A DNA stretch of 64,000 bases from Trichococcus palustris (GTDB taxonomy: Bacteria; Bacillota; Bacilli; Lactobacillales; Aerococcaceae), in the NCBI RefSeq assembly GCF_900114465.1, contig NZ_FOTD01000010.1, positions 1-64,000 on the forward strand, read 5' to 3'. Position 1 is the first letter of the stretch. Each line of letters starts with the position of its first letter. The position numbers and the translations under genes are program-made. The notes beneath the pieces are model-generated. The model was not told the DNA's origin. It saw only the letters and a program-made list of their open reading frames with translations, and did no database searches. This document shows, one piece after another, positions 1 through 64,000 of the stretch.

Positions 1-395
1 GCACCATCCGCTACAACGAGAAGTGGGAACAACAGAAAAAAATAATTAAAGATTTGCTTTCGGATGAAAAGACTGGCGCGATCTACGGAAAACGGAAGAT
101 CGATGTAGAACCAGTGTTCGGATTCTTGAAGGCTAATTTGTGCTTCACTCGATTCTCGGTCAGAGGAAAGGAGAAGGTGCGCAATGACTTGGGATTTGCG
201 CTTATGGCAGTGAACATGAGGAAATACGCTGTTCAGACAGCCCTCCTTGGGAGGGAATCTGCACCTTGGCCCTCGAAAAAAGGTTCCAACCACCAAAATT
301 CGGTGATTGGAACCTTTTTTAATTCATTTCAGCTAGTTATGTCCCAGCCCCATCCTATTTATTTGCATTTACGTTTGACGCTTTTCCGGATCTAA
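1..395 (+). CDS. IS1182-family transposase, C-terminal part (cut by window start)
   Basis: The frame is open from the first bases and holds the C-terminal end of a DDE transposase: the stretch RKIDVEPVFGFLK, then FTRFSVRG, then [10 protein letters not shown], is typical of IS1182-type enzymes. The frame runs on through the hairpin and the terminal repeat to a stop beyond the element; a tail ending near VMSQP is, as I recall, common in annotated members of this family. The N-terminal part lies outside the window, so it is unknown whether the element is intact. A second, decayed relative with the same right end lies at 21550-22093. Confidence 0.8.
   Translation, partial: TIRYNEKWEQQKKIIKDLLSDEKTGAIYGKRKIDVEPVFGFLKANLCFTRFSVRGKEKVRNDLGFALMAVNMRKYAVQTALLGRESAPWPSKKGSNHQNSVIGTFFNSFQLVMSQPHPIYLHLRLTLFRI
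275..320 (+). terminator. Terminator hairpin inside the IS right end
   Basis: Arms AAAAAAGGTTCCAA and TTGGAACCTTTTTT flank a short loop with an extra CCACC/GGTGA pairing. The same hairpin recurs in the decayed IS copy near 22020-22063. Confidence 0.75.
331..349 (+). mobile_element. Right terminal repeat of IS1182-type element
   Basis: The sequence AGCTAGTTATGTCCCAGCC is shared exactly with 22075-22093 at the end of the second IS remnant. Homology stops just after it, so it marks the element's outer end. A matching left end was not found in the window. Confidence 0.65.
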
Positions 396-814
396 AGGGT
401 CTTCAGGGATTCCTCGATGGGATCCAGATCTTCCGCTTCCGTAACGGGTGCTTCAACCTCTGCATCAATCACTTTTTTGGGAGCGTCTGCGGCTGCCACT
501 TTTTCCTTCACGGCGTCGGTCGTTTCTTTCACTTTCTCTTTGACCTGTTCTGCGGTATCCTTTGCCACTTCCTTCACCGTATCGACGGTTTCGAATAGCG
601 TGGTTTTCACAGTTTCAGAGGCTTCCTTGGCCGCATCGGCGACAACGGAACCTTTTTCCTTTGCCGTTTCCGTATAGTCCATCACTTTGTCCATGGCTTC
701 ATCGGCCTTTTCCGCCAAATCTTTCCGTAAATCCTTGCCGGTTTTCGGTGACATCAGCAGCGCGATACCCCCGCCGATGACAAGCCCTTTGATAAAACTA
801 GAAAATTTTCCCAT
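392..814 (-). CDS. YtxH domain-containing protein
   Basis: A protein of about 140 residues. It starts with a short hydrophobic glycine-rich segment (GLVIGGGIALLMSPKTGKDLR), the hallmark of YtxH proteins, followed by a long amphipathic, Ala/Lys/Glu-rich helical region with heptad-like spacing (Val-Lys-Glu repeats) and an acidic tail. Such proteins are small membrane-associated, often general-stress or envelope proteins of unknown biochemical role. A longer frame begins at 832, but the Shine-Dalgarno AAGGGGG lies between that ATG and the ATG at 814, so 814 is the likely start. It is monocistronic and converges on the IS end. Confidence 0.75.
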   Translation of the reverse strand: MGKFSSFIKGLVIGGGIALLMSPKTGKDLRKDLAEKADEAMDKVMDYTETAKEKGSVVADAAKEASETVKTTLFETVDTVKEVAKDTAEQVKEKVKETTDAVKEKVAAADAPKKVIDAEVEAPVTEAEDLDPIEESLKTL

Positions 815-977
815 TTCCTGTTCCCCCTTCATACCTACGGAAGCGAACCACTTCCGTTGCTTTCACAACAAACGCCAGATGATAGAAACGATGATGATCC
901 TTCGTGGCTAACTTAAAATCAAAGCGACTACTTTACACAATCAGTATAAGCCACACGCAAAATTATACAAAATGATA

Positions 978-1241
978 ACCATTCATAAAGTCATGCCAAG
1001 GAATAAAAAGGGAATCGCCAAAGATAGTTCCGGGTGATTCTTTTTAACGAAGGCAAACTGATCACTCAGTGGTCGGCGTTTTTTGTGATAGAAGGCGGAG
1101 CCCCTTATCGATACCGTCTTCTTCCTTTTCGACCGTGGTTTTCTCAAGGGACTGAAGCTGGTCTATTTTCTGCTGGTTACGTGGCTGTACAACTTGACGG
1201 TCAATACGATGGACTACAACTTGGCGTCCGTCATCGGCATT
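978..1241. pseudogene. Chimeric gene debris resembling the maeR 3' end joined to the malF 3' end
   Basis: Three stretches align with loci elsewhere in this window. 979-1010 resembles 6223-6256 (just downstream of the response-regulator gene). 1086-1098 and 1098-1176 resemble 6287-6299 and 6481-6556 (the 3' part of that gene) with about 180 bp missing between. 1173-1240 resembles 20409-20476 (3' part of malF) with 6 mismatches in 68 positions. The maeR-like pieces are in minus-strand sense and the malF-like piece in plus-strand sense. Two short hairpins with T-runs lie at about 1012-1047 and 1058-1086. The patch encodes nothing intact. Confidence 0.8.
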
Positions 1242-1827
1242 TCATGCTATTGAGAATCATATCAATATCGTGTACAGCATATTCGCTAACCGAATATTGT
1301 CCGTTTCCCATTGCCCATTCCAAAAGCAGACCCCTGGAGGTTCGCAGAATAAGCGAAGAAATTTCGCCTGCAGAATAGCCGGTCATTATTTCTTTGTCAT
1401 CTATTGCATTTTGAACCAATTTCCTTAAGCAAGTATGAAATGCACGAGTACTTTCTGTAACGTATTTACCTTCGTTTTTGACCTGTACTCTCAGCATTTG
1501 TGCATAAATTTTCGCTCCAAGTACCTCTGCAACGTTTGTCTGTTTATAGATCAGATATTTGATAGCCTCTGTATTTTTTTCGAAATTATTCAAAACGAAC
1601 TCTGTATTTACGTAGTTATCGAACGTTGGGTAGGATTCCATCAATATTTCCTCTTTTGAGGAGTAATACCTATAAAAATTTCCTACTGCAATATTCAAAG
1701 ATTGACATATATCGGTAGTGGAAACTTTTTCATAGTCATTGCTTTGAAATAATTCCAGGGCTTTTTCTTTGATTCTATTTTTAGTTTCAATAGCCTGCAA
1801 TTGTCTTGTCGTGAATTTCTTTTCCAT
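1231..1827 (-). CDS. TetR/AcrR-family transcriptional regulator
   Basis: The N-terminus carries a TetR-type helix-turn-helix: VSTTDICQSLNIAVGNFYRYY at about residues 35-55, where the YRYYSSKEE segment is diagnostic. The rest is a helical ligand-binding domain with no recognisable ligand signature. Length is about 198 residues from the ATG at 1827; the ATG at 1839 abuts the AGAAGGG element and is unlikely. The last few codons (CR-stop) fall inside the malF-like debris, so the natural C-terminus may have been replaced. It points away from the flavoenzyme/CoA-transferase operon at 2524 across about 700 bp, and is a candidate regulator of it. Confidence 0.8.
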   Translation of the reverse strand: MEKKFTTRQLQAIETKNRIKEKALELFQSNDYEKVSTTDICQSLNIAVGNFYRYYSSKEEILMESYPTFDNYVNTEFVLNNFEKNTEAIKYLIYKQTNVAEVLGAKIYAQMLRVQVKNEGKYVTESTRAFHTCLRKLVQNAIDDKEIMTGYSAGEISSLILRTSRGLLLEWAMGNGQYSVSEYAVHDIDMILNSMKCR

Positions 1828-1839
1828 TTTTTCCAACAT

Positions 1840-2523
1840 CCCTTCTATAAAAAGTAGCGTAGGGTTCGAAAATCAGCAATATTTCTGATTATCGATGATA
1901 CGCGACATAAGTGTTGTAATAAAAATAAACAATCTTCATTCTGGGCCAAAACAAAAAATCCTTTACAATGGTTGATAAGATGACTTACCCAAGACCGCTA
2001 TAAAGGACTCAATTCAGGGATAAGCATAAACGAAAAACATCATTTTGTAAACGGATAGCGCCGGTCTTTTCTGATAACCCACTACTTCACCTATACCCAA
2101 CTCTATGACCGGATAAATGAAGCATTCGATTATAACAATTTTATGTATTGACTTTAGCAAATAGAATCGTTAAAATTATTTTAAGTGAAAAAAGTTCAAT
2201 GAAAAATTTTCATCTAAAGGGGTCATGAGGAGGCGCGAGGGGAAAACTAAAATGATGGTAGATATTTTGTTGCAAGCACATTGTTTTAGGATAAATGTAA
2301 ACGCAAACATCCTCTTGGTGAGTAAGGTTATGTAATGAAAATGAAATTTGAAAATGGGTAAAGGAACTTCAACACTTAATAATGCACAGTTTTTCAGAGA
2401 ACGATAAATGAAGCAGGTTGGATTTTAAAACATATTTTATTGATTTGTTATGTGATTAACATAACAAAATCTGTTTTCGTCATAAGATAAAAAATATTTG
2501 AAAATTCAAAGGAGGAATTGTTA
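1840..2523. other. Long intergenic region between TetR gene and flavoenzyme operon
   Basis: AT-rich and without a credible gene. A short open frame around 2065-2150, reading LITHYFTYTQLYDRINEAF, looks coding-like but has no start and could be debris. The only clear signals are the promoter at 2148 and the AAAGGAGG before 2524. Confidence 0.5.
2148..2176 (+). promoter_or_regulatory. Sigma-A promoter upstream of the flavoenzyme operon
   Basis: TTGACT, a 17-base spacer, then TAAAAT. It would give a leader of about 340 bases before the start at 2524. Confidence 0.6.
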
Positions 2524-3462
2524 ATGGGTAGAGTTACGGAGATGTTAGGGATAAAATATCCGATTTTTTGTGGGGCTATGGGAGGCATTTCTAAGCCTGA
2601 ATTGGTGATTGCAGTATCCGAAGCCGGTGGTATGGGGATTTTGGCAACAGCTGGAATAAACCCTGAAGCAGTGCGTCAAGACGTTCGAAAAATTAAAGAA
2701 AAAACAAATAAACCTTTTGGTGCAAATATTGCGATCATCTCTGGAAATGTAGAAGCGGTGTTAACCGTTCTTTTAGAAGAAGGGGTGAAATTCTTTACGA
2801 CTGGCGCAGGTAATCCAATTCCACTGATCGCGCCTATTCATAAAGCGGGAGGAAAAATTTTCCCTGTCGTGCCATCTGCCCGTGTAGCTAAAAAGATGGA
2901 AGAAAGTGGGGCAGACGGAGTAGTGGTTGAAGGAACAGAAGCTGGTGGACATGTAGGGGAAGCGACCACGATGACCTTAACACGACAAGCGGCTGAGATC
3001 GTCGATATTCCGGTTATTTGTGCAGGCGGGATTGCGGATGGACACGGTATCGTGGCGGCATATGCGCTAGGTGCAGACGGGGTTCAGTTGGGGACAATTT
3101 TTGTAGCATCAAAAGAAGCGCCCATTCACGATAATTATAAACAAGCCATTCTCAATGCGACAGATACGTCGACAATGGTTTCAGGTCGTCGTGCAGGCGG
3201 ACCAATTCGTATCGAGCGCAATTTAGCTTCACGTAAACATATTGAAATTGACCAAGATTTGAAGGCGGGCGTGAAGGAAATCGAAGGCTATACTATTCCA
3301 TCATTGATTCGTGCCGCCAATGAAGGTGATGTGGAAAACGAAATTGTCACATATGGGCAAATCGCTGGATTAATTCATGAAATCAAACCTGTCAAACAAA
3401 TTATTGAAGATTTGTTCAGTGAAGCAGAAGAAGTGGTAAAAAACTTAGATATCAATAGATAG
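2524..3462 (+). CDS. Nitronate monooxygenase / FabK-like FMN-dependent TIM-barrel enzyme
   Basis: A 312-residue protein of the nitronate monooxygenase/enoyl-ACP reductase II family. Family signatures are visible: PIFCGAMGGISKPELV near the N-terminus, a glycine-rich AGGMGILATAG, the EGTEAGGHVGE motif at about residues 138-148, and the phosphate-binding segment ICAGGIADGHGIVAAYALGADG at about 173-194, which binds FMN in relatives. The start at 2524 has an ideal AAAGGAGG eight bases upstream. Sequence alone does not separate nitronate oxidation from NAD(P)H-dependent enoyl-thioester reduction. It is not in a fatty-acid gene cluster but leads an operon with two FMN reductases and a CoA-transferase, which I infer favours an enoyl-CoA or related thioester substrate. 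Confidence 0.8.
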   Translation: MGRVTEMLGIKYPIFCGAMGGISKPELVIAVSEAGGMGILATAGINPEAVRQDVRKIKEKTNKPFGANIAIISGNVEAVLTVLLEEGVKFFTTGAGNPIPLIAPIHKAGGKIFPVVPSARVAKKMEESGADGVVVEGTEAGGHVGEATTMTLTRQAAEIVDIPVICAGGIADGHGIVAAYALGADGVQLGTIFVASKEAPIHDNYKQAILNATDTSTMVSGRRAGGPIRIERNLASRKHIEIDQDLKAGVKEIEGYTIPSLIRAANEGDVENEIVTYGQIAGLIHEIKPVKQIIEDLFSEAEEVVKNLDINR

Positions 3463-3538
3463 AATATAACCCCAAAAGCCATATTTTTGCATATGTGTGG
3501 GGAGTAAGGTTTCTCTGGGGAAGGAAAGGGAAGATTTT

Positions 3539-4147
3539 ATGAAAAACATTGTAGCGATTGTCGGAACAAATTCAAAAAAGTCAACCAATCGTCAATTATT
3601 GCAATATATTCAACGGCACTTTGCGGAGTCAGCCAATATTGAATTAATTGAAATAAATGATGTTCCATTATTCACTAAATTTAATCGTGGTAAATATCCG
3701 GAATCCGTTCTGACAATTTCACAGAAAATTGAAGCAGCAGACGGAGTGATTATTTCGTCGCCAGAATATGATCATGCTATAACAGCCTCGTTAATGAATT
3801 TATTGGAGTGGCTGTCTCTTGGCTTGTATTCTTTAGTGGATAAACCAGTCATGCTAACTGGAGCATCTTATGGGCGATTAGGTTCTTTAAGGGCTCAAGG
3901 ACATTTGCGTCAAATTTTGGATGCACCTGAATTGAAAGCGAGAGTCATGCCGAATTCAGAGTTTTTGGTCGGTAATTCTTTAGGCGCTTTTGATAAAAAT
4001 GGCGATTTAAAAGATCCCGCATTGGTCAAACAGTTGAATGCCTTGTTTGAAGACTTTATCTATTTTGCTGAGATCACAAATAAGCTTTCAAAAGCACGCC
4101 AAGGCAATATAGAAGCTGCTAAGGCATTTTCTTGGAATAAAGAATAG
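3539..4147 (+). CDS. NADPH-dependent FMN reductase family protein (paralogue 1)
   Basis: A 202-residue flavodoxin-fold protein. The N-terminal VAIVGTNSKKSTNRQLL matches the FMN phosphate-binding loop. The SSPEYDHAITASLMNLLEW segment near residues 75-93 corresponds to the family's SPEYN-G/A motif that contacts the flavin ring. Related enzymes use NAD(P)H to reduce FMN or a bound substrate. The ATG at 3539 follows GGAAGGAAAGGG; an upstream GTG at 3497 lacks a ribosome site. It lies 76 bases after the flavoenzyme and 13 before a close paralogue, and lacks that paralogue's C-terminal SGAS tail. Confidence 0.85.
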   Translation: MKNIVAIVGTNSKKSTNRQLLQYIQRHFAESANIELIEINDVPLFTKFNRGKYPESVLTISQKIEAADGVIISSPEYDHAITASLMNLLEWLSLGLYSLVDKPVMLTGASYGRLGSLRAQGHLRQILDAPELKARVMPNSEFLVGNSLGAFDKNGDLKDPALVKQLNALFEDFIYFAEITNKLSKARQGNIEAAKAFSWNKE

Positions 4148-4160
4148 AAAGGAGAATCAG

Positions 4161-4808
4161 ATGATGAAATTTTTAGGAATAGTTGGTTCAACATCGGATA
4201 TTTCGTTTAACCGTATTTTATTGAAATATATTCAGCGGCGTTTCGACGATAAATTTGAACTTCAGCTGGTAGAAGTCAAGGATTTTCCTTTGTTTAATCA
4301 GGATATCCCATTGGAGGAAGTGCCTTTGGTTTCTGCAGTAGCGCGCAAGATTGAAGCGGCTGATGGCATTATTATTGCTACTCCAGAACATAATCATACG
4401 ATTTCAGCTGCATTGAAATCGTTTTTGGAATGGATGTCGTCAGATGTGCATCCTTTTGATGGCAAGCCTGTGATGATAGTCGGAGCCTCTTACTTTGCTT
4501 ATGGATCTTCCAGAGCACAGTTACATCTGCGTCAAGTTCTTGATGCACCTGGAGTCAATGCTGTTGTGCTGCCAGGCAATGAATTCTTGCTCGGTGATGT
4601 AAAAAAAGCTTTTGATGATTTTAATAACCTAAAAGACCCGGGAACCGTCAAGTTTTTAGAAAATTGTCTCGATAATTTTGTTCGTTTTGTAAAAATCATT
4701 AATCAAGTGGCGGATAAAAATTATGTAGAAAAAGATGTATCTGTTTGGGATGAAGAACTGCCTAATATTGAAGTAGATGTTATTTCAGGAGCTTCAGAAT
4801 CTTATTAG
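4161..4808 (+). CDS. NADPH-dependent FMN reductase family protein (paralogue 2) with flavinylation-like C-terminal tail
   Basis: 215 residues, clearly homologous to the preceding gene along its whole fold (GIVGSTSDISFNRILLKY, then ATPEHNHTISAALKSFLEW). It differs in an extra C-terminal tail ending D206-V-I-S-G-A-S212-E-S-Y. This matches the D-x-x-[ST]-G-A-[ST] signature on which ApbE-type FMN transferases attach FMN through a phosphoester, known from NqrC, RnfG and FMN-bind domain proteins. If modified, the protein would carry a covalent FMN besides its bound flavin and act as an electron shuttle. No apbE is visible in the window. The start has AAAGGAG upstream; the ATG at 4164 is also possible. 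Confidence 0.85.
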   Translation: MMKFLGIVGSTSDISFNRILLKYIQRRFDDKFELQLVEVKDFPLFNQDIPLEEVPLVSAVARKIEAADGIIIATPEHNHTISAALKSFLEWMSSDVHPFDGKPVMIVGASYFAYGSSRAQLHLRQVLDAPGVNAVVLPGNEFLLGDVKKAFDDFNNLKDPGTVKFLENCLDNFVRFVKIINQVADKNYVEKDVSVWDEELPNIEVDVISGASESY

Positions 4809-4844
4809 ATTAAATGATAACTTGGAAAATGAAAGGATGAAGAA

Positions 4845-6065
4845 ATGATGGAAAGAACATTTTTAACCCCTGAATTTGGTCCTCTATCCGGAATTCGTGT
4901 GCTGGGAAGCGGGAGTGCAGTGGCTATGCCGTCTGCCGGGAATATGCTAGCTGACCTCGGAGCTGAATTTATCCATATTGAGCGTCCAGGTAAAGGTGAT
5001 GTGACCACGCGTACATTATCGGATATTTGGCATCAAGAAGCTCGAAATCGCTTAAGCTTAACATTAGAATTGGACTTGCATATACCAGAAATGAAAGAGA
5101 CTTTCATGGAACTGATCAAAAAATCTGATGTTTTCATGGAAAATCAAGTATGGTTGGATAAATTTGGCATTTATGATGAAGAGCTATTGGAAGCCAATCC
5201 TAAATTAGTGATCGCGCATGTGTCCGGGTTCGGATCAGAGGCATTCGGCGGTGCTGAAGGATTTACAGGACGTGCGTCATATGACATCATCGGCCAAGCT
5301 TTTTCAGGATACTTAAGCTTAAACGGTAATGAAGAAAAGCCTTATGTTGAAAAGCCATACACGAATGATTTCGTATCAGCGTTATGGGTTGCCTTTGGTG
5401 TAGTATCTGCCTTGCGCCATGTTGAGAAAACGGGTAAAGGTCAAATTATTGATGTTTCCCAATATGAGGCGATGGCACGAATTACTGCCGGTGAATACGT
5501 TAAAGCGCAAAGAACAGGCAAAAACCCAACGCGCAGTTTCGAGAACGATTCCATTCAACCGTTTGGTTTATACCGTGCAAAAGGAAATGCCTTTGTAGCA
5601 ATAGCGTCAGCCAGTCCAGGGGTTTATAACCGAGTGCTTGAGGCTGTAAGCTTTGATCAGGAGGCTTATCCCTTCAAAGAAGTTGCGATGGGAGCAACGA
5701 ACTTACAATCAGAAAAAGGACAAGAGTTTGATGCTAATTTCAGAAAATGGTGTCTGGATCATACTGCAGATGAAATTGACGAAATCATGTCCCGATATCG
5801 TGTGCCTTGTTCAAAAGTGAATACGATGTTGGACGTTCTTGAGCATCCTCATTTTGAAGCACGGGATAACTGGGTAGAGTACGAAAACAAGCAGACTGGG
5901 TTTAAAGCGAAGAGTTTCGGAGTTTTCCCTAAATTTAGCGAAACACCTGGTAAAGTATGGCGCGGAGCTCCGGATGTCGGTGATGATACTGAGAGAATTC
6001 TTAAAGACATTCTCGGCTTTTCCGATGAAAAAATCCAAACATTAAAAGATAAAAACTTGATTTAA
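4845..6065 (+). CDS. CaiB/BaiF (class III) CoA-transferase
   Basis: 406 residues, the usual length. The N-terminal GPLSGIRVLGSGSAVAMPSA then ADLGAEFIHIERPGKGD is the classic class III opening that binds CoA. D147 in SYDIIGQAFSGYLSLNG is at the position of the catalytic aspartate that forms the acyl-aspartyl and CoA-thioester intermediates. Family members move CoA between carboxylic acids (carnitine/crotonobetaine, bile acids, phenyl-lactate/cinnamate, oxalate). Last gene of the four-gene operon, with a strong terminator at 6152. Its substrate cannot be read from sequence; the neighbours suggest that the activated acid is then reduced or oxidised by the flavoenzymes. Confidence 0.85.
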   Translation: MMERTFLTPEFGPLSGIRVLGSGSAVAMPSAGNMLADLGAEFIHIERPGKGDVTTRTLSDIWHQEARNRLSLTLELDLHIPEMKETFMELIKKSDVFMENQVWLDKFGIYDEELLEANPKLVIAHVSGFGSEAFGGAEGFTGRASYDIIGQAFSGYLSLNGNEEKPYVEKPYTNDFVSALWVAFGVVSALRHVEKTGKGQIIDVSQYEAMARITAGEYVKAQRTGKNPTRSFENDSIQPFGLYRAKGNAFVAIASASPGVYNRVLEAVSFDQEAYPFKEVAMGATNLQSEKGQEFDANFRKWCLDHTADEIDEIMSRYRVPCSKVNTMLDVLEHPHFEARDNWVEYENKQTGFKAKSFGVFPKFSETPGKVWRGAPDVGDDTERILKDILGFSDEKIQTLKDKNLI

Positions 6066-6151
6066 TCAAATCAGCGAAACAGTTTGAAAGTTAAACAATG
6101 CAGATTGCATTGTAGCCTGGCTTCCTGAAACGCCTGACTAGAATAAGCCCT

Positions 6152-6195
6152 AAAAGAAGGAACAAAGCGTATTGAATAGCTTTGTTCCTTCTTTT
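6152..6195 (+). terminator. Rho-independent terminator of the CoA-transferase operon
   Basis: A perfect 17-bp stem, AAAAGAAGGAACAAAGC paired with GCTTTGTTCCTTCTTTT, with a 10-base loop. Confidence 0.85.
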
Positions 6196-6254
6196 GACGT
6201 GCACTCGTATTCTCAAGCCTAAAACCATTCCGGAAGGTCATGCCAGGGAATAAG

Positions 6255-6282
6255 AAAAGCTGAACGAACCCGTTCAGCTTTT
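6255..6282 (-). terminator. Terminator downstream of maeR
   Basis: A 12-bp perfect stem, AAAAGCTGAACG with CGTTCAGCTTTT, and a 4-base loop, just past the stop codon of the response-regulator gene; symmetrical and usable from either side. Confidence 0.75.
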
Positions 6283-6957
6283 CTTGCGATAGAAGGCGGT
6301 CGGGCGGCCGACAGTGCCATATTCCAGCCGCATCTCGATGACCTGCTTGCTCTCCAGGTAATGCAGATATTTACGGACCGAAACGTGGGAAAGGTTGGTC
6401 AGGTTCGTGATATCGCTTACGGTAAAATCACCCGCCTGCTGGTTGATGCATTCCAGAATCAACGCCAGCGTAGAAGGGGTGAGCCCCTTATCGATAGCGT
6501 CTTCTTCCTTTTCGATCGTTGTTTCTTCAAGGGACTGAAGCTGGTCTATCTGCTGTTGGGTAAGGGGACTTCCGGAGTGTAGCAGTTCCTGCCGCTGCAG
6601 AAACAAAGCGATGCTCTTCTGGAATCGTTTGAACTGGAAAGGCTTCAGTATGTAATCGACAATCCCGCACTGCAAACCGATCCGGATGGCCTCCTGTTCA
6701 CCGGCGGCGGTGATCATGATCAGATCGGCGGGATATTCCCTTTTCCTCAGCGCCTTGATCAGGTCCAAACCGGAATTTCCCTTAATCGTGATATCGACCA
6801 AAAGTAAATCATAGGTATATTTGCTGGTCAGGCGAATGGCTTCATCAAAGCTGTCGCACGTCCCTGACACGACGAAGCCCGGTATTTTTTCCAGATAACG
6901 CCGATTGATCGACAGCACCATCGGATCATCCTCTACGATCAAAACATGGTAGACCAT
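6274..6957 (-). CDS. maeR: Response regulator of the CitB/DcuR (MaeR) type
   Basis: 227 residues. The receiver domain (about 1-120) has the acidic pair D10-D11, phosphoacceptor D55 in LLLVDITIKG, and the KP segment of the last beta strand (DYILKPFQF). After a glutamate-rich linker comes a C-terminal winged helix (SDITNLTNLSHVSVRKYLHYL) of the CitB/DpiA class. The start at 6957 shares one base with the kinase stop (TGATG), implying translational coupling; the longer frame from 7005 only reads into the kinase gene. Divergent from a 2-hydroxycarboxylate transporter and malic enzyme, it fits MaeR of lactic acid bacteria, which activates malate use via malic enzyme. Confidence 0.85.
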   Translation of the reverse strand: MVYHVLIVEDDPMVLSINRRYLEKIPGFVVSGTCDSFDEAIRLTSKYTYDLLLVDITIKGNSGLDLIKALRKREYPADLIMITAAGEQEAIRIGLQCGIVDYILKPFQFKRFQKSIALFLQRQELLHSGSPLTQQQIDQLQSLEETTIEKEEDAIDKGLTPSTLALILECINQQAGDFTVSDITNLTNLSHVSVRKYLHYLESKQVIEMRLEYGTVGRPTAFYRKKS

Positions 6958-8507
6958 CAGTTTTCCTCCTTTCGATATTCTGTTTTTAGACAAACTGAAA
7001 GCCAATGATCCCTGGTTTCGATGTCCATCTGGCCGTTCACTTTTTTCAACAATTGCACAATGAAGGGGGCGTTCAATTCTGCCGTCAGTTGCTCTTTCAA
7101 TGCGTTATCCAGCTGCAATTCATAGGTGGTCTCCAGTCGGTCGTCCCAAAAACCGAAGTGGATCTGCAAGCCATTTCCCAGATCATTGTCCAGAATGAAT
7201 TGGTTTAAGGAGCGGACAATGTTGATCCAGCACTGGACGGCCGTATTGTCTGTTGTCGGCGGTATATCGGGATAGACCTCGATCATAAACGGAACATTTT
7301 TTTCAGTGAATTTGCTGCGTTCGCCGATCAGGAAACCGGCGATGACGGGATTCTTGACTAGGTAGATCATCCGTTGGGAAAATTCCTGTGCCGGCTTCAA
7401 AATTTTACTGAGGTACACTTTCAATTCATCGTATTCTTCCAAATCGGTCAAACCATAGATCACATGCAGCTTGTTCAAAAAATCATGCGACTGGGTTTGC
7501 AGCGTGGTGGCGTAGGTTGCCGTGTTGAAAAGTTGATCCGTCAGCAAATAGAGTTCCGTAGCGTCACGCATGATGATGATCTGACCGATGATCTTCTTGG
7601 AGACGATGATGGGCGCGACGGAGAGCAAGTAATCCACGCCGTTTTGATGATAGATTTTATCGATTGTCTTATTCTTCTCATTCAACTCGCCCAGTTCCTT
7701 CGCTGTTGGCAAAAAGACTTTTATGGAAGTTCCCTCGATTTCTTTATCGGGAGAGAGGGAGTGGAACATTTTTTTTGCCTCGAGGTTGGATAATGTGATC
7801 TTATTGTTTTTGTCGGTAACGATGATGGCATCTTTTGTGTTGTCCAGCATCGCGTTGCGTTCCTCCAGCAGCCTGGCTATTTCGGTAGGCTCCAAATTAT
7901 ACATTTGGTTTTTGAGGTTGAAAGCAGTGAAGATCGCGGCGGCCACACCGAACAGCAAGCTGACCGCGAAGCTGACGGAGAAGGGCTGCATCGTTTTTTT
8001 CGCGATCGAAGCGAGCGTTGTCGTCTTGATGCCTATCGCGACGACGCCAATTTCCACGTTTTCCGCATTGAAAACCGGGACGAAGGCGCGAAGCGATTGT
8101 CCCAGCGTGCCTTGCGCTATTGAGGTTGTCTCTTGTCCCAAAAGGGCGGCTTCTTCATCGCCGCCCTGGAAAGGGGCGTTGATTTTTTCCGGATCGGGAT
8201 GGGTCAAGCGGATGCGGTCCATCGTCATGACCACGACAAAGTCCAATTGATATGTTTCGTTTATCTGATTGGCATATTCCTGTATTTCTGGATTGGTGGC
8301 ACCGGCGCTGAGAGCGGCGGAAACGATCGGCTGTTTGGCCACAATCTCTGCGATGGTGAGGAGTTGCTCTTCTTCCTGTTTTTGTGTTGTCTCTAGGATG
8401 CGATTCGTCAGCAACAGGTACAAAATGCTGACCGTCAAAGCCACGGTGATCAAAACCATCAACGTGAGCTTCACCCATAAACGCTGATTTTTCCATTTTT
8501 TGTTCAT
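6957..8507 (-). CDS. maeK: CitA/DcuS-type sensor histidine kinase (MaeK-like) with an atypical ATPase domain
   Basis: 516 residues. TM1 at about 12-33, an extracytoplasmic Cache/PAS-like sensor at about 35-170, TM2 at about 176-196, a cytoplasmic PAS domain at about 220-320, then the phosphoacceptor helix QSHDFLNKLHVIYGL with H341. The sensor matches C4-dicarboxylate/citrate kinases and would detect malate outside the cell. The C-terminal part (about 400-516) has the right length for an HATPase domain, but I do not see the usual N-box asparagine motif or the D-x-G-x-G boxes; only scattered similarity remains. The ATG at 8507 is preceded by AAGGGGG. It forms an operon with maeR. Confidence 0.8.
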   Translation of the reverse strand: MNKKWKNQRLWVKLTLMVLITVALTVSILYLLLTNRILETTQKQEEEQLLTIAEIVAKQPIVSAALSAGATNPEIQEYANQINETYQLDFVVVMTMDRIRLTHPDPEKINAPFQGGDEEAALLGQETTSIAQGTLGQSLRAFVPVFNAENVEIGVVAIGIKTTTLASIAKKTMQPFSVSFAVSLLFGVAAAIFTAFNLKNQMYNLEPTEIARLLEERNAMLDNTKDAIIVTDKNNKITLSNLEAKKMFHSLSPDKEIEGTSIKVFLPTAKELGELNEKNKTIDKIYHQNGVDYLLSVAPIIVSKKIIGQIIIMRDATELYLLTDQLFNTATYATTLQTQSHDFLNKLHVIYGLTDLEEYDELKVYLSKILKPAQEFSQRMIYLVKNPVIAGFLIGERSKFTEKNVPFMIEVYPDIPPTTDNTAVQCWINIVRSLNQFILDNDLGNGLQIHFGFWDDRLETTYELQLDNALKEQLTAELNAPFIVQLLKKVNGQMDIETRDHWLSVCLKTEYRKEEN

Positions 8508-8570
8508 ATACTAAATCCCCTTCTTGCTTGCATAGCCATTATATCATGATGAAAAGTAGGCGTTCTCAAT

Positions 8571-8602
8571 TTAATTAATTTAATAACACTTAAATTAATT
8601 AA
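8571..8602. promoter_or_regulatory. Perfect AT-rich inverted repeat in the maeK-maeP intergenic region
   Basis: TTAATTAATTTAA and its exact complement TTAAATTAATTAA are separated by six bases, midway between the divergent maeKR and transporter genes. It is a natural candidate for MaeR binding; published MaeR sites are, from memory, AT-rich repeats of the TTATT(A/T)AA kind. Confidence 0.6.
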
Positions 8603-8649
8603 ATAATCTATTTTAAATCTGTAAGCGGTAGCATAATGAAAACAGGTTA

Positions 8650-8664
8650 AAGAAAGCGCTTCAT
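8650..8664 (+). promoter_or_regulatory. Probable cre (CcpA) site before the malate transporter
   Basis: AAGAAAGCGCTTCAT resembles the catabolite-response consensus TGWAANCGNTNWCA. It lies about 35 bases ahead of the start codon, downstream of a possible CATAAT -10 at about 8632, a position that fits repression by glucose. Confidence 0.45.
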
Positions 8665-8698
8665 AATCGTAGTTTTAATTAAAAGGAGGAGAAAGACA

Positions 8699-10048
8699 GT
8701 GAAAAATACGTCTAAAGAAATGGAACTTGAAAAGCTGCCGGGCATTGCGGAGTTGACAGTTTTTGATAGGTTCAAGGGTATGAAGGTAGGGGCTATTCCG
8801 TTGCCGACCTACTTAGTGATGTCAGCCATTATTTTAGCTTCTGCTTATCTGGGCGAACTGCCCGTCAATATGTTGGGCGGCTTCGCGGTCATTTTAAGTT
8901 TGGGTTGGCTGTTGGGAGGGATCGGTGCTAGCATACCGGGCTTGAAGAACTTCGGGGGTTCGGCCATCCTGTCGCTGATGGTGCCATCGATTATGGTATT
9001 CATGAATATATTCAACCAAAATACGCTGGATGCGGCGAACATGCTGATGAAGCAAGCTAATTTTTTATACTTCTATATTGCCTGTCTTGTCTGCGGCAGT
9101 ATTTTAGGGATGCACCGCAAGATTTTGGTGCAAGGGCTGATGCGGATGATCATTCCGATGGCTGTCGCCATGATAGCCGCTTTGATTGTAGGGACGTCGG
9201 TCGGTACTCTATTGGGGCTAGGCTTTAAGCATACTTTGTTCTACATCGTGACCCCGATTATCGCTGGGGGAATCGGCGAAGGCATATTGCCGCTATCGCT
9301 TGGCTACAGTGCCATTACAGGCGTCGCAAGTGGAGATCTGGTAGGGCAATTGATTCCGGCAACCATCATCGGTAACTTCTTCGCCATCATCTGTTCAGGT
9401 GTTTTGAATCGTTTAGGCGAAAAATATCCTGAGAAAAGCGGAAAAGGCCAACTGGTTAAATTAAGCGGCAATGGTGATGATACGATGGCCGATGCCATGA
9501 AAGAAGACAACAGTCCCTTGGATATCAAATTGATGGGAGCCGGCGTTTTGACTGCCTGCACACTCTTCATAGCCGGCGGATTATTGCAAAGGCTTACAGG
9601 GTTCCCTGGTCCGGTTCTGATGATCCTGCTCGCCGCAGCCATCAAATATTTGAGCTTGCTGCCGAAAGACGTGGAAAAAGGATCGAAGCAGTTGTATAAA
9701 TTCATTTCAGGCAATTTCACCTTCCCATTGATGGTCGGCTTGGGCTTGCTGTACATCCCGTTGAAAGACGTTGTCGGCATGCTATCTTGGCAATATTTTG
9801 TAGTCGTGATTTCAGTCGTCTTGACGGTCGTTTTGGCAGGCTACTTTGTCGGCGGCAAAATGAACATGAACCCAATCGAAGCAGCCATCGTTACTTCGTG
9901 CCAAAGCGGCATGGGTGGAACAGGCGATGTTGCCATCCTGTCAGCTTCCAATCGTATGAATTTGATGCCTTTTGCACAAGTCGCTACACGCCTAGGCGGG
10001 GCCATTACGGTTATTTCAATGACAGCTTTACTGAGATTCCTTTTTTAA
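8699..10048 (+). CDS. maeP: 2-hydroxycarboxylate transporter (MaeP/CitP/CimH family), probable malate carrier
   Basis: 449 residues with about 11 hydrophobic segments. The two family re-entrant loops are present: GGIGEGILPLSLGY near residue 180 and SGMGGTGDVAILSAS near residue 405, followed by the conserved arginine in SNRMNLMPFAQVATRLGG that binds the substrate carboxylate in CitP and CimH. It imports malate or citrate with sodium or protons, or by exchange. It starts with GTG at 8699, eight bases after AAAGGAGG. Malic enzyme follows 50 bases later in the same orientation, so malate is the expected substrate. Confidence 0.85.
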   Translation: MKNTSKEMELEKLPGIAELTVFDRFKGMKVGAIPLPTYLVMSAIILASAYLGELPVNMLGGFAVILSLGWLLGGIGASIPGLKNFGGSAILSLMVPSIMVFMNIFNQNTLDAANMLMKQANFLYFYIACLVCGSILGMHRKILVQGLMRMIIPMAVAMIAALIVGTSVGTLLGLGFKHTLFYIVTPIIAGGIGEGILPLSLGYSAITGVASGDLVGQLIPATIIGNFFAIICSGVLNRLGEKYPEKSGKGQLVKLSGNGDDTMADAMKEDNSPLDIKLMGAGVLTACTLFIAGGLLQRLTGFPGPVLMILLAAAIKYLSLLPKDVEKGSKQLYKFISGNFTFPLMVGLGLLYIPLKDVVGMLSWQYFVVVISVVLTVVLAGYFVGGKMNMNPIEAAIVTSCQSGMGGTGDVAILSASNRMNLMPFAQVATRLGGAITVISMTALLRFLF

Positions 10049-10100
10049 TCTAACATAAAAACAAAAAATCTAATGACAAACGAAAGAGAGCGTGTTCAAA

Positions 10101-11273
10101 ATGACAGACGTAAATGAAAAAGCATTGGCAATCAGCAAAAAATTAGGCGGTAAATTAGAAGTCATCTCAAAAGTTCCGATCGAAACGATGGAAGATCTAA
10201 GCATCGCCTACACTCCGGGAGTTGCTGCGGTATGCATGGCGATCGCCAACAATAAAGAAGCCGTATATGAATACACGACAAAAAGAAACCTGGTTGCCGT
10301 CGTAACGGACGGATCGGCCGTCTTGGGATTAGGGAACATCGGGCCAGAAGCTGCCATTCCAGTAATGGAAGGAAAAGCCGCGCTGTTCAAACGCTTCGGA
10401 AATGTCGATGCCGTGCCGATTTCATTGGATACGCAGGACGTTGAAGAAATCATCTCCCATGTAGTAGCCATCGCACCTTCTTTCGGCGGCATCAACCTGG
10501 AAGACATCAGTGCACCGAGATGTTTTGAAATCGAAAGAAGACTAAAGGAACTGTTGGATATTCCGGTATTCCACGATGACCAACACGGCACTGCGATCAT
10601 CGTGCTTGCAGCCCTATACAATGCCTTGCGCTTGACCGGCAAAAAAATAAACGAAATCCAAGTGGTCGTCAATGGCGGCGGAGCGGCCGGCATGGCAATC
10701 AGCGAAATGTTCCTGTCTGCAGGCGTCAAAAATTTGATGGTCGTAGATAAAAGCGGTATCATTTCCGAAACGGATCCAGAATTAGTCGAACGACATACCG
10801 AAATTGCCAAGGTGACAAACAAAGCGCACAGAACCGGCACATTGAAGGATGCTGTGGTAGGAGCCGATGTATTTGTGGGCGTATCCGCACCGGGCGTCTT
10901 GAAGAAGGAATGGATTTCATCCATGAATGAAAGACCGATCATCTTTGCGATGGCGAACCCGACCCCTGAAATCTTCCCCGACGAAGCAAAAGCGGGTGGA
11001 GCGTACATTGTCGGTACCGGCCGCAGCGACTTCCCGAATCAGATCAACAATGTCCTGGCGTTCCCCGGCATATTCAGAGGAGCATTGGATGCCCGTGCGA
11101 AAGACATCACGATCGAAATGCAAATTGCGGCTGCGCAAGGGATCGCAAGCATCGTCAGCGATGCAGACTTGAACGTGGATAACATCATGCCGGATGTCTT
11201 TACTCCGGGAGTGGCTGATGTTGTGGCAGCCAGCGTGAAAAATGCAGTGAAGAAAGAACCGGTCCTTGTATAA
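10101..11273 (+). CDS. maeE: NAD-dependent malic enzyme (malate to pyruvate + CO2)
   Basis: 390 residues, the short bacterial type. Visible signatures: Y37 in SIAYTPGVAAVC (catalytic tyrosine), K92 in VMEGKAALFKRFG (catalytic lysine), the metal-binding HDDQHGTAII, and a nucleotide-binding VVNGGGAAGMAISEM. Cytosolic; converts malate to pyruvate with reduction of NAD. The ATG at 10101 is chosen over the GTG at 10092 because AAAGAGAG sits at proper distance from it. Gene order maeK-maeR divergent from maeP-maeE parallels the Lactobacillus casei malate locus. A strong terminator follows at 11287. Confidence 0.92.
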   Translation: MTDVNEKALAISKKLGGKLEVISKVPIETMEDLSIAYTPGVAAVCMAIANNKEAVYEYTTKRNLVAVVTDGSAVLGLGNIGPEAAIPVMEGKAALFKRFGNVDAVPISLDTQDVEEIISHVVAIAPSFGGINLEDISAPRCFEIERRLKELLDIPVFHDDQHGTAIIVLAALYNALRLTGKKINEIQVVVNGGGAAGMAISEMFLSAGVKNLMVVDKSGIISETDPELVERHTEIAKVTNKAHRTGTLKDAVVGADVFVGVSAPGVLKKEWISSMNERPIIFAMANPTPEIFPDEAKAGGAYIVGTGRSDFPNQINNVLAFPGIFRGALDARAKDITIEMQIAAAQGIASIVSDADLNVDNIMPDVFTPGVADVVAASVKNAVKKEPVLV

Positions 11274-11286
11274 GGGATAAAAAATA

Positions 11287-11331
11287 AAAGAAAAGAAGGG
11301 TGCTGGAACAGTCCAGTATCCTTCTTTTCTT
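11287..11331 (+). terminator. Terminator of maePE
   Basis: AGAAAAGAAGG-GTGCTGGA pairs with TCCAGTAT-CCTTCTTTTCT around the loop ACAG, immediately after the maeE stop. Confidence 0.8.
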
Positions 11332-11520
11332 CCACAAAGGTATGCAAACCTGTTCCCGACTTCTCCGGGGCCTGTTTTTGTTCATCTTGCCGGTGGAGTG
11401 CTTTTCCTTTGTTCTCAATGCATCTACCATATATACAAAAAGAAGTTTACTCTGGTATGGTTAAATCATTGAACCGAAGTCATTTTTTCTGACAAAACCA
11501 TAAAAACGAGGTGCATAAGA

Positions 11521-12204
11521 ATGAGTAAAAATAATCAAAAGATGGGTTTCAGAGTATATGAAGATATTCCGAGGCCTGAACCCGAGTTGCTGGAAAGATT
11601 GAATAAATTTACGGTGCCGGAATTATGCGACGGGATGGATGTCTTCCGGGCGATGGATTACCGCATCAAGCCGATGGTGACAACGGAAAAAATTATCGGT
11701 CCTGCGGTGACTTTGCAGTTGATGCTCGGCGACAGCCTGATGGTGCCGAAAGCTCTCTCTGTAGCGAAACCTGGGGATGTGATCGTGATCGATGCCAAAG
11801 AAAGCTGCAATAATGCCGTTTGGGGCGACAATCGCAGCCACGTAGCCAAGAAAATCGGTCTTGCCGGAGTAGTGATCGACGGCGCTTTCCGGGATATCGA
11901 AGAGAATGAGGAACTGGGCTTCCCTATCTACGCCCGGGCGAACACTTGCGGCAGAAGCACAAGAAGCGCAAAAGGCGAAGTGAATGTGCCGATTTCCTGC
12001 GGAGGTGTGGCAGTGCGCCCTGGGGATATTATTGTAGGAGATCGCAACGGCGTTTGCGTGATCCCGTTGGAGCATGCGGAAGAAATTATCCAAGCCACAC
12101 AAAAACAAGTGGACAAGATGGAAGCTCAGGCCGCTAAATTCGAAGAAACGGGTCAGATCATCCCGGACGGCTTAGCCGCTGAATTGGAAAAATTGGGTTA
12201 TTAG
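11521..12204 (+). CDS. RraA-like protein (HMG aldolase/oxaloacetate decarboxylase superfamily)
   Basis: 227 residues. The superfamily active-site block is present: WGDNRSHVAKKIGLAGVVIDG, then AFRDIEE, whose Arg-Asp pair is the catalytic signature in 4-hydroxy-4-methyl-2-oxoglutarate aldolases, followed by GVCVIPLEHAEEII. Members often also decarboxylate oxaloacetate; others regulate RNase E, but RNase E is usually absent in this lineage. The gene has its own leader after the maeE terminator and its own terminator at 12217, so it is monocistronic. Standing beside malate genes, an oxaloacetate or other 2-keto-acid substrate is an attractive inference, not shown by the sequence. There is no clear Shine-Dalgarno, only GAGGTGC. 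Confidence 0.75.
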   Translation: MSKNNQKMGFRVYEDIPRPEPELLERLNKFTVPELCDGMDVFRAMDYRIKPMVTTEKIIGPAVTLQLMLGDSLMVPKALSVAKPGDVIVIDAKESCNNAVWGDNRSHVAKKIGLAGVVIDGAFRDIEENEELGFPIYARANTCGRSTRSAKGEVNVPISCGGVAVRPGDIIVGDRNGVCVIPLEHAEEIIQATQKQVDKMEAQAAKFEETGQIIPDGLAAELEKLGY

Positions 12205-12216
12205 AATAAAATAATA

Positions 12217-12260
12217 AACAAGCGAATGGCCGTCCAGAATTGGGTGGCCATTCGCTTGTT
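12217..12260 (+). terminator. Terminator of the RraA-like gene
   Basis: A 15-bp perfect stem, AACAAGCGAATGGCC with GGCCATTCGCTTGTT, and a 14-base loop. Confidence 0.8.
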
Positions 12261-12308
12261 TTGCGGGTTTCCTTGCCTAATACTTGTGACGAGGGCAATC
12301 CCGCCGCG

Positions 12309-12461
12309 CTCCTCCGGCGAACGGAGGCTGCGCCGGAGGACGGCCCACATTTTAAGTCTGCGCTCCGATGAGTGCAGACTCGTCGGAGAAGAGTCCGCAA
12401 GTTACCGCTGTACTCCGGTTGGCGGATTTCTCACCGGAGCGGCGCATCGATTCCGCCGCTC
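12309..12461. repeat. Stack of four GC-rich hairpins in the gap after malL
   Basis: CCTCCGGCG (12311) pairs with CGCCGGAGG (12331). CTCCGATGAGT (12363) pairs with ACTCGTCGGAG (12378) with one G-T mismatch. CTCCGGT (12413) pairs with ACCGGAG (12433). GAGCGGCG (12437) pairs with CGCCGCTC (12454). Much richer in GC than the surroundings and without a reading frame of merit. It lies directly downstream of the minus-strand GH13 operon. Confidence 0.6.
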
Positions 12462-12469
12462 AGCTCCGG

Positions 12470-15735
<3,266 letters not shown>

Positions 15736-15794
15736 TCATCTCTTGTTCATTTCAGAAAATAGACCGAGACATTTGCCGGTCTCGCCTGCAGTGA

Positions 15795-17558
15795 TTATTC
15801 TTTCATCAGCACAAAACCTTTACGCTCCAAGTCGACGGTGCCATCTGACACAGCCGCAAGATTCGCAAACAAGGCATTTCCGATCAACTCCACCCTTGCG
15901 GAGTGTTCTCCCGTATTGAAGGCACCGCGGAGCACCTCACCGCCTAACATGCGTTCAAAAACGATCACACCCGACTCTTCGGATACTTGCCTCCAATAAA
16001 GGGTCCCTTCGGATAGTATTTTTTGGTGTTCTTTGCGGATCCCGACTAATTTTTTAACGAATCGATGCAAATCACGGTCTTGTTTTTCTTCTTCCCAAAC
16101 CATGCATTTGCGGCAATCAGGGTCCATCCCGCCAGTCAACCCGATTTCATCGCCGTAGTATAAGCAAGGGACCCCAGGCTGCATGTAGGTAAAGGCCATT
16201 ACTTGTTTCATGATGTCTTTGTCTTCTTTAGCTTCGGTCAACAAACGCGGCGTATCATGGGAATCAAGGATGTTGAACTGCATTTGGTTCGTCTGATTGC
16301 GGTAAAGCATCAGCTGATTGTTCATTTCGGAAACCATTTTACTCAATGATAGTTCATTTTTGACGAAATATCCCATGATTGCATCGGTGAAGGCGTAATT
16401 CATCACCGCATGGAACTCGTCGCCCTGCAGCCAGCTTTGGGAAGAATGCCAAATTTCGCCGAGAATATAGAAATCTTTTTTGGCTTCATCGCATACTTGA
16501 CGGAATTTTTTCCAAAAGGCATGATCGACTTCATTCGCAACATCCAATCGCCAGGCATCTATATCAAATTCTTCGATCCAATAACGGGCTATGTTCAGCA
16601 AATGTTCCTGTACTTCAGGGTTGGCTGTATTTAATTTCGGCATATGCGGGGTAAAGGCAAAAACATCATAGGTAATGTCATAGGCCTCTTCGAAATTTTC
16701 ACCTTCTTGGTAAGAAACCGGAAATTCGTTGATATGGAACCAGCCGGCATATTTCGAATCTTTCCCGTGCTTAAGGACGTCTTTCCATTGCGGAGAAGTA
16801 TCGCCCATGTGGTTGAATACGGCATCCAACATGATTTTCATGCCGCGCCTATGGCATTCGGCTACGAGCCTTTTAAAGGTTTCGGCATTGCCGAATGACG
16901 GATCGATTTTCAGGTAATCGATCGTATCGTACTTGTGGTTAGAGAAAGCTTCAAAAATAGGGCATAAATAAATCCCGTTGATTCCCAAGTCTTCCAAATA
17001 GTCAAGATGGTCGATTATGCCTTGCAGATCGCCGCCGAAAAAGTCCTTCCTATCGGGATCTTTTGAGCCCCAAGGAAGCGTTCCTTCTGGATCGTTGTCC
17101 GGATCGCCGTTGGCAAAGGTCTCCGGAAAAATTTGATACCAAACGGTTTGCTTGACCCATTCGGGCACTTTGAAACGATCGACATCATGGAAGAAGGGCA
17201 TTCTGAAGTAATTATTCGGCATCAGCAAAAATTCTTCTTCAGAAGGGTACACACCATGGTCTCCATAAAACACGGAGATGCCATCATGGCCCTCCAGCAT
17301 AAAAGCGTAGGACAAGCGTTTGAAGGGGGCAGCCACTTCCACAAACCAGTAATCATATAAATCCGTAGAGAGTGTTTTGGTCATCCGAAGCGGTCTGCGG
17401 TGCCATTCTTCTTTTTCCAGAGAGTAAGGATCACCATAAAGCAAAGCAACTTCCCTGGCATCTCCTCTTGCGGTCCTCAGGCGAACGTGCATCGTTTCTG
17501 GATTATATAAATAGGCAAACTCGCTTTCTGGGCGATGATAAAGCGCTGAAGTGTTCAT
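15795..17558 (-). CDS. Neopullulanase / cyclomaltodextrinase / maltogenic amylase (GH13_20)
   Basis: 587 residues. An N-terminal CBM34-like domain (about 1-120) precedes the catalytic barrel. Conserved regions: D339 in WRLDVANEVDH, E368 in ILGEIWHSS, D435 in LDSHDTPR, and the FGGDLQGIIDHLDYLEDLGING segment of the subfamily. Such enzymes hydrolyse cyclodextrins, pullulan and maltodextrins in the cytosol, often as dimers through the N-domain. No signal peptide. AAAAGGAG stands before the ATG at 17558. First gene of the GH13 operon and divergent from malE, matching maltodextrin import. The three activity names cannot be separated from sequence. Confidence 0.88.
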   Translation of the reverse strand: MNTSALYHRPESEFAYLYNPETMHVRLRTARGDAREVALLYGDPYSLEKEEWHRRPLRMTKTLSTDLYDYWFVEVAAPFKRLSYAFMLEGHDGISVFYGDHGVYPSEEEFLLMPNNYFRMPFFHDVDRFKVPEWVKQTVWYQIFPETFANGDPDNDPEGTLPWGSKDPDRKDFFGGDLQGIIDHLDYLEDLGINGIYLCPIFEAFSNHKYDTIDYLKIDPSFGNAETFKRLVAECHRRGMKIMLDAVFNHMGDTSPQWKDVLKHGKDSKYAGWFHINEFPVSYQEGENFEEAYDITYDVFAFTPHMPKLNTANPEVQEHLLNIARYWIEEFDIDAWRLDVANEVDHAFWKKFRQVCDEAKKDFYILGEIWHSSQSWLQGDEFHAVMNYAFTDAIMGYFVKNELSLSKMVSEMNNQLMLYRNQTNQMQFNILDSHDTPRLLTEAKEDKDIMKQVMAFTYMQPGVPCLYYGDEIGLTGGMDPDCRKCMVWEEEKQDRDLHRFVKKLVGIRKEHQKILSEGTLYWRQVSEESGVIVFERMLGGEVLRGAFNTGEHSARVELIGNALFANLAAVSDGTVDLERKGFVLMKE

Positions 17559-17594
17559 AACGATCGACTCCTTTTCATTCTTCTATTTTTCCAC

Positions 17595-17645
17595 ATTGTT
17601 ACACATAAGAAAACCGGTTGCAAGAACTTTTAGCAATCGGTTGCA
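17595..17645 (-). promoter_or_regulatory. Promoter and MalR-type operators of the GH13 operon
   Basis: Reading leftward: TTGCAA at 17618-17623, a 16-base spacer, TAACAA at 17596-17601. The -35 lies within AAACCGGTTGCAA, and a further operator GCAATCGGTTGC (17633-17644) lies upstream. The motif matches the operators before malE, malT and malP, so one LacI-type regulator probably controls all four. Confidence 0.65.
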
Positions 17646-17783
17646 TATTATTTTGCGCGGGAAGATTTATTTTTGATGATTTCGAACCTGTTTAAAAACT
17701 ATAAAACCCTAATTTATAAAGGGGATTCATCAATAAGCGCTCTCGGGAAAGTGAAGTGTTTTCTTTTTCTTAATAAAAACACC

Positions 17784-17812
17784 TTGACTATTTAGGCAAA
17801 CGGTTGCATAAT
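17784..17812 (+). promoter_or_regulatory. malE promoter overlapped by a MalR-type operator
   Basis: TTGACT, a 17-base spacer, then CATAAT. The operator GCAAACGGTTGC occupies 17796-17807, covering the spacer and touching the -10, as expected for direct repression. Confidence 0.8.
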
Positions 17813-17846
17813 CGAACTTGTAAAAGAAATTCATTTCAAGGGGGAC

Positions 17847-19127
17847 ATGAAAGTGAAAACGAATTGGAAAAAATATTTTGGAAGCGGTTTAATTTTAGGG
17901 GCTTCCGCCATGGTTTTAGCGGCATGCGGCGGAAATGCAAACGCAAACGATACAAGCGACACGGGGGCTGCTGCAAACACTTCTGCGGAAGTTGCAGTCA
18001 AAGGTGATGTTAAATTGTGGGTTGATACGGATCATGTAGAAGTCTTCAAAGGAATTGTGGCGGACTTCGAAAAAGAATTCCCCGAAGTTACGGTTGAAGT
18101 GGCAGCGGGAAGCTCAGCGGATGCGAAAAAGGATGTATCGAAAGATCCGAAAGCGGCTGCCGATGTTTTCATGATGCCTCACGATCAGGTCGGTCAAATG
18201 GCTGAAGCGGGTCTGTTGTATCCGAACACAAAATACGCGGATGAAGTAAAAGCAAACAATGTGGAGTCGGCTGTGGAAGGCGTAACGTGGAACGATCAGC
18301 TTTACGGCTATCCATACGGTGTTGAATCACAAGTCCTTTACTACAACAAAGCGAAACTTTCCGAGGAAGACGTCAAGAGCTGGACGACCTTGTCGGCAAA
18401 AGGCAAAATCGGCACAAACTTTGCTGAGAACGGCGCCAACTATATCTTCGGGCCTTTGTTCATGAGTAACGGTCTTTACTTGTACGGCGCAAACGGCGAA
18501 GATCCAAGCGGAACCAATTTCAACAGCGAAAAAGGTGTTGAAGTACTGAAATGGATCGCTGCTCAAAAAAATAATCCGGGTGTGATCCAATCCGGCGCTG
18601 AAGCATTAGCCAATCTGGAATCTGGCGTTTCGGATGCGTTCCTTTCCGGCCCTTGGTCCAAAAATGATGTCATCAAAGCGTTGGGCGAGAACATGGGAGT
18701 TGCGGCCTACCCGACAGTCGATTTCGGCAGCGGCGAAGTTCAAATGAAAGCTTTCTTGGGCGTCAAGTTGTTTGCTGTCAACCAACAGACAGATGCTCCT
18801 TTAGCATCCATGGCTTTGGCGAACTACCTTTCCAATGAAACTTCCCAGTTGACTGAATTCCAGGAAATGGGTGTCATCCCTTCCAATAAAGTCGTTCAGG
18901 CAAATGCGGCAGTGCAAGAAGATGCGGTGGCAAAAGCGGTCATGGAAATGTCCCAACCCACTCATTCAGTCGTAATGCCTAAGGTTCCGGAAATCGTTTC
19001 ATTCTGGCCAGCGATGGATGCTATCATCAATGATACCTACAAAGGCAACATCACAGCATCCGAATATATGGCTAAACTGGACAAATTGGTCAGCGACACA
19101 TCCAAAGTAACAGAAGTAAAAGAATAA
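17847..19127 (+). CDS. malE: Maltose/maltodextrin ABC transporter, substrate-binding lipoprotein
   Basis: 426 residues. A lipoprotein signal peptide ends in the lipobox LAAC with Cys27, followed by an Asn/Ala/Thr-rich linker and a family 1 solute-binding domain (VKLWVDTDHVEVFKGIVADF, later LSGPWSKNDVIKAL). It would be anchored outside the membrane to capture maltodextrins for MalFG. The ATG at 17847 is close to AAGGGGG (three bases); the GTG at 17853 has better spacing and could be used instead. The malF and malG genes follow, after a hairpin that probably allows more MalE than MalFG. Confidence 0.92.
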   Translation: MKVKTNWKKYFGSGLILGASAMVLAACGGNANANDTSDTGAAANTSAEVAVKGDVKLWVDTDHVEVFKGIVADFEKEFPEVTVEVAAGSSADAKKDVSKDPKAAADVFMMPHDQVGQMAEAGLLYPNTKYADEVKANNVESAVEGVTWNDQLYGYPYGVESQVLYYNKAKLSEEDVKSWTTLSAKGKIGTNFAENGANYIFGPLFMSNGLYLYGANGEDPSGTNFNSEKGVEVLKWIAAQKNNPGVIQSGAEALANLESGVSDAFLSGPWSKNDVIKALGENMGVAAYPTVDFGSGEVQMKAFLGVKLFAVNQQTDAPLASMALANYLSNETSQLTEFQEMGVIPSNKVVQANAAVQEDAVAKAVMEMSQPTHSVVMPKVPEIVSFWPAMDAIINDTYKGNITASEYMAKLDKLVSDTSKVTEVKE

Positions 19128-19135
19128 AAAGGAAG

Positions 19136-19166
19136 GAGGGCGAAAGATCACGAATCTTTCGTCCCT
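19136..19166 (+). promoter_or_regulatory. Intercistronic hairpin between malE and malF
   Basis: GAGGGCGAAAGAT pairs with ATCTTTCGTCCCTC apart from one bulge, with only a weak T-run after it. Probably a partial terminator or mRNA stabiliser raising binding-protein levels. Confidence 0.6.
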
Positions 19167-19199
19167 CTTATTTAAATGATGAAAGTGAGTGGGAAAGCC

Positions 19200-20549
19200 A
19201 TGTTCAAGAAAAAAAGTTACGAACAGCAGATGACCTTTCGGAAATTGTTCAAAAAAGGGGACTTAGCAACAAAGCTTTCCTTTGTTGTCATGGGAGCGGC
19301 CAATCTTGCCAACAAACAATACTTAAAGGGTTTGATTTTTTTAGTTTCTGAAATTGCCTTTTTCTATTGGTTGATCCGCAATGGCGTGCAGGCGTTGTCC
19401 ATGTTGGCGACGCTGGGCACCAAGGAGCAAGGGCTCGTTTTTGATGAACAGTTAGGGATCCAAATATTGCAAGAGGGCGACAACTCAATGTTATTGCTAT
19501 TATTCGGTATTGCGGCCATTTTGCTGTGTGTGTTCCTTGTTGTAATGTACGTCATCAATCTGAAAAGCGCGCGGCATATCCATGAACTGAAGGAAGCGGA
19601 TGAAAAGATTCCGAGTACGATGGATGATTTGGGGAGTTTGCTGAATGAACGGTTCTACGCCACCCTGATGGCGATTCCGTTGCTGGGCGTACTGTTGTTC
19701 ACGGTCCTACCATTGCTCTATATGGTTTCGATTGCCTTCACGAACTATGACCACACGCATCTGCCGCCGAAAAACCTGTTCACATGGGTCGGCTTGGTGA
19801 ACTTCGGCAACGTCATTTCCGGGAAAATGGCGGGCACGTTCTTCCCGGTCTTGGGATGGACGCTGACCTGGGCGACGCTTGCAACAGTCACTTGCTTTTT
19901 CTTCGGCATCCTCCTGGCGCTTTTGATCAATACCAAAGGACTGAAATTCAAAGGCGTTTGGCGCACGATTTTCGTCATCACGATGGCTGTGCCGCAATTC
20001 ATCTCGCTGTTGGTGATGCGCAATCTATTGAATGGCGCGGGTCCCATCAATGCGACGCTGCTGAGTCTGGGGCTGATCGATGCCGCCATCCCGTTTTTGA
20101 CGGATCCGATTTGGGCCAAAATTACCGTCGTTGTCGTGAACATGTGGATCGGTATTCCGGCAACGATGCTTGTTTCGACAGGGATCATCCAAAATCTGCC
20201 GACTGACCAGATCGAGGCGGCACGGATCGATGGCGCGAATAAATTGCAGATTTTCAGGAACATCACTTTCCCGCAAATCTTGTTCGTCATGATGCCTGCG
20301 TTGATCCAACAGTTCATCGGAAACATCAACAACTTCAACGTCATTTTTCTGTTGACCGGCGGCGGCCCTTCGAATTCCGATTTTTACGGCGCGGGGTCGA
20401 CGGACTTGCTGGTAACTTGGCTGTACAATTTGACCGTCAACACGATGGACTATAACTTGGCGTCCGTCATCGGCATCTTGATCTTCATCTTGTCCGCAGT
20501 ATTCAGTCTGCTTGCTTACACAAGAACGAATTCATTTAAGGAGGGCTAA
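19200..20549 (+). CDS. malF: Maltodextrin ABC transporter permease MalF
   Basis: About 449 residues. A long N-terminal part with two membrane segments (residues about 35-120) is typical of Gram-positive MalF. It is followed by the six-helix permease domain with the EAA loop IEAARIDGANKLQIFRNITFP near residue 340 that docks the ATPase. The ATG at 19200 is preferred over 19176, which has no ribosome site; evidence for either is weak. A stretch resembling its 3' end recurs at 1173-1240. No malK-type ATPase gene is present in the window, so a shared MsmX-like ATPase is expected. Confidence 0.9.
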   Translation: MFKKKSYEQQMTFRKLFKKGDLATKLSFVVMGAANLANKQYLKGLIFLVSEIAFFYWLIRNGVQALSMLATLGTKEQGLVFDEQLGIQILQEGDNSMLLLLFGIAAILLCVFLVVMYVINLKSARHIHELKEADEKIPSTMDDLGSLLNERFYATLMAIPLLGVLLFTVLPLLYMVSIAFTNYDHTHLPPKNLFTWVGLVNFGNVISGKMAGTFFPVLGWTLTWATLATVTCFFFGILLALLINTKGLKFKGVWRTIFVITMAVPQFISLLVMRNLLNGAGPINATLLSLGLIDAAIPFLTDPIWAKITVVVVNMWIGIPATMLVSTGIIQNLPTDQIEAARIDGANKLQIFRNITFPQILFVMMPALIQQFIGNINNFNVIFLLTGGGPSNSDFYGAGSTDLLVTWLYNLTVNTMDYNLASVIGILIFILSAVFSLLAYTRTNSFKEG

Positions 20550-20553
20550 AAAC

Positions 20554-21426
20554 ATGGCAAAAGAAAAGAAAACAACAGGATACAAAGCGCAGCGGCGGTA
20601 TTCGCTTGCTGCAGTCTATGCCATCCTTGCTGTGATGTCGGTCATTTGGCTGTTTCCTATCGTATGGATCGTTTTGACCAGCTTCCGGGCAGAAGGCGGC
20701 GCATTTGTTCCTTACATCATCCCAAAAACATTCACTTTGGAAAACTATCAGATTCTCCTGCAGAACACATCCGGAAATTATCCGTTTATCCGCTGGTTCT
20801 TGAACACGTTATTTGTTTCCGTCATCAGCTGCATCCTGTCGACTTTCATCACGATCGCAATGGCGTACGCACTGTCGCGCCTGCGCTTCAAGATGAGAAA
20901 ACCGTTCCTGAAAGTTGCGCTGGTATTGAACATGTTCCCTGGATTCATGAGCATGATTGCCGTGTATTACATCCTGAAAGCCCTGAACTTGACAGAAACC
21001 CTGTTTGCCTTGATTTTGGTTTATTCTGCGGGCTCTGCACTGGGCTTTTACATTGCCAAAGGCTTCTTTGATACGATCCCGATGGCACTGGATGAATCCG
21101 CCATGATCGACGGAGCGAACAAATGGCAGATTTTCACGAAAATCACGCTGCCGTTGTCCAAACCGATCATCGTGTATACGTCATTGCTGGCCTTCATGGC
21201 GCCGTGGATGGACTTCATCTTCGCAAAAATCATCATGGGCGACAACATCCAAAACTACACGATCGCAATCGGACTGTTCACGATGATGACCCGCACGACC
21301 GCGAACTCGCTGTTTATGGCATTCACCGCAGGCTGCGTGCTGATCGCCATCCCAATCACGATTCTGTTCATCTTCATGCAGCGCTTCTATGTGGAAGGCG
21401 TGACTTCCGGATCTGTCAAAGGATAA
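20554..21426 (+). CDS. malG: Maltodextrin ABC transporter permease MalG
   Basis: 290 residues, six membrane segments, EAA loop MDESAMIDGANKWQIFTKITLP at about residues 180-200, ending in FYVEGVTSGSVKG as in other MalG proteins. It starts at 20554 after AAGGAGGG, four bases past the malF stop. Partner of MalF in the maltodextrin importer. A perfect terminator follows at 21509. Confidence 0.92.
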   Translation: MAKEKKTTGYKAQRRYSLAAVYAILAVMSVIWLFPIVWIVLTSFRAEGGAFVPYIIPKTFTLENYQILLQNTSGNYPFIRWFLNTLFVSVISCILSTFITIAMAYALSRLRFKMRKPFLKVALVLNMFPGFMSMIAVYYILKALNLTETLFALILVYSAGSALGFYIAKGFFDTIPMALDESAMIDGANKWQIFTKITLPLSKPIIVYTSLLAFMAPWMDFIFAKIIMGDNIQNYTIAIGLFTMMTRTTANSLFMAFTAGCVLIAIPITILFIFMQRFYVEGVTSGSVKG

Positions 21427-21508
21427 ACGTGTTCAAAAGCGCCGATCAACAGGTTGACTTGCCATGACATAAGTCGCGATTGCATTCTTTTTGATAAAAT
21501 CTTAAATC

Positions 21509-21550
21509 AAAACAGCAGAATCCCTTGATGTGAAGGGATTCTGCTGTTTT
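21509..21550 (+). terminator. Terminator of malEFG
   Basis: An 18-bp perfect stem, AACAGCAGAATCCCTT with flanking As, pairing with AAGGGATTCTGCTGTT and flanking Ts, around the loop GATGTG. Confidence 0.85.
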
Positions 21551-22093
21551 GGTTTGCTTATGGCACGGGGACGGATTTTGAGGAAATATATCCAAGATTA
21601 CTGTTCGTCCGCAGAGCTTCTTCAGGTGGCTGAACAGTTGGACGAGAAAATTACAGAGTTTGATCAAGAGATATCGACGACGGAGGCAGGCGGTGAAAGA
21701 AAGCAACTTCGATCCCAACGAAAAATTCCGAAGCAGTATAGCAAACTCATTTTGGAGATGGCAAAGCGGAAGCAGAAATATCAGCGTGATATGATGATTT
21801 TCGGAGAAAGAAACAGCTACTCCAAGACGGATCATGATGCTACATTCATGCGGATGAAAGAAGATTACATGAAGAATGGCCAGCTGAAGGCCGGCTACAA
21901 TATGCATTGGCTTAAGATATTTTCCCAAATCCCACGGATACGCGCTCATGGCAGTGAACATGAGGAAATACACTGCCCGTGAAGCCCTCCTTAGGAGGGA
22001 AACTGCTCCAAAATCCTCAAAAAAAGGTTCCGACCACCACAATCTGGTGATTGGAACCTTTTTTCGTTCACTTCAGCTAGTTATGTCCCAGCC
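21550..22093 (+). pseudogene. Decayed IS1182-type element
   Basis: A middle fragment of an IS1182 transposase ([20 protein letters not shown]) is fused, after an internal deletion, to the C-terminal coding region in another frame ([20 protein letters not shown] readable from 21948). It ends with the family hairpin and the terminal repeat AGCTAGTTATGTCCCAGCC at 22075-22093, identical to 331-349. The N-terminal half and left end are missing. Non-functional. Confidence 0.8.
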
Positions 22094-22245
22094 TCTTTCC
22101 TCTTTGCGATGGTTTGTAAAAAAATTATAGTACAGTTCTTGAGAAGAGAATACTTTCCAGCTATCAACTTTATTTTTTTGAAATAGATGTATCTCAAACA
22201 TTAGGTTTTATGTCTAACTTTTGGGATGGATAAAGAAATTGAGAT

Positions 22246-22947
22246 TTAAAAAACAGACATAGATTCGTCGGTACTCTCCACTTGTTTAAGGTACCTATAA
22301 ACGCTTGGTTCAGAAATTTTCAGTATTTCAGCTACTTGAGAAACAGCACCCTTCACTTCAAAAAAACCTTTATCAAAAAGAATTTTTACTATTTCAATTT
22401 TTTGTTCAGGTTTCAAAGCTACGTTAGAATTTAATACATTTGCGGGAACAATCGAGTAAATGATATCTTTGAGAGTCTCAGAAAAATATTCGATAAATTC
22501 AACGCCATTACTTGTAGGACTATCTACATGATTTTTAGCTATCTTATCAGACTGAACATCCATTTTTATATTCCCTAAATTTAAAATTTTTTGTGACAAA
22601 ATAACATACGGAGAAATATCAACATTAAAGCATAGCATGGCTTCTAGTTCGCCTTCTGGTGACTTAATGAAATAGGTCGAAGCCTGAATATCTCTATTGT
22701 CTTTTGTAATGCCTTTATAATTTTGGATATAAGGCTGTTTTTTGTATACCTTGTTCTTTATCATCTCTAAGGCAAGACCAGTTAAAGGGGCATTTTTAGT
22801 TCGTCCAGAGATGTGTCCGTTGACTATAGCTCCAATATAGTTATGATCTGGTTCAATAATCTGTAAGACAATCTCTACATTATCGCCTAAAATATTTCCT
22901 AAAAAATGTACAAATTGAATTAACTCAATTTTTCTGTTTTCTTCCAT
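22246..22947 (-). CDS. YheO/DauR-type transcriptional regulator (PAS-like domain + HTH)
   Basis: 233 residues. The N-terminal YheO-like PAS domain (about 5-115, with VEIVLQIIEPDHNYIGAIVNGHISGR and a later EAMLCFNVD) precedes a C-terminal helix-turn-helix (GAVSQVAEILKISEPSVYRYL, about 199-219). Relatives such as DauR control amino-acid breakdown genes. AAGGAGTG lies before the ATG at 22947. It diverges from the RidA/lyase/deacylase operon, and the shared region contains three AATAATAAATTATC-like elements, so it is the likely local regulator, perhaps sensing a pathway intermediate. Confidence 0.8.
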   Translation of the reverse strand: MEENRKIELIQFVHFLGNILGDNVEIVLQIIEPDHNYIGAIVNGHISGRTKNAPLTGLALEMIKNKVYKKQPYIQNYKGITKDNRDIQASTYFIKSPEGELEAMLCFNVDISPYVILSQKILNLGNIKMDVQSDKIAKNHVDSPTSNGVEFIEYFSETLKDIIYSIVPANVLNSNVALKPEQKIEIVKILFDKGFFEVKGAVSQVAEILKISEPSVYRYLKQVESTDESMSVF

Positions 22948-22993
22948 TATTAATCACTCCTTGCAAGTATTATACACTATCTCAATTATTAAT

Positions 22994-23080
22994 GATAATA
23001 AATTATTAAAATCTGATAATTTATTATTGCTTAATGCGCTTTCATGTGATAAACTTTTTTTGTGTTAATAATAAATTATC
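22994..23080. promoter_or_regulatory. Three AT-rich operator-like repeats upstream of ridA
   Basis: GATAATAAATTATTA (22994-23008), GATAATTTATTATTG (23015-23029) and TTAATAATAAATTATC (23065-23080). The second, read on the other strand, is CAATAATAAATTATC, nearly the same as the third. Probable binding sites of the divergent YheO-type regulator. Confidence 0.55.
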
Positions 23081-23221
23081 AATCGCGGAAGGAGCGTTAG
23101 AAGTGTCAATTCTTCAAAATATAGTTGGTATAAGAACGTAGATGGTTATCTTTATACTTCTAGGCAATTTGCACAAGATTAAGTTGAATTCAATATTGAG
23201 ACACAATTGCAATTTATTTTA

Positions 23222-23236
23222 ATGAAAACGCTTGAG
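23222..23236 (+). promoter_or_regulatory. Probable cre site before ridA
   Basis: ATGAAAACGCTTGAG is close to the CcpA consensus TGWAANCGNTNWCA and lies about 65 bases before the RidA start; it suggests catabolite control of the operon. Confidence 0.4.
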
Positions 23237-23299
23237 TTTTGACGCATACGGTAATAAAATATTATTAAGATGATAAAAAATAAAAGGGAAGTGTCTAAC

Positions 23300-23662
23300 A
23301 TGCAAAACACAATTAAAGCAGTCGGTCCTTATTCTGCTTACAGGAAATCTGGTAATCTTATTTTTATTTCTGGTCAACTACCAATTGATCCCAACACAAA
23401 TGCTATTGTATCTGGAAATATTGAGGAGCAAACAGAGCAATCTTTAAAAAATTTAAAAGAACTATTAGAAGAACAAAATTTAGATATGTCAGCTATTGTA
23501 AAAACAACTGTTTTTTTGGCGGATATTAAGGATTTCAATACAGTGAATGAAATTTATAGTGGATTTTTTGAAAGCCCTTACCCATCGAGATCAGCTTTTC
23601 AGGTTGCAGCATTACCCAAAGGGGCGTTAATAGAAATTGAAGCTATTGCTCAAGGCGAATAG
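23300..23662 (+). CDS. RidA family enamine/imine deaminase
   Basis: 120 residues, full family length. It opens with VGPYSAYRKSGNLIFISGQLP and ends with PYPSRSAFQVAALPKGALIEIEAIA, which contains the conserved arginine that holds the substrate carboxylate and the glutamate near the C-terminus. RidA proteins hydrolyse reactive enamines such as 2-aminoacrylate released by PLP enzymes. The ATG at 23300 follows AAAAGGGAAG. It heads an operon with a transporter, a PLP beta-lyase and an amidohydrolase; the lyase would release exactly the intermediate RidA quenches. Confidence 0.9.
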   Translation: MQNTIKAVGPYSAYRKSGNLIFISGQLPIDPNTNAIVSGNIEEQTEQSLKNLKELLEEQNLDMSAIVKTTVFLADIKDFNTVNEIYSGFFESPYPSRSAFQVAALPKGALIEIEAIAQGE

Positions 23663-23680
23663 AACGAGGAGGATAAAAAA

Positions 23681-24877
23681 ATGGAATGGACAATGTTCTT
23701 AGCACTTACAGTTTGTTGTTTAGCTATGTATATAGGTGAAGTCGTCTCTATAAAACTTAAAGGTTTAGTTCCACAAATGCTTGTAGTTTCGATTATCTTC
23801 TTAGTTGGTTTCTGGACTATTTTTCCCAAGGATATTCTGGCAATTAGTGGGATACAGACATTGGCAAAGGTTATGATGGGTATGATTTTAATCCATGTGG
23901 GATCAATGTTTGAGTTGAAGGACCTCGTTAAAGAGTGGAAAACAGTTGTTACAGTTTTATTTGCAATGGTAGGGATAGTAGCATTTGTATACTTCCTTGC
24001 TCCATTGGTTATTGACAGTACTACTGCATTAATTGCAATCCCACCACTAACTGGCGGAGGAATGGCAGCATTAATTATGAATAATGCTGCAGTAGAAGCT
24101 GGCAAACCGGAATTAGGAATGTTACCGATGTTAATCTTTGTATTACATGGATTTGTTGGATTCCCATTAACTGCCATATTTTTAAATAAAGAAAGTAAGC
24201 GTTTGAAACTTGAATATCGAAACTCTGGTATTAAATATGTTAGAAATGAAACAATTCCTAAAGTGAATGTTGCTACACTAGCTACACCAATTAGAAGTAA
24301 CTTATATGAATTAGTCCCGGAACAATACAGAACATCTACTTTTTATATTACAGTTCTAGTATTTTTCGCCTTTATTTGTGAGTACTTAACCGGCCTTACC
24401 GGTATAAACAATGCAATTATCCAAGTTCTTTTAGGTATGGCATTGAGATTAGTAGGTATCCTCGAACCAAAACCGTTAAGCAAAACGGAATCAAATGGTA
24501 TATTGACCTTGGCATTGTTTGTAAGCTTTATGGGATCATTTGCTTTTGCAACAGTGGACGTTATCATTAAATTGTTAATAACAATTGCTATCCTAATGGC
24601 TCTTTCGACAATTGGTTTAATGATAGCAAGTACATTAATTGGAAAAAGATTAGGATTTACAACACAAATGTCAATTGCAATTGGGCTCAACTGTTATTTA
24701 GGTTTTCCATTTAACTATGGACTCACAATGGAAGCAATTAAAAGTGTTGCAGAAAATGAAGAAGAAGAAGCATATCTCCATGATTATTTAATGCCGAAAA
24801 TGATTGTGGCTGGGATTGTATCTGTCTCTATTTGTTCGGCGATTTTAGCAGGTATAGTAGCAAATATCGTCTTTTAG
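23681..24877 (+). CDS. Multi-pass membrane transporter of unassigned family
   Basis: 398 residues with about 10-11 hydrophobic helices and no signal peptide. Notable are a glycine-rich IPPLTGGGMAALIMNNAAVEAGKPELGM around residues 112-139 and a related second-half segment (LGFTTQMSIAIGLNCYLGFPFNYG), suggesting two pseudo-symmetric halves as in secondary carriers with re-entrant loops. I do not recognise the family with confidence; a distant GltS/2HCT-like sodium symporter is possible. GAGGAGG precedes the ATG, 18 bases after ridA. By position it should import the substrate of the deacylase and lyase that follow. Confidence 0.7.
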   Translation: MEWTMFLALTVCCLAMYIGEVVSIKLKGLVPQMLVVSIIFLVGFWTIFPKDILAISGIQTLAKVMMGMILIHVGSMFELKDLVKEWKTVVTVLFAMVGIVAFVYFLAPLVIDSTTALIAIPPLTGGGMAALIMNNAAVEAGKPELGMLPMLIFVLHGFVGFPLTAIFLNKESKRLKLEYRNSGIKYVRNETIPKVNVATLATPIRSNLYELVPEQYRTSTFYITVLVFFAFICEYLTGLTGINNAIIQVLLGMALRLVGILEPKPLSKTESNGILTLALFVSFMGSFAFATVDVIIKLLITIAILMALSTIGLMIASTLIGKRLGFTTQMSIAIGLNCYLGFPFNYGLTMEAIKSVAENEEEEAYLHDYLMPKMIVAGIVSVSICSAILAGIVANIVF

Positions 24878-24935
24878 GTAATATTTTGATTAAACAAACA
24901 TGTAAAGTGATTTTTATTAACAGAAGGAGGAGCTT

Positions 24936-26141
24936 ATGATGCTAGCTCAAAAAACAAAGTATGATTTTGACAATTTAATTAACAGAACCAATACGGGTTC
25001 TTATAAATGGGAACAAATGAAAGGGTGGAACCCCAATGTTAGTAAAGAGGTTATACCGTTTAGCGTAGCTGACATGGAATTGAAAAATCCACCTGAAATT
25101 ATTGAAGGTTTAAAAAGTTATCTTGACGATCTTGTTTTAGGTTACACAATTCCAACGAAAGGTTTTACAGATGCGGTATGTGGTTGGATGGAAAAAAGAC
25201 ATAACTGGCAAATTGAACCGGAATGGATTGTTAGTACACCAGGTGTTGTATACGCCTTTTACACTGCCATAAAGGCATTCTCAGAACCCGGAGACGGAAT
25301 AATTATAAACCCGCCTGTCTATTATCCTTTCTATAGTGGTATTGAACTAAATGATAGAAAAGTTGTTAAAAGTCCATTAGTTCAAGATGGGATGACATAT
25401 ACAATTGATTATGATGATTTAGAGAAAAAAGCAGCTGATCCTAATAATAAAGTTTTATTATTTTGTAGTCCGCATAACCCGGTTGGTCGCGTCTGGAAGA
25501 AAGAAGAACTAGAAAAAGTAGCCGATATCTGTTTGAGAAACAATGTATTGATTATCTCTGATGAAATTCATAATGACCTAATAATGCCGGGATATGAACA
25601 TACCCTATTTGCAACAATATCTGATGATGTAGCCAACAACCTCATTGTATGCACAGCACCAAGCAAAACTTTTAATCTTGCAGGTATGCAGTTATCAAAT
25701 ATTATCATTCCAAACAAGGAAATCAGGGAACGTTTTGTAAAAGAAAATGAGAAGAATGGAGTTAACACATTAAACATTTTAGGTTATAAGGCATGCGAAA
25801 TTGCTTATACCCAATGTGAAGGATGGTTAGATCAGTTAATACAATTAATATATGAGAATCATAATATTCTAAAGGAATATATGAGTGAAAATCTACCACA
25901 AATAAAAGTCTATGACATTGAAGGAACATACTTGCAGTGGTTTGATTTTCGTGCACTTGGTCTTGATAAAGATGAGCTGGAAACATTCTTGCATACGGAA
26001 GCAGAAGTGTTCTTTGACGAAGGCTATGTTTTTGGAGATGAAGGAAATGGATTTGAACGTATGAATCTGGCTTGTCCAACAGAAACAATGCTTCAAGGAC
26101 TTGAACAATTAAAAGTTGCTATTAATAATAGGGGGCTATAA
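24936..26141 (+). CDS. MalY/PatB-type PLP-dependent C-S beta-lyase or aminotransferase
   Basis: 401 residues, fold-type I. The N-terminal FDNLINRTNTGSYKWEQM, then PFSVADMELKNPPEI, is diagnostic of the MalY/PatB branch. The PLP lysine sits in APSKTFNLAGMQ at about residues 242-253, with DEIHNDL upstream for the pyridine nitrogen. Branch members cleave cystathionine and other cysteine S-conjugates to a thiol, pyruvate and ammonia via 2-aminoacrylate. AAGGAGGAG precedes the start; ATG codons at 24936 and 24939 are both possible. It is followed two bases later by an M20 deacylase, which I infer supplies its free cysteine conjugate. Confidence 0.85.
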   Translation: MMLAQKTKYDFDNLINRTNTGSYKWEQMKGWNPNVSKEVIPFSVADMELKNPPEIIEGLKSYLDDLVLGYTIPTKGFTDAVCGWMEKRHNWQIEPEWIVSTPGVVYAFYTAIKAFSEPGDGIIINPPVYYPFYSGIELNDRKVVKSPLVQDGMTYTIDYDDLEKKAADPNNKVLLFCSPHNPVGRVWKKEELEKVADICLRNNVLIISDEIHNDLIMPGYEHTLFATISDDVANNLIVCTAPSKTFNLAGMQLSNIIIPNKEIRERFVKENEKNGVNTLNILGYKACEIAYTQCEGWLDQLIQLIYENHNILKEYMSENLPQIKVYDIEGTYLQWFDFRALGLDKDELETFLHTEAEVFFDEGYVFGDEGNGFERMNLACPTETMLQGLEQLKVAINNRGL

Positions 26142-26143
26142 TA

Positions 26144-27358
26144 ATGACAGTTGCAAACATGGTTAAAGGAATTGATCAAGGGCAGTTATTGGAAAGGGTA
26201 AAAGACGTTGATGTCTATGTAAGAGAGTTAAGAGGATATCTACATGAACACCCTGAAGTTTCTGCGAACGAATTTGAAACAACGAAATTCTTGCAAGAGG
26301 AAGTAAAAAAACTAGGATTACCAATTGAAATGGCTTCAAATACAGGATTTATTGCGACGATGGATACAGGGAAACCCGGAAAAACAGTAGGTCTACGCAC
26401 AGATATAGATGCATTGCCTGTTAAAGAAAATCCAGTGAATTTATCAAAACAAAAAAAATGGATTTCTAAAAATGAAGGCGCTAGCCACGTCTGCGGCCAT
26501 GATGCTCATATGGCTATCCTACTTGGAACCATGAAAATTCTTCATGGGCTCAAAGATGGATTATCAGGGAAAATAGTCTTTATCTTTGAAGAAGGAGAAG
26601 AAATTGGTTCCGGGATTGCAGGGATGTTAGATAAATTAAAAGATAAAGGTATCGATGCAATTTATGGAACTCACGTTACTTCGTTTATGAAAACAGGGGA
26701 AATCTGCTTAGATGCAGGACCGAGAATGGCCGGCTACGCTGCGGTTGAATTTGATGTAGTAGGGAAAAGTGGTCATGGTTCCCGACCAGATCTTTCTATA
26801 AATCCAGTCTTTGCCGCAGCACAAGTTCTAAGCGGTATAGCCAGTGCTTGGAGCAACCAAATTGATGTAAGTAAAACTGTTACGCTTGGTTTAACACAAA
26901 TTCATGGTGGTACTGCTAATAATATAATTCCAGATAAAGTATATGTTGGTGGTAGCTTACGCTTTTTTGATAATGACGAAGGCGTAAAGGCAGTTAATGC
27001 ATTGAAAAAAGTAACTGAATTAACCGCAACAGCCCATAACTGTACAGTAGAATTCGCAAACACTGGTGTCATCGGTACACCATTGATTAATGATACTAGA
27101 CTGGCAGAAATTGCCCAAAATGGAGTGAATCAACTTTTACCGGAATCCCTTGTTCACGATGTAGTATGGTATGCATCTGAATCATTTTCTAGATATAGTC
27201 AAATAGCACCGTCTGTATTTGCTTTTGTTGGTGTAGGAAATGAGGAACTAGGAAGTGGCGCAGAACATCATAATGATCATTTTGATGTAGATGAAGATGC
27301 CCTTTACTACGGTGTAGCGGCCACAGCGAAATTTGCAATTGATTTCTTGAACAGTTAA
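26144..27358 (+). CDS. M20-family amidohydrolase (N-acyl amino acid deacylase type)
   Basis: 404 residues of the HipO/AmhX/aminoacylase group. An N-terminal catalytic domain holds the metal-binding VCGHDAHMA (about 114-122) and the catalytic EEGEE (about 149-153). The dimerisation lid (FDVVGKSGHGSRPD) is in the middle and an AEHHNDHFDVDEDAL metal-ligand region lies at the C-terminus. These enzymes hydrolyse N-acyl or amide bonds of amino acids; relatives in skin bacteria release odour precursors from glutamine conjugates. AGGGGG precedes the ATG, in tight linkage to the lyase. Cytosolic. Exact acyl and amino-acid preference unknown. Confidence 0.85.
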   Translation: MTVANMVKGIDQGQLLERVKDVDVYVRELRGYLHEHPEVSANEFETTKFLQEEVKKLGLPIEMASNTGFIATMDTGKPGKTVGLRTDIDALPVKENPVNLSKQKKWISKNEGASHVCGHDAHMAILLGTMKILHGLKDGLSGKIVFIFEEGEEIGSGIAGMLDKLKDKGIDAIYGTHVTSFMKTGEICLDAGPRMAGYAAVEFDVVGKSGHGSRPDLSINPVFAAAQVLSGIASAWSNQIDVSKTVTLGLTQIHGGTANNIIPDKVYVGGSLRFFDNDEGVKAVNALKKVTELTATAHNCTVEFANTGVIGTPLINDTRLAEIAQNGVNQLLPESLVHDVVWYASESFSRYSQIAPSVFAFVGVGNEELGSGAEHHNDHFDVDEDALYYGVAATAKFAIDFLNS

Positions 27359-27569
27359 TAGATATTTATTAATTAGAAAAAAATATTGCTATTCCATATA
27401 TAAAACATACTAAGATTAGTAGTTTTAAATACACTATTTTACATAAAATCATGTGTCGGAATGAGGGCCACCTATGACCTACAATGTCCAATCATTACGC
27501 ATGGAAAACGAGAGCAACGACTTTTTATTTGGAATAAGATGCAATAAAAACGTAGGCCCGAAATATAAA
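27359..27569 (+). other. AT-rich spacer after the deacylase gene
   Basis: No gene or clear signal seen before the hairpin at 27570. A stretch near 27450-27510 (GTGTCGGAATGAGGGCCACC and following) differs in texture and could be insertion debris, but I cannot identify it. Confidence 0.3.
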
Positions 27570-27616
27570 AAAGAGGTAGCCCTAAATCAATTCCCATGAT
27601 TTAGGGCTACCTCTTT
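27570..27616. terminator. Bidirectional terminator with a perfect 20-bp stem
   Basis: AAAGAGGTAGCCCTAAATCA pairs with TGATTTAGGGCTACCTCTTT over a 7-base loop; runs of A and T on the two sides let it serve both the deacylase operon and the truncated mapP-like copy. It is closely related to the hairpin at 31782. Confidence 0.85.
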
Positions 27617-27645
27617 GCTATTTAACGAAGATCAAAACATCCAGC

Positions 27646-27972
27646 TCAGGAATAGATTACCGCAACCCCGTAATGATCGGAGACGCAAGGCTGTTTGTTT
27701 CCATCAAACTTGATTTCGTATCTTGCGGCAGCTTGGGGCCGGTTCGAAAAAATATAGTCGATGCGCAGCGGCAGTTTACTTTTTTGCCAGCCGTCGATTG
27801 CAGGCGGAACGGTTGCGGATCCCTCGCGGACAGCGGCGTCGGCATAGGCATCGTGCCAACCGGATTGGGTGATCAGGTCGTAGCCCTCCTTGCGGATATC
27901 GGCGGGATTGTTAAAGTCGCCCATAATGTAAACGGATTTGTCCTCTATTTTTTTGACTGCGGTTTCTAATTA
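27646..27972 (-). pseudogene. Truncated MapP-like phosphatase gene (3' part only)
   Basis: Encodes about the last 107 residues of the endonuclease/exonuclease/phosphatase-fold protein complete at 30743, nearly identical to it (differences such as Gln/Lys and Thr/Ile). Homology can be followed up to about 27972, where an in-frame stop and unrelated sequence begin, so the N-terminal two thirds are lost. It keeps MGDFNNP, IDYIFSN and SDHYGV, but lacks the glutamate motif and start; not functional. Confidence 0.8.
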
Positions 27973-28287
27973 TAGCATCCGACATCGTTTGAAAAGCGGT
28001 TACGCTTGTGATTGTTTGTGGATACAGGTTTGAATAAGACTACGATATATTGTTTTGGGAGTGAAGGATATATAATAGTAAGATCAGTACGCTCCTAATG
28101 AATCTGCAGTCAACTGCCTATTTAGCGGAGTTTCAGGTTCCTTTATATCACCTTTAATAGATGCTGTGCTAAAATCTACGTGTATAACGGTACTGATGAA
28201 TGACACCATCGAAGCCGGTCCAATCGGAAAGCAGCGTTGCCCGGCTTTTAGGGTTATGATAAATAAACAGATAACAGAGGATACGCC
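27973..28287 (+). other. Intergenic region before the AraC gene
   Basis: About 315 bases without a gene. A weak hairpin with AAGCCGG and CCGGCTT arms lies at about 28215-28247, shortly before the start codon; it could act in the leader of the regulator mRNA. No sigma-A promoter stands out. Confidence 0.35.
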
Positions 28288-29121
28288 ATGAATGAAAAAC
28301 CATTTAAGGATTTATTTTTTAAAGAATATTATTTCTCGGATTTTTATTTTTTTAATGTTGGATACGAGAAGTGCCAGAGTGGGCATCGGTTTGGCCCTTC
28401 GTTACGGGATAACTATATTGTGCACTTTGTGATCAGCGGAAAAGGAAGATATACCGTGAACGATGCAACGCATCACTTGGGTGCGGGTGATTTTTTTCTG
28501 ATTCGTCCGAATGAACTGGTCGATTATGAAGCGGATACGGAAGAGCCCTGGGAATACTATTGGATAGGATTTTCGGGCAACAAGGTGAAAGAAATCCTGC
28601 AGACAAACGGCATCGGAGCTAAAGACTATATTGGGCAAGTTGACACGAAAGAAGTATTGCGGGAAAAATTCGAGAGTTTTATGCAATCCGATTTTTTTGA
28701 TGATTCGCAAAAACTAGTAAATCAGGCTTTCTTCTATGACATTTTTTCTTTCTTCAAAATCCATAATGAAAATATTGAAATGGAAGTCCGAGTCAGCCAA
28801 AGGAAAAAATACAGCGAAGCCTTTTTATTGTATGTGGAAAATAATTATTATCGGGAGGATTTGACGATTGAAGAAATTGCGAAATCGATGTACCTGCACC
28901 CTTCCTATTTCAGCCAGGTGATCAAAGAGGAGTTGGGTTTGAACGCCCTCAAATATTTGAACCTGTACCGCATGAACAAGGCCAGCCAACTGTTGAAAAC
29001 AACAGAATTATCGATTGAGGAAATCTCAAACGCAGTAGGTTATCAGAACAGGCACTCTTTTTCAAGGGCCTTCAAGAGCAGATTTCACAGTTCGCCGACC
29101 GGATATAAGGCTGAAAAATAA
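28288..29121 (+). CDS. AraC-family transcriptional activator
   Basis: 277 residues. An N-terminal cupin sugar-binding domain (about 25-140, including YIVHFVISGKGRYTVN and HHLGAGDFFLIRPNE) is followed by the double helix-turn-helix at about 170-277 (LTIEEIAKSMYLHPSYFSQV, then IEEISNAVGYQNRHSFSRAFK). This layout is that of MsmR/RafR-type activators of alpha-galactoside genes. GAGGATAC precedes the ATG. The gene for a GH4 alpha-galactosidase follows in the same direction, so it is the probable activator of that gene in response to melibiose, raffinose or a related sugar. Confidence 0.85.
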   Translation: MNEKPFKDLFFKEYYFSDFYFFNVGYEKCQSGHRFGPSLRDNYIVHFVISGKGRYTVNDATHHLGAGDFFLIRPNELVDYEADTEEPWEYYWIGFSGNKVKEILQTNGIGAKDYIGQVDTKEVLREKFESFMQSDFFDDSQKLVNQAFFYDIFSFFKIHNENIEMEVRVSQRKKYSEAFLLYVENNYYREDLTIEEIAKSMYLHPSYFSQVIKEELGLNALKYLNLYRMNKASQLLKTTELSIEEISNAVGYQNRHSFSRAFKSRFHSSPTGYKAEK

Positions 29122-29217
29122 GAACTACAAAATTGTACCCTGTAACTAAAATCATGCACTTTTGTTTCAGTAAGAATAAACTATACTGGAGACATCAAAA
29201 GGAAAAGGAGCATGAAC

Positions 29218-30528
29218 ATGGTCAAAATTTGTTTTATCGGTGCAGGCAGTACAATTTTTGCAAGGAATGTTTTAGGGGACGCGATGTTGACACCAAGTCT
29301 CCAAGACGCAGAGATTGCGTTATACGATATAGATAAAAAAAGATTAAAAGAATCCGAATTGATGCTTAAGACTATCAACAACAACTCGAACCAAAACCGC
29401 GCTAAAATAAAATCTTTCAGCGATAGAAAAGAAGCTTTGAAAGGTGCGAATTTCGTCATCAATGCGATTCAAGTTGGTGGATACAAGCCGAGCACTGTGA
29501 TCGATTTTGAGATCCCTAAAAAATACGGATTACAGCAGACGATTGGGGATACGACTGGTATCGGCGGTATTTTCAGAGGATTGCGCACACTTCCCGTAAT
29601 GTTTGAAATTGCCAAAGACATGGAAGAGGTTTGTCCGGATGCATGGTTATTGAACTACACCAATCCTATGGCCATTTTAACGATGGGTATGCTGAAAGCA
29701 ACGAAAATCAAAACGGTTGGATTATGTCATAGTGTTCAAGTTTGTGTGCCAGAATTATTTGAACATTTGGGGATAAAAGATCAATACAATCTGGATGAAT
29801 TCCAATGGAAAATCGCCGGTATCAACCACATGGCTTGGCTGTTGGAAATCAACCGAAACGGAAAAGATTTCTACCCTGAAATTCGCAGTCTGGCTTCAAA
29901 AATCGCTAATCCACATAAGGATTCTGTGCGCTTTGAATTGATGAAACATTTTGGCTACTATATCACAGAATCCAGCGAACATAATGCAGAGTACCATCCT
30001 TATTTTATCAAAAAAAATTATCCGCAATTGATTGATCAATTGCAAATCCCAATTGATGAATATTTAAGAAGATGTGTTACACAAATCGAAGGCTGGGAAC
30101 TTCAAAGAGAAGAGATCGTCAATAACGGTTCGCTGGAACATACAAGAAGCCGCGAATATGCCTCTTATATTATGGATGCGATTACAACAGGGACCCCAAC
30201 AGTGATTGCTGGAAATGTTTTGAATAAAGGTCTGATCACTAACTTGCCTGAAAATTGCTGTGTGGAAGTTCCGTGTTTGGTGGACAAAAATGGCGTTCAA
30301 CCTACCTATGTAGGTAACCTTCCTACGCAATTAGCTGCATTGAATCGAACAAATATTAATGTACAAGAATTAACGGTTGAAGCTGCAATGACACTTGAAA
30401 AAGATAAAATCTATCAAGCAGCATTGTTGGACCCTCATGCGAATTCAGAATTGTCTATTTCAGAAATAAAAGCAATGGTGGATGAATTGATCGCTGCCCA
30501 TGGCGATTATCTACCAACTTATAAATGA
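29218..30528 (+). CDS. melA: GH4 alpha-galactosidase (NAD- and Mn-dependent)
   Basis: 436 residues. The N-terminal Rossmann fold starts ICFIGAGSTIFARNVLGD. The family's central block contains NYTNPMAI (about 146-153) and GLCHSVQ, where C170 is the metal ligand, then GINHMAWLL. GH4 alpha-galactosidases act in the cytosol by an oxidation-elimination mechanism needing NAD+ and Mn2+. AAAAGGAG is seven bases before the ATG at 29218 (only one before the ATG at 29212, which is therefore rejected). It stands alone behind the AraC gene; no dedicated transporter is adjacent, so uptake must rely on another system. Confidence 0.9.
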   Translation: MVKICFIGAGSTIFARNVLGDAMLTPSLQDAEIALYDIDKKRLKESELMLKTINNNSNQNRAKIKSFSDRKEALKGANFVINAIQVGGYKPSTVIDFEIPKKYGLQQTIGDTTGIGGIFRGLRTLPVMFEIAKDMEEVCPDAWLLNYTNPMAILTMGMLKATKIKTVGLCHSVQVCVPELFEHLGIKDQYNLDEFQWKIAGINHMAWLLEINRNGKDFYPEIRSLASKIANPHKDSVRFELMKHFGYYITESSEHNAEYHPYFIKKNYPQLIDQLQIPIDEYLRRCVTQIEGWELQREEIVNNGSLEHTRSREYASYIMDAITTGTPTVIAGNVLNKGLITNLPENCCVEVPCLVDKNGVQPTYVGNLPTQLAALNRTNINVQELTVEAAMTLEKDKIYQAALLDPHANSELSISEIKAMVDELIAAHGDYLPTYK

Positions 30529-30595
30529 TAGGAAATAGGTGAGTGAACGCGCGCAATCTCCATCGTACAATACGTTAAACCAGACACTATGAAAT

Positions 30596-30655
30596 ACAAC
30601 AAAACGAAATGAGGAGCATCCTGTTGATGTGCCCCTCATTTCGTTTTGTTGTATT
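30596..30655 (+). terminator. Terminator of melA
   Basis: ACAACAAAACGAAATGAGG pairs with CCTCATTTCGTTTTGTTGT, with a small internal bulge and a loop around TCCTGTTGA. Confidence 0.85.
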
Positions 30656-30742
30656 ATTTTCAAGTTGTCATATCATGTGATGAATGTTGCGCCATGATGT
30701 AGGCTCTCTCTGCGTTATTTAATGAAGACCAAAACATCCAGC

Positions 30743-31558
30743 TCAGGAATACGTTACCGCAACGCCGTAATGGTCGGAAACGCAAGGTTGTTTGTTTCCA
30801 TCAAACTTGATTTCGTATCTTGCGGCAGCTTGGGGCCGGTTCGAAAAAATGTAGTCGATGCGCAGCGGCAGTTTACTTTGTTGCCAGCCGTCGATTGCAG
30901 GCGGAACGGTTGCGGATCCCTCGCGGACAGCGGCATAGGCATAGGCATCGTACCAACCGGAAAGGGTGATCAGGTCGTAGCCCTCCTTGCGGATATCGGC
31001 AGGATTGTTAAAGTCGCCCATAATGTAAACGGGTTTATCCTGTATTTTTTTGACCGCGGTTTCCAATGACCGCCATTCTGTCAAAAAAGGTTTTCTCCAC
31101 AGCTTTTTCCACCAGGACATGTGGACGGAAATGAAACTGGCCGATGCGGTCTGCACAACCAGTGCACGTCGCGTGTGGTAGCTTCGAAAGTCATTTTTGG
31201 TCGATAATTGGACTTGCTCGACGGACTGGATCGGTTCTTTGCTGAGGATGGCAACACCTTCATCGAAACGGACATAGCCTACGTGACAGGGCACCCAAGA
31301 CCAATGATAGAAAAGCTCCTTCTTCGCCAGTGCCTTTATCAAGAAATAAGCGAAGTTATCCTCCTTGATGGGGAATTCGGTCTGGGTAGCCAGATAGCCC
31401 TCCGGATTGCTGATTGCCGGGCCGGAAGAAAGCTGATTCACTTCCTGCAAGGCGATCGCATCGTATTCGTTCTCCAGAATATCCTGGATCAGTGCAGCGT
31501 ATGTGGCAGGATCCGCGTCATTGATCCAGCTATGCGTATTCAATGTCAGTAGTTTCAT
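30743..31558 (-). CDS. MapP-like maltose 6'-phosphate phosphatase (EEP fold), copy 2
   Basis: 271 residues of the endonuclease/exonuclease/phosphatase superfamily: MKLLTLNTHSW at the start, E39 in ALQEVNQ (metal ligand), MGDFNNPAD, IDYIFSN and SDHYGV. In Enterococcus faecalis a protein of this fold, MapP, removes phosphate from maltose 6'-phosphate brought in by the PTS. A longer frame from 31633 is rejected: GGAAGG precedes the ATG at 31558, and the next copy starts with the same MKLL. It lies downstream of a close paralogue that follows malT; the intervening terminator implies separate or reduced expression. Redundancy or altered substrate is possible. Confidence 0.75.
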   Translation of the reverse strand: MKLLTLNTHSWINDADPATYAALIQDILENEYDAIALQEVNQLSSGPAISNPEGYLATQTEFPIKEDNFAYFLIKALAKKELFYHWSWVPCHVGYVRFDEGVAILSKEPIQSVEQVQLSTKNDFRSYHTRRALVVQTASASFISVHMSWWKKLWRKPFLTEWRSLETAVKKIQDKPVYIMGDFNNPADIRKEGYDLITLSGWYDAYAYAAVREGSATVPPAIDGWQQSKLPLRIDYIFSNRPQAAARYEIKFDGNKQPCVSDHYGVAVTYS

Positions 31559-31859
31559 TTTCCTCAACCTTCCTATTTCACTGATAGATCTATTATAATG
31601 GAGGTTTGCCAAGTTTACGAATAACAGACACATCCGATGTCACGATAGAGGCGAAAAAATGAATATCTTTTAACAATGCAAAAGATACACAAGCTATTAG
31701 GTAGGATTTATCCAATTCGTATGTTAGTCTCGTTATTGCCAATGATATAGCTGCCCTTTCAATAAACTGAAATAAGCAAAAAGAGAGAGAGCCCTAAATC
31801 ATTTCCCGTGATTTAGGGCTCTCTCTCTGCGTTATTTAATGAAGACCAAAACATCCAGC
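31559..31859 (-). other. Spacer between the two MapP-like genes
   Basis: About 300 bases holding the perfect terminator at 31782 and little else. The sequence directly 3' of both genes (ATTTAATGAAGACCAAAACATCCAGCTC) is shared between the two copies, showing that the duplication included the downstream flank. Confidence 0.6.
31782..31828 (-). terminator. Terminator after the first MapP-like gene, perfect 20-bp stem
   Basis: AGAGAGAGAGCCCTAAATCA pairs with TGATTTAGGGCTCTCTCTCT; on the minus strand it is followed by TTTTGC. It differs from the hairpin at 27570 mainly in compensated base pairs of the lower stem. Confidence 0.85.
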
Positions 31860-32675
31860 TCAGGAATAGGTTACCGCAACACCGTAATGATCGGAAACGC
31901 AAGGCTGTTTGTTTCCGTCGAACTTGATTTCGTATTTTGCGACCGCTTGCTCCCGGTTTGAAAAAATGTAGTCGATGCGCAACGGTCGCGTATTTTCTTC
32001 CCAGCCGGCGATCGCTGGCGGAACGGTTGCGGCTCCCTCGCGGACAGCGGCGTTGGCATAGGCATCGTGCCAACCGGATCGAGTAATCAGGTCGTAACCC
32101 TCGTTGCGGATATCAGCTGGGTTGTTGATGTCGCCCATGATGTAAACGGGTTTGTCCTGTGTTTTTTTGACCGCGGTTTCCAATGAACGCCATTCCGTCA
32201 AGAATGGGTTTTCCTCCTCGTCTTTCCACCAGGACAGGTGGACGGAGACGAAGCAGGCCGATTCGGTCTGAACAAGCAGGCCGCGCCGCGTATGGTAGCT
32301 CTGGAAATCATTGATGGTCGACAACTGAATCTGCTCGACGGCTTGAATCGGTTCTTTGCTGAGGATGGCGATGCCTTCGTCAAAACGGACATAACCGACG
32401 TGGCAGGGAACCCAAGACCAATGATAGAAAAGATTCTTTTCTGCCAGAGCCTTTACCAAGAAATAAGCGAAATTATCCTCCTTGATGGGGATTTCGGTCT
32501 GGGTAGCCAGATAGCCTTGCGGATTGCTGATTGCCGGGCCGGAAGAGAGCTGGTTCACTTCCTGTAAGGCAATCGCATCGTATTCGTTCTCCAGAATGTC
32601 CGTAATCAGGGCAGCGTATGCGGCAACATCTGCGGTATCGACCCAACTATACGTATTCAACGTCAGTAGTTTCAT
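31860..32675 (-). CDS. mapP: MapP-like maltose 6'-phosphate phosphatase (EEP fold), copy 1
   Basis: 271 residues with the same superfamily motifs as the neighbouring copy (MKLLTLNTYSW, ALQEVNQ with E39, MGDINNPAD, IDYIFSN, SDHYGV). GAAAGGTGAGG precedes the ATG at 32675, and the gene begins just 15 bases after the malT stop, so the two are cotranscribed. In E. faecalis maltose taken up as maltose 6'-phosphate is dephosphorylated by MapP and then split by maltose phosphorylase; here malP lies directly across the divergent promoter. This copy is therefore the best candidate for the true MapP. Confidence 0.82.
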   Translation of the reverse strand: MKLLTLNTYSWVDTADVAAYAALITDILENEYDAIALQEVNQLSSGPAISNPQGYLATQTEIPIKEDNFAYFLVKALAEKNLFYHWSWVPCHVGYVRFDEGIAILSKEPIQAVEQIQLSTINDFQSYHTRRGLLVQTESACFVSVHLSWWKDEEENPFLTEWRSLETAVKKTQDKPVYIMGDINNPADIRNEGYDLITRSGWHDAYANAAVREGAATVPPAIAGWEENTRPLRIDYIFSNREQAVAKYEIKFDGNKQPCVSDHYGVAVTYS

Positions 32676-32690
32676 GTAGTCCTCACCTTT

Positions 32691-34364
32691 CTATCTTCCT
32701 AATACATCTATTATATCAGATTTTAGGACATCTGCCTGAGGACCATAGACGACTTGGATTCCCGTTCCTTTGCGGATGACGCCTCTTGCGCCCAAGGATG
32801 TCCATTTCTTATCTTCGGCGACCTGCGTTTCGTCCTTGACGGTGACACGCAAACGGGTCATGCAGGCATCGACTTCGGAAATGTTGTCCTGGCCACCGAA
32901 GGCTTCGATGATGTTCAAGACTTTTTGGTCACCACTGGCTAGAACCTGTGCTGCTCCCGGAGCAACAGCAACGCCTTCCGTTTCACTTTCGCTTTCGCCA
33001 TCCAAGTCGGTATAGTTGCCCAAACGGCCCGGCGTCGCGAATTTGAAGCGTTTGATCATGAAGTTGGAGACGAAGTACATGATGACGGCAAAGGCAAGCG
33101 TGACCCAGAGGTAATTGACGACATCCAACCACAGGCCGGCCTTCAAGGACATCGGCACGCGGGTAAGGAATTCCAGCATACCGAAGGAGTGGACGCGCAG
33201 GCTGATGACGTCGGCCATTGCGAAGGCAACTCCTTGCAGGACTGCGTATACACCGTAAAGCAATGGGGCAGCGAACATGAACATGTATTCAAGCGGCTCT
33301 GTCACACCGGTCAGGAAAACGGCGATGGCTGCCGAGAAGAACATGGATTTGTATTTCGGACGTTTGTCTGCATCCACGTTGCGGTACATAGCGAAGGCTA
33401 AGCCCATCAAGCTGCCGGCAGCGCCGATCATTTGGCCGACTTTGAATCGTGCCGGGGTGAATGCGTGCAGCAGTTGGGTATAGCCGGCTGTATCACCGGA
33501 ATTTTTCAAGTTCACCAAGTCGCTGGCCCAAGCCAACCAAAGCGGGTCTTGACCGAAAACTTGCGATCCTGCAGCTGCGCCGGTCAACATTGTGTAGCTT
33601 CCGCCCAATGAAGTATAGTTCATCGGAATCGTCAACATATGATGCAAACCGAACGGCAACAAGAGACGTTCCAACGTGCCGTAGACGAACGGCGCCAGAA
33701 TCGGGGCGGTATCGGCTGAGTTGGCGATCCAGATGCCGAAACTGTTGATGCCGGTCTGGATGACCGGCCAAACGATTGCCATTACAAGGGAAACGATGAC
33801 AGACCACAAGATGACGACGAAAGGCACGAAGCGTTTACCATTGAAGAAAGACAAAGCTTCAGGCAATTTGCGGTAGCTATAGTACTTGTTGTAGATGACG
33901 GCGCCGAGGAAACCGGCGATGATGCCGACGAAAACACCCATGTTCAAGGCTGGCGAACCCAAGACGGAAGTGAAATAACCATTCACCAAAATCTTTTGGC
34001 CGAATAAAGTGTGGGTAGTTGCTCCGTCTGTGGCAAGCATAGCGGAGGTGACACCGAAAATTTTACCGGTCGTGCGGTTCAATAGGATGAAGGCAAGTAA
34101 TGCGGCAAAGGCACCGCCTGCGCGTTCCTTGGCCCATGAACCCCCGATAGCGACTGCGAATAAGATATGTAAATTAACAATAATGGCCCAACCTAGATCT
34201 TCGACGACACCGGCAAACTGCATGAGCAGTTGCACATCCCCCGCGAACATGCCAATCATTTTTCCGATACTGATCATCAAACCGGCAGCCGGCATGACCG
34301 CGATGACAACCATCAACGCCTTGCCGAACTTCTGCCAAAAATCAAACGTAAATATTTTCTTCAT
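32691..34364 (-). CDS. malT: Maltose-specific PTS transporter, IICB components
   Basis: 557 residues. An N-terminal EIIC of the glucose superfamily (about 1-430, multiple helices, AIGGSWAKERAGGAFAAL and HHMLTIPMNYTSLGG segments typical of MalX/MalT) is followed by a C-terminal EIIB domain with the phosphorylated cysteine in EVDACMTRLRVTVK. It imports maltose with phosphorylation. There is no EIIA domain, unlike IICBA forms described in enterococci, so a separate glucose-type IIA must serve it; one is encoded at 56486. The ATG at 34364 is favoured because GAGAGGGG is seven bases upstream. Cotranscribed with mapP. Confidence 0.88.
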   Translation of the reverse strand: MKKIFTFDFWQKFGKALMVVIAVMPAAGLMISIGKMIGMFAGDVQLLMQFAGVVEDLGWAIIVNLHILFAVAIGGSWAKERAGGAFAALLAFILLNRTTGKIFGVTSAMLATDGATTHTLFGQKILVNGYFTSVLGSPALNMGVFVGIIAGFLGAVIYNKYYSYRKLPEALSFFNGKRFVPFVVILWSVIVSLVMAIVWPVIQTGINSFGIWIANSADTAPILAPFVYGTLERLLLPFGLHHMLTIPMNYTSLGGSYTMLTGAAAGSQVFGQDPLWLAWASDLVNLKNSGDTAGYTQLLHAFTPARFKVGQMIGAAGSLMGLAFAMYRNVDADKRPKYKSMFFSAAIAVFLTGVTEPLEYMFMFAAPLLYGVYAVLQGVAFAMADVISLRVHSFGMLEFLTRVPMSLKAGLWLDVVNYLWVTLAFAVIMYFVSNFMIKRFKFATPGRLGNYTDLDGESESETEGVAVAPGAAQVLASGDQKVLNIIEAFGGQDNISEVDACMTRLRVTVKDETQVAEDKKWTSLGARGVIRKGTGIQVVYGPQADVLKSDIIDVLGR

Positions 34365-34389
34365 TTCCATTCCCCTCTCAATATGATTG

Positions 34390-34447
34390 TGCAATCGATT
34401 GCAGTACTTACGCTTCGCAGTATAAAATAGATTCTGGGATTATGCAA
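34390..34447 (-). promoter_or_regulatory. malT promoter with MalR-type operators
   Basis: On the minus strand: TTGCAT (34442-34447), a 17-base spacer, TATACT (34419-34424). A perfect palindrome TGCAATCGATTGCA at 34390-34403 lies downstream of the start site, and an imperfect operator (ATGCAAGCGGTTTAT) covers the -35. Confidence 0.75.
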
Positions 34448-34546
34448 GCGGTTTATCAAAGAAAATTCACATCTTTTGAAAAAAGATTCGGAAAGCCGAT
34501 GGGGCAGGCGCGGGAAGCGTAAAAATAAAAATATGCAAATTATGCA

Positions 34547-34575
34547 TTGACAATGCAACCGATTGCACGTAAGCT
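34547..34575 (+). promoter_or_regulatory. malP promoter with operator in the spacer
   Basis: TTGACA, 17 bases, TAAGCT. The spacer contains TGCAACCGATTGCA (34554-34567), the same operator type as before malT and malE. Confidence 0.75.
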
Positions 34576-34607
34576 ATGGGAGAAGAACAACTAAGGGGGA
34601 ACCGAAA

Positions 34608-36884
34608 ATGATGACTAAGCAAATATTTGAGATCGATCCATGGAAGATTACCACGCATCAGCTGGATAAAGAGAACCGTCGCCTGCAAGAAAGCCTGACG
34701 AGTTTGGGCAATGGCTATATGGGAATGAGAGGGAATTTTGAGGAAGCTTATTCAGGCGACCATCATCAAGGGACCTATCTGGCCGGTGTCTGGTATCCCG
34801 ATAAAACGCGTGTGGGCTGGTGGAAAAACGGCTACCCGGAATATTTCGGCAAAGTGATCAATGCGCTGAACTTCATCCATATGCACATTTGGGTGGACGG
34901 GGAAGAGATCGACCTGCATCAGGATGAGGTGAAAGACTTTGCGCTCACCTTGGATATGGAAAAAGGCCGGTTGGACCGCTTCTACACAGTCATGAAGAAC
35001 GGCAAGGAAGTGACCGTCCATTTCACGCGCTTCTTAAGCATCGACGTGAAGGAGCTTTGCGCCATCAAGGTGGAAATCACCGCTTCAGCGGATGCCGCCA
35101 TCCGGATCGAGAGCGCTTTGGACGGAAATGTCCGCAACGAAGACGCGAACTATGAAGAAATATTCTGGGAATTAATCGAGCAAGGCGAAGATGCGCTTGT
35201 CGTCGAAACGATCCCGAACCCATTCGGCGTCGACCGCTTCACGGTGGCTGCTAATATGCACCACCAAGCGGTCGGCTTGGAACAAAAGGTAGGCAACAGC
35301 AAGGACCTGTTCGTTTCCCAAGTCTTTGAAGGGACCGTAAGCAAAGACCAGACTGTCTCCTTGGAGAAATACGTGACGGTGACAACAAGCCGGGACTATC
35401 CAAAAGACCAAGTGCTGACCGCCGCCGCTTTCATCCATACAACAAAAGTAGCGCCCGAAACCTTTGCGGAGCTGGAAGCGAAACAAGCAGACCTATGGGC
35501 GGAACGTTGGGAGCACGCGGATGTGGTCATCGGCGGCAACGACGAAGCGCAACAGGGCATCCGCTTCAACCTGTTCCAACTGTTCTCCACCTACTATGGG
35601 GAGGATGACCGCTTGAACATCGGACCGAAAGGCTTCACTGGCGAGAAATACGGCGGCGCAACCTATTGGGACACCGAAGCGTACGGGGTGCCGTTCTATT
35701 TGGCTTTGACCAAGCCGGAAGTCACCCGCAACCTGCTGAAATACCGCCACAACCAATTGCCGGGCGCTTACCATAATGCGGCCCAGCAAGGGCTGAAGGG
35801 CGCTTTGTATCCGATGGTGACATTCACCGGCGTGGAGTGCCACAATGAATGGGAAATCACGTTTGAAGAAATCCACCGCAACGGGGCGATCCCTTATGCC
35901 ATCTACAATTATACAGCCTATACCGGCGATGAGAGCTATCTGGCGGAGGAAGGCTTGGACGTGCTCAGTGCCGTCAGCCGTTTCTGGGCGGACCGGGTCC
36001 ATTTCTCGCAGCATAAACAATGCTACATGATCCACGGGGTGACCGGGCCGAACGAATACGAAAACAACATCAACAACAATTGGTATACGAATAAATTGGC
36101 CGTCTGGGTGCTGCGCTATACGCTGGAAAGTCTGGAAAAATATCCGGAGCGCGAAAAAGCGTTGGGAATAAGCAATGCAGAAAAAGCCAAATGGCAGGAC
36201 ATCATCGCCCGTATGTACTTCCCGTATGATGAGGAGCGCCAGGTCTTCGTCCAGCACGACACCTTCCTTGACAAGGATCTGAAACCGGTCAGCGCCTTGG
36301 ATCCGGCCGAAATGCCGTTGAACCAACACTGGTCATGGGATAAAATCCTGCGTTCCTGCTTCATCAAGCAGGCCGATGTGCTGCAGGGCATCTATCTGTT
36401 CGAGGATGAATTCACGCTAGCGGAAAAAGAACGCAACTTCGACTTCTATGAACCGATGACGGTCCACGAATCGAGTTTGTCGCCGTGCATCCATGCCATC
36501 CTGGCCGCCGAATTGAAGAAGGAAGAGAAAGCGGTCGAGCTGTATCAACGGACGGCGCGCCTGGACTTGGACAACTACAACAACGATACGGAAGATGGCC
36601 TGCACATCACGTCGATGACCGGCAGCTGGTTGACGATCGCGGAAGGCTTCGCCGGCATGCGCGCCAAAGATGGTCTCCGCTTTGCACCGTTCCTGCCGAA
36701 GGATTGGACGCATTACCAATTCCACATCAACTACCGCGGCCGTCTGATCCTGATCGCAGTGACCGGCGAAACGGTCAGCTTGACGCTGGTGAAGGGCGAA
36801 CCGATGACCGTCCAGGTCTATGAAAAAGAAATGCAGCTGGCGGCTAAAATCGAAGTCGCCATAAAAGAAACGGTGAACGCCTGA
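34608..36884 (+). CDS. malP: Maltose phosphorylase (GH65)
   Basis: 758 residues, matching the roughly 755 of lactobacillus maltose phosphorylase. N-terminal beta-sandwich domain, then an (alpha/alpha)6 barrel with the general acid E483 in [15 protein letters not shown], and a C-terminal beta domain. It splits maltose with phosphate into glucose and beta-glucose 1-phosphate in the cytosol. AAGGGGG is eight bases before the ATG at 34608; the frame upstream is excluded. First gene of malP-pgmB-malM-malR. Clearly richer in GC than the cassettes either side (22-27 kb and 40-46 kb). Kojibiose or trehalose phosphorylase is possible, but the malT/mapP context favours maltose. Confidence 0.92.
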
Positions 36885-36919
36885 TGAGCAGGCAACCGAA
36901 AACGGAGAGGGACGATGAC

Positions 36920-37591
36920 ATGAAAGCAGTATTGTTTGATTTGGACGGTGTGATCACCGATACAGCCAAATTCCATTTTCTGGCTTGGCGCGAGTTGGGG
37001 GCTGAGTTGGGGATTGAGGTCGACGAAAAATTCAACGAGGAGTTGAAGGGCGTCAGCCGCCTGGATTCCTTGGAACGCATTCTGGCGCAGGGCGGGGTTT
37101 CCGACAAATATTCCCCGGCCGAAAAAGAAACGCTGTGCACGAAGAAAAATGAGCATTATCTGGAACTGATCCAGGAAATGACGCCGGACGATATTCTGCC
37201 GGGCATTTTGCCGCTGCTGGAGGAATTGCGGGCAGCGGAACTGAAAACAATCATAACATCCGCCAGCAAGAACGCCCCCGGGATATTGGCGCTCCTGCAG
37301 GTGAGGGATTATTTCGACGACATCGTCGATCCGGCAACTGTTGCGGCCGGGAAACCGGCGCCGGACATCTTTTTGGCGGGCGCCAGCTTGGCCGGTGTCC
37401 AGCCCGCTGACTGCATCGGCGTAGAGGATGCCGCTTCAGGCGTGGAAGCCATCAAGGCTGCCGCCATCGCGGCGGTCGCGGTAGGGGACGAACGAGTATT
37501 GTGGCTGGCTGACCACGTCCTGCCGAGCACGGCCAATCTGTCGCTTGCCGTCCTGCGCCGAACATGGATGAAGGCGAAAGCCAATGGTTAG
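36920..37591 (+). CDS. pgmB: Beta-phosphoglucomutase
   Basis: 223-residue HAD-family protein. Nucleophile D7 and acid/base D9 in VLFDLDGVITDT, cap domain with the family's KFHFLAWREL segment, then TSASKNA and the metal-binding GVEDAASGVEA. It converts beta-glucose 1-phosphate from maltose phosphorylase into glucose 6-phosphate. The start at 36920 has GGAGAGGG upstream. It lies 35 bases after malP and overlaps the next gene by eight bases. Confidence 0.93.
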   Translation: MKAVLFDLDGVITDTAKFHFLAWRELGAELGIEVDEKFNEELKGVSRLDSLERILAQGGVSDKYSPAEKETLCTKKNEHYLELIQEMTPDDILPGILPLLEELRAAELKTIITSASKNAPGILALLQVRDYFDDIVDPATVAAGKPAPDIFLAGASLAGVQPADCIGVEDAASGVEAIKAAAIAAVAVGDERVLWLADHVLPSTANLSLAVLRRTWMKAKANG

Positions 37592-38597
37592 CATCGCTGT
37601 TTCCGAATGGGGCAGCATCGGACCGGAAAAAGTCATGCGCATCACCATGCGCCAACCGAACGGGATGGCCGTCAGCTGCATCAACTACGGCGCGCGGCTG
37701 ACCGGATTGCTTGTGCCGGATCGGGAAGGGACAAGCGAAAACGTCGTCTTGGGACTTGCCGATGCGGAGGCATACGGCAAAGATCAGGCTTCCTTCGGCG
37801 CCACCGTCGGGCCGGTCGCGGGCCGGATTGCCGTCGGGAAATGGGGAGCGGTGCAGCTGGAGAAAAATGCCGGCGACCACCATATCCATGGCGGCAGCCG
37901 CGGCTGGGGCCAACAATTCTGGGACTACACGACCGAACAAACGGAAGAGGCCGCAACGGTCACCTTCTCCTTGACTTCGACACCGGAAAGGGTCGGCTAT
38001 CCAGGCAAGCTGCAGGCGAAAGTCAGCTATACCCTCGATGCGGCCGGCGGGCTGACGGTCGAGATGCAGGGAATCAGCGCCGAGGAAACATTGTTCAACC
38101 CGACCAGCCACATCTACTTCAATCTGAGCGGGGACGCGAAACGCCGCATAACCGACCACACGCTGCAGTTGGCCTGCGAGGAAGTACTGGCACTCGATGC
38201 CGATAAGCTGCCGACCGGAACCAGACAAGCGGTGGCCGGCACGGCTTTCGATTTCCGCCAAGCGCGCAGCATCGGCGAAGCCATCGGCAAACGCGAGCAA
38301 GGGTTTGACGATGTTTTCTGGATGCGACCGGGCAAGCAACCGCAACTGATCCTGAGGGATGAAGGAAGCGGCCGTCAGCTGATCCTTTCGAGCAACCGCA
38401 GCAGCATCGTCCTCTTTTCGACGACGGATATGAACGAGCCGTACCTTGTGAACGGCCGCCCGATGGAAAGCCATCTGGGATTGGCGATCGAGGCGCAGGA
38501 AGCGCCGGATGCCATCCGTCATCCGGAGTGGGACAATATTGTCCTGCAGCCCCACACTTTGGCGAAAAGGGTTCAAAATTATCACTTTACGTGGTAA
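37584..38597 (+). CDS. malM: Aldose 1-epimerase (mutarotase)
   Basis: 337 residues of the galactose mutarotase fold: INYGARLTGLLVPDREG near the N-terminus, AGRIAVGKW, HHIHGGSRGWGQQFWD containing the catalytic histidine region, NPTSHIYFNLSG, and a C-terminal glutamate segment (LAIEAQEAPDA). It interconverts alpha and beta anomers of glucose or maltose so the phosphorylase gets its preferred anomer. The eight-base overlap with pgmB shows translational coupling. Corresponds to malM of the enterococcal malPBMR operon. Confidence 0.88.
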   Translation: MVSIAVSEWGSIGPEKVMRITMRQPNGMAVSCINYGARLTGLLVPDREGTSENVVLGLADAEAYGKDQASFGATVGPVAGRIAVGKWGAVQLEKNAGDHHIHGGSRGWGQQFWDYTTEQTEEAATVTFSLTSTPERVGYPGKLQAKVSYTLDAAGGLTVEMQGISAEETLFNPTSHIYFNLSGDAKRRITDHTLQLACEEVLALDADKLPTGTRQAVAGTAFDFRQARSIGEAIGKREQGFDDVFWMRPGKQPQLILRDEGSGRQLILSSNRSSIVLFSTTDMNEPYLVNGRPMESHLGLAIEAQEAPDAIRHPEWDNIVLQPHTLAKRVQNYHFTW

Positions 38598-38635
38598 TCT
38601 TAGGTGAGAAAAATGAAATCTGAGGTAATCCGCCT

Positions 38636-39643
38636 ATGACCGTTACGATAAAAGATGTCGCAAAAGCAGCCGGCGTGGCCACTTCGACCGTTTCAAGGAC
38701 GTTGAAGGACAGCCCGCTGATCAGCGAAAACACAAAAATAAAAGTACGCCAAGCGATGCAGAAACTCGGCTATACGCCCAACTTCGCCGCCCAGAATCTG
38801 GCCAATCAATCAACGCAGACAATCGGCGTAATCCTGCCGGTGGCGACGATGGGGAACCCGGCCCAGAATCCGTTGTTCCTGGAGATGATCCAGGAAATCG
38901 GGGTCGTGTGCAACGAACAGAAGTACATGATCTCCTTGGCGACCGGAAAAACGATGGCGGAATTGAAGGACAGCGTACGCCTGATGCATCAGCGCAAACT
39001 GGTCGACGGCTTCATCCTGCTGTATTCGGAGGCGAAGGATCCGATCCGGAAATTCCTACATGATGAGAAGATTCCCTATGCCTTGCTTGGGAAACCGGAT
39101 GCCTACGAGAACGAGACGATCTACGTCGACAACGACAACCGCTTATCCGGCAAGACGGCGGCGGACTATCTGGTCCAGCACGGGCACCAACGGATCGGCT
39201 ATGTCGGTTTGACGCCTTCCCAGGTGGTCGATAAGGAGCGCTACAAGGGCTACTCCGATGCCCTACGGGACGCCGATCTGATCGTCCATCCGGCACTCTA
39301 TTTCGAAACGCCGGATGATTTCATGGCCTTCCAAGAGTTCCTCGAAGAGACCAAACCGACCGGACTGGTCGTCGGTGACGACCGCCTGGCCCTGAAGGTC
39401 CTGCAGTATCTGCAGCTGGATCATTACAAGGTGCCGGACGACATTTCCCTGATCAGCTTCAACAATTCCGTATTCGCGACCTTGTCCCATCCGTTCCTGA
39501 CGACCGTGGATATCCATGTGCAGGAATTGGCCAGACAGGCAGCGACGCAACTGCTGCGGCAACTGCACGAACCGAGCCTGCTGCTGCCGAAGATGATCGT
39601 GCCGCATGAAGTGATTGAGCGGGAGACTGTCATAAGGCTCTGA
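38636..39643 (+). CDS. malR: LacI-family maltose operon regulator
   Basis: 335 residues. The N-terminal helix-turn-helix TIKDVAKAAGVATSTVSRTL is followed by the hinge ending in FAAQNLANQ and a periplasmic-binding-protein-like effector domain (GVILPVATMG to the C-terminus). As the last gene of malPBMR it is expected to bind the GCAA-N-CG-N-TTGC operators before malT, malP, malE and the GH13 operon. This assignment rests on position and on the palindromic LacI-type shape of those sites. The ATG has a weak GAGGTAA ten bases upstream. Confidence 0.88.
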   Translation: MTVTIKDVAKAAGVATSTVSRTLKDSPLISENTKIKVRQAMQKLGYTPNFAAQNLANQSTQTIGVILPVATMGNPAQNPLFLEMIQEIGVVCNEQKYMISLATGKTMAELKDSVRLMHQRKLVDGFILLYSEAKDPIRKFLHDEKIPYALLGKPDAYENETIYVDNDNRLSGKTAADYLVQHGHQRIGYVGLTPSQVVDKERYKGYSDALRDADLIVHPALYFETPDDFMAFQEFLEETKPTGLVVGDDRLALKVLQYLQLDHYKVPDDISLISFNNSVFATLSHPFLTTVDIHVQELARQAATQLLRQLHEPSLLLPKMIVPHEVIERETVIRL

Positions 39644-39676
39644 GAATAGTGCTGTTGGATACTGAATAAAATAATG

Positions 39677-39722
39677 CAAGCCACCTTGTTTCCAGTGAGT
39701 GATTGGAAACAAGGTGGCTTGT
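39677..39722 (+). terminator. Terminator of malPBMR
   Basis: An 18-bp perfect stem, CAAGCCACCTTGTTTCCA with TGGAAACAAGGTGGCTTG, and a 9-base loop. Confidence 0.85.
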
Positions 39723-40103
39723 GTTTTTGTTTTGGGGCATGATTTCAAAATGAACTTAATTTTGTAAAGGCTTTGTTGCGCTGAAAACCATTGCACACTT
39801 TTGTTAGCACAAAACAAAATAATACTTTTAAATCCAAATGGGGTAAGTTAAACTAATTTTTTACGAACATAAAAATCCTACTAGGTATTGAATGTTGGTG
39901 GGTTCACCAATATTCTAGAGCCTAGTGTGGATTTTTTTGCATGCTCAATGTTAAAGAAGCTGCGAATAATTTAAATTAAAATGAGCTAATCAGGAACAGG
40001 TTAAGACAGCGTTTACATTTTTGCAAAATTAGATGGCAATAATATCTACTAACAAATTTTTTGAAGGGAACGTATACTTCAATCAAGCAAGGAGATAAAG
40101 AAT
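39723..40103 (+). other. Intergenic region ahead of the PRD regulator
   Basis: No gene seen. It contains the long hairpin at 39872-39938, a loosely cre-like ACAGCGTTTACATTT at about 40007-40021, and AAGGAGAT at about 40089 serving the next gene. Confidence 0.4.
39872..39938 (+). terminator. Long two-part hairpin followed by a T-run
   Basis: Outer arms AAATCCTACTAGG and CCTAGTGTGGATTT, inner arms GAATGTTGGTG and CACCAATATTC, then TTTTTTT. It is about 165 bases ahead of the PRD gene, so it may be a leader terminator or attenuator instead of the end of an upstream transcript. Confidence 0.55.
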
Positions 40104-42182
40104 ATGAGAGATAGATCATTAGAACTATTGAGAAAATTTGTTGCTTCTGATTTTCCAGTTAGCATCGAGACATTGTGCGAGGAATTCAAGTTGAGTCAGA
40201 GGACTTTGAGGAGTGAGATAAAGAACCTGAATGATTGCTTGATGAATAATGAATTTCCTATCATCGAGACCGTTAGAGGAAAGGGATTTCTATTGACATT
40301 GAGTAAAAGTCAAATGATTGATTTAATGGGCCTTTTTGGGAGTGATTTAAAAGACGAATTTTATAGCAGGGATGAAAGAATAATCGATTTAGTTTTAGAC
40401 ATAGCACTAGGGCAAAATAAAGTCTTCCTGTATCAAAAGGAAGAGGAATACAAAATATCTAAAAGCACTTTAGATGAAGACATGAGGAGGTTAAGAACGT
40501 TATTAAAAGAATATGGTGTTGAGGTGTTAAGCATACCGAAACAAGGTCTAGTTTTTGAAGGTAAGGAAAGAATTATCCGAACCATGCTGTACTCTCTGGT
40601 CAATAAGGCTATAGATAACGTTGCTCTGATAGATAACATAAAAAATCAATCTACATTACAGCAGATCATTTTCAAATATATTCCTCTGGGAATCATAAAT
40701 GAAATCAATCAAATATATGATCAATCTATTTCTTCTAGTGAAGAAAATTTGTACCGAAAAAACCGGATCCTGTTTACTGGTATTTGGATGGTCAGGTACA
40801 ACATGGGGTTTTATGTTAAGAATACAAATTGGGTAAGAGCTACGGAAAATGCTCCCAATGGCTTGCATGTTTTTGTAACCGCTATTTTTGAACAGTTCGG
40901 ATTAGCACCAGATAAAAATGAATTCAACTACTTGGTATTTATGTTAAATACATTCAATTCTAAGGACATGAACAACTCAGTTGAGTGGGCGCAGGCTCAG
41001 ATCCTGTCTATACAGCTGATTCAGTACGTCGAGAATACAACAAAAATACCATTCTCCAAGAAGGAAGCGGCTTTACAGGAAGGGCTGTATAAACATATCG
41101 GGGGGTTGTTGAATCGGCTTCGCTATGACACCCAATTCGCTAATCCGATGAAAGGCAACATCAAAAGCAATTATGGCGAAATTTACAAAGCAGTCGAGGG
41201 CTTTTCGAAAGTAATGAGCACAACCCTGGATAAAGAAATTACTGAAGATGAAGTCGCATTTCTGACTATTCACTTTTCAACATCATTAAGTGAATTGAAC
41301 CAGGAGATTGAATATTGTTATCGAGCGGTGGTTATTTGTAATCATGGTGTGGCTACTGGAAAACTCTTGGCAGAGAATCTGAAGGAGTTATTTAATATTG
41401 AAGTTCTTGCCGTTCTTAGCTCTAGAGAGACTGAATTGATTAATAAATTAGATGTGGATTTGGTTTTTTCTACTGTACCTATATCAGAGGTGTCAAAACC
41501 ACTGTTGGTAATCGATCCAATAATAAAGCGGGAGAGCAAAGAAGTGATATACAACTTCTTAAATCAAAATTCTGATTGTAAACGATTAATAAGTCATCAT
41601 GAAAATGCGACGCAGATGTTTTCTTCCATACTTAACTTGATGGAGAAGCAGGACATTAAGATTACGAAAGAGATTTATAGTGATGTGGAAGAAATCTTTA
41701 GAAAAAATCGTTTGTCATTCAATACAAGGGAGATTCAGCCTATGATCAAAGACATTTTGAAGGATACGGATATCATAATCCAGGCTAAAGCGAGTGGTTG
41801 GGAAGATTCGATAACAATTGTTTCAAAACCACTGCTTGATGATGGGACAATTACAGATCAGTATGTAACAGCAATGATAGACACAGTTAAGGAGTTTGGT
41901 CCATATATTGTAATTGGTCCACATCTTGCTTTAGCACATGCACGACCGGAAGAGGGAGCTAACAGGCTTGGATTGAGTGTAGCAACTTTAGAAGAGCCGG
42001 TAAATTTTGGGCACGAGACGAATGATCCGGTTAAGATTATTTTCTGTTTATCAGCCATCGACTCATTTTCCCATTTGAACATTATGAAGAACCTGATTGA
42101 TCTGATTAATGACGAGGAGAAAATCGATCAATTAGCTGAGGTGAAATCTGAAGAGGAATTCAAGCAAGTGCTGTTTGGGTAA
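40104..42182 (+). CDS. PRD-containing transcriptional activator with EIIB-like and EIIA domains (MtlR/LicR type)
   Basis: 692 residues. N-terminal winged-helix pair (about 1-160, e.g. CEEFKLSQRTLRSEIKNLN), PRD1 and PRD2 (about 175-395), an EIIB-like domain with cysteine in AVVICNHGVATGKLL (about 410-425), and a C-terminal EIIA of the mannitol/ascorbate type, with the phosphorylatable histidine in GPHLALAHARPEEGA (about 612-626). Phosphorylation by the PTS tunes its activity. AAGGAGAT precedes the ATG. It is followed in the same direction by ascorbate-type IIB and IIC genes, which it probably activates. Confidence 0.88.
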   Translation: MRDRSLELLRKFVASDFPVSIETLCEEFKLSQRTLRSEIKNLNDCLMNNEFPIIETVRGKGFLLTLSKSQMIDLMGLFGSDLKDEFYSRDERIIDLVLDIALGQNKVFLYQKEEEYKISKSTLDEDMRRLRTLLKEYGVEVLSIPKQGLVFEGKERIIRTMLYSLVNKAIDNVALIDNIKNQSTLQQIIFKYIPLGIINEINQIYDQSISSSEENLYRKNRILFTGIWMVRYNMGFYVKNTNWVRATENAPNGLHVFVTAIFEQFGLAPDKNEFNYLVFMLNTFNSKDMNNSVEWAQAQILSIQLIQYVENTTKIPFSKKEAALQEGLYKHIGGLLNRLRYDTQFANPMKGNIKSNYGEIYKAVEGFSKVMSTTLDKEITEDEVAFLTIHFSTSLSELNQEIEYCYRAVVICNHGVATGKLLAENLKELFNIEVLAVLSSRETELINKLDVDLVFSTVPISEVSKPLLVIDPIIKRESKEVIYNFLNQNSDCKRLISHHENATQMFSSILNLMEKQDIKITKEIYSDVEEIFRKNRLSFNTREIQPMIKDILKDTDIIIQAKASGWEDSITIVSKPLLDDGTITDQYVTAMIDTVKEFGPYIVIGPHLALAHARPEEGANRLGLSVATLEEPVNFGHETNDPVKIIFCLSAIDSFSHLNIMKNLIDLINDEEKIDQLAEVKSEEEFKQVLFG

Positions 42183-42237
42183 TTAGGAAATGGGAATGAT
42201 TTCCATAATATAAAAATGAAATAGGAGCGTGATTTTT

Positions 42238-42546
42238 ATGGGTAAAAAAGTAAATATTCTATTCGTATGTGGAGCAGGGTTAGGCAGTAGTTTTGCAGCC
42301 CAAATGGCAGCGGAGGATGTATTGAACAGTCACAATGTAAAAGCAAAGTTGGATCACGTAGATATATCCAGTGCGGCATCCTTGCAACCGGACATCATCA
42401 TTACAGCCCAAAATTTTAAATCCCAGTTCGAAAAATTCAGTATTGATGAAACAAAGACAGCCATTGTTTACTTGAAAAACATCGTATCTAAATCTGAAAT
42501 TGAAGAAAAACTTTTACCGGTTCTAGAAGCTAAAGGCGCACTATAA
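42238..42546 (+). CDS. PTS IIB component, ascorbate (UlaB/SgaB) type
   Basis: 102 residues. The phosphocysteine loop is ILFVCGAGLGSS with C11, followed by the typical beta-alpha fold of lactose/ascorbate-class IIB. The ATG at 42238 is chosen; the GTG at 42229 sits on top of the AGGAG. It passes phosphate to the sugar carried by the IIC encoded next. Substrate not deducible; the downstream aldolase points to a ketose- or pentitol-like sugar phosphate. Confidence 0.88.
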   Translation: MGKKVNILFVCGAGLGSSFAAQMAAEDVLNSHNVKAKLDHVDISSAASLQPDIIITAQNFKSQFEKFSIDETKTAIVYLKNIVSKSEIEEKLLPVLEAKGAL

Positions 42547-42571
42547 TTAAAAATTATAAGAGGTGATATTA

Positions 42572-43855
42572 ATGGGTGTTGTAAATTTTATTATTAATAA
42601 CGTTCTCACACAAGCTTCAATTACGATTGCTTTAATTGCTATGATGGGTTTAATGCTTCAGAAGAAGGCGGCCGGACAAATTATATCAGGCACTTTAAAA
42701 ACGTTGCTAGGATTCCAAGTGTTGAGTGCGGGTTCCAGCATCATTGTAGGTAGCTTGGTTTATTTTGGGAAGATATTTACAGCGGGTTTCCATATGCAAG
42801 GGATTATCCCATCGATTGAAGCCATTAACGGTCAAGCAATGAATGAACTTGGGCTAGGCAGAGATATTGCCCTTACTTTCTTAGCTATCTTTATATTTAA
42901 TATTCTGATTGCTCGCTTCACTAAATGGAAATATATCTTCTTAACCGGTCAGGCAATTCTATGGATGGCGACAATGACCACAGTATTCGGTTTCTTTGCC
43001 GGGCTAAGAGGTATTGTGCTAATACTAGTTGGCGGATTTGTAGGTGGTGTTTTTGCAGTAGCTATGCCAGCACTTGCCCAACCTATCATTCGTAAGATTA
43101 CTGGATCAAATGATATCGCCTTAGGTCACTTCTGTACCATTGGTTATTTATTCGAAGCAGGCGTTGCTAAGATTTTTGGCGAAAAAGGGGAAAACAAAAA
43201 ATCGATTGAAGATATCAAATTACCTGAATCGTTTGAATTCCTACAAGATACTTATCTATCTGTAATGGTAGTTATGGTTCCTCTATACATCATCACAGCA
43301 GCCTTTGCTGGTCCTGGTGTAGGCGATCCTGGGTCACAACATTACTTGATGTTCGCGTTCCTACAAGCAATCCAGTTCGTTGTTGGGGTGTATGTATTAT
43401 TAGCCGGTGTACGCTTATTGCTAGGAGAAATCGTGCCAGCATTCAGAGGTATTGCAATGAAATTAGTGCCGGATGCTATCCCTGCATTGGATTGCCCAGT
43501 ATTCTTCCCATATTCTCCAAATGCGGTAATTTTGGGATTCATCACAACAACAATCGGTACAATTATCGCAATGTTCACACTTCCAGTATTCGGACTAGCA
43601 ATGATTTTGCCAGGAATGCTGACAAACTTCTTCGCTGGAGGTACAGCAGGTATCTTTGGTAATGCTGTAGGCGGCCGCAGAGGAGCAATTATTGGCGGTA
43701 TTGCCCATGGATTCTTCATTACATTATTGCCAGCACTTCTAGTGACAATCTTTAATGGTATGGGATTCATAAACGCTACAGCAACAGACGTTGATACAGT
43801 TTCAGCTGCAATGTTGTACGCATGGATCTTGAGCCCAATCTTAAAGGCGTTCTAA
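42572..43855 (+). CDS. PTS IIC component, ascorbate (UlaA/SgaT) family
   Basis: 427 residues with about 10-11 membrane helices; family segments include GFQVLSAGSSIIVGSL, a charged-free MQGIIPSIEAINGQAMNELGLG loop, and ALDCPVFFPYSPNAVILGF, which resembles the UlaA substrate-site region. AAGAGGTG lies before the ATG at 42572. Forms the transporter with the upstream IIB. No separate IIA gene is found in the operon. Confidence 0.88.
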   Translation: MGVVNFIINNVLTQASITIALIAMMGLMLQKKAAGQIISGTLKTLLGFQVLSAGSSIIVGSLVYFGKIFTAGFHMQGIIPSIEAINGQAMNELGLGRDIALTFLAIFIFNILIARFTKWKYIFLTGQAILWMATMTTVFGFFAGLRGIVLILVGGFVGGVFAVAMPALAQPIIRKITGSNDIALGHFCTIGYLFEAGVAKIFGEKGENKKSIEDIKLPESFEFLQDTYLSVMVVMVPLYIITAAFAGPGVGDPGSQHYLMFAFLQAIQFVVGVYVLLAGVRLLLGEIVPAFRGIAMKLVPDAIPALDCPVFFPYSPNAVILGFITTTIGTIIAMFTLPVFGLAMILPGMLTNFFAGGTAGIFGNAVGGRRGAIIGGIAHGFFITLLPALLVTIFNGMGFINATATDVDTVSAAMLYAWILSPILKAF

Positions 43856-43880
43856 TCAGTAAGTATTGGAGGAAAAATCA

Positions 43881-44297
43881 ATGTTTAACTTTTTTGGAAA
43901 AAAGAAGGAAAAAGTTCAAGAAGTTAAAGAAAAAATTCAGTTATCTGATGAGCGCATCTCCGAATTACGGGATGTAATCGAAAAAACCACTACGGAAATC
44001 CAAGAAATTGATTCAGCAGATACACAAAAAAACGTGTTGTTGGCTTCGCTGCATGAAAAATTAGGGTTGGCTTATGCTGAGTTGGGTGAGGATGATCAGG
44101 CTCTTGCCACTTTAGAAAAGAGTTTGGATTACAAATTGACGATTGGGGATGGCTACAAAAAATTAATGAGCATCTACAATGCCAAACGAGCTGAAGCAGC
44201 AAGAAACGGCAGTGATGCAGGCATCGAAGAATACATGGGGAAAATGGATAACATGAGACAGATTGCTAAGAAAGTAACCATATCAGGATCAAAATAA
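43881..44297 (+). CDS. Small TPR-like protein in the PTS operon
   Basis: 138 residues. A basic N-terminus (MFNFFGKKKEKVQEVKEK) precedes helices, and the central LASLHEKLGLAYAELGEDDQALATLEKSLDYK fits one and a half tetratricopeptide repeats (about residues 56-88). No catalytic motif. GGAGG precedes the ATG at 43881, 25 bases after IIC and 26 before the aldolase gene, so it is an integral operon member. Function unknown; a scaffold or assembly factor for the PTS or aldolase is a guess. Confidence 0.65.
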   Translation: MFNFFGKKKEKVQEVKEKIQLSDERISELRDVIEKTTTEIQEIDSADTQKNVLLASLHEKLGLAYAELGEDDQALATLEKSLDYKLTIGDGYKKLMSIYNAKRAEAARNGSDAGIEEYMGKMDNMRQIAKKVTISGSK

Positions 44298-44323
44298 TAT
44301 ACAGCAAAGGAAATGATGAAAAT

Positions 44324-45187
44324 ATGTATAAAAATTTAAAAGAAGTTACTGCTATGGCAGAAGAACTGAATATGACAATCGGCGCATTCAACACGCACAA
44401 TCTAGAAATGTTACCAGAAATGATTCGCGGAGCAAAAGAAATGGGTAGCCCGATCATTATTCAAACGAGTATCGATACAGCAAAATATATTGGCTATAAA
44501 CTCATCGTTGCTGTAGTTAAAGAAATAGCAGCAGACGAGATGGTTGATGTAGTTCTACATTTGGATCATGCGAGAGATTTCGATGAGATCAAGGCAGCTA
44601 TCGATGCAGGGTTTTCAAGCGTAATGTATGACGGTTCGCATTTGCCGTTCAAAGAAAACATAGCGAAAACAAGAGCCGTCGTGGAATATGCACATGCCCA
44701 TGGTGTGTCTGTAGAAGGTGAACTGGGTACAATCGGAGGAACAGAAGAAGGTATCTCAGTTGCGGAAAATGACAAAGTTTACACTAAACCGGAGGATGCC
44801 GTTGAGTTTGTTGAGAAAACGGGTGTAGATGCTTTAGCTATTGCGATTGGGACTAACCACGGTCAATTCAAATCCAAAACAGAGGTAAATATTCCATTGC
44901 TCAAAGAAATCAATGCCGTAGTTGATGTGCCCTTAGTGATCCATGGCGGTACCGGCGTGAAGGAAGAAGATTATCCTGAACTGATCAATAATGGTATCCG
45001 CAAATTTAACGTAGGTACTGAATTATTAGTGAATTGGAACAAAGAGGCAAAAGACTGTTTTAGCACCACTGAACTGAACAAATCACTCAGACACAATGTC
45101 ATCCCTGCTAACATGAAAGTGAAAGAGATTGTAAAACATAAAATCGGATTATTTATGAATGTAGATAGTCCATTAAAGATAGGCTAG
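44324..45187 (+). CDS. Class II (zinc) ketose-bisphosphate aldolase family protein
   Basis: 287 residues of the FbaA/GatY/KbaY family. Metal and catalytic segments: VVLHLDHARDF (zinc histidine and catalytic aspartate; HLDHG in most relatives, HLDHA here), VEGELGTIGGTEEG, and PLVIHGGTGVKEEDY with the second zinc histidine. It cleaves a ketose phosphate or bisphosphate into dihydroxyacetone phosphate and an aldehyde. The Ala in place of Gly after HLDH and the operon context suggest a substrate other than fructose 1,6-bisphosphate. Start at 44324 after AAAGGAAATG. Confidence 0.85.
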   Translation: MYKNLKEVTAMAEELNMTIGAFNTHNLEMLPEMIRGAKEMGSPIIIQTSIDTAKYIGYKLIVAVVKEIAADEMVDVVLHLDHARDFDEIKAAIDAGFSSVMYDGSHLPFKENIAKTRAVVEYAHAHGVSVEGELGTIGGTEEGISVAENDKVYTKPEDAVEFVEKTGVDALAIAIGTNHGQFKSKTEVNIPLLKEINAVVDVPLVIHGGTGVKEEDYPELINNGIRKFNVGTELLVNWNKEAKDCFSTTELNKSLRHNVIPANMKVKEIVKHKIGLFMNVDSPLKIG

Positions 45188-45194
45188 GCTTCAA

Positions 45195-45797
45195 ATGGAT
45201 AAGTATCTTATTTTAATAGCAGGGAGTCCAGCAACAGGAAAAAGCTACTTAATCAATTTGATAAAAAAAGTTCTACCAGACATGTTCATCCTTACTCCGG
45301 ATGAAGGAAAGGAGATATTCGCCGACTCAGTAGGTTTTGATAGCTTGGAGGAGAAGGCACAATTAGAAAAAAAAGTTTGGGAATTCTATTATGGGGCATT
45401 GGATCTATATATGAGTGCGGGCAAACGATTCATTTTATCGGAATATCCGTTCTCCAATAAACAACGCTCTTCCTTAGAAAGTTTAGCAAACAAATATTCA
45501 TATAAAGTTATAACGATTAGACTAGTAGCCGATTTTGATGCTTTATGGGCCAGAAGAAAAGTGCGAGATATCGAAAATGATAGGCATTTGAGTCATGTAA
45601 TGTCACACTATCATTTTGGAGATTCTCTGGATGATCGTTCAAAAGCAGATAGTCTGATTACGGAAGAAGAATTCAGGAACATTATTGAAACGCGACAATA
45701 TAACGAGTTCTCATTAGGTCAACTGTATGAGTATGATGTGTCTGATTTTTCTAAGGTAGACTATACGGATTTGTTGAATAAATTGAGAACGCTTTAG
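45195..45797 (+). CDS. P-loop NTPase, kinase-like
   Basis: 200 residues. A Walker A motif GSPATGKSY at residues 10-18, and a shikimate/adenylate-kinase-like alpha/beta layout with LIDs rich in arginine (LWARRKVRDIENDRH). No family name can be given with confidence; AAA_33-type or zeta-toxin-like small-molecule kinases look closest. It begins seven bases after the aldolase stop without a clear ribosome site, so is probably translationally coupled. As the last gene of a PTS/aldolase operon it may phosphorylate the imported sugar phosphate to the bisphosphate the aldolase needs (inference). Confidence 0.7.
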   Translation: MDKYLILIAGSPATGKSYLINLIKKVLPDMFILTPDEGKEIFADSVGFDSLEEKAQLEKKVWEFYYGALDLYMSAGKRFILSEYPFSNKQRSSLESLANKYSYKVITIRLVADFDALWARRKVRDIENDRHLSHVMSHYHFGDSLDDRSKADSLITEEEFRNIIETRQYNEFSLGQLYEYDVSDFSKVDYTDLLNKLRTL

Positions 45798-45910
45798 TGG
45801 GGGTAACACTTTTCAGACATGAGTCCAATCTTTTGTGAAGGTGTACATGAATGTACAATGATTTGATTCTAATTATTTATCACGGGTTTTTACAATTAGA
45901 TTGATAAAAA

Positions 45911-45949
45911 GGGGTTAGAGACATTAATTTTATAATGTTTCTAATCCTA
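45911..45949 (+). terminator. Terminator of the ascorbate-type PTS operon
   Basis: GGTTAGAGACATTA pairs with TAATGTTTCTAATCC apart from one mismatch, followed by TATTATTTGCTTTTG; about 115 bases after the kinase gene. Confidence 0.6.
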
Positions 45950-46057
45950 TTATTTGCTTTTGTATTATATAACTTGACAGATATGATCTGGAAATTATTC
46001 AAATCACGATACAAAAAAGTATCTATCAGTTTGACTTTCGCTAAGTAATCTTGCCAT

Positions 46058-46214
46058 TTAATGAGAATAAATAGGTATAGCGGGATATCCTTCCGCGACT
46101 TTTTCTTCAATCAGTTTACGATAAGTATCCAAATTACTTGCTATCTCTAAGGCTGGATTCTTTGGTTTGGTCAGCTCGGGATTATCACAAATGGTTCCAA
46201 CGACAACTAACTCT
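46058..46214 (-). pseudogene. 3' remnant of an unidentified gene
   Basis: An open frame without a start reads HSSELVVVGTICDNPELTKP, continues about 30 more residues and stops at 46058 after IPIYSH. Codon use and hydrophobic pattern look genuinely coding. Family not recognised. Upstream it is cut where the next fragment ends. Confidence 0.5.
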
Positions 46215-46237
46215 GATGAATGCTCTTGGCTTTTTTA

Positions 46238-46410
46238 TTATTTCATTTCGTTCTTCAGTATCTCCAGCCATTCTTCCAACACATCTCTGTCCTCAGCAAA
46301 ATCCGTCGTCTGGGCAAGGCCTTTTTCATAGATTTCCTTGGCCTTCTCAAAATCCGTGGGCTGATAGAAGTGGTACACGTCTTCCCAGCCGACATTAGTA
46401 GGTATTGGTC
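46238..46410 (-). pseudogene. 3' remnant of a TPR-like gene
   Basis: About 57 residues ending EEWLEILKNEMK-stop, with YHFYQPTDFEKAKEIYEKGL resembling a tetratricopeptide unit. The longer frame up to 46873 is antisense to the yccF-like gene and not credible, so only this C-terminal piece is real coding sequence. Confidence 0.5.
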
Positions 46411-46550
46411 TTATTTTAGCACTTGATGGGTTGGGAAGTAAGGAATTCTCGCACGTGAATGTGCATCTTTGAGTGGAAAATTCAGTACTTAGACCGATGC
46501 CTAAGCACTCAACAGGGATTATAATGTAAAGGAAAGAGAGGTTGAGGATC

Positions 46551-46919
46551 ATGAATTTCTTAATGAATCTGGTTTGGTTTGTTTTGGGTGGGTTTATCAG
46601 CTTTTTTTCCTGGATTGTGATCGGAATCCTGTGGTGCCTGACAATTGTCGGGACTCCTGTCGGCATGCAATGCTTCAAGTTCGCGGTAATGGCGGCAGTG
46701 CCCTTCGGCAGGGAAATCCGCATAAGCGACAGCGGCACATCTTTGATCATAAACATTGTCTGGATGCTGTTGGGCGGATTGGCATTGGCGGCTGAAGAAG
46801 TCATCCTGGGTGTTGCTTTCTGCCTAACAATTGTGGGCATTCCTTTTGGGCTGCAGCATTTCAAGCATGCCAAATTGGCACTGATGCCGTTCGGTGCGGA
46901 AATCTATCGGATTTCTTAA
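46551..46919 (+). CDS. YccF domain-containing membrane protein
   Basis: 122 residues built of two similar halves, each with a hydrophobic helix and the motif LWCLTIVGTPVGMQCFK (first) or AFCLTIVGIPFGLQHFK (second), then a PFG-x-EI end. This internal duplication defines YccF proteins, small inner-membrane proteins of unknown function. GAGAGGTTGAGG precedes the ATG at 46551. Stands alone between gene debris and a terminator at 46990. Confidence 0.85.
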   Translation: MNFLMNLVWFVLGGFISFFSWIVIGILWCLTIVGTPVGMQCFKFAVMAAVPFGREIRISDSGTSLIINIVWMLLGGLALAAEEVILGVAFCLTIVGIPFGLQHFKHAKLALMPFGAEIYRIS

Positions 46920-46989
46920 TATCCAATGCCGTCATCGAATAGATTGGTAGATGGGTGCGCTGCCGAAGAAAGACCCTATTTTAAAAAGT

Positions 46990-47041
46990 AATGAGGCTTC
47001 TTATACCCAGTCGATCACTGGTATAAGGGGCCTCATTTTTT
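46990..47041 (+). terminator. Terminator between yccF-like and nmrA-like genes
   Basis: AATGAGGCTTCTTATACC pairs with GGTATAAGGGGCCTCATT with one mismatch, then TTTTT; usable for the plus-strand gene. Confidence 0.8.
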
Positions 47042-47108
47042 ATAGAGCCAAAACTATAACTTTTCAGGGTCACAAGCAATTACGCTGAAAAGGTTAGGCA
47101 CAATTCAA

Positions 47109-47984
47109 TTATTTATTTTGCGTGATTTCCTTTACGATTTGGCTCAACGCCTCATTGATCGGGGTTGCCGGACGACCAAGCAGTTTCTCGAAATCGTTGC
47201 TCTCAACATCCAGGGAGCCTACTCGAATGCTTTTTTGGATCTCAACAAGGATAGGAATAACGAAATCCGGCACACCAGCATCCTGCATGATTTCAGCATA
47301 GGCAGCGTCATCAACCTGTTGCACGCTTACTTCTTTACCTAGTACGCTTCCGAGAGCTGCTGCTATTTCTTCTTGAGTCGATACCTTGCCAGAAAGCTCG
47401 TAGATTGTATTTTCGTGCCCGTCACCGGAAAGTACGGCAGCCGCAGCCTCTGCATAATCTTGTTGCAATGCCCAGCCGACCTTGCCGGCTCCTGCTGATG
47501 TGACCCAAGGAGATCCTGCCAGGACACCTTGAATACTTGAAATTTCATTCTCCAAGTACCAGTTGTTGCGCAAGAAGGAGTAGGGGATCCCTGTCTTCAA
47601 GATCGCTTCTTCTGTGAACTGATGCGTGGGAGCGAATAAATTTTTGCTTTCTTTTGCATTCGCTAAACTGGTATACGCGATGAAAGCGACGCTGGCGCGT
47701 TCTGCCGCAGCTACCGCATTGGCATGCTGGCGGATTCTTGTTTCATTATCCCCATCTGCAGAGACAAGCAATAAACGATCGACACCTGCAAAAGCAGCAT
47801 CCAATGTTTCCGGATGATCGAAATCCCCTTGTCGGACTTCCACTCCACGTGCCCTTAATTCTTCCGCTTTCTCCGGGTTACGAACACTGACAGCCAGTTG
47901 ACTGGCTGGTACAGTCTTCAACAGCATTTCTACAACCTTGGTTCCGAATTTTCCAGTTGCTCCGGTTACTAATAATTTCATCAT
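47109..47984 (-). CDS. NmrA-like NAD(P)-binding protein (QorB-type quinone oxidoreductase)
   Basis: 291 residues. Rossmann motif LVTGATGKFGTKVVEMLL at the N-terminus, VRNPEKAEELRARGVEVRQGDFDHPETL typical of NmrA/QorB proteins, and FLRNNWYLEN in the middle. Atypical short-chain dehydrogenases of this group reduce quinones or sense NADP. AGGGAGAG precedes ATGATG; the long N-terminal extension to 48062 is excluded. Divergent from an HxlR-family regulator 130 bases away, the usual arrangement for quinone- or electrophile-inducible reductases. Confidence 0.85.
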   Translation of the reverse strand: MMKLLVTGATGKFGTKVVEMLLKTVPASQLAVSVRNPEKAEELRARGVEVRQGDFDHPETLDAAFAGVDRLLLVSADGDNETRIRQHANAVAAAERASVAFIAYTSLANAKESKNLFAPTHQFTEEAILKTGIPYSFLRNNWYLENEISSIQGVLAGSPWVTSAGAGKVGWALQQDYAEAAAAVLSGDGHENTIYELSGKVSTQEEIAAALGSVLGKEVSVQQVDDAAYAEIMQDAGVPDFVIPILVEIQKSIRVGSLDVESNDFEKLLGRPATPINEALSQIVKEITQNK

Positions 47985-48116
47985 GCATCTCTCCCTTTTT
48001 TTGTTTACTTTTTTATAGTAAGCTAATAGTATAACAATAGACATCTTTTTGAAAGTAGGCACTTTTTAATGACCTAGTCACAAAAACAGTACCATTAAGA
48101 ACGGGAGGGGTTTATT

Positions 48117-48461
48117 ATGGCAAGAAGTCGGTTTGGTGAACCTGCAGGGGAGCAAATAGAGGTTTGCCCCGTAACGCAAACGCAAGACATCATTGCGGGG
48201 AAATGGAAGATCATCATCTTATGGAATTTAAGCACGCAGACAAGAAGGTTCAATGAGCTCCAACGGTTGTTGCCTAATATTTCGAAAGGGATACTGACAA
48301 GGCAATTGAGGGAATTGGAAGAAGATCAGATGGTTCATAGAGAAGTTTATAAGGAAGTTCCGCCAAAAGTAGAATATTCCTTAACGCCATTGGGGCAAAG
48401 TTTCATCCCGATCCTGCAGAGCATGGGCGAATGGAGCAAAAAGAATTTAGTAAGTAAATAA
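48117..48461 (+). CDS. HxlR-family transcriptional regulator with conserved N-terminal cysteine
   Basis: 114 residues. Winged helix of the HxlR class: CPVTQTQDIIAGKWKIIILW, RRFNELQRLLPNISKGILTRQLRELEEDQMVHR, PPKVEYSLTPLG. Cys17 in EVCPV corresponds to the redox-active cysteine of YodB, HypR and QorR, which respond to quinones, diamide or hypochlorite. GGGAGGGG precedes the ATG. It diverges from the NmrA-like gene, which I infer to be its target. Terminator directly after. Confidence 0.88.
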   Translation: MARSRFGEPAGEQIEVCPVTQTQDIIAGKWKIIILWNLSTQTRRFNELQRLLPNISKGILTRQLRELEEDQMVHREVYKEVPPKVEYSLTPLGQSFIPILQSMGEWSKKNLVSK

Positions 48462-48499
48462 AAAGAGTCGATTTCTTGCAACGAGGAATCGACTTTTTT
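48461..48499 (+). terminator. Terminator of the HxlR gene
   Basis: AAAAGAGTCGATTTCTT pairs with AGGAATCGACTTTTT around a short loop, adjoining the stop codon. Confidence 0.8.
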
Positions 48500-48500
48500 A

Positions 48501-48650
48501 CATTAAATCCCCGACGAAGCCCTGTTCGCCGATAATTACAAGAGAAATGTACGTCAAATTATCGACGAGGCCCACCTCATCGGGAAACAAAAGAGAAAAG
48601 TACGTTAAATCCCCGACGAAGCCCTAGTTCGTCTATAAATCCCGTCTCAT
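48501..48650 (+). repeat. Three tandem ~51-bp repeats, each with a small hairpin
   Basis: Units begin near 48501, 48552 and 48603 with (C/T)AAAT-x-x-(C/T)CGACGA(A/G)GCCC. AGAGAAATGTACGT and AGAGAAAAGTACGT join them. Within each unit CGACGAA or CGACGAGG pairs with a following TTCG-x-CG, CCTCATCG or TTCGTC. Non-coding, between the HxlR terminator and the MgtC-like gene. Confidence 0.65.
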
Positions 48651-48798
48651 CATCAAATTGAACAGATAAAACACGATAACGGACGACTTGAAAATGAATG
48701 CAGCCATTTCCGCAAGATAGTGCTATCCTCTGCTTTCGTCATAGGGTATATTTAATGGAAACATGTATGGAACGAAAAAAGATAGGAGGGATGTATCT

Positions 48799-49509
48799 AT
48801 GGCATCTTTAGATTTAATGGAACTTAACATCCGCTTGCTGTCCGCCGTCGTCATAGGCACGGTGATTGGATCGGAACGGCAAATGAAAGGACAGGCTGCG
48901 GGATTGCGTACGAATATACTCGTCTGCCTTGCGGCGTGCATCATAACCATCATCCAGGTGTTGTCCAGTCAGGAAGTCGTTGCGCTTGCCTTGCAAAATG
49001 AAGCGCTGCAGTCCGTACTGAGCACCGACTTCACGCGGATAACCGCCCAAATCGTTTCCGGAATCGGGTTCATCGGCGCGGGTACCATCCTGGTGACCAA
49101 AAACAATAAGGTCGCCGGTCTGACGAGCGCCGCTTCGCTCTGGTCTGTGGCGGGGCTAGGCATAGCCGTCGGAATGGGCTATTATTATCTCGCGTTCACG
49201 GGCTGTTCGATCATCTATATCGTGTTGAGTGTCCTCAAAAAAATATTCGAAAGCAAAAAGACCATCAAGCTTACTGTGTACTTCAAAGGCCCGAAGGATT
49301 TTAAAAATAAGCTTTCCCAGCTGTTTGAGGGTATGGGGATGGACATCCTGAAGATGGACTTCCGGGAGGAGTACAATGCGAAAGGTGATACGATCAATTG
49401 TTTCACTTATCGGGCGCAAGTATCGGATAAGTTGAACTTGAATGACGTCAGCAACAAACTGGTCGATTTTGATGAGTCCATCAGCTATGTGAAAGTTGAT
49501 AACTTGTAG
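48799..49509 (+). CDS. MgtC/SapB-family membrane protein
   Basis: 236 residues. The N-terminal membrane domain has the family signature: AVVIGTVIGSERQMKGQAAGLRTN, then SGIGFIGAGTILVTKNNKVAGLTSAASLW, with about four to five helices. A C-terminal cytoplasmic domain of about 85 residues (ACT-like, LTVYFKGPKDFKNKL onward) follows. MgtC proteins affect magnesium homeostasis and F-type ATPase activity in pathogens; many environmental homologues have unknown roles. TAGGAGGG precedes the ATG at 48799, so the longer frame from 48763 is rejected. Confidence 0.88.
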   Translation: MASLDLMELNIRLLSAVVIGTVIGSERQMKGQAAGLRTNILVCLAACIITIIQVLSSQEVVALALQNEALQSVLSTDFTRITAQIVSGIGFIGAGTILVTKNNKVAGLTSAASLWSVAGLGIAVGMGYYYLAFTGCSIIYIVLSVLKKIFESKKTIKLTVYFKGPKDFKNKLSQLFEGMGMDILKMDFREEYNAKGDTINCFTYRAQVSDKLNLNDVSNKLVDFDESISYVKVDNL

Positions 49510-49639
49510 GGAAAGGATTAATCCGGCTATTCCTTACTGTCGTTGCAGCCAAGGCAACCATCAAAGTGGTTGACCACTTAAAGCAACAGTAAGCAGCGAA
49601 AGCATCGTTAGTCGGATGCAAATTTCTATAGGAAGACAA

Positions 49640-49678
49640 AAAAACATCACCCGAAATATATTTTTGGGTGATGTTTTT
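49640..49678. terminator. Bidirectional terminator between MgtC-like and MerR genes
   Basis: AAAAACATCACCC pairs with GGGTGATGTTTTT around an AT-rich loop; the genes on each side converge on it. Confidence 0.8.
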
Positions 49679-49691
49679 TATCTGAAGCATA

Positions 49692-50069
49692 TTAAATCAT
49701 AAGTTCCCCGACTTTTTGCTGCAGGACCGTATCGTAGTTTTCGATTTTGTGGTCCAGTCGGTCCAGTGTTGCCTGCATGTCTTGCATTTTGCTTTGTAGC
49801 TGCTCCCGTTGCTCTATCAGCAACGTTCTGCGGGTTTCCAGTGTTGTATCGCCTTCGTGGAACAGACGGACGTACTCGATCAATACTTCAATTGGTAAGC
49901 CGGCAGAGCGCATGCATTTGGCGAAGTTGATCCATTTCATGTCTGTCTCATCGTAATTCCGGATTCCGCCCTGGGTCCGCTTGACGGTTGGGATCAGCCC
50001 GATCCGTTCGTAGTAGCGGAGCGTGTCGCTTGAAATACCATTGATTCTGCTTACCTCTGCAATGTTCAT
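49692..50069 (-). CDS. MerR-family transcriptional regulator
   Basis: 125 residues. N-terminal winged helix MNIAEVSRINGISSDTLRYYERIGLI followed by GGIRNYDETDMKWINFAKCMRSAGLPIE, then a coiled-coil dimerisation helix. This is the AdhR/NmlR-like branch, which often responds to aldehydes or other electrophiles. GGGAGGAT precedes the ATG. It is 36 bases downstream of a phosphatase gene in the same direction. Three palindromic MerR-type promoter elements at 50719-50923 are the probable targets. Confidence 0.88.
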   Translation of the reverse strand: MNIAEVSRINGISSDTLRYYERIGLIPTVKRTQGGIRNYDETDMKWINFAKCMRSAGLPIEVLIEYVRLFHEGDTTLETRRTLLIEQREQLQSKMQDMQATLDRLDHKIENYDTVLQQKVGELMI

Positions 50070-50105
50070 AATGGATCCTCCCGTTGTCTGAAGTGTGGGT
50101 ATGTT

Positions 50106-50675
50106 CTAAATACCGTGCTGGATGACTTCCAGCAGGGTGAAGTTCTTGTCGGTGACGTCATATTCATATTTGAAAATGCAGCAGTTGGGAACTCCTTTCT
50201 GCAGGACTTCATGCGGATCCTGCCAGGCGCTCAAGAAATGGATGCAAGCCCCAGCGTGGGAAACGGCCAAGACGCTGTGATGGTCATCCTGCTCCATGAT
50301 TTCCTTACAGGTTTTGACTACCCGTTCCCTTACCTGTTCCCCAGACTCGCCGCCGTACTGAAGGAAAAAGGTGCTCTTATCTTCGGGATTCAGGTCTTCG
50401 CTTTCGCCTTCGAACGCCCCGAAATGCATTTCCTTCAAGCCTTTTAGCCGCGTATAGGGCATTTCATTATTGGTGACGATTTCCAACGTATCGCTACTGC
50501 GTTCCGCTGTGGAACTGTAGGCGTGGTCCAGCGAAATATCGCTGAAATAAGCGGATGCTACTTTGGCTTGTTGGATGCCGAGTTCGGTCAAAGGGGAATC
50601 GCAGGATCCCTGTATTTTTCTTCGGACATTGAATAGTGTCTGCCCGTGCCGCATCAAATAAAAAGTCTTCTTCAA
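50106..50675 (-). CDS. Histidine phosphatase family protein
   Basis: 189 residues. Phosphohistidine site LMRHGQTLFN with H10, then SSTAERSSDTLEIV containing the second active-site arginine, and VSHAGACIHFL with the distal histidine. Broad family (phosphoglycerate mutase-like, sugar phosphatases); substrate unknown. The start is a TTG at 50675: GGAGG lies eight bases upstream and no ATG is nearby. First gene of a two-gene unit with the MerR regulator. Confidence 0.85.
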   Translation of the reverse strand: MKKTFYLMRHGQTLFNVRRKIQGSCDSPLTELGIQQAKVASAYFSDISLDHAYSSTAERSSDTLEIVTNNEMPYTRLKGLKEMHFGAFEGESEDLNPEDKSTFFLQYGGESGEQVRERVVKTCKEIMEQDDHHSVLAVSHAGACIHFLSAWQDPHEVLQKGVPNCCIFKYEYDVTDKNFTLLEVIQHGI

Positions 50676-50718
50676 ATAATGGCCTCCTCCGGAAAGATGG
50701 ATCTTACCTCGTTAACGA

Positions 50719-50749
50719 CTACATTAACTTGAAGTTGACTCCAAGTCAA
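50719..50749 (-). promoter_or_regulatory. MerR-type palindrome before the phosphatase-merR unit
   Basis: On the minus strand TTGACT (50744-50749) with a TAATGT (17 bases away) or ATGTAG (19 bases). The palindrome CTTGAAGTTGACTCCAAG (50728-50745) fills the spacer. Confidence 0.55.
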
Positions 50750-50824
50750 GAGGTGGAGCATCTAAAAGAAAAAATTTATATTTTATTATGTTTTTTCGCC
50801 GCCACCATCTTTTACTACAAACAT

Positions 50825-50855
50825 ACTCTACACCCTGGAGTTAACTCGAAGTCAA
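50825..50855 (-). promoter_or_regulatory. Second minus-strand MerR-type promoter
   Basis: TTGACT (50850-50855), 19-base spacer, TAGAGT (50825-50830), with the dyad CTGGAGTTAACTCGAAG in the spacer. The stretched 19-base spacing is the hallmark of MerR-activated promoters. Confidence 0.6.
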
Positions 50856-50892
50856 GTATTCTTCTAAAAAGAGAAAACCTTTTTAAATAGTC

Positions 50893-50923
50893 TTGACCTG
50901 GAGTGCACTCCAGGTGTTAGGAT
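50893..50923 (+). promoter_or_regulatory. MerR-type promoter of the MFS gene
   Basis: TTGACC, 19-base spacer, TAGGAT, with the perfect 18-bp palindrome CCTGGAGTGCACTCCAGG at 50897-50914. Confidence 0.75.
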
Positions 50924-50991
50924 TGATGAAATCGGACACTCGCTCCAGAAAAAATACAGAGGAGCATACAACGCGGAAAGGCGGATTCCTT

Positions 50992-52209
50992 ATGAAGAAC
51001 GAACTATTGAAGAAAATATCGATCCTATCGGTCTCGTTTATTGTCGTCTCGGGAGGGGCTGTCGCAGCCAACATCCCGGCCATGGCCAAGACATTCGCTG
51101 ATGTCCCTTTATCGACAGTCGAGATGTTATCGACGATCCCGGCGCTCTTCATCATCGTTTCGGTGCTGATGAGCAATACGATTGCGCGGTATTTGGGATA
51201 TAAGCGGACAATCGCGATCGGGATAGCGATTGTCTTGGTTTCCGGCATCATCCCGGCCATTACAAATAATTTTTGGATCATCTTTATTTCGCGGGCGCTG
51301 TTCGGCATTGGTATAGGGCTGTTCAATTCTCTGCTCATTGCGATTATCAGCCATTTTTATGACGGTGACGAGCGGTCAGCCATGATCGGTTTCCAGAGCG
51401 CTTTTGAAGGCTTGGGTGGAATGACGGCAACTTTCGCTGTGGGGCAGCTGTTGAAGATCGATTGGCAAACTTCTTTTTGGGTTTATTTGAGCGCATTGCC
51501 AGTCCTCATCCTATTCCTATTGTTCGTTCCGAATGTCACCTATGATGAAATCAGGAAAGAAAAATCACTCAACACAAGCGTGAAAAGGGTGGCGAATAAT
51601 AAGGCCAACAACGAAGCGGAAGTCGGGAAAAGAGCCTTCCTTGGCTATATCGTGCTGTTGGTTATCGTTGTCGTCATCTATATGTCCATCGCAGTAAAGG
51701 TTACGACTCTGATGACTACTCTAGGATACGGCGATGCGACTGACAGCAGCAACATCTTGGCTCTGATCGGGGTAGGCGCCATGGCCGCCGGCTTTCTTTT
51801 CGGGAAAGTCTATCGGGTCACGAAAAAATACACACTTCCGCTGGCTTTTTTCTTTATGAGCATCGGGATGCTGCTGATCGGTTCATCCAACAGTATTTTT
51901 CAGACTGGCATAGGAGCGATCATTTGCGGCTTTTCCGTCCGGACGTTCATCCCGTACTTGTTCAATAAAATCAATGCTTCCACCGCTGGAAATGCAGGCT
52001 ACCGGACGTCCTTGCTGTTGGTCGGGTTTAATTTCGGTTCCGCCTTTTCTCCCTACGGCATCGCTCTGCTGGAACGGGTATACCCTGTGAGCTCCGTCCG
52101 CGATATCTTTTTCATCGAGGCGGCCATGATGGTCATCTTGGCGCTGATCGGGGTGGTGTTGGCCACGAAAAAGCCGGTCGAAGACGAGCAGCCGCTTGTG
52201 GCGGAGTGA
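50992..52209 (+). CDS. Major facilitator superfamily transporter
   Basis: 405 residues with 12 predicted membrane helices. RYLGYKRTIAIGIAIVLVSG after helix 2 is the MFS A-like loop. The central cytoplasmic loop (about 195-220) is charged, and a polar tail follows helix 12. Probably a drug or metabolite exporter, with a MerR-controlled promoter upstream. The ATG at 50992 is chosen (GGAAAGGCGG upstream); the open frame from 50893 runs over the promoter and is not translated. Terminator at 52252. Confidence 0.85.
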   Translation: MKNELLKKISILSVSFIVVSGGAVAANIPAMAKTFADVPLSTVEMLSTIPALFIIVSVLMSNTIARYLGYKRTIAIGIAIVLVSGIIPAITNNFWIIFISRALFGIGIGLFNSLLIAIISHFYDGDERSAMIGFQSAFEGLGGMTATFAVGQLLKIDWQTSFWVYLSALPVLILFLLFVPNVTYDEIRKEKSLNTSVKRVANNKANNEAEVGKRAFLGYIVLLVIVVVIYMSIAVKVTTLMTTLGYGDATDSSNILALIGVGAMAAGFLFGKVYRVTKKYTLPLAFFFMSIGMLLIGSSNSIFQTGIGAIICGFSVRTFIPYLFNKINASTAGNAGYRTSLLLVGFNFGSAFSPYGIALLERVYPVSSVRDIFFIEAAMMVILALIGVVLATKKPVEDEQPLVAE

Positions 52210-52251
52210 TTCCAGAAGGGTTCGAAACGAACATCATTAGAGTGAAATAAG

Positions 52252-52297
52252 ATAACCCGCGAAAGACGCAGAGACGTCCTTCGCGGGTTATTTTTTC
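52252..52297 (+). terminator. Terminator of the MFS gene
   Basis: TAACCCGCGAAAGACG pairs with CGTCCTTCGCGGGTTA with one mismatch, loop CAGAGA, then TTTTTT. Confidence 0.85.
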
Positions 52298-52391
52298 GCT
52301 GAAAAGTGAATACGGGCTTGCTGTTTCTGAGCTTCATTGACAATCAGCATCGCACATATCCCATTTCGCTGTGTTCAGATTTCACTGAAAA

Positions 52392-52673
52392 TTATTTTTT
52401 TACATTTCCCAATGGGAAGGTCGGCAGAATTTCTTCTTGGCCTTTCAGTCTGTATTTCAGTGCTCCGGATGGGCAAGTGTGGATGACGCGCGCCACTTCC
52501 TCGGCCGAATCCGCATCAGGTAATATCCAAGGCTTTCTTTTCATGTCAAAGATGGCATGATTCCCCCGGACGCAGTTTCCCGAATGTGTGCAGACGCTTA
52601 AGTTGAAGTAGACATCGACATTTTCCCCTGTATATTTTCGATAACCTTGCGCTAGTAGTTCAGACTCGTTCAT
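52392..52673 (-). CDS. YjdI-like small (4Fe-4S)-type ferredoxin protein
   Basis: 93 residues. It contains YFNLSVCTHSGNC, then RKPWILPD, and HTCPSGALKYR, the pattern of Fer4_19/YjdI proteins, which have few cysteines and carry a divergent Fe-S site. Electron-transfer role likely but unproven. GGGAGGG precedes the ATG at 52673; a frame to 52718 lacks a ribosome site. Stands alone. Confidence 0.85.
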   Translation of the reverse strand: MNESELLAQGYRKYTGENVDVYFNLSVCTHSGNCVRGNHAIFDMKRKPWILPDADSAEEVARVIHTCPSGALKYRLKGQEEILPTFPLGNVKK

Positions 52674-53035
52674 AGTGGTGCCCTCCCATTTCTGAATCGT
52701 TATTGGCAGCGGATTCATATGCTTCTATTATATCATTTCGATACTAATCTTCGTACAGGAATGTTTCTCGCCGCACTATTTTTTCCCCGAAAAATAGAAA
52801 TAGTCCGTTGGGAGGATCCTTGAGGCTGATAAAACGGTTTTTGCCACATACTGTTTAGATTATACGGGCGAATAAAATTCGAATTACATTTTTTTCGTGT
52901 AGTAAAATTTTTTGCCATTTAATTATTTTTTGACAAAAAGTGAAATAAAGTGAAATAAAATGGAAATAAATGATTGTATTTGGAGGGAGAGCATGCTATT
53001 ATGATGTGGAAGAAAAGAATAAGGAGGAACAAGAG
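52674..53035. other. AT-rich divergent intergenic region
   Basis: No gene seen. The minus side serves the Fe-S protein. The plus side carries the promoter with tandem GTGAAATAAA repeats at 52930-52970 and AAGGAGGA at 53021. Confidence 0.5.
52930..52970 (+). promoter_or_regulatory. Promoter with 10-bp-phased direct repeats before the isomerase-PTS genes
   Basis: TTGACA at 52930 and an AAATAA or TAAAAT -10 at 52953-52961. AGTGAAATAA occurs at 52939 and 52949 and as AATGGAAATAA at 52959, one helical turn apart. Likely operator of the DeoR-family regulator encoded at 55564. Confidence 0.5.
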
Positions 53036-53962
53036 ATGAAGTTAGCGACAAGAATCAATTCGTTTTTGCCAAAATTCAACAATGATTTAGAGGAAGTTTT
53101 GAAAGAATTCAGTCGAATTGGTTTGACACATGTAGACTTGAACTATCCCGAACACGTTGAGGATATTTCTGCTGAGAAGATGAAAGGGTTTTTAGAGGAC
53201 AATAACCTTAAGGCAAATGGGGTAGCGTTAAGATTCAGAAATGAATTCATCAATGGAGAATTAGGAAATGCAGATAAAAACATTTCCGATAATGCATTAC
53301 AGTTATGTAAAGATGCATGCGATTATTGCCGTGCTATTGATGGAGAAGTAGTAACTATTTGGTTAGGGTATGATGGCTTTGACTATTCATTCCAAATCGA
53401 TTATGAAAAAGTTTGGAATCAAGTCAAAAACTGTATGATTGAAATTGCAGATTATGCGCCGGATGTTAAAATTAGTATCGAATACAAACCATTTCAACCA
53501 AGAGCGTATGCTTTAATTGACAGCCTGGGATTAGCGATGTCAATGATGTATGAGATCAACAGAGAAAATATCGGTATTACTTTAGATTATTGTCATATGT
53601 TAATGAAACATGAGAATCCGGCTTATGGGGCAAGTATTTTAGGCAGTCGAGGAAAATTGTTTGGTATTCATCTGAATGATGGATATGGGTTGAACGATGA
53701 TGGTTTGATGATTGGCACAACTAGTCTGGTTAAGACAATTGAATTCATGTATTATACGAAACTGCATAATTATGATCACGCATACTTTTTTGATACTTTC
53801 CCAGTTATTGAAGATCCAGCTGAAGAATGTGAAAGAAACATGCGTATGATCAAAAAAATTGATTCTCTTATCGATAGATTAGGCATGGATTATATCGGGG
53901 AAATCATTAGTCAAAATAGCGCAGTAAAAGTAAGCGATTTAGTATTAGAAATCTTAAGCTAA
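53036..53962 (+). CDS. Sugar phosphate isomerase/epimerase-like TIM barrel (AP endonuclease 2 family)
   Basis: 308 residues, with acidic and histidine metal ligands at the expected strand ends: SIEYKPFQPR, ITLDYCHMLM, GIHLNDGYG. The xylose-isomerase-like TIM barrel covers sugar epimerases, isomerases and dehydratases. AAGGAGGAA precedes the ATG at 53036 (frame upstream rejected). It is followed by a PTS IIBC gene; with alsE and rpiB further on it matches, as I recall, the make-up of the Listeria D-allose cluster, where a gene of this kind also occurs. Confidence 0.8.
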   Translation: MKLATRINSFLPKFNNDLEEVLKEFSRIGLTHVDLNYPEHVEDISAEKMKGFLEDNNLKANGVALRFRNEFINGELGNADKNISDNALQLCKDACDYCRAIDGEVVTIWLGYDGFDYSFQIDYEKVWNQVKNCMIEIADYAPDVKISIEYKPFQPRAYALIDSLGLAMSMMYEINRENIGITLDYCHMLMKHENPAYGASILGSRGKLFGIHLNDGYGLNDDGLMIGTTSLVKTIEFMYYTKLHNYDHAYFFDTFPVIEDPAEECERNMRMIKKIDSLIDRLGMDYIGEIISQNSAVKVSDLVLEILS

Positions 53963-54019
53963 GATTTCTAATACTGCTAATACTAAGCAATAATCATTTT
54001 ATTAGGAGGAAGTTGAAAA

Positions 54020-55396
54020 ATGAATTATAAAGTAACCGCAAAAGGAATTCTGGAAAATGTTGGTGGAGCAGAGAACATATCAAATATGTCTTATTGCGCT
54101 ACTCGTCTAAGATTGACATTAAAGGATCCGTCCAAAGCGAATGATAGAGCAGTAAAAGATGTTGATGGAGTAGTCAATGTTGTTAACAAAGCTGGTCAAT
54201 ACCAAATTTTAATTGGCATTGAAGTTCCAAAACTATACGATGAGTTTGAGGCGTTGGTGAAAGGTGATGCGAATGCTCAGATAGACAGCAGTGGAGCTGA
54301 GCAATCAGATAGTATCATCAGTAATATTTTCTCCGCGATTTCAGCAATTTTCGCACCCTTGCTTCCAGCGTTAGCAGGTTCAGGGATTTTACGTGGGTTA
54401 TTAATTTTAGCCGTACAATTAGGTTTGGTAAGTGACACCAGTGGAACGTATACCATTTTATCTGTTGCTTCGACTAGCGTCTTTTATTTCTTGCCTGTAT
54501 TGTTAGCGTTTTCTTCCGCGCGGAGATTTGGAGCCAGTCCTTATCTCTCAGCTCTAATCGGCGCTGCTCTGCTTAATCCTAATTTCATTGCTCTGATGGG
54601 TAATACTGGTAATGGCGCTACAACAACTTTCTTAAAGATTCCAGTAGTGTTGATGAACTATAACTCAACGGTCGTTCCGATCATTCTATCCATTTGGGCT
54701 TTTTCTTATCTGTACAAATTTTTGGATGCCAAGGTCCCAGAAACATTAAAGCTTGTAGTGGTTCCGCTAGTTTCATTGGCAATAATGATTCCGCTAACAA
54801 TGATTGTAATCGGGCCAATCGGTGTATATAGTGGTGAATTTGTCGCTAACATCGTTAACTGGCTAATTGAACGCAGCAGCGTTCTAACCGGAATCTTAAT
54901 TGGTGGCGGCTGGAGTGTTCTTGTAAGTTTAGGTATTCACTGGGCAGTTAATCCAATTATGATCAATAATATCTCAACTTATGGTTTTGACTATATTGTA
55001 CCCTTTACGTTTGCTTGTAACTTTGCGGTTATTGGTACAACAATTGGAGTATATTTTAAAGCAAGAAATAAAAAATTACGCAATTTTGCAGTCACAGGGT
55101 TAGTTACCATTGCCTTATCTGCGATTATTGAACCAGTACTTTTTGGATTATTAGTAAAAAATAAGAAGTTATTCTTAGCTCAAATTATTGGTGGAGCAGT
55201 TGGTGGCGCGTACCTAGGTCTGATGAAAGTTGTCACTAACGCATTTGTATTTGGTAGTGTTACAACCTTCCCGGCTTTTGTTGGTGAAAACTCATCGAAT
55301 TTTATTCAAGCTATGATCGGCTTGGCTATTTCGTTAATTGTTTCGGCTGTACTAGGGTATATCTTTACAAACAAAGATGATGCGTTATTCGAATAA
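54020..55396 (+). CDS. PTS sugar transporter, IIBC components (sucrose/beta-glucoside family)
   Basis: 458 residues. An N-terminal EIIB domain has phosphocysteine C26 in SNMSYCATRLRLTLKD, and an EIIC domain (about 100-458, ten or so helices) has LPALAGSGILRGLL and GIHWAVNPIMINN. No fused EIIA; a separate glucose-type IIA lies at 56486. Transports and phosphorylates a hexose or glucoside. The start has TAGGAGGAAG upstream, 57 bases after the isomerase-like gene. Confidence 0.9.
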   Translation: MNYKVTAKGILENVGGAENISNMSYCATRLRLTLKDPSKANDRAVKDVDGVVNVVNKAGQYQILIGIEVPKLYDEFEALVKGDANAQIDSSGAEQSDSIISNIFSAISAIFAPLLPALAGSGILRGLLILAVQLGLVSDTSGTYTILSVASTSVFYFLPVLLAFSSARRFGASPYLSALIGAALLNPNFIALMGNTGNGATTTFLKIPVVLMNYNSTVVPIILSIWAFSYLYKFLDAKVPETLKLVVVPLVSLAIMIPLTMIVIGPIGVYSGEFVANIVNWLIERSSVLTGILIGGGWSVLVSLGIHWAVNPIMINNISTYGFDYIVPFTFACNFAVIGTTIGVYFKARNKKLRNFAVTGLVTIALSAIIEPVLFGLLVKNKKLFLAQIIGGAVGGAYLGLMKVVTNAFVFGSVTTFPAFVGENSSNFIQAMIGLAISLIVSAVLGYIFTNKDDALFE

Positions 55397-55504
55397 ATGA
55401 ATCAAAAACGTCTCCTTTCAAAATGAATATTTACATTACTATATTATGAATGAATGTGGTATTTTAAAAGAGCATGGATTATTGCTTTGATGAAATACAC
55501 CATT

Positions 55505-55533
55505 TTGAAAAAAATGTTTCGCGCTGATAATAT
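55505..55533 (+). promoter_or_regulatory. Promoter of the DeoR-IIA genes
   Basis: TTGAAA, 17-base spacer, TAATAT, about 30 bases before the regulator start. Confidence 0.7.
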
Positions 55534-55563
55534 AGTTATGGAAATAGTCGAAAGGAGATTTAT

Positions 55564-56301
55564 ATGATTCCATATGAAAGACAAGAAAGAATATTAGAAG
55601 TATTGGAAAATAGGGGACTTATCAGAATAGAAGAGCTGCAAAAATTTATTCCGGGTGTTTCCGTTTCCACTCTGAGAAGAGACATAAAGGAACTGGAGAA
55701 TGCCAATAAGGTTCAGATGTTATCGGGCGGAGCTGTAAAGATTTGTTCGAGTATTTCTGAACTACCCATGTCTACAAAAACAGCTTTACAAACGAAAGAA
55801 AAAAGATATATTGCGGAACTTGCGATGAGAGAAATTGTTGAAGGTGAAACAATTTACTTAGATTCCGGATCCACCTGTACGATTCTGTTAGGAGAATTGC
55901 TCAATAAAAAAATCCATATTATCACTACAAATGCAAACGTTTTAGGGATAACTGGGAAAATTGAAGCAGATATCACCGTCCTGGGAGGATCATACAATCC
56001 CAATATATCGTCATTAAGCGGCCCCTTGACTGAAGCAAATATCAAAAACTATATATTTGACAAGGCATTCTTAGGCGCTAATGGGATAGATTTAACTTTC
56101 GGTGTGACAACGCCAAACTTGGTTGAAGCAACCAAGAAAAAAGAAGTCTTCAAACATTCTAAAAAGACTTTTCTACTGTGTGACAGTTCAAAATTCCATA
56201 AAGTATCTACTATAAAATCATTTGATTTAGGCGATATTGTTCTGATATCTGATAAGTCAGATAAAGATTTGGAAAAAGAAATGACAATTATTTCTGAATA
56301 A
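55564..56301 (+). CDS. DeoR/GlpR-family transcriptional regulator
   Basis: 245 residues. N-terminal winged helix YERQERILEVLENRGLIRIEELQ, then VSVSTLRRDIKELE, and a sugar-phosphate sensing domain with ETIYLDSGSTCTILL and KAFLGANGIDLTFGVTTPN. The sensor binds a phosphorylated sugar intermediate. AAAGGAGAT precedes the ATG. Placed after the PTS gene and before the IIA genes, so a likely repressor of this cassette. Confidence 0.9.
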   Translation: MIPYERQERILEVLENRGLIRIEELQKFIPGVSVSTLRRDIKELENANKVQMLSGGAVKICSSISELPMSTKTALQTKEKRYIAELAMREIVEGETIYLDSGSTCTILLGELLNKKIHIITTNANVLGITGKIEADITVLGGSYNPNISSLSGPLTEANIKNYIFDKAFLGANGIDLTFGVTTPNLVEATKKKEVFKHSKKTFLLCDSSKFHKVSTIKSFDLGDIVLISDKSDKDLEKEMTIISE

Positions 56302-56313
56302 CGGAGAAACATG

Positions 56314-56493
56314 ATGGGACTGTTTAGAAAAAGCGCAGAAATCTATAATGCTTCAAACGGAGATGTTATTGATCTAGGTGGTATAAAGAATCCTATGTTT
56401 GCTGGCGGAATTCAGGATGCAAACACCGTGACAGTCAAAATGAAGAAATATTTAAATTATCATAGTGCAAGGAAGGTGCGAAGGCATGTTTAA
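56314..56493 (+). pseudogene. Truncated N-terminal part of a glucose-type PTS IIA gene
   Basis: 59 codons. SAEIYNASNGDVIDLGGIKNPMFAGG matches the opening of IIA-Glc proteins (IY-x-P-x-x-G-x-V-x-L-x-x-V-x-D-P-x-F), but the frame breaks up and stops before the phosphohistidine region. It overlaps the start of the intact IIA gene by eight bases. It could instead be a short expressed peptide that keeps the next gene coupled. Confidence 0.6.
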
Positions 56494-56989
56494 AAATTTA
56501 TTTAATAAAAAAAAGCAGACTATTGTAGCTGAAGAAAAAGAATATTTCACTAAAGTAGTAGATGGGGAGACTAAAGAGCTATCTATAGTCGATGATCCAT
56601 TATTTTCTTCAAAAGCGTTAGGTGACGGGTATGCGATGGTTGCTGGGGAAAATAAAAAAGAAATATTTTCACCAATAAATGGAGAAATACTAAGTGTGTT
56701 TCCTACAAAGCATGCGATTGCAATGAAAAGCACCAATGGACTAGAGGTATTAATTCATATAGGCATTGATACGGTTGAACTTCAAGGAAAAGGCTTTGAC
56801 ATGATTGTTAATGAAGGAGAAATAATCAAGCAGGGACAACTATTGGGAAGAGTGGATTTTGATTATATTTTGAAGAATAACAAAAGCCCAGATGTTATGG
56901 TTATTATTACCAATTTAGAAAGTAGAGAATTTACTTTAACTACAAATCCAGAGAATGAATATGTTGGATTTGTTAAGCTGGTAGGTTAA
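56486..56989 (+). CDS. PTS glucose-type IIA component
   Basis: 167 residues. The IIA-Glc core is complete: FSPINGEILSVFPTKHAIAMKS carrying the substrate-facing histidine, LEVLIHIGIDTVELQGKGF with the phosphorylated histidine, and GQLLGRVDFDYI. The N-terminal lysine-rich segment is unusual in being a free amphipathic leader. AGGAAGG precedes the ATG at 56486. It probably phosphorylates the IIBC at 54020, and might serve the IIA-less MalT. Confidence 0.9.
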   Translation: MFKNLFNKKKQTIVAEEKEYFTKVVDGETKELSIVDDPLFSSKALGDGYAMVAGENKKEIFSPINGEILSVFPTKHAIAMKSTNGLEVLIHIGIDTVELQGKGFDMIVNEGEIIKQGQLLGRVDFDYILKNNKSPDVMVIITNLESREFTLTTNPENEYVGFVKLVG

Positions 56990-57073
56990 TATGCCGATGG
57001 CTCATATTGAGATTTTAGAATGAATGCATGTGGGAAGCGTCGATGCTCTCAAGAGCAATAAATAAAAAAACAG

Positions 57074-57117
57074 AAATACGCAAGGGCCATCATGAAAGAT
57101 GATGGATCTTGCGTATT
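57074..57117. terminator. Bidirectional terminator between IIA and LacI genes
   Basis: AAATACGCAAGGGCCATCAT pairs with ATGATGGATCTTGCGTATTT with one mismatch and a 5-base loop; the flanking genes converge on it. Confidence 0.85.
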
Positions 57118-57120
57118 TTT

Positions 57121-58134
57121 TTACTGTAGTTTACTGGACTCCCTTTCAATTAATTGTACTGGAAGTAAATAAATTTTTCCTTTATCTTCTGTTTGGCCAT
57201 CGATTAGTTTAATCAATGAACTTACTGCCTTTTTGGCAATTTTTTCTGTATCTTGTTTGATTGAGCTTAATGTTGGGTTGGAATATTCGCAAGTAGGGAC
57301 GTTGTCAAATCCAATAATTTTTATGTCTTTGGGTACATCAATGTTCAGTTCTTTGAGGAATAAGATGATATCCAATCCAATGTTGTCATTTACCGTAAAT
57401 AATCCATCTGTATCAGGATGATCATTAACGAAATTTTTCAATAGGGTTTTGTTCTCTTGTTTATTAGTATGAAAGAACAATGTGTTCTCTTCGTTTGAGA
57501 AATCTATATTATTCTTCTTTAGCGCGTCTTTGAATCCACTAAAACGTTCTTTTGAGCTAGAAGAACTTTTTTTATGAAGAACTATTGCAGGATGTTTGAC
57601 ACCATTCGCGATCAAGTTTTCAGTTGCTTCAAATGCACCTTGATAGTGGTTAGATGAAATAAAGATCGTTCTATCTTTATCCTTAGGCTCTCTGTCTATG
57701 CATACATAAGGAATTTCTTTCTTCGCCGATTGATGTTCAAACTCAAAATCATCAGCCCCAGAAATAATGATAAGACCATCAATTAGTTTACTTACTAGCA
57801 CAGATAAGTAAGCTTTCTCCTTTTTGGCATCCCTTGCTGTATTACAAATAATTGTTGAATATCCCTTATCAAAAAGAATTTCCTCAATCTGTTCAACGAC
57901 ATTTGCGAAGAATAAGTTCGTAATATCCGGCACCAAAATGCCAATCGAAAAACTCTTATTCATCCGTAATGTTTTTGCCGAGTAGTTTATTTGGTAGCCG
58001 GTTTCTTCAATTACCTTTAATACTTTTTCCTTAGTCTCCTCTGAAAATCGGCCATTATTATTAAGGACTCTTGAAACCGTCGCAATAGAAACTCCGCTTA
58101 ATTCTGCAATGTCTTTCATCGAAATATTTTCCAA
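57121..58134 (-). CDS. LacI-family transcriptional regulator (allose-type cassette)
   Basis: 337 residues from a TTG start at 58134, which has GAGAGGTG six bases upstream; the ATG at 58119 and the longer frame from 58176 have no such site. Helix-turn-helix SMKDIAELSGVSIATVSRVLNNN, hinge with SAKTLRMNKS, then the sugar-binding-protein-like effector domain (IGILVPDITNLFFANVVEQIE). It diverges from alsE-rpiB, and the intergenic region contains GGTAAACGATTACC palindromes plus a GTAAACGTTAAC just ahead of its own gene, so it likely represses alsE-rpiB and itself. Confidence 0.88.
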   Translation of the reverse strand: MENISMKDIAELSGVSIATVSRVLNNNGRFSEETKEKVLKVIEETGYQINYSAKTLRMNKSFSIGILVPDITNLFFANVVEQIEEILFDKGYSTIICNTARDAKKEKAYLSVLVSKLIDGLIIISGADDFEFEHQSAKKEIPYVCIDREPKDKDRTIFISSNHYQGAFEATENLIANGVKHPAIVLHKKSSSSSKERFSGFKDALKKNNIDFSNEENTLFFHTNKQENKTLLKNFVNDHPDTDGLFTVNDNIGLDIILFLKELNIDVPKDIKIIGFDNVPTCEYSNPTLSSIKQDTEKIAKKAVSSLIKLIDGQTEDKGKIYLLPVQLIERESSKLQ

Positions 58135-58238
58135 ATTTTTCACCTCTCGTGAGTTAACGTTTACCCATCTTCCCATGAGTTTACACTATTTTCTCAAAAA
58201 ATAAAAGATGTAGTTGAAAACGAAGTACAAACTTAGGC

Positions 58239-58341
58239 TTGACAAGATTGATTTATCAGTGGTATATTTTACGTGCGATAGGTAAACGATTACCCAAAAA
58301 TATCGGATTTATTTTTTTGGGTAATGGGTAAACGATTACTC
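58239..58341 (+). promoter_or_regulatory. alsE promoter and two LacI-type operators
   Basis: TTGACA (58239-58244), 18-base spacer, TATATT (58263-58268). Operators GGTAAACGATTACC at 58281-58294 and GGGTAAACGATTACTC at 58326-58341 lie downstream, suited to repression. A third related site GTAAACGTTAAC is at about 58153-58164. Confidence 0.8.
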
Positions 58342-58361
58342 AAATTAAGGAGCTGATTTTT

Positions 58362-59024
58362 ATGAGAAGAATTATTTGTCCGTCTATGATGTGTGCAGAT
58401 TTTGCGAATTTAGAGAAGGATGTAGAAGAACTGGATAAAGCTGGCACTGATATTTTTCATATGGACATAATGGATGGATGTTTTGTTCCAAATTTTGGAA
58501 TGGGATTACAAGATTTTGAGCTTGTTCGAAAAAGTACCGACAAACTTGTAGATGTTCACTTGATGATTATGAACCCAGGAAATTATGTGGAAATGTTCTC
58601 AGAGTTAGGAGCGGATATCATTTATATCCACCCAGAAGCGGATATTCATCCGACAAGGACACTAGATAAAATACGCAGTTTAGGGAAAAGAGCTGGTATC
58701 GCAATCAATCCAGGAACCTCTGTTTCAACAATAACGGATCTTTTGCCATTAGTTGATTATGTGATGGTTATGACGGTTAATCCTGGTTTTGCTGGACAGA
58801 AATACTTGGATTTTACTGATCAAAAAATTGAACGATTGGTTGAGTTAAAAGAAGAATTTAATTTTGAGATTATGGTAGACGGGGCAATATCGCCTGAAAA
58901 AATTGAGAAACTAAGTAACATCGGGGTAGATGGATTTGTATTGGGTACTTCAGCATTGTTCGGTAAAGAAGAAAGTTACAATGAAATTATTTCACGCTTA
59001 AAAAAAGATAAATTATTTGTATAG
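58362..59024 (+). CDS. alsE: Ribulose/allulose-phosphate 3-epimerase (AlsE-like)
   Basis: 220 residues. RPE-family barrel: ICPSMMCADFANLEKDVEEL, HMDIMDGCFVPNFGMG with metal histidine and catalytic aspartate, VDVHLMIMNP, MTVNPGFAGQKY, and MVDGAISPEKIEKL. Besides ribulose 5-phosphate, members of this branch epimerise D-allulose 6-phosphate to fructose 6-phosphate. AAGGAG precedes the ATG. It is coupled with an RpiB-type isomerase under a LacI regulator, which favours the allulose role; a housekeeping rpe is normally elsewhere. Confidence 0.85.
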   Translation: MRRIICPSMMCADFANLEKDVEELDKAGTDIFHMDIMDGCFVPNFGMGLQDFELVRKSTDKLVDVHLMIMNPGNYVEMFSELGADIIYIHPEADIHPTRTLDKIRSLGKRAGIAINPGTSVSTITDLLPLVDYVMVMTVNPGFAGQKYLDFTDQKIERLVELKEEFNFEIMVDGAISPEKIEKLSNIGVDGFVLGTSALFGKEESYNEIISRLKKDKLFV

Positions 59025-59040
59025 AAGGGGAGAAATTATT

Positions 59041-59490
59041 ATGAAAATTGCTATCGGGAGCGATCACGTCGGGTTTGAATTAAAACCCGTTATTATCGAA
59101 TATTTAAAAGAATTAGGTCATGAAGTGGAAGATTTTGGTCCTTATACATCTGAACGAACGGACTACCCTAAATATGGGAAAAAAGTTGCTGAAGAGGTAG
59201 TTGCTGAAAATTTTGATGCGGGTATTCTAATCTGCGGTACGGGAGTTGGTATTTCAATTTCTGCGAACAAGGTAAAAGGAATTAGAGCAGTAGTTTGTAG
59301 TGAACCTTATTCCGCAAAACTATCAAAAGAACACAATAATACGAACATTCTGGCTTTTGGGTCAAGAGTTGTAGGAATTGAATTAGCTAAAATGATCGTC
59401 TCTGAATGGTTAAATGCCGAATTTGAAGGTGGCAGGCATCAAAATCGTGTAGAGATGATTAAAGAAATTGAGAAAGAATATAACCGTTAA
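59041..59490 (+). CDS. rpiB: Ribose-5-phosphate isomerase B / allose-6-phosphate isomerase (RpiB/LacAB family)
   Basis: 149 residues. KIAIGSDHVGFELKPVI, then DFGPYTSERTDYP, and the active-site CGTGVGISISANKVKGIRA with the catalytic cysteine; HNNTNILAFGSRVVG follows. Acts as an aldose-ketose phosphate isomerase; RpiB is known to accept allose 6-phosphate. AAGGGGAG precedes the ATG at 59041, sixteen bases after the epimerase. Confidence 0.88.
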   Translation: MKIAIGSDHVGFELKPVIIEYLKELGHEVEDFGPYTSERTDYPKYGKKVAEEVVAENFDAGILICGTGVGISISANKVKGIRAVVCSEPYSAKLSKEHNNTNILAFGSRVVGIELAKMIVSEWLNAEFEGGRHQNRVEMIKEIEKEYNR

Positions 59491-59555
59491 AGTGGAAGGA
59501 GCAACTAAATAGGTTAATAATGCCAGAGTTGCTGTTTGATACGTAAAAAAGGATA

Positions 59556-59608
59556 AAAACCCAGTATTGGCCAGAATGACACTCATCCTGGCGAACACTG
59601 GGTTTTTT
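59556..59608 (+). terminator. Terminator of alsE-rpiB
   Basis: AAAACCCAGT and GCCAG pair with CTGGC and ACTGGGTTTT around a 12-base loop, then TT. Confidence 0.85.
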
Positions 59609-59619
59609 CAATTCTCAGG

Positions 59620-60300
59620 AATAGAATGATTGTTTCGAGCGCACTATTCTTCAGTGCCAGTCCTAAAATCCAGGAATATCTCAACAAAGAAAGTTCTTTC
59701 CCAATTTTATATAAAGAGCGAATAACCTTTGATGACAGCCGTGTTCCTATTGAATTCATATACTATAATAGCAACTATTATAGTATATGAATTCAATTTA
59801 ATAATATCTAAATAGCAATTTCGAACCAAAAATAGCTGTATACAGATCGAGAAACATGGATACCTATAGCACATAAAAAAGCTGATTGCATAAGCCGCGA
59901 GGCGCTGAAAAAGTAGCTTAAATTCCACTTAAACCTTTTATCTGAATACGGCATCGAAAATGGTTCTTTCCTTTGTTAGTTGAAAGGTAAAAAACAATCA
60001 AAGATTGGTGTGGAGAATTCCACGGAAATACGCATGAAACTCCTCATAAATCAGTTTGACGTTAGAAGATATGATGATTTCAGGGAACATGGGACTTCTA
60101 AAGGCTATCGAAAAATTTATTTTTTCAGGTATTATCCTTCAGCGGATATAAACATGGGCGCTAACGTCTTTGCTAAGTGCTACAATTGGTTGAATAAACC
60201 GATAGATCTGCGAATGTGTAGATGTTGCAAGATATGTATTTTTTGTAAAGGTTCCCATGTTCTTTTAAGATGGGATTGAGTGAACAACTATTAATCGTAG
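59620..60300. other. 680-base region with no confident gene
   Basis: It contains the perfect palindrome at 59750-59796. An open frame at 59980-60279 (99 codons, Cys-rich end) has no ribosome site or recognisable domain. The segment from about 59920 (LSEYGIENGSF) faintly recalls the DNA-binding part of PRD regulators and may be decayed regulator sequence. AGGAGG at 60301 belongs to the next gene. Confidence 0.4.
59750..59796. repeat. Perfect 22-bp inverted repeat with a 3-base loop
   Basis: TTGAATTCATATACTATAAT and the next AG form the left arm; the right arm starting CTATTATAGTATATGAATTC is its exact complement. The loop is CAA. No T-run follows, so it is not an ordinary terminator. Confidence 0.85.
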
Positions 60301-60315
60301 AGGAGGAATGGCAGC

Positions 60316-62205
60316 ATGATTAGGTTGAGTTTTTTAGGTGATATGACAGAAGTGGCAAATGGTTTGAAATTGCTGGCCAAATCTTTGGATATTCAAATCG
60401 ATGAAGCGGGCATACCCATTGAGGTTAAAAAAGTTAACTCGAAGAAATTGAATTATCGCTTCGATGGGGGATATGGGGTGATTGAATATAGTTCCAAAAC
60501 TTCCTTTTTCCGCCTTTTGAATTTATGGCTTCACCAATATAACCAAGGACAATTTTTTAATAAACAGGAAAGCATCCAATTTGAGAAGGCCGGCGTCATG
60601 GTCGATTGTTCCCGGAATGCCGTATTACATCTTGATGGAATGAAAATACTTTTGAAGTATATGGCGAAGCTGGGATTGAACTTAGCGATGCTGTACACCG
60701 AAGATACCTATGAAGTAAAGGAATACCCCTATTTTGGTTATTTGCGCGGACGATACACGGAAGAGGAATTAAAAGAATTAGATGATTATGCCTTTGACTT
60801 AGGGATTGAGATGGTTCCATGCATCCAAACGCTCGGACATTTGGAGTCAGCCTTAAAATACGAGTATGTAAGGAGTATCAGGGATACTTCAGATGTGGTG
60901 TTAGTCGGAGAGCCGAAGACTTATGAATTCTTGGAAAAACTGATTCACTCGGCCTCAAAACCATTCCGTTCCAAACGGATCCATATAGGCATGGATGAGG
61001 CATTCGGCTTAGGAACCGGTGTCTATCACATGAGAAATGGTAGCCGGAATCGCTTTGAGATAATGAACGAGCACTTAGCGGAAGTGGTTAAGATTACGGA
61101 GAAATACGGTTTGGAACCGATGATATGGAGCGATATGTATTACCGCTTTGGATCCAAGACGGGTGACTATTATGATTTAGACAGTAATATCCCCACCGAA
61201 ATCATTGATGGTATACCGAATGTTGATATGGTCTTATGGGATTATTACCACGAAAGTGAAGAAACCTATGATATCTTATTGAGAAAGCATCAAACGATGA
61301 AGAAAAAAGTTATTTTTGCTGGCGGCGTTTGGACTTGGAATGGGGTGGCGCCAAACTATGGGAAGTCTTTTGAAACCACAAAAGCATCTTTAAGGAGTTG
61401 CAAGCGGAATGGCATTCAAGAAGTATTCGCAACGTTATGGGGTGATGATGGTGGCGAAACCCCTATTTTATCAGCCCTGCCGGGATTACAATTGTTTGCT
61501 GATATGTCTTACCGGGATGAAGTTGATGAGGTGCAGATGTCGAAAGAGTTCAAACATAATACTGGCTATGCATTAGCAGAATTCGGGCTTTTGAATCAAT
61601 TTGATGAAACGCCTGGTGTAGCGAAAAATAATATCAATACATCCGCTGGATCCAAGATTCTATTATGGCAAGATCCGCTTTTGGGGCTCTTTGATGCGAA
61701 CATCGCTGGGCTGAGTATGGAGAAACATTATCTGCAGTTAGCTGAGGATCTGGGGAAATTAGCCCACCCAAATTCAGATTTAACTTCTATTTTTGAATTT
61801 TATCAACAACTCGCCGAAACTTTGAGTCTGAAAGCAGAAATTGGTCTTCACTTGAAAAAAGCATACGACAGCAATGATAAAGAACTGCTTCAGGAAAGTC
61901 TGGATACGGCTATCACTCTCAAAGGATCGCTTAATAACTTGAGATTGGCACATCGCAAGGCTTGGATGGAACACAATAAACCGTTTGGATGGGAAGTGTT
62001 GGATATCCGTTACGGCGGAACAATCGCAAGAATGGATACGACAATTGACCGTGTAACAGCGTACTTAAATGGTGAGTTAGAAGAGATTGCCGAATTAAAA
62101 GAAACAAAACTACCATTCTCTAATACATATAATATTACAGAAGGAACATTGGGCCGAGGTTTCTATAAAGACATAGTGACAGCAGGGAAGTTCTCAGGTG
62201 TTTAG
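60316..62205 (+). CDS. GH20 beta-N-acetylhexosaminidase, cytosolic
   Basis: 629 residues. An N-terminal alpha/beta domain is followed by the catalytic TIM barrel: GVMVDCSRNAVLHLDGMK, CIQTLGHLESALKY, and the catalytic pair D227-E228 in IHIGMDEAFGLG, then MIWSDMYYRF. A helical C-terminal region makes up the rest. Size and lack of a signal peptide resemble the intracellular GH20C type of streptococci, which removes terminal GlcNAc or GalNAc from imported oligosaccharides. GAGGAGG precedes the ATG. It stands ahead of a PRD regulator; no transporter for its substrate lies in the window. Confidence 0.88.
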   Translation: MIRLSFLGDMTEVANGLKLLAKSLDIQIDEAGIPIEVKKVNSKKLNYRFDGGYGVIEYSSKTSFFRLLNLWLHQYNQGQFFNKQESIQFEKAGVMVDCSRNAVLHLDGMKILLKYMAKLGLNLAMLYTEDTYEVKEYPYFGYLRGRYTEEELKELDDYAFDLGIEMVPCIQTLGHLESALKYEYVRSIRDTSDVVLVGEPKTYEFLEKLIHSASKPFRSKRIHIGMDEAFGLGTGVYHMRNGSRNRFEIMNEHLAEVVKITEKYGLEPMIWSDMYYRFGSKTGDYYDLDSNIPTEIIDGIPNVDMVLWDYYHESEETYDILLRKHQTMKKKVIFAGGVWTWNGVAPNYGKSFETTKASLRSCKRNGIQEVFATLWGDDGGETPILSALPGLQLFADMSYRDEVDEVQMSKEFKHNTGYALAEFGLLNQFDETPGVAKNNINTSAGSKILLWQDPLLGLFDANIAGLSMEKHYLQLAEDLGKLAHPNSDLTSIFEFYQQLAETLSLKAEIGLHLKKAYDSNDKELLQESLDTAITLKGSLNNLRLAHRKAWMEHNKPFGWEVLDIRYGGTIARMDTTIDRVTAYLNGELEEIAELKETKLPFSNTYNITEGTLGRGFYKDIVTAGKFSGV

Positions 62206-62703
62206 GGAGATGGGGAAATGTTTTTTGGGTCTTTTTGAGACGGCTTGACGTAAGCTTCCCAGTGAGTACATAGGCCGAGATGGATTAATGCTAAGTTCGA
62301 AACAATCAGAAAGTAGTTGGATGAACTGATTGTGAGGCTTTTATAGGAATGTAAACAATTTTTTGTAGCGTTTATTTTTATTTTACGTAATTATAGCGGA
62401 CAAAACTCGTAAATGTGTTCGAAAACCAAACTATCTTTGAACCGCTTTAATAAAAGTTCGCTTCCTGTTATAATTTTAAGAATAGAGACAATTCCTTTTC
62501 ATCAGTATAGTGATATGAAAATTACTATACGTGGACTGTGATGGTCTTTATTTTTTTCTTTTTATCGCTGCTTAATAAGGACTGAATGGACCTTTCGGAA
62601 GTTCATCACAACAAATAGTGAAAGCGCTATTTTTAATTGGGATGAATCATCCAAAAATAAAAGATTTGTCTGGTAATATTTTATGTGTAAGGAGGAATGA
62701 AAT
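62206..62703 (+). other. Intergenic region before the last PRD regulator
   Basis: About 500 AT-rich bases without a gene. The clearest element is the cre-like site at 62618. AAGGAGGAA at 62690 is the ribosome site of the next gene. Confidence 0.45.
62618..62632 (+). promoter_or_regulatory. Probable cre (CcpA) site
   Basis: GTGAAAGCGCTATTT fits the CcpA consensus well in its left half and centre; about 70 bases before the regulator start. Confidence 0.45.
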
Positions 62704-64000
62704 ATGATCAAAACATATTCGCTGGATGTGATGTCTTATTTCTTGACTAGTGAAGAAGTAACATTAAACAGCTTAATGAAGACATTTAGCATGAGCGAAC
62801 AAGAAGTAAGTGACGAACTGGATAATATCAACGCTCTATTGGGCGATACTGTCATCGTCCGTAAAAGAAGCCACTTATATTTGACTGAAGAGGGAGTTGA
62901 TGTAACGTATCAATATGTTTTGAAAAAGAATCAAAAGCTGTATTCCTTCTACAGTCCAAAGATAAGGAAGACGCTTATTCTCATTAAGCTGTTGATCGGC
63001 GAAGGATATAACCCGCTCCAGGAAATGGCAGATTATGTGTATGTCAGCAAAAATACGGCATTGGCGGATATAAAAGAATTGAAAAGTGACATTTCGGAGA
63101 GTATAGAAATTAAATACTCCAGGAGCTGCGGGTATAATATCCAAGGCCATGAATGTGATGTCCGGAATACACTAGCTGATTCTATCCATACGTTGTTAAA
63201 AATACCCGCTGGGAAATTCATATTGTTTGAAAAGGGCATTATGGAGAAAGATGAAATATTTCATTTAAGAAAAAGGTTGGAGAAGATTGAGATCGAGCTG
63301 GGAATATTTTTTTCGGACGAGGTTTTGGATGCGCTGCCATACTTGCTTATGGGAACGATCCTAAGAGCTAAGTTCAGCAAGCAAAACTTGGATTTCTCTG
63401 ATATTGCACATGACATAAAAGGGACCAAAGAGTATCCAAGGATCAAATCGATATTTTGGAGCTACTCATTCCTGTCTGAAATGGATCTGAAGTATCTGAC
63501 GATGCAAGTACTGTCCTCCAGCATCATCGATTTCAGGGAAGAGATCATCCAGTACAGTGAAATGAATATGGAAGAACTCGTTTGCGGATTGATCAAATCG
63601 ATCGAGGAAAATATGGCAATCAGCTTCCCGAAGTTCCTAGATCTCAAGAAAAGATTACTGATGCACATGAAACCGGCTATCTACCGGCTGAAATTAGGAC
63701 TTCACGTCTATAATCCATTGACTGGACAATTCATGGAAAAACATCATGCCATTTATCTGGTTGTCAAAAAAGCCTTGCGGTTATTCGAAGATGAATTAAG
63801 GATAACCTTCACGGATGATGAAATCGCCTTGATTGCCATGATATTTTTAGGAGAAATCTATCAAACCTATGAGGAGAAACTTCAACCGGTGTTTACTGCG
63901 GTGGTCCTTTGCAGGAGCGGGACATCCATATCAAAATTATTGCTCGGCACCTTAAAGGAAGAATTTCCGAAAATAAAATTCATTGATGTCTATTCCCTAA
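62704..64000 (+). CDS. PRD-containing BglG/MtlR-type regulator, cut by window end
   Basis: 432 codons are visible with no stop. AAGGAGGAATG precedes the ATG at 62704. The N-terminus has a helix-turn-helix (VTLNSLMKTFSMSEQEVSDEL) and a second one at about residues 100-122 (EMADYVYVSKNTALADIKEL), followed by two PRD-like regions (about 190-290 and 295-395, with HVYNPLTGQFMEKHHAIY). It reaches the start of an EIIB-like domain (AVVLCRSGTSISKLLLGTLK, about 400-419). The layout is that of activators controlled by PTS phosphorylation. Its target operon lies beyond the window. Confidence 0.85.
   Translation, partial: MIKTYSLDVMSYFLTSEEVTLNSLMKTFSMSEQEVSDELDNINALLGDTVIVRKRSHLYLTEEGVDVTYQYVLKKNQKLYSFYSPKIRKTLILIKLLIGEGYNPLQEMADYVYVSKNTALADIKELKSDISESIEIKYSRSCGYNIQGHECDVRNTLADSIHTLLKIPAGKFILFEKGIMEKDEIFHLRKRLEKIEIELGIFFSDEVLDALPYLLMGTILRAKFSKQNLDFSDIAHDIKGTKEYPRIKSIFWSYSFLSEMDLKYLTMQVLSSSIIDFREEIIQYSEMNMEELVCGLIKSIEENMAISFPKFLDLKKRLLMHMKPAIYRLKLGLHVYNPLTGQFMEKHHAIYLVVKKALRLFEDELRITFTDDEIALIAMIFLGEIYQTYEEKLQPVFTAVVLCRSGTSISKLLLGTLKEEFPKIKFIDVYSL

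Follow-up and report, generated by a model that had tools for sequence, protein, structure and literature searches.

The window (the whole stretch of DNA analyzed, 64,000 nucleotides at the start of a contig of the Aerococcaceae fermenter Trichococcus palustris) carries four intact, complete open reading frames (ORFs) on the forward strand, separated in gene order by 76, 13, and 36 bp. They encode a 312-residue FMN flavoprotein of the FabK/NMO superfamily (positions 2524 to 3462), a proposed enoyl-CoA reductase; the FMN_red protein FR1 (3539 to 4147; 202 residues; PF03358, 120 bits), the proposed partner of FR2; FR2 itself (4161 to 4808; 215 residues; PF03358, 129.5 bits), an FMN_red protein with a disordered C-terminal tail and a flavinylation motif; and a CaiB-like family III CoA-transferase (4845 to 6065; 406 residues). 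The shared direction, close spacing, and family assignments given in an earlier sequence-only reading of this DNA all hold. The most probable start codon of FR1 is ATG 3539 rather than the GTG further upstream at 3497.

Downstream of the operon lies a probable terminator, a perfect 17-bp inverted repeat with a 10-nt loop (6152 to 6195, forward strand). It had been called a perfect terminator, which is borne out for the repeat but not for the whole: the T tract is short, and with its 10-nt loop the element was not listed by a terminator scan covering loops of up to 8 nt. An upstream promoter, also claimed, is not established; a scan of positions 1000 to 8000 returned 19 sites versus 14.5 (SD, 4.2) in shuffled sequence, and the sole 10-of-12 site (2148 to 2176) ends about 350 bp upstream. 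The sequence-only reading overlooked a TetR-family gene divergent from the operon (1231 to 1839, reverse strand; PF00440 TetR_N, 40 bits) and a perfect palindrome, TTTGTTATGT-gatta-ACATAACAAA (2444 to 2468), as well as the FR2 flavinylation motif and the acyl-CoA dehydrogenase (ACAD)-EtfBA context described below. The palindrome, a candidate operator, has no second copy in the window even when as many as 3 mismatches are tolerated. Shuffling the intergenic region 500 times gave perfect arms of at least 10 with a spacer of at most 12 on 13 occasions. The TetR protein is a candidate local regulator, tied to the system solely by position. No homologue of it was found in the compared loci (phmmer, 1e-6; tblastn, 1e-15), and it was rejected as a conserved part of the system on that ground. 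A transposase-like ORF, recognized by eye, occupies positions 3 to 395 at the contig end, 2 kb from the operon.

The FabK-like protein matches PF03060 (NMO) at 201.3 bits against a cutoff of 28, a match at the superfamily level only, which the genome's own FabK gene shares. Its best NCBIfam model is FabK (TIGR03151), whose curated cutoff it misses (340.4 versus 453.1 bits); the genome's other FabK gene, on contig C24, passes at 490.8 bits. The best Foldseek match of the predicted structure is Thermotoga maritima FabK (TM score, 0.94). FabK entries and T. maritima TM0800 fill ranks 1 to 15, and entries titled nitronate monooxygenase appear from rank 25. As in FabK, an FMN TIM-barrel fold is combined with a GGH histidine, here H143 (2950 to 2952), which is invariant in 13 sequences and lies in a model loop (residues 140 to 143) with pLDDT below 50. 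The comparison of FabK with nitronate monooxygenase, proposed by the sequence-only reading, thus places FabK nearer in both sequence and fold with the FabK-type histidine intact, and leaves the suggested nitro-acid substrate unsupported. Relatives in five other sampled genomes and in Aerococcus tenax form a clade with the protein (71 to 78% identity). The change to C in the clade's CGAMGG motif was rejected as a telling signature by itself, T. maritima FabK having M there. Several relatives adjoin CoA-thioester genes, in keeping with the suggested CoA-ester chemistry. The Aerococcus locus consists of a crotonase, the FabK-like gene, and a CoA-transferase, with no adjoining FR genes; a relative in genome G055 sits beside a divergent trans-2-enoyl-CoA reductase gene; and a second locus in T. 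palustris combines a relative with a family I CoA-transferase and an MFS transporter.

FR2 ends in DVISGASESY, which contains an ApbE-type flavinylation motif (D206-V-I-S-G-A-S212; 4776 to 4796, forward strand) with S212 as the presumed acceptor. The motif falls within the last 15 residues in 17 of 1,474 ORFs, all 17 of the FR2 type, and arose in 6 of 300,000 random 15-mers of FR2 composition. Residues 188 to 215 of the FR2 model have pLDDT below 50, predicting disorder. ApbE is reported to attach flavin covalently to the C-terminal tails of FMN_red proteins (PMC11334425). FR2 has both the FMN_red domain and the motif in its tail, and we infer from them that it carries covalent FMN near its C terminus. 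The earlier idea that the FMN reductases supply free reduced flavin is probably wrong, given this tethering motif. The residue after the motif was rejected as the flavin acceptor; relatives' tails end in SGASN or SGASAH, so that the S/T of GA[S/T] is the likelier acceptor.

The FR1-FR2 pairing is recurrent in Lactobacillales, in most cases with ApbE adjoining. In the fetched FR2 loci, which are the 29 best-scoring ones and include near-copies, FR1 is adjacent in all 29 and ApbE lies inside the short flanks in 22. FR2 homologues show 54 to 62% identity among the matches listed, and FR1 ends in AFSW, which is similar to the F-x-W that closes many other FR1 proteins. The operon's FR2 is without the PAS region present in the 29 compared relatives; elsewhere the pair is found with a PAS domain or with a fumarate-reductase-like flavoprotein. 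Within T. palustris, another FR1 is followed by an FR2-FMN_bind-FAD_binding_2 fusion with ApbE nearby. No ApbE gene was found on the operon's contig (C31), so FR2 has no neighboring ApbE of the kind expected for a flavinylated FMN_red protein. The genome has four ApbE matches, two of which adjoin paralogous FR1-FR2 pairs (contigs C14 and C15).

The CoA-transferase belongs to PF02515 (CoA_transf_3; 287.2 bits) and retains the family's catalytic Asp. D175 (5367 to 5369) is Asp in all 52 aligned sequences, the window's own counted, and aligns with the position that is Ala in variant 1xvu; we take this residue to be the catalytic one. CaiB is the best PDB match, but the curated CaiB cutoff (NF002914) is not reached. 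Of 343 matches in a GTDB scan, the best 80 were kept, often with short flanks. Among the 42 closest loci that the scan returned, 20 have the CoA-transferase as the last gene of a strict ACAD-EtfB-EtfA-CoA-transferase operon, carriers including Enterococcus florum and E. pallens. This context backs the earlier proposal of an acid that, once converted to its CoA ester, accepts electrons and is thereby reduced. Phylogenetically, the window sequence joins two Aerococcaceae homologues (SH-aLRT, 94), and ACAD-ETF genes are nearby in 16 of 31 rows of the enclosing clade (SH-aLRT, 96). The branch leading to the window sequence is long (1.08), and no small set bounded by a starred branch contains the sequence, so the enzyme may have changed substrate.

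The operon itself contains neither ACAD nor electron-transferring flavoprotein (ETF). Searches of the genome (completeness, 100) returned no match to ETF, for which 10 of 14 control genomes were positive, and none to ACAD, for which 9 of 14 were positive. This double absence is not peculiar to T. palustris, for Lactococcus lactis, one of the controls, was also negative for each. We know of no route to electron bifurcation without ETF. Contig C7 carries a trans-2-enoyl-CoA reductase-like gene (L129, 12197 to 13393; by eye), so a second route of enoyl-CoA reduction may exist in the cell.

Conservation of the four genes together, on which the sequence-only reading had staked its proposal, was not seen: no other genome searched, in samples that overlap one another, has a second occurrence of the set. 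The CoA-transferase gave three matches including its own in 100 genomes and the same three in 395 genomes of the order, neither of the other two with the set, and FabK-like or FR homologues appear in the available, often short flanks of 0 of the best 80 of its 343 GTDB matches. The FabK-like protein gave 10 matches including its own in the 395 genomes; FR1 or FR2 homologues lie near none of the nine other loci and the CoA-transferase near one. Under a stricter limit, 348 genomes of the class returned only its own genome. FR1 (348 genomes of the phylum; E, 1e-45) was found in its own genome and one other, of the same order. The set was not found in plasmid records, and a PHROGs search gave no useful match. 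Open-licence literature yielded no FabK set with CoA-transferase, enoyl-CoA, or flavin reductase, FabX alone surfacing, and no title describing the set under flavinylated FMN_red and fumarate reductase in lactic acid bacteria.

We propose, with evenly balanced confidence, that the operon carries out NAD(P)H-driven, CoA-linked enoate reduction without ETF. The CoA-transferase would move CoA from the product acyl-CoA to the incoming unsaturated acid, which would thereby be activated at no ATP cost, and the FabK-like FMN barrel would reduce the enoyl-CoA to acyl-CoA. FR1-FR2 would pass electrons from NAD(P)H to the FabK-like flavin by way of FMN held covalently near the FR2 C terminus, and an ApbE enzyme encoded elsewhere in the genome would flavinylate FR2 in trans. 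The net effect would be that NADH from fermentation is reoxidized with an enoate, either external or derived from amino acids, as the acceptor, with the FabK-like protein in the dehydrogenase's place and FR1-FR2 in that of EtfBA. The operon contains no transporter or dehydratase gene that would point to the substrate. A more specific claim, which we hold tentatively, is that the operon encodes an undescribed ETF-independent enoyl-CoA reductase composed of the FabK-like barrel, an FMN_red heterodimer whose tethered swinging FMN plays the EtfAB role, and the family III CoA-transferase.

It is possible, though on the whole unlikely, that the FabK-like protein and the CoA-transferase form a reductase system using NAD(P)H directly, with FR1 and FR2 as hitchhiking flavin or quinone reductases. 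FabK enzymes oxidize NAD(P)H directly, and structure 4iql contains NADPH and FMN, so FR1-FR2 may be unneeded; this speaks against our model, as does the Aerococcus cluster without adjoining FR genes. FR1-FR2 pairs also exist as independent modules elsewhere in the genome. Yet the pair sits inside the operon, between the FabK-like and CoA-transferase genes, with gaps of 13 to 76 bp, and FR2 keeps its tail motif despite missing the PAS region of its 29 relatives. A further point against our model is that joint function is read from one operon. If the genes had come together by chance in a single lineage, recently and with no joint function, that would fit this single occurrence, the transposase-like ORF nearby, and the long CoA-transferase branch, but four intact, tightly ordered genes with conserved catalytic residues and motif make it very improbable.

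Operation in the oxidizing direction, from acyl-CoA to enoyl-CoA in acid catabolism, is improbable. Helicobacter pylori FabX, a dehydrogenase/isomerase (PMC8626469), shares the FabK-like fold (Foldseek ranks 36 to 40), and a crotonase gene adjoins the Aerococcus version; however, the FabX match is distant (23 to 24% identity) and the window operon has no crotonase. The reported couples, about 0 mV for enoyl-CoA and about -280 mV for NAD+ (PMC6384274), favor reduction and so argue against this direction. Least probable of all is a flavin reductase-fed nitronate monooxygenase acting on a nitro-acid such as 3-nitropropionate, or a PA1024-type NADH:quinone reductase. NMO is the Pfam family name, relatives are annotated as nitronate monooxygenase, and PA1024 (6e2a, titled NADH:quinone reductase) leads the fold matches that follow the FabK entries (ranks 16 and 17), but the 15 ranks above it and the late appearance of nitronate monooxygenase titles point elsewhere, and the informative FabK-like neighborhoods hold CoA-thioester genes with no nitro-compound gene recognized.

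CoA-linked enoate reduction in anaerobes is already known from ACAD/ETF systems. If our proposal of ETF-free enoate reduction is correct, the FabK-like barrel and an FMN_red pair with a flavin tether would accomplish with non-homologous proteins what those systems do, enoates would serve as electron sinks in bacteria without ETF, and flavinylated FMN_red proteins would gain a defined electron acceptor. It would also caution against labeling such FabK-like genes nitronate monooxygenase. On the more specific, tentative claim, Lactobacillales would possess in FR1-FR2 a portable module for NAD(P)H input that serves three or more outlets, among them PAS proteins, flavoproteins resembling fumarate reductase, and FabK-like reductases of CoA esters.

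Known systems of the ACAD/ETF kind include Fld/Acd of Clostridium sporogenes and Car of Acetobacterium woodii. The hadAIBC-acdB-etfBA operon of Clostridioides difficile combines a CoA-transferase, an acyl-CoA dehydrogenase, and EtfBA (PMC6384274). Our operon shares with such systems the transfer of CoA and, as proposed, the flavin-dependent reduction of enoyl-CoA, but in place of ACAD and ETF it has two FMN_red proteins and a FabK-like barrel. CaiB, the carnitine CoA-transferase, provides the closest solved structures and has the same catalytic Asp, but the window enzyme scores 272.1 bits against the 413 required, and further cai-type genes were not recognized in the operon. With FabK (enoyl-ACP reductase II), the FabK-like protein shares its fold, the GGH histidine, and 41% identity to the genome's own FabK, whereas it falls under the cutoff, forms a separate clade (CGAMGG and EIVTYGQ signatures), and lies outside the fatty acid cluster. 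ApbE-flavinylated FMN_red proteins (PMC11334425) resemble FR2 in their motif-bearing C-terminal tail and occurrence in Bacillota; FR2 differs in having no ApbE on its contig, no PAS region, and linkage to FabK-like and CoA-transferase genes. The genome's own C15 pair, FR1 with an enoate-reductase-like FMN_red-FMN_bind-FAD_binding_2 protein, shares the FR1-FR2 input and the flavinylation motif. We take lactobacillar Hcr-type enzymes to be kin of such pairs. The outlet of the C15 pair is an FAD_binding_2 flavoprotein, whereas that of the window operon would be a FabK-like barrel accompanied by a CoA-transferase.

ORF and family searches place four complete same-strand genes at 2524-6065 (+): a FabK/nitronate monooxygenase (NMO)-superfamily protein (2524-3462), two FMN_red proteins, here called FR1 (3539-4147) and FR2 (4161-4808), and a family III CoA-transferase (4845-6065). 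A perfect 17-bp hairpin lies 3' of the CoA-transferase gene, so the intact genes and hairpin described in the sequence-only reading are confirmed. The promoter that it placed upstream was not established. A divergent TetR gene (1231-1839, reverse strand) lies upstream, and a perfect palindrome (2444-2468) is found 55 bp ahead of the FabK-like gene; when the intergenic region was shuffled 500 times, comparable perfect arms arose in 13. The window covers the first 64,000 bases of contig C31, which is 99,439 bases long and belongs to a genome of 2.93 Mb from the Aerococcaceae (order Lactobacillales). The contig begins with an open ORF (3-395) that by eye resembles the C-terminal part of a transposase. 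DcuSR/MalKR-like two-component genes, a 2HCT citrate-type symporter, and malic enzyme at 6274-11273 look like another pathway, ordinary malate or citrate fermentation. Genes scanned within 12470-42182, a sugar-use region, include amylase-family enzymes, a sugar-binding protein, GH4, GH65, and PTS genes.

Conservation of the four-gene set, the object of the gene-neighbourhood check, did not hold: the set was met only once in the genomes sampled. No second copy was found via the CoA-transferase (100 genomes including this one, 395 of the order, and the best 80 of 343 scan loci), via the FabK-like protein (395 genomes of the order and 348 of the class), or in plasmid records, in searches of sampled species genomes rather than metagenomes. 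Within the genus, a search of 12 other sampled genomes at E 1e-60 found no match to the CoA-transferase; for two of these genomes completeness was as low as 51% and 63%.

The nearest solved relatives of the FabK-like protein are FabK enzymes, but its score of 340.4 bits falls below the curated FabK cut-off of 453.1. Another FabK of this genome exceeds it (490.8 bits) and sits in a gene run that by eye resembles a fatty-acid synthesis cluster, leaving the FabK-like copy free for another task. The latter belongs to a separate clade (71-78% identity) with members in five other genomes among the 395 sampled from the order, plus Aerococcus tenax. CGAMGG and EIVTYGQ set it apart from the other FabK-type sequences aligned, and the GGH histidine is retained in the alignment; in the AlphaFold model (mean pLDDT 89.9), residues 140-143, including this histidine, fall below 50.

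Where its neighbours are informative, they carry CoA-thioester genes, and the barrel is therefore tied to CoA-thioesters, not to nitro compounds. The gene order in A. tenax and in G058, an Aerococcus genome whose FabK-like protein is near-identical, is crotonase, FabK-like, CoA-transferase, and in G055 the gene adjoins a divergent trans-2-enoyl-CoA reductase gene. By eye, the neighbours of more distant homologues are beta-oxidation and polyhydroxyalkanoate genes (G153 and G200) or a family I CoA-transferase-like gene and an MFS transporter (G155 and G079). On contig C8 of this genome, a second FabK-like gene lies in a cluster (L126, 5674-9518) with a Pfam-confirmed family I CoA-transferase and MFS transporter, an order similar by eye to that in G155 and G079. 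Neighbours in G026, G034, and G015 are uninformative. Contig C7 of this genome carries a gene (L129, 12197-13393) that by eye resembles the L131 trans-2-enoyl-CoA reductase, and a further enoyl-CoA reductase may therefore be present in the genome.

The CoA-transferase is CaiB-like, with 1xk6 and relatives as best PDB matches, but fails the CaiB cut-off (272 versus 413 bits); the catalytic Asp is present in 52 of 52 aligned CoA-transferases, including this one. A scan of one genome per species (84,980 species) returned the best 80 of 343 related loci. Among the 42 closest of these (L011-L052), many of which are MAGs, 20 have a strict same-strand operon of acyl-CoA dehydrogenase (ACAD), EtfB, EtfA, and CoA-transferase. 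Allowing up to 5 kb gives ACAD plus electron-transferring flavoprotein (ETF) in 22, adding L016 and L039, which have weaker or opposite-strand ETF genes; of the remaining loci, nine have ACAD but lack a complete ETF pair, and in 11 none of these three genes was seen, in some cases because the contig ends. None of the other 38 returned loci (35-39% identity) has ACAD plus ETF. The strict operon occurs with a divergent AraC-type regulator in Enterococcus florum and E. pallens, of the same order. Four family III CoA-transferase-like genes stand in tandem on a Dehalococcoidia contig (L054, 3872-9220).

In a quick maximum-likelihood tree, the CoA-transferase groups with two Aerococcaceae homologues (SH-aLRT 94) inside a 31-row clade (SH-aLRT 96) containing 16 ACAD-ETF rows; given its long branch (1.08), this placement is uncertain. 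The genome itself has no matches to ETF (PF01012) or the ACAD C-terminal domain (PF00441). These match 10 and 9 of 14 control genomes, respectively, and Lactococcus lactis matches neither, so in this order the absence itself may not be remarkable. The most economical interpretation is replacement of the ACAD-EtfBA part in this lineage.

FR2 ends in DVISGASESY. The motif D-x-x-[ST]-G-A-[ST] occurs in 36 of 1474 distinct ORFs (at least 150 aa) from the fetched loci, a set enriched in FR2 loci because those had been fetched, and within the last 15 residues in 17, all FR2-type; it arose 6 times in 300,000 random 15-mers of FR2 composition. The AlphaFold model of FR2 has pLDDT below 50 at residues 188-215, as would be expected of a flexible tether. 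Flavinylation of FMN_red tails by ApbE is reported in PMC11334425, which treats flavinylation mainly as extracytosolic. By eye, the ApbE proteins encoded on contigs C14 and C15 of this genome have N-termini without an obvious signal peptide.

At E 1e-45, 215 of the 395 genomes sampled from the order have FR2 matches, a count that may include FR1-type proteins. In the 29 best non-window loci (L140-L168), some of them near-copies from related genomes, FR1 adjoins and a PAS region follows the FMN_red domain in every case, ApbE lies inside the short flank in 22, and the tails have roughly two to four repeats that resemble the motif (L166 being most divergent). FMN_red-PAS_10-type proteins with such repeats recur in Lactobacillales, accompanied by FR1 and, in most cases, ApbE. 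C14 (L092, 8613-11460) encodes ApbE, FR1, and an FMN_red-PAS_10 protein whose looser tail is repeated; on C15, ApbE and a LysR-like gene accompany FR1 and an FMN_red-FMN_bind-FAD_binding_2 fusion of 806 aa with DIISGASVT. Seven further FR1-FR2 contexts include three FAD_binding_2 fusions (L181, L182, and L183), a protein with three PAS stretches (L180), and three short FR2 proteins. One of these (L177) adjoins ApbE and ends in DDVASASVDE; the others (L178 and L179) lack the motif, which is therefore not universal. L181 (4948-12470) has in a row ApbE, a LysR-like gene, FR1, an FMN_red/FAD_binding_2-type fusion, an MFS-like transporter, and a further short FR2-like protein, likely an enoate reductase with its own transporter.

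We propose that the CoA-transferase would load an unsaturated acid with CoA taken from the product, that the FabK-like protein would reduce it, and that FR1-FR2 would carry electrons from NAD(P)H via tethered FMN. The FR2-to-FabK-like electron link is the weakest step, based on operon position and on FR1-FR2 pairs beside other reductases. Because FabK can itself oxidise NAD(P)H, a system that works without FR1-FR2 is a serious rival. FR1/FR2 homologues were detected by phmmer near none of the nine FabK-like loci from the other sampled genomes, where other kinds of FMN_red or flavodoxin-like proteins may be present; on C8, a different FMN_red gene lies about 3 kb from the FabK-like gene. No transporter or dehydratase in the four-gene operon names the substrate. 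In outline, the sequence-only reading that an acid is activated as a CoA ester to serve as electron acceptor stands. It overlooked the ACAD-ETF relatives and the flavin-tether motif, and these convert an odd enzyme list into a specific, testable proposal. Reduction is the proposed direction because the potentials quoted from PMC6384274 are about 0 mV for enoyl-CoA and about -280 mV for NAD+. In that paper, the C. difficile hadAIBC-acdB-etfBA operon follows the same logic, but via ACAD and ETF.
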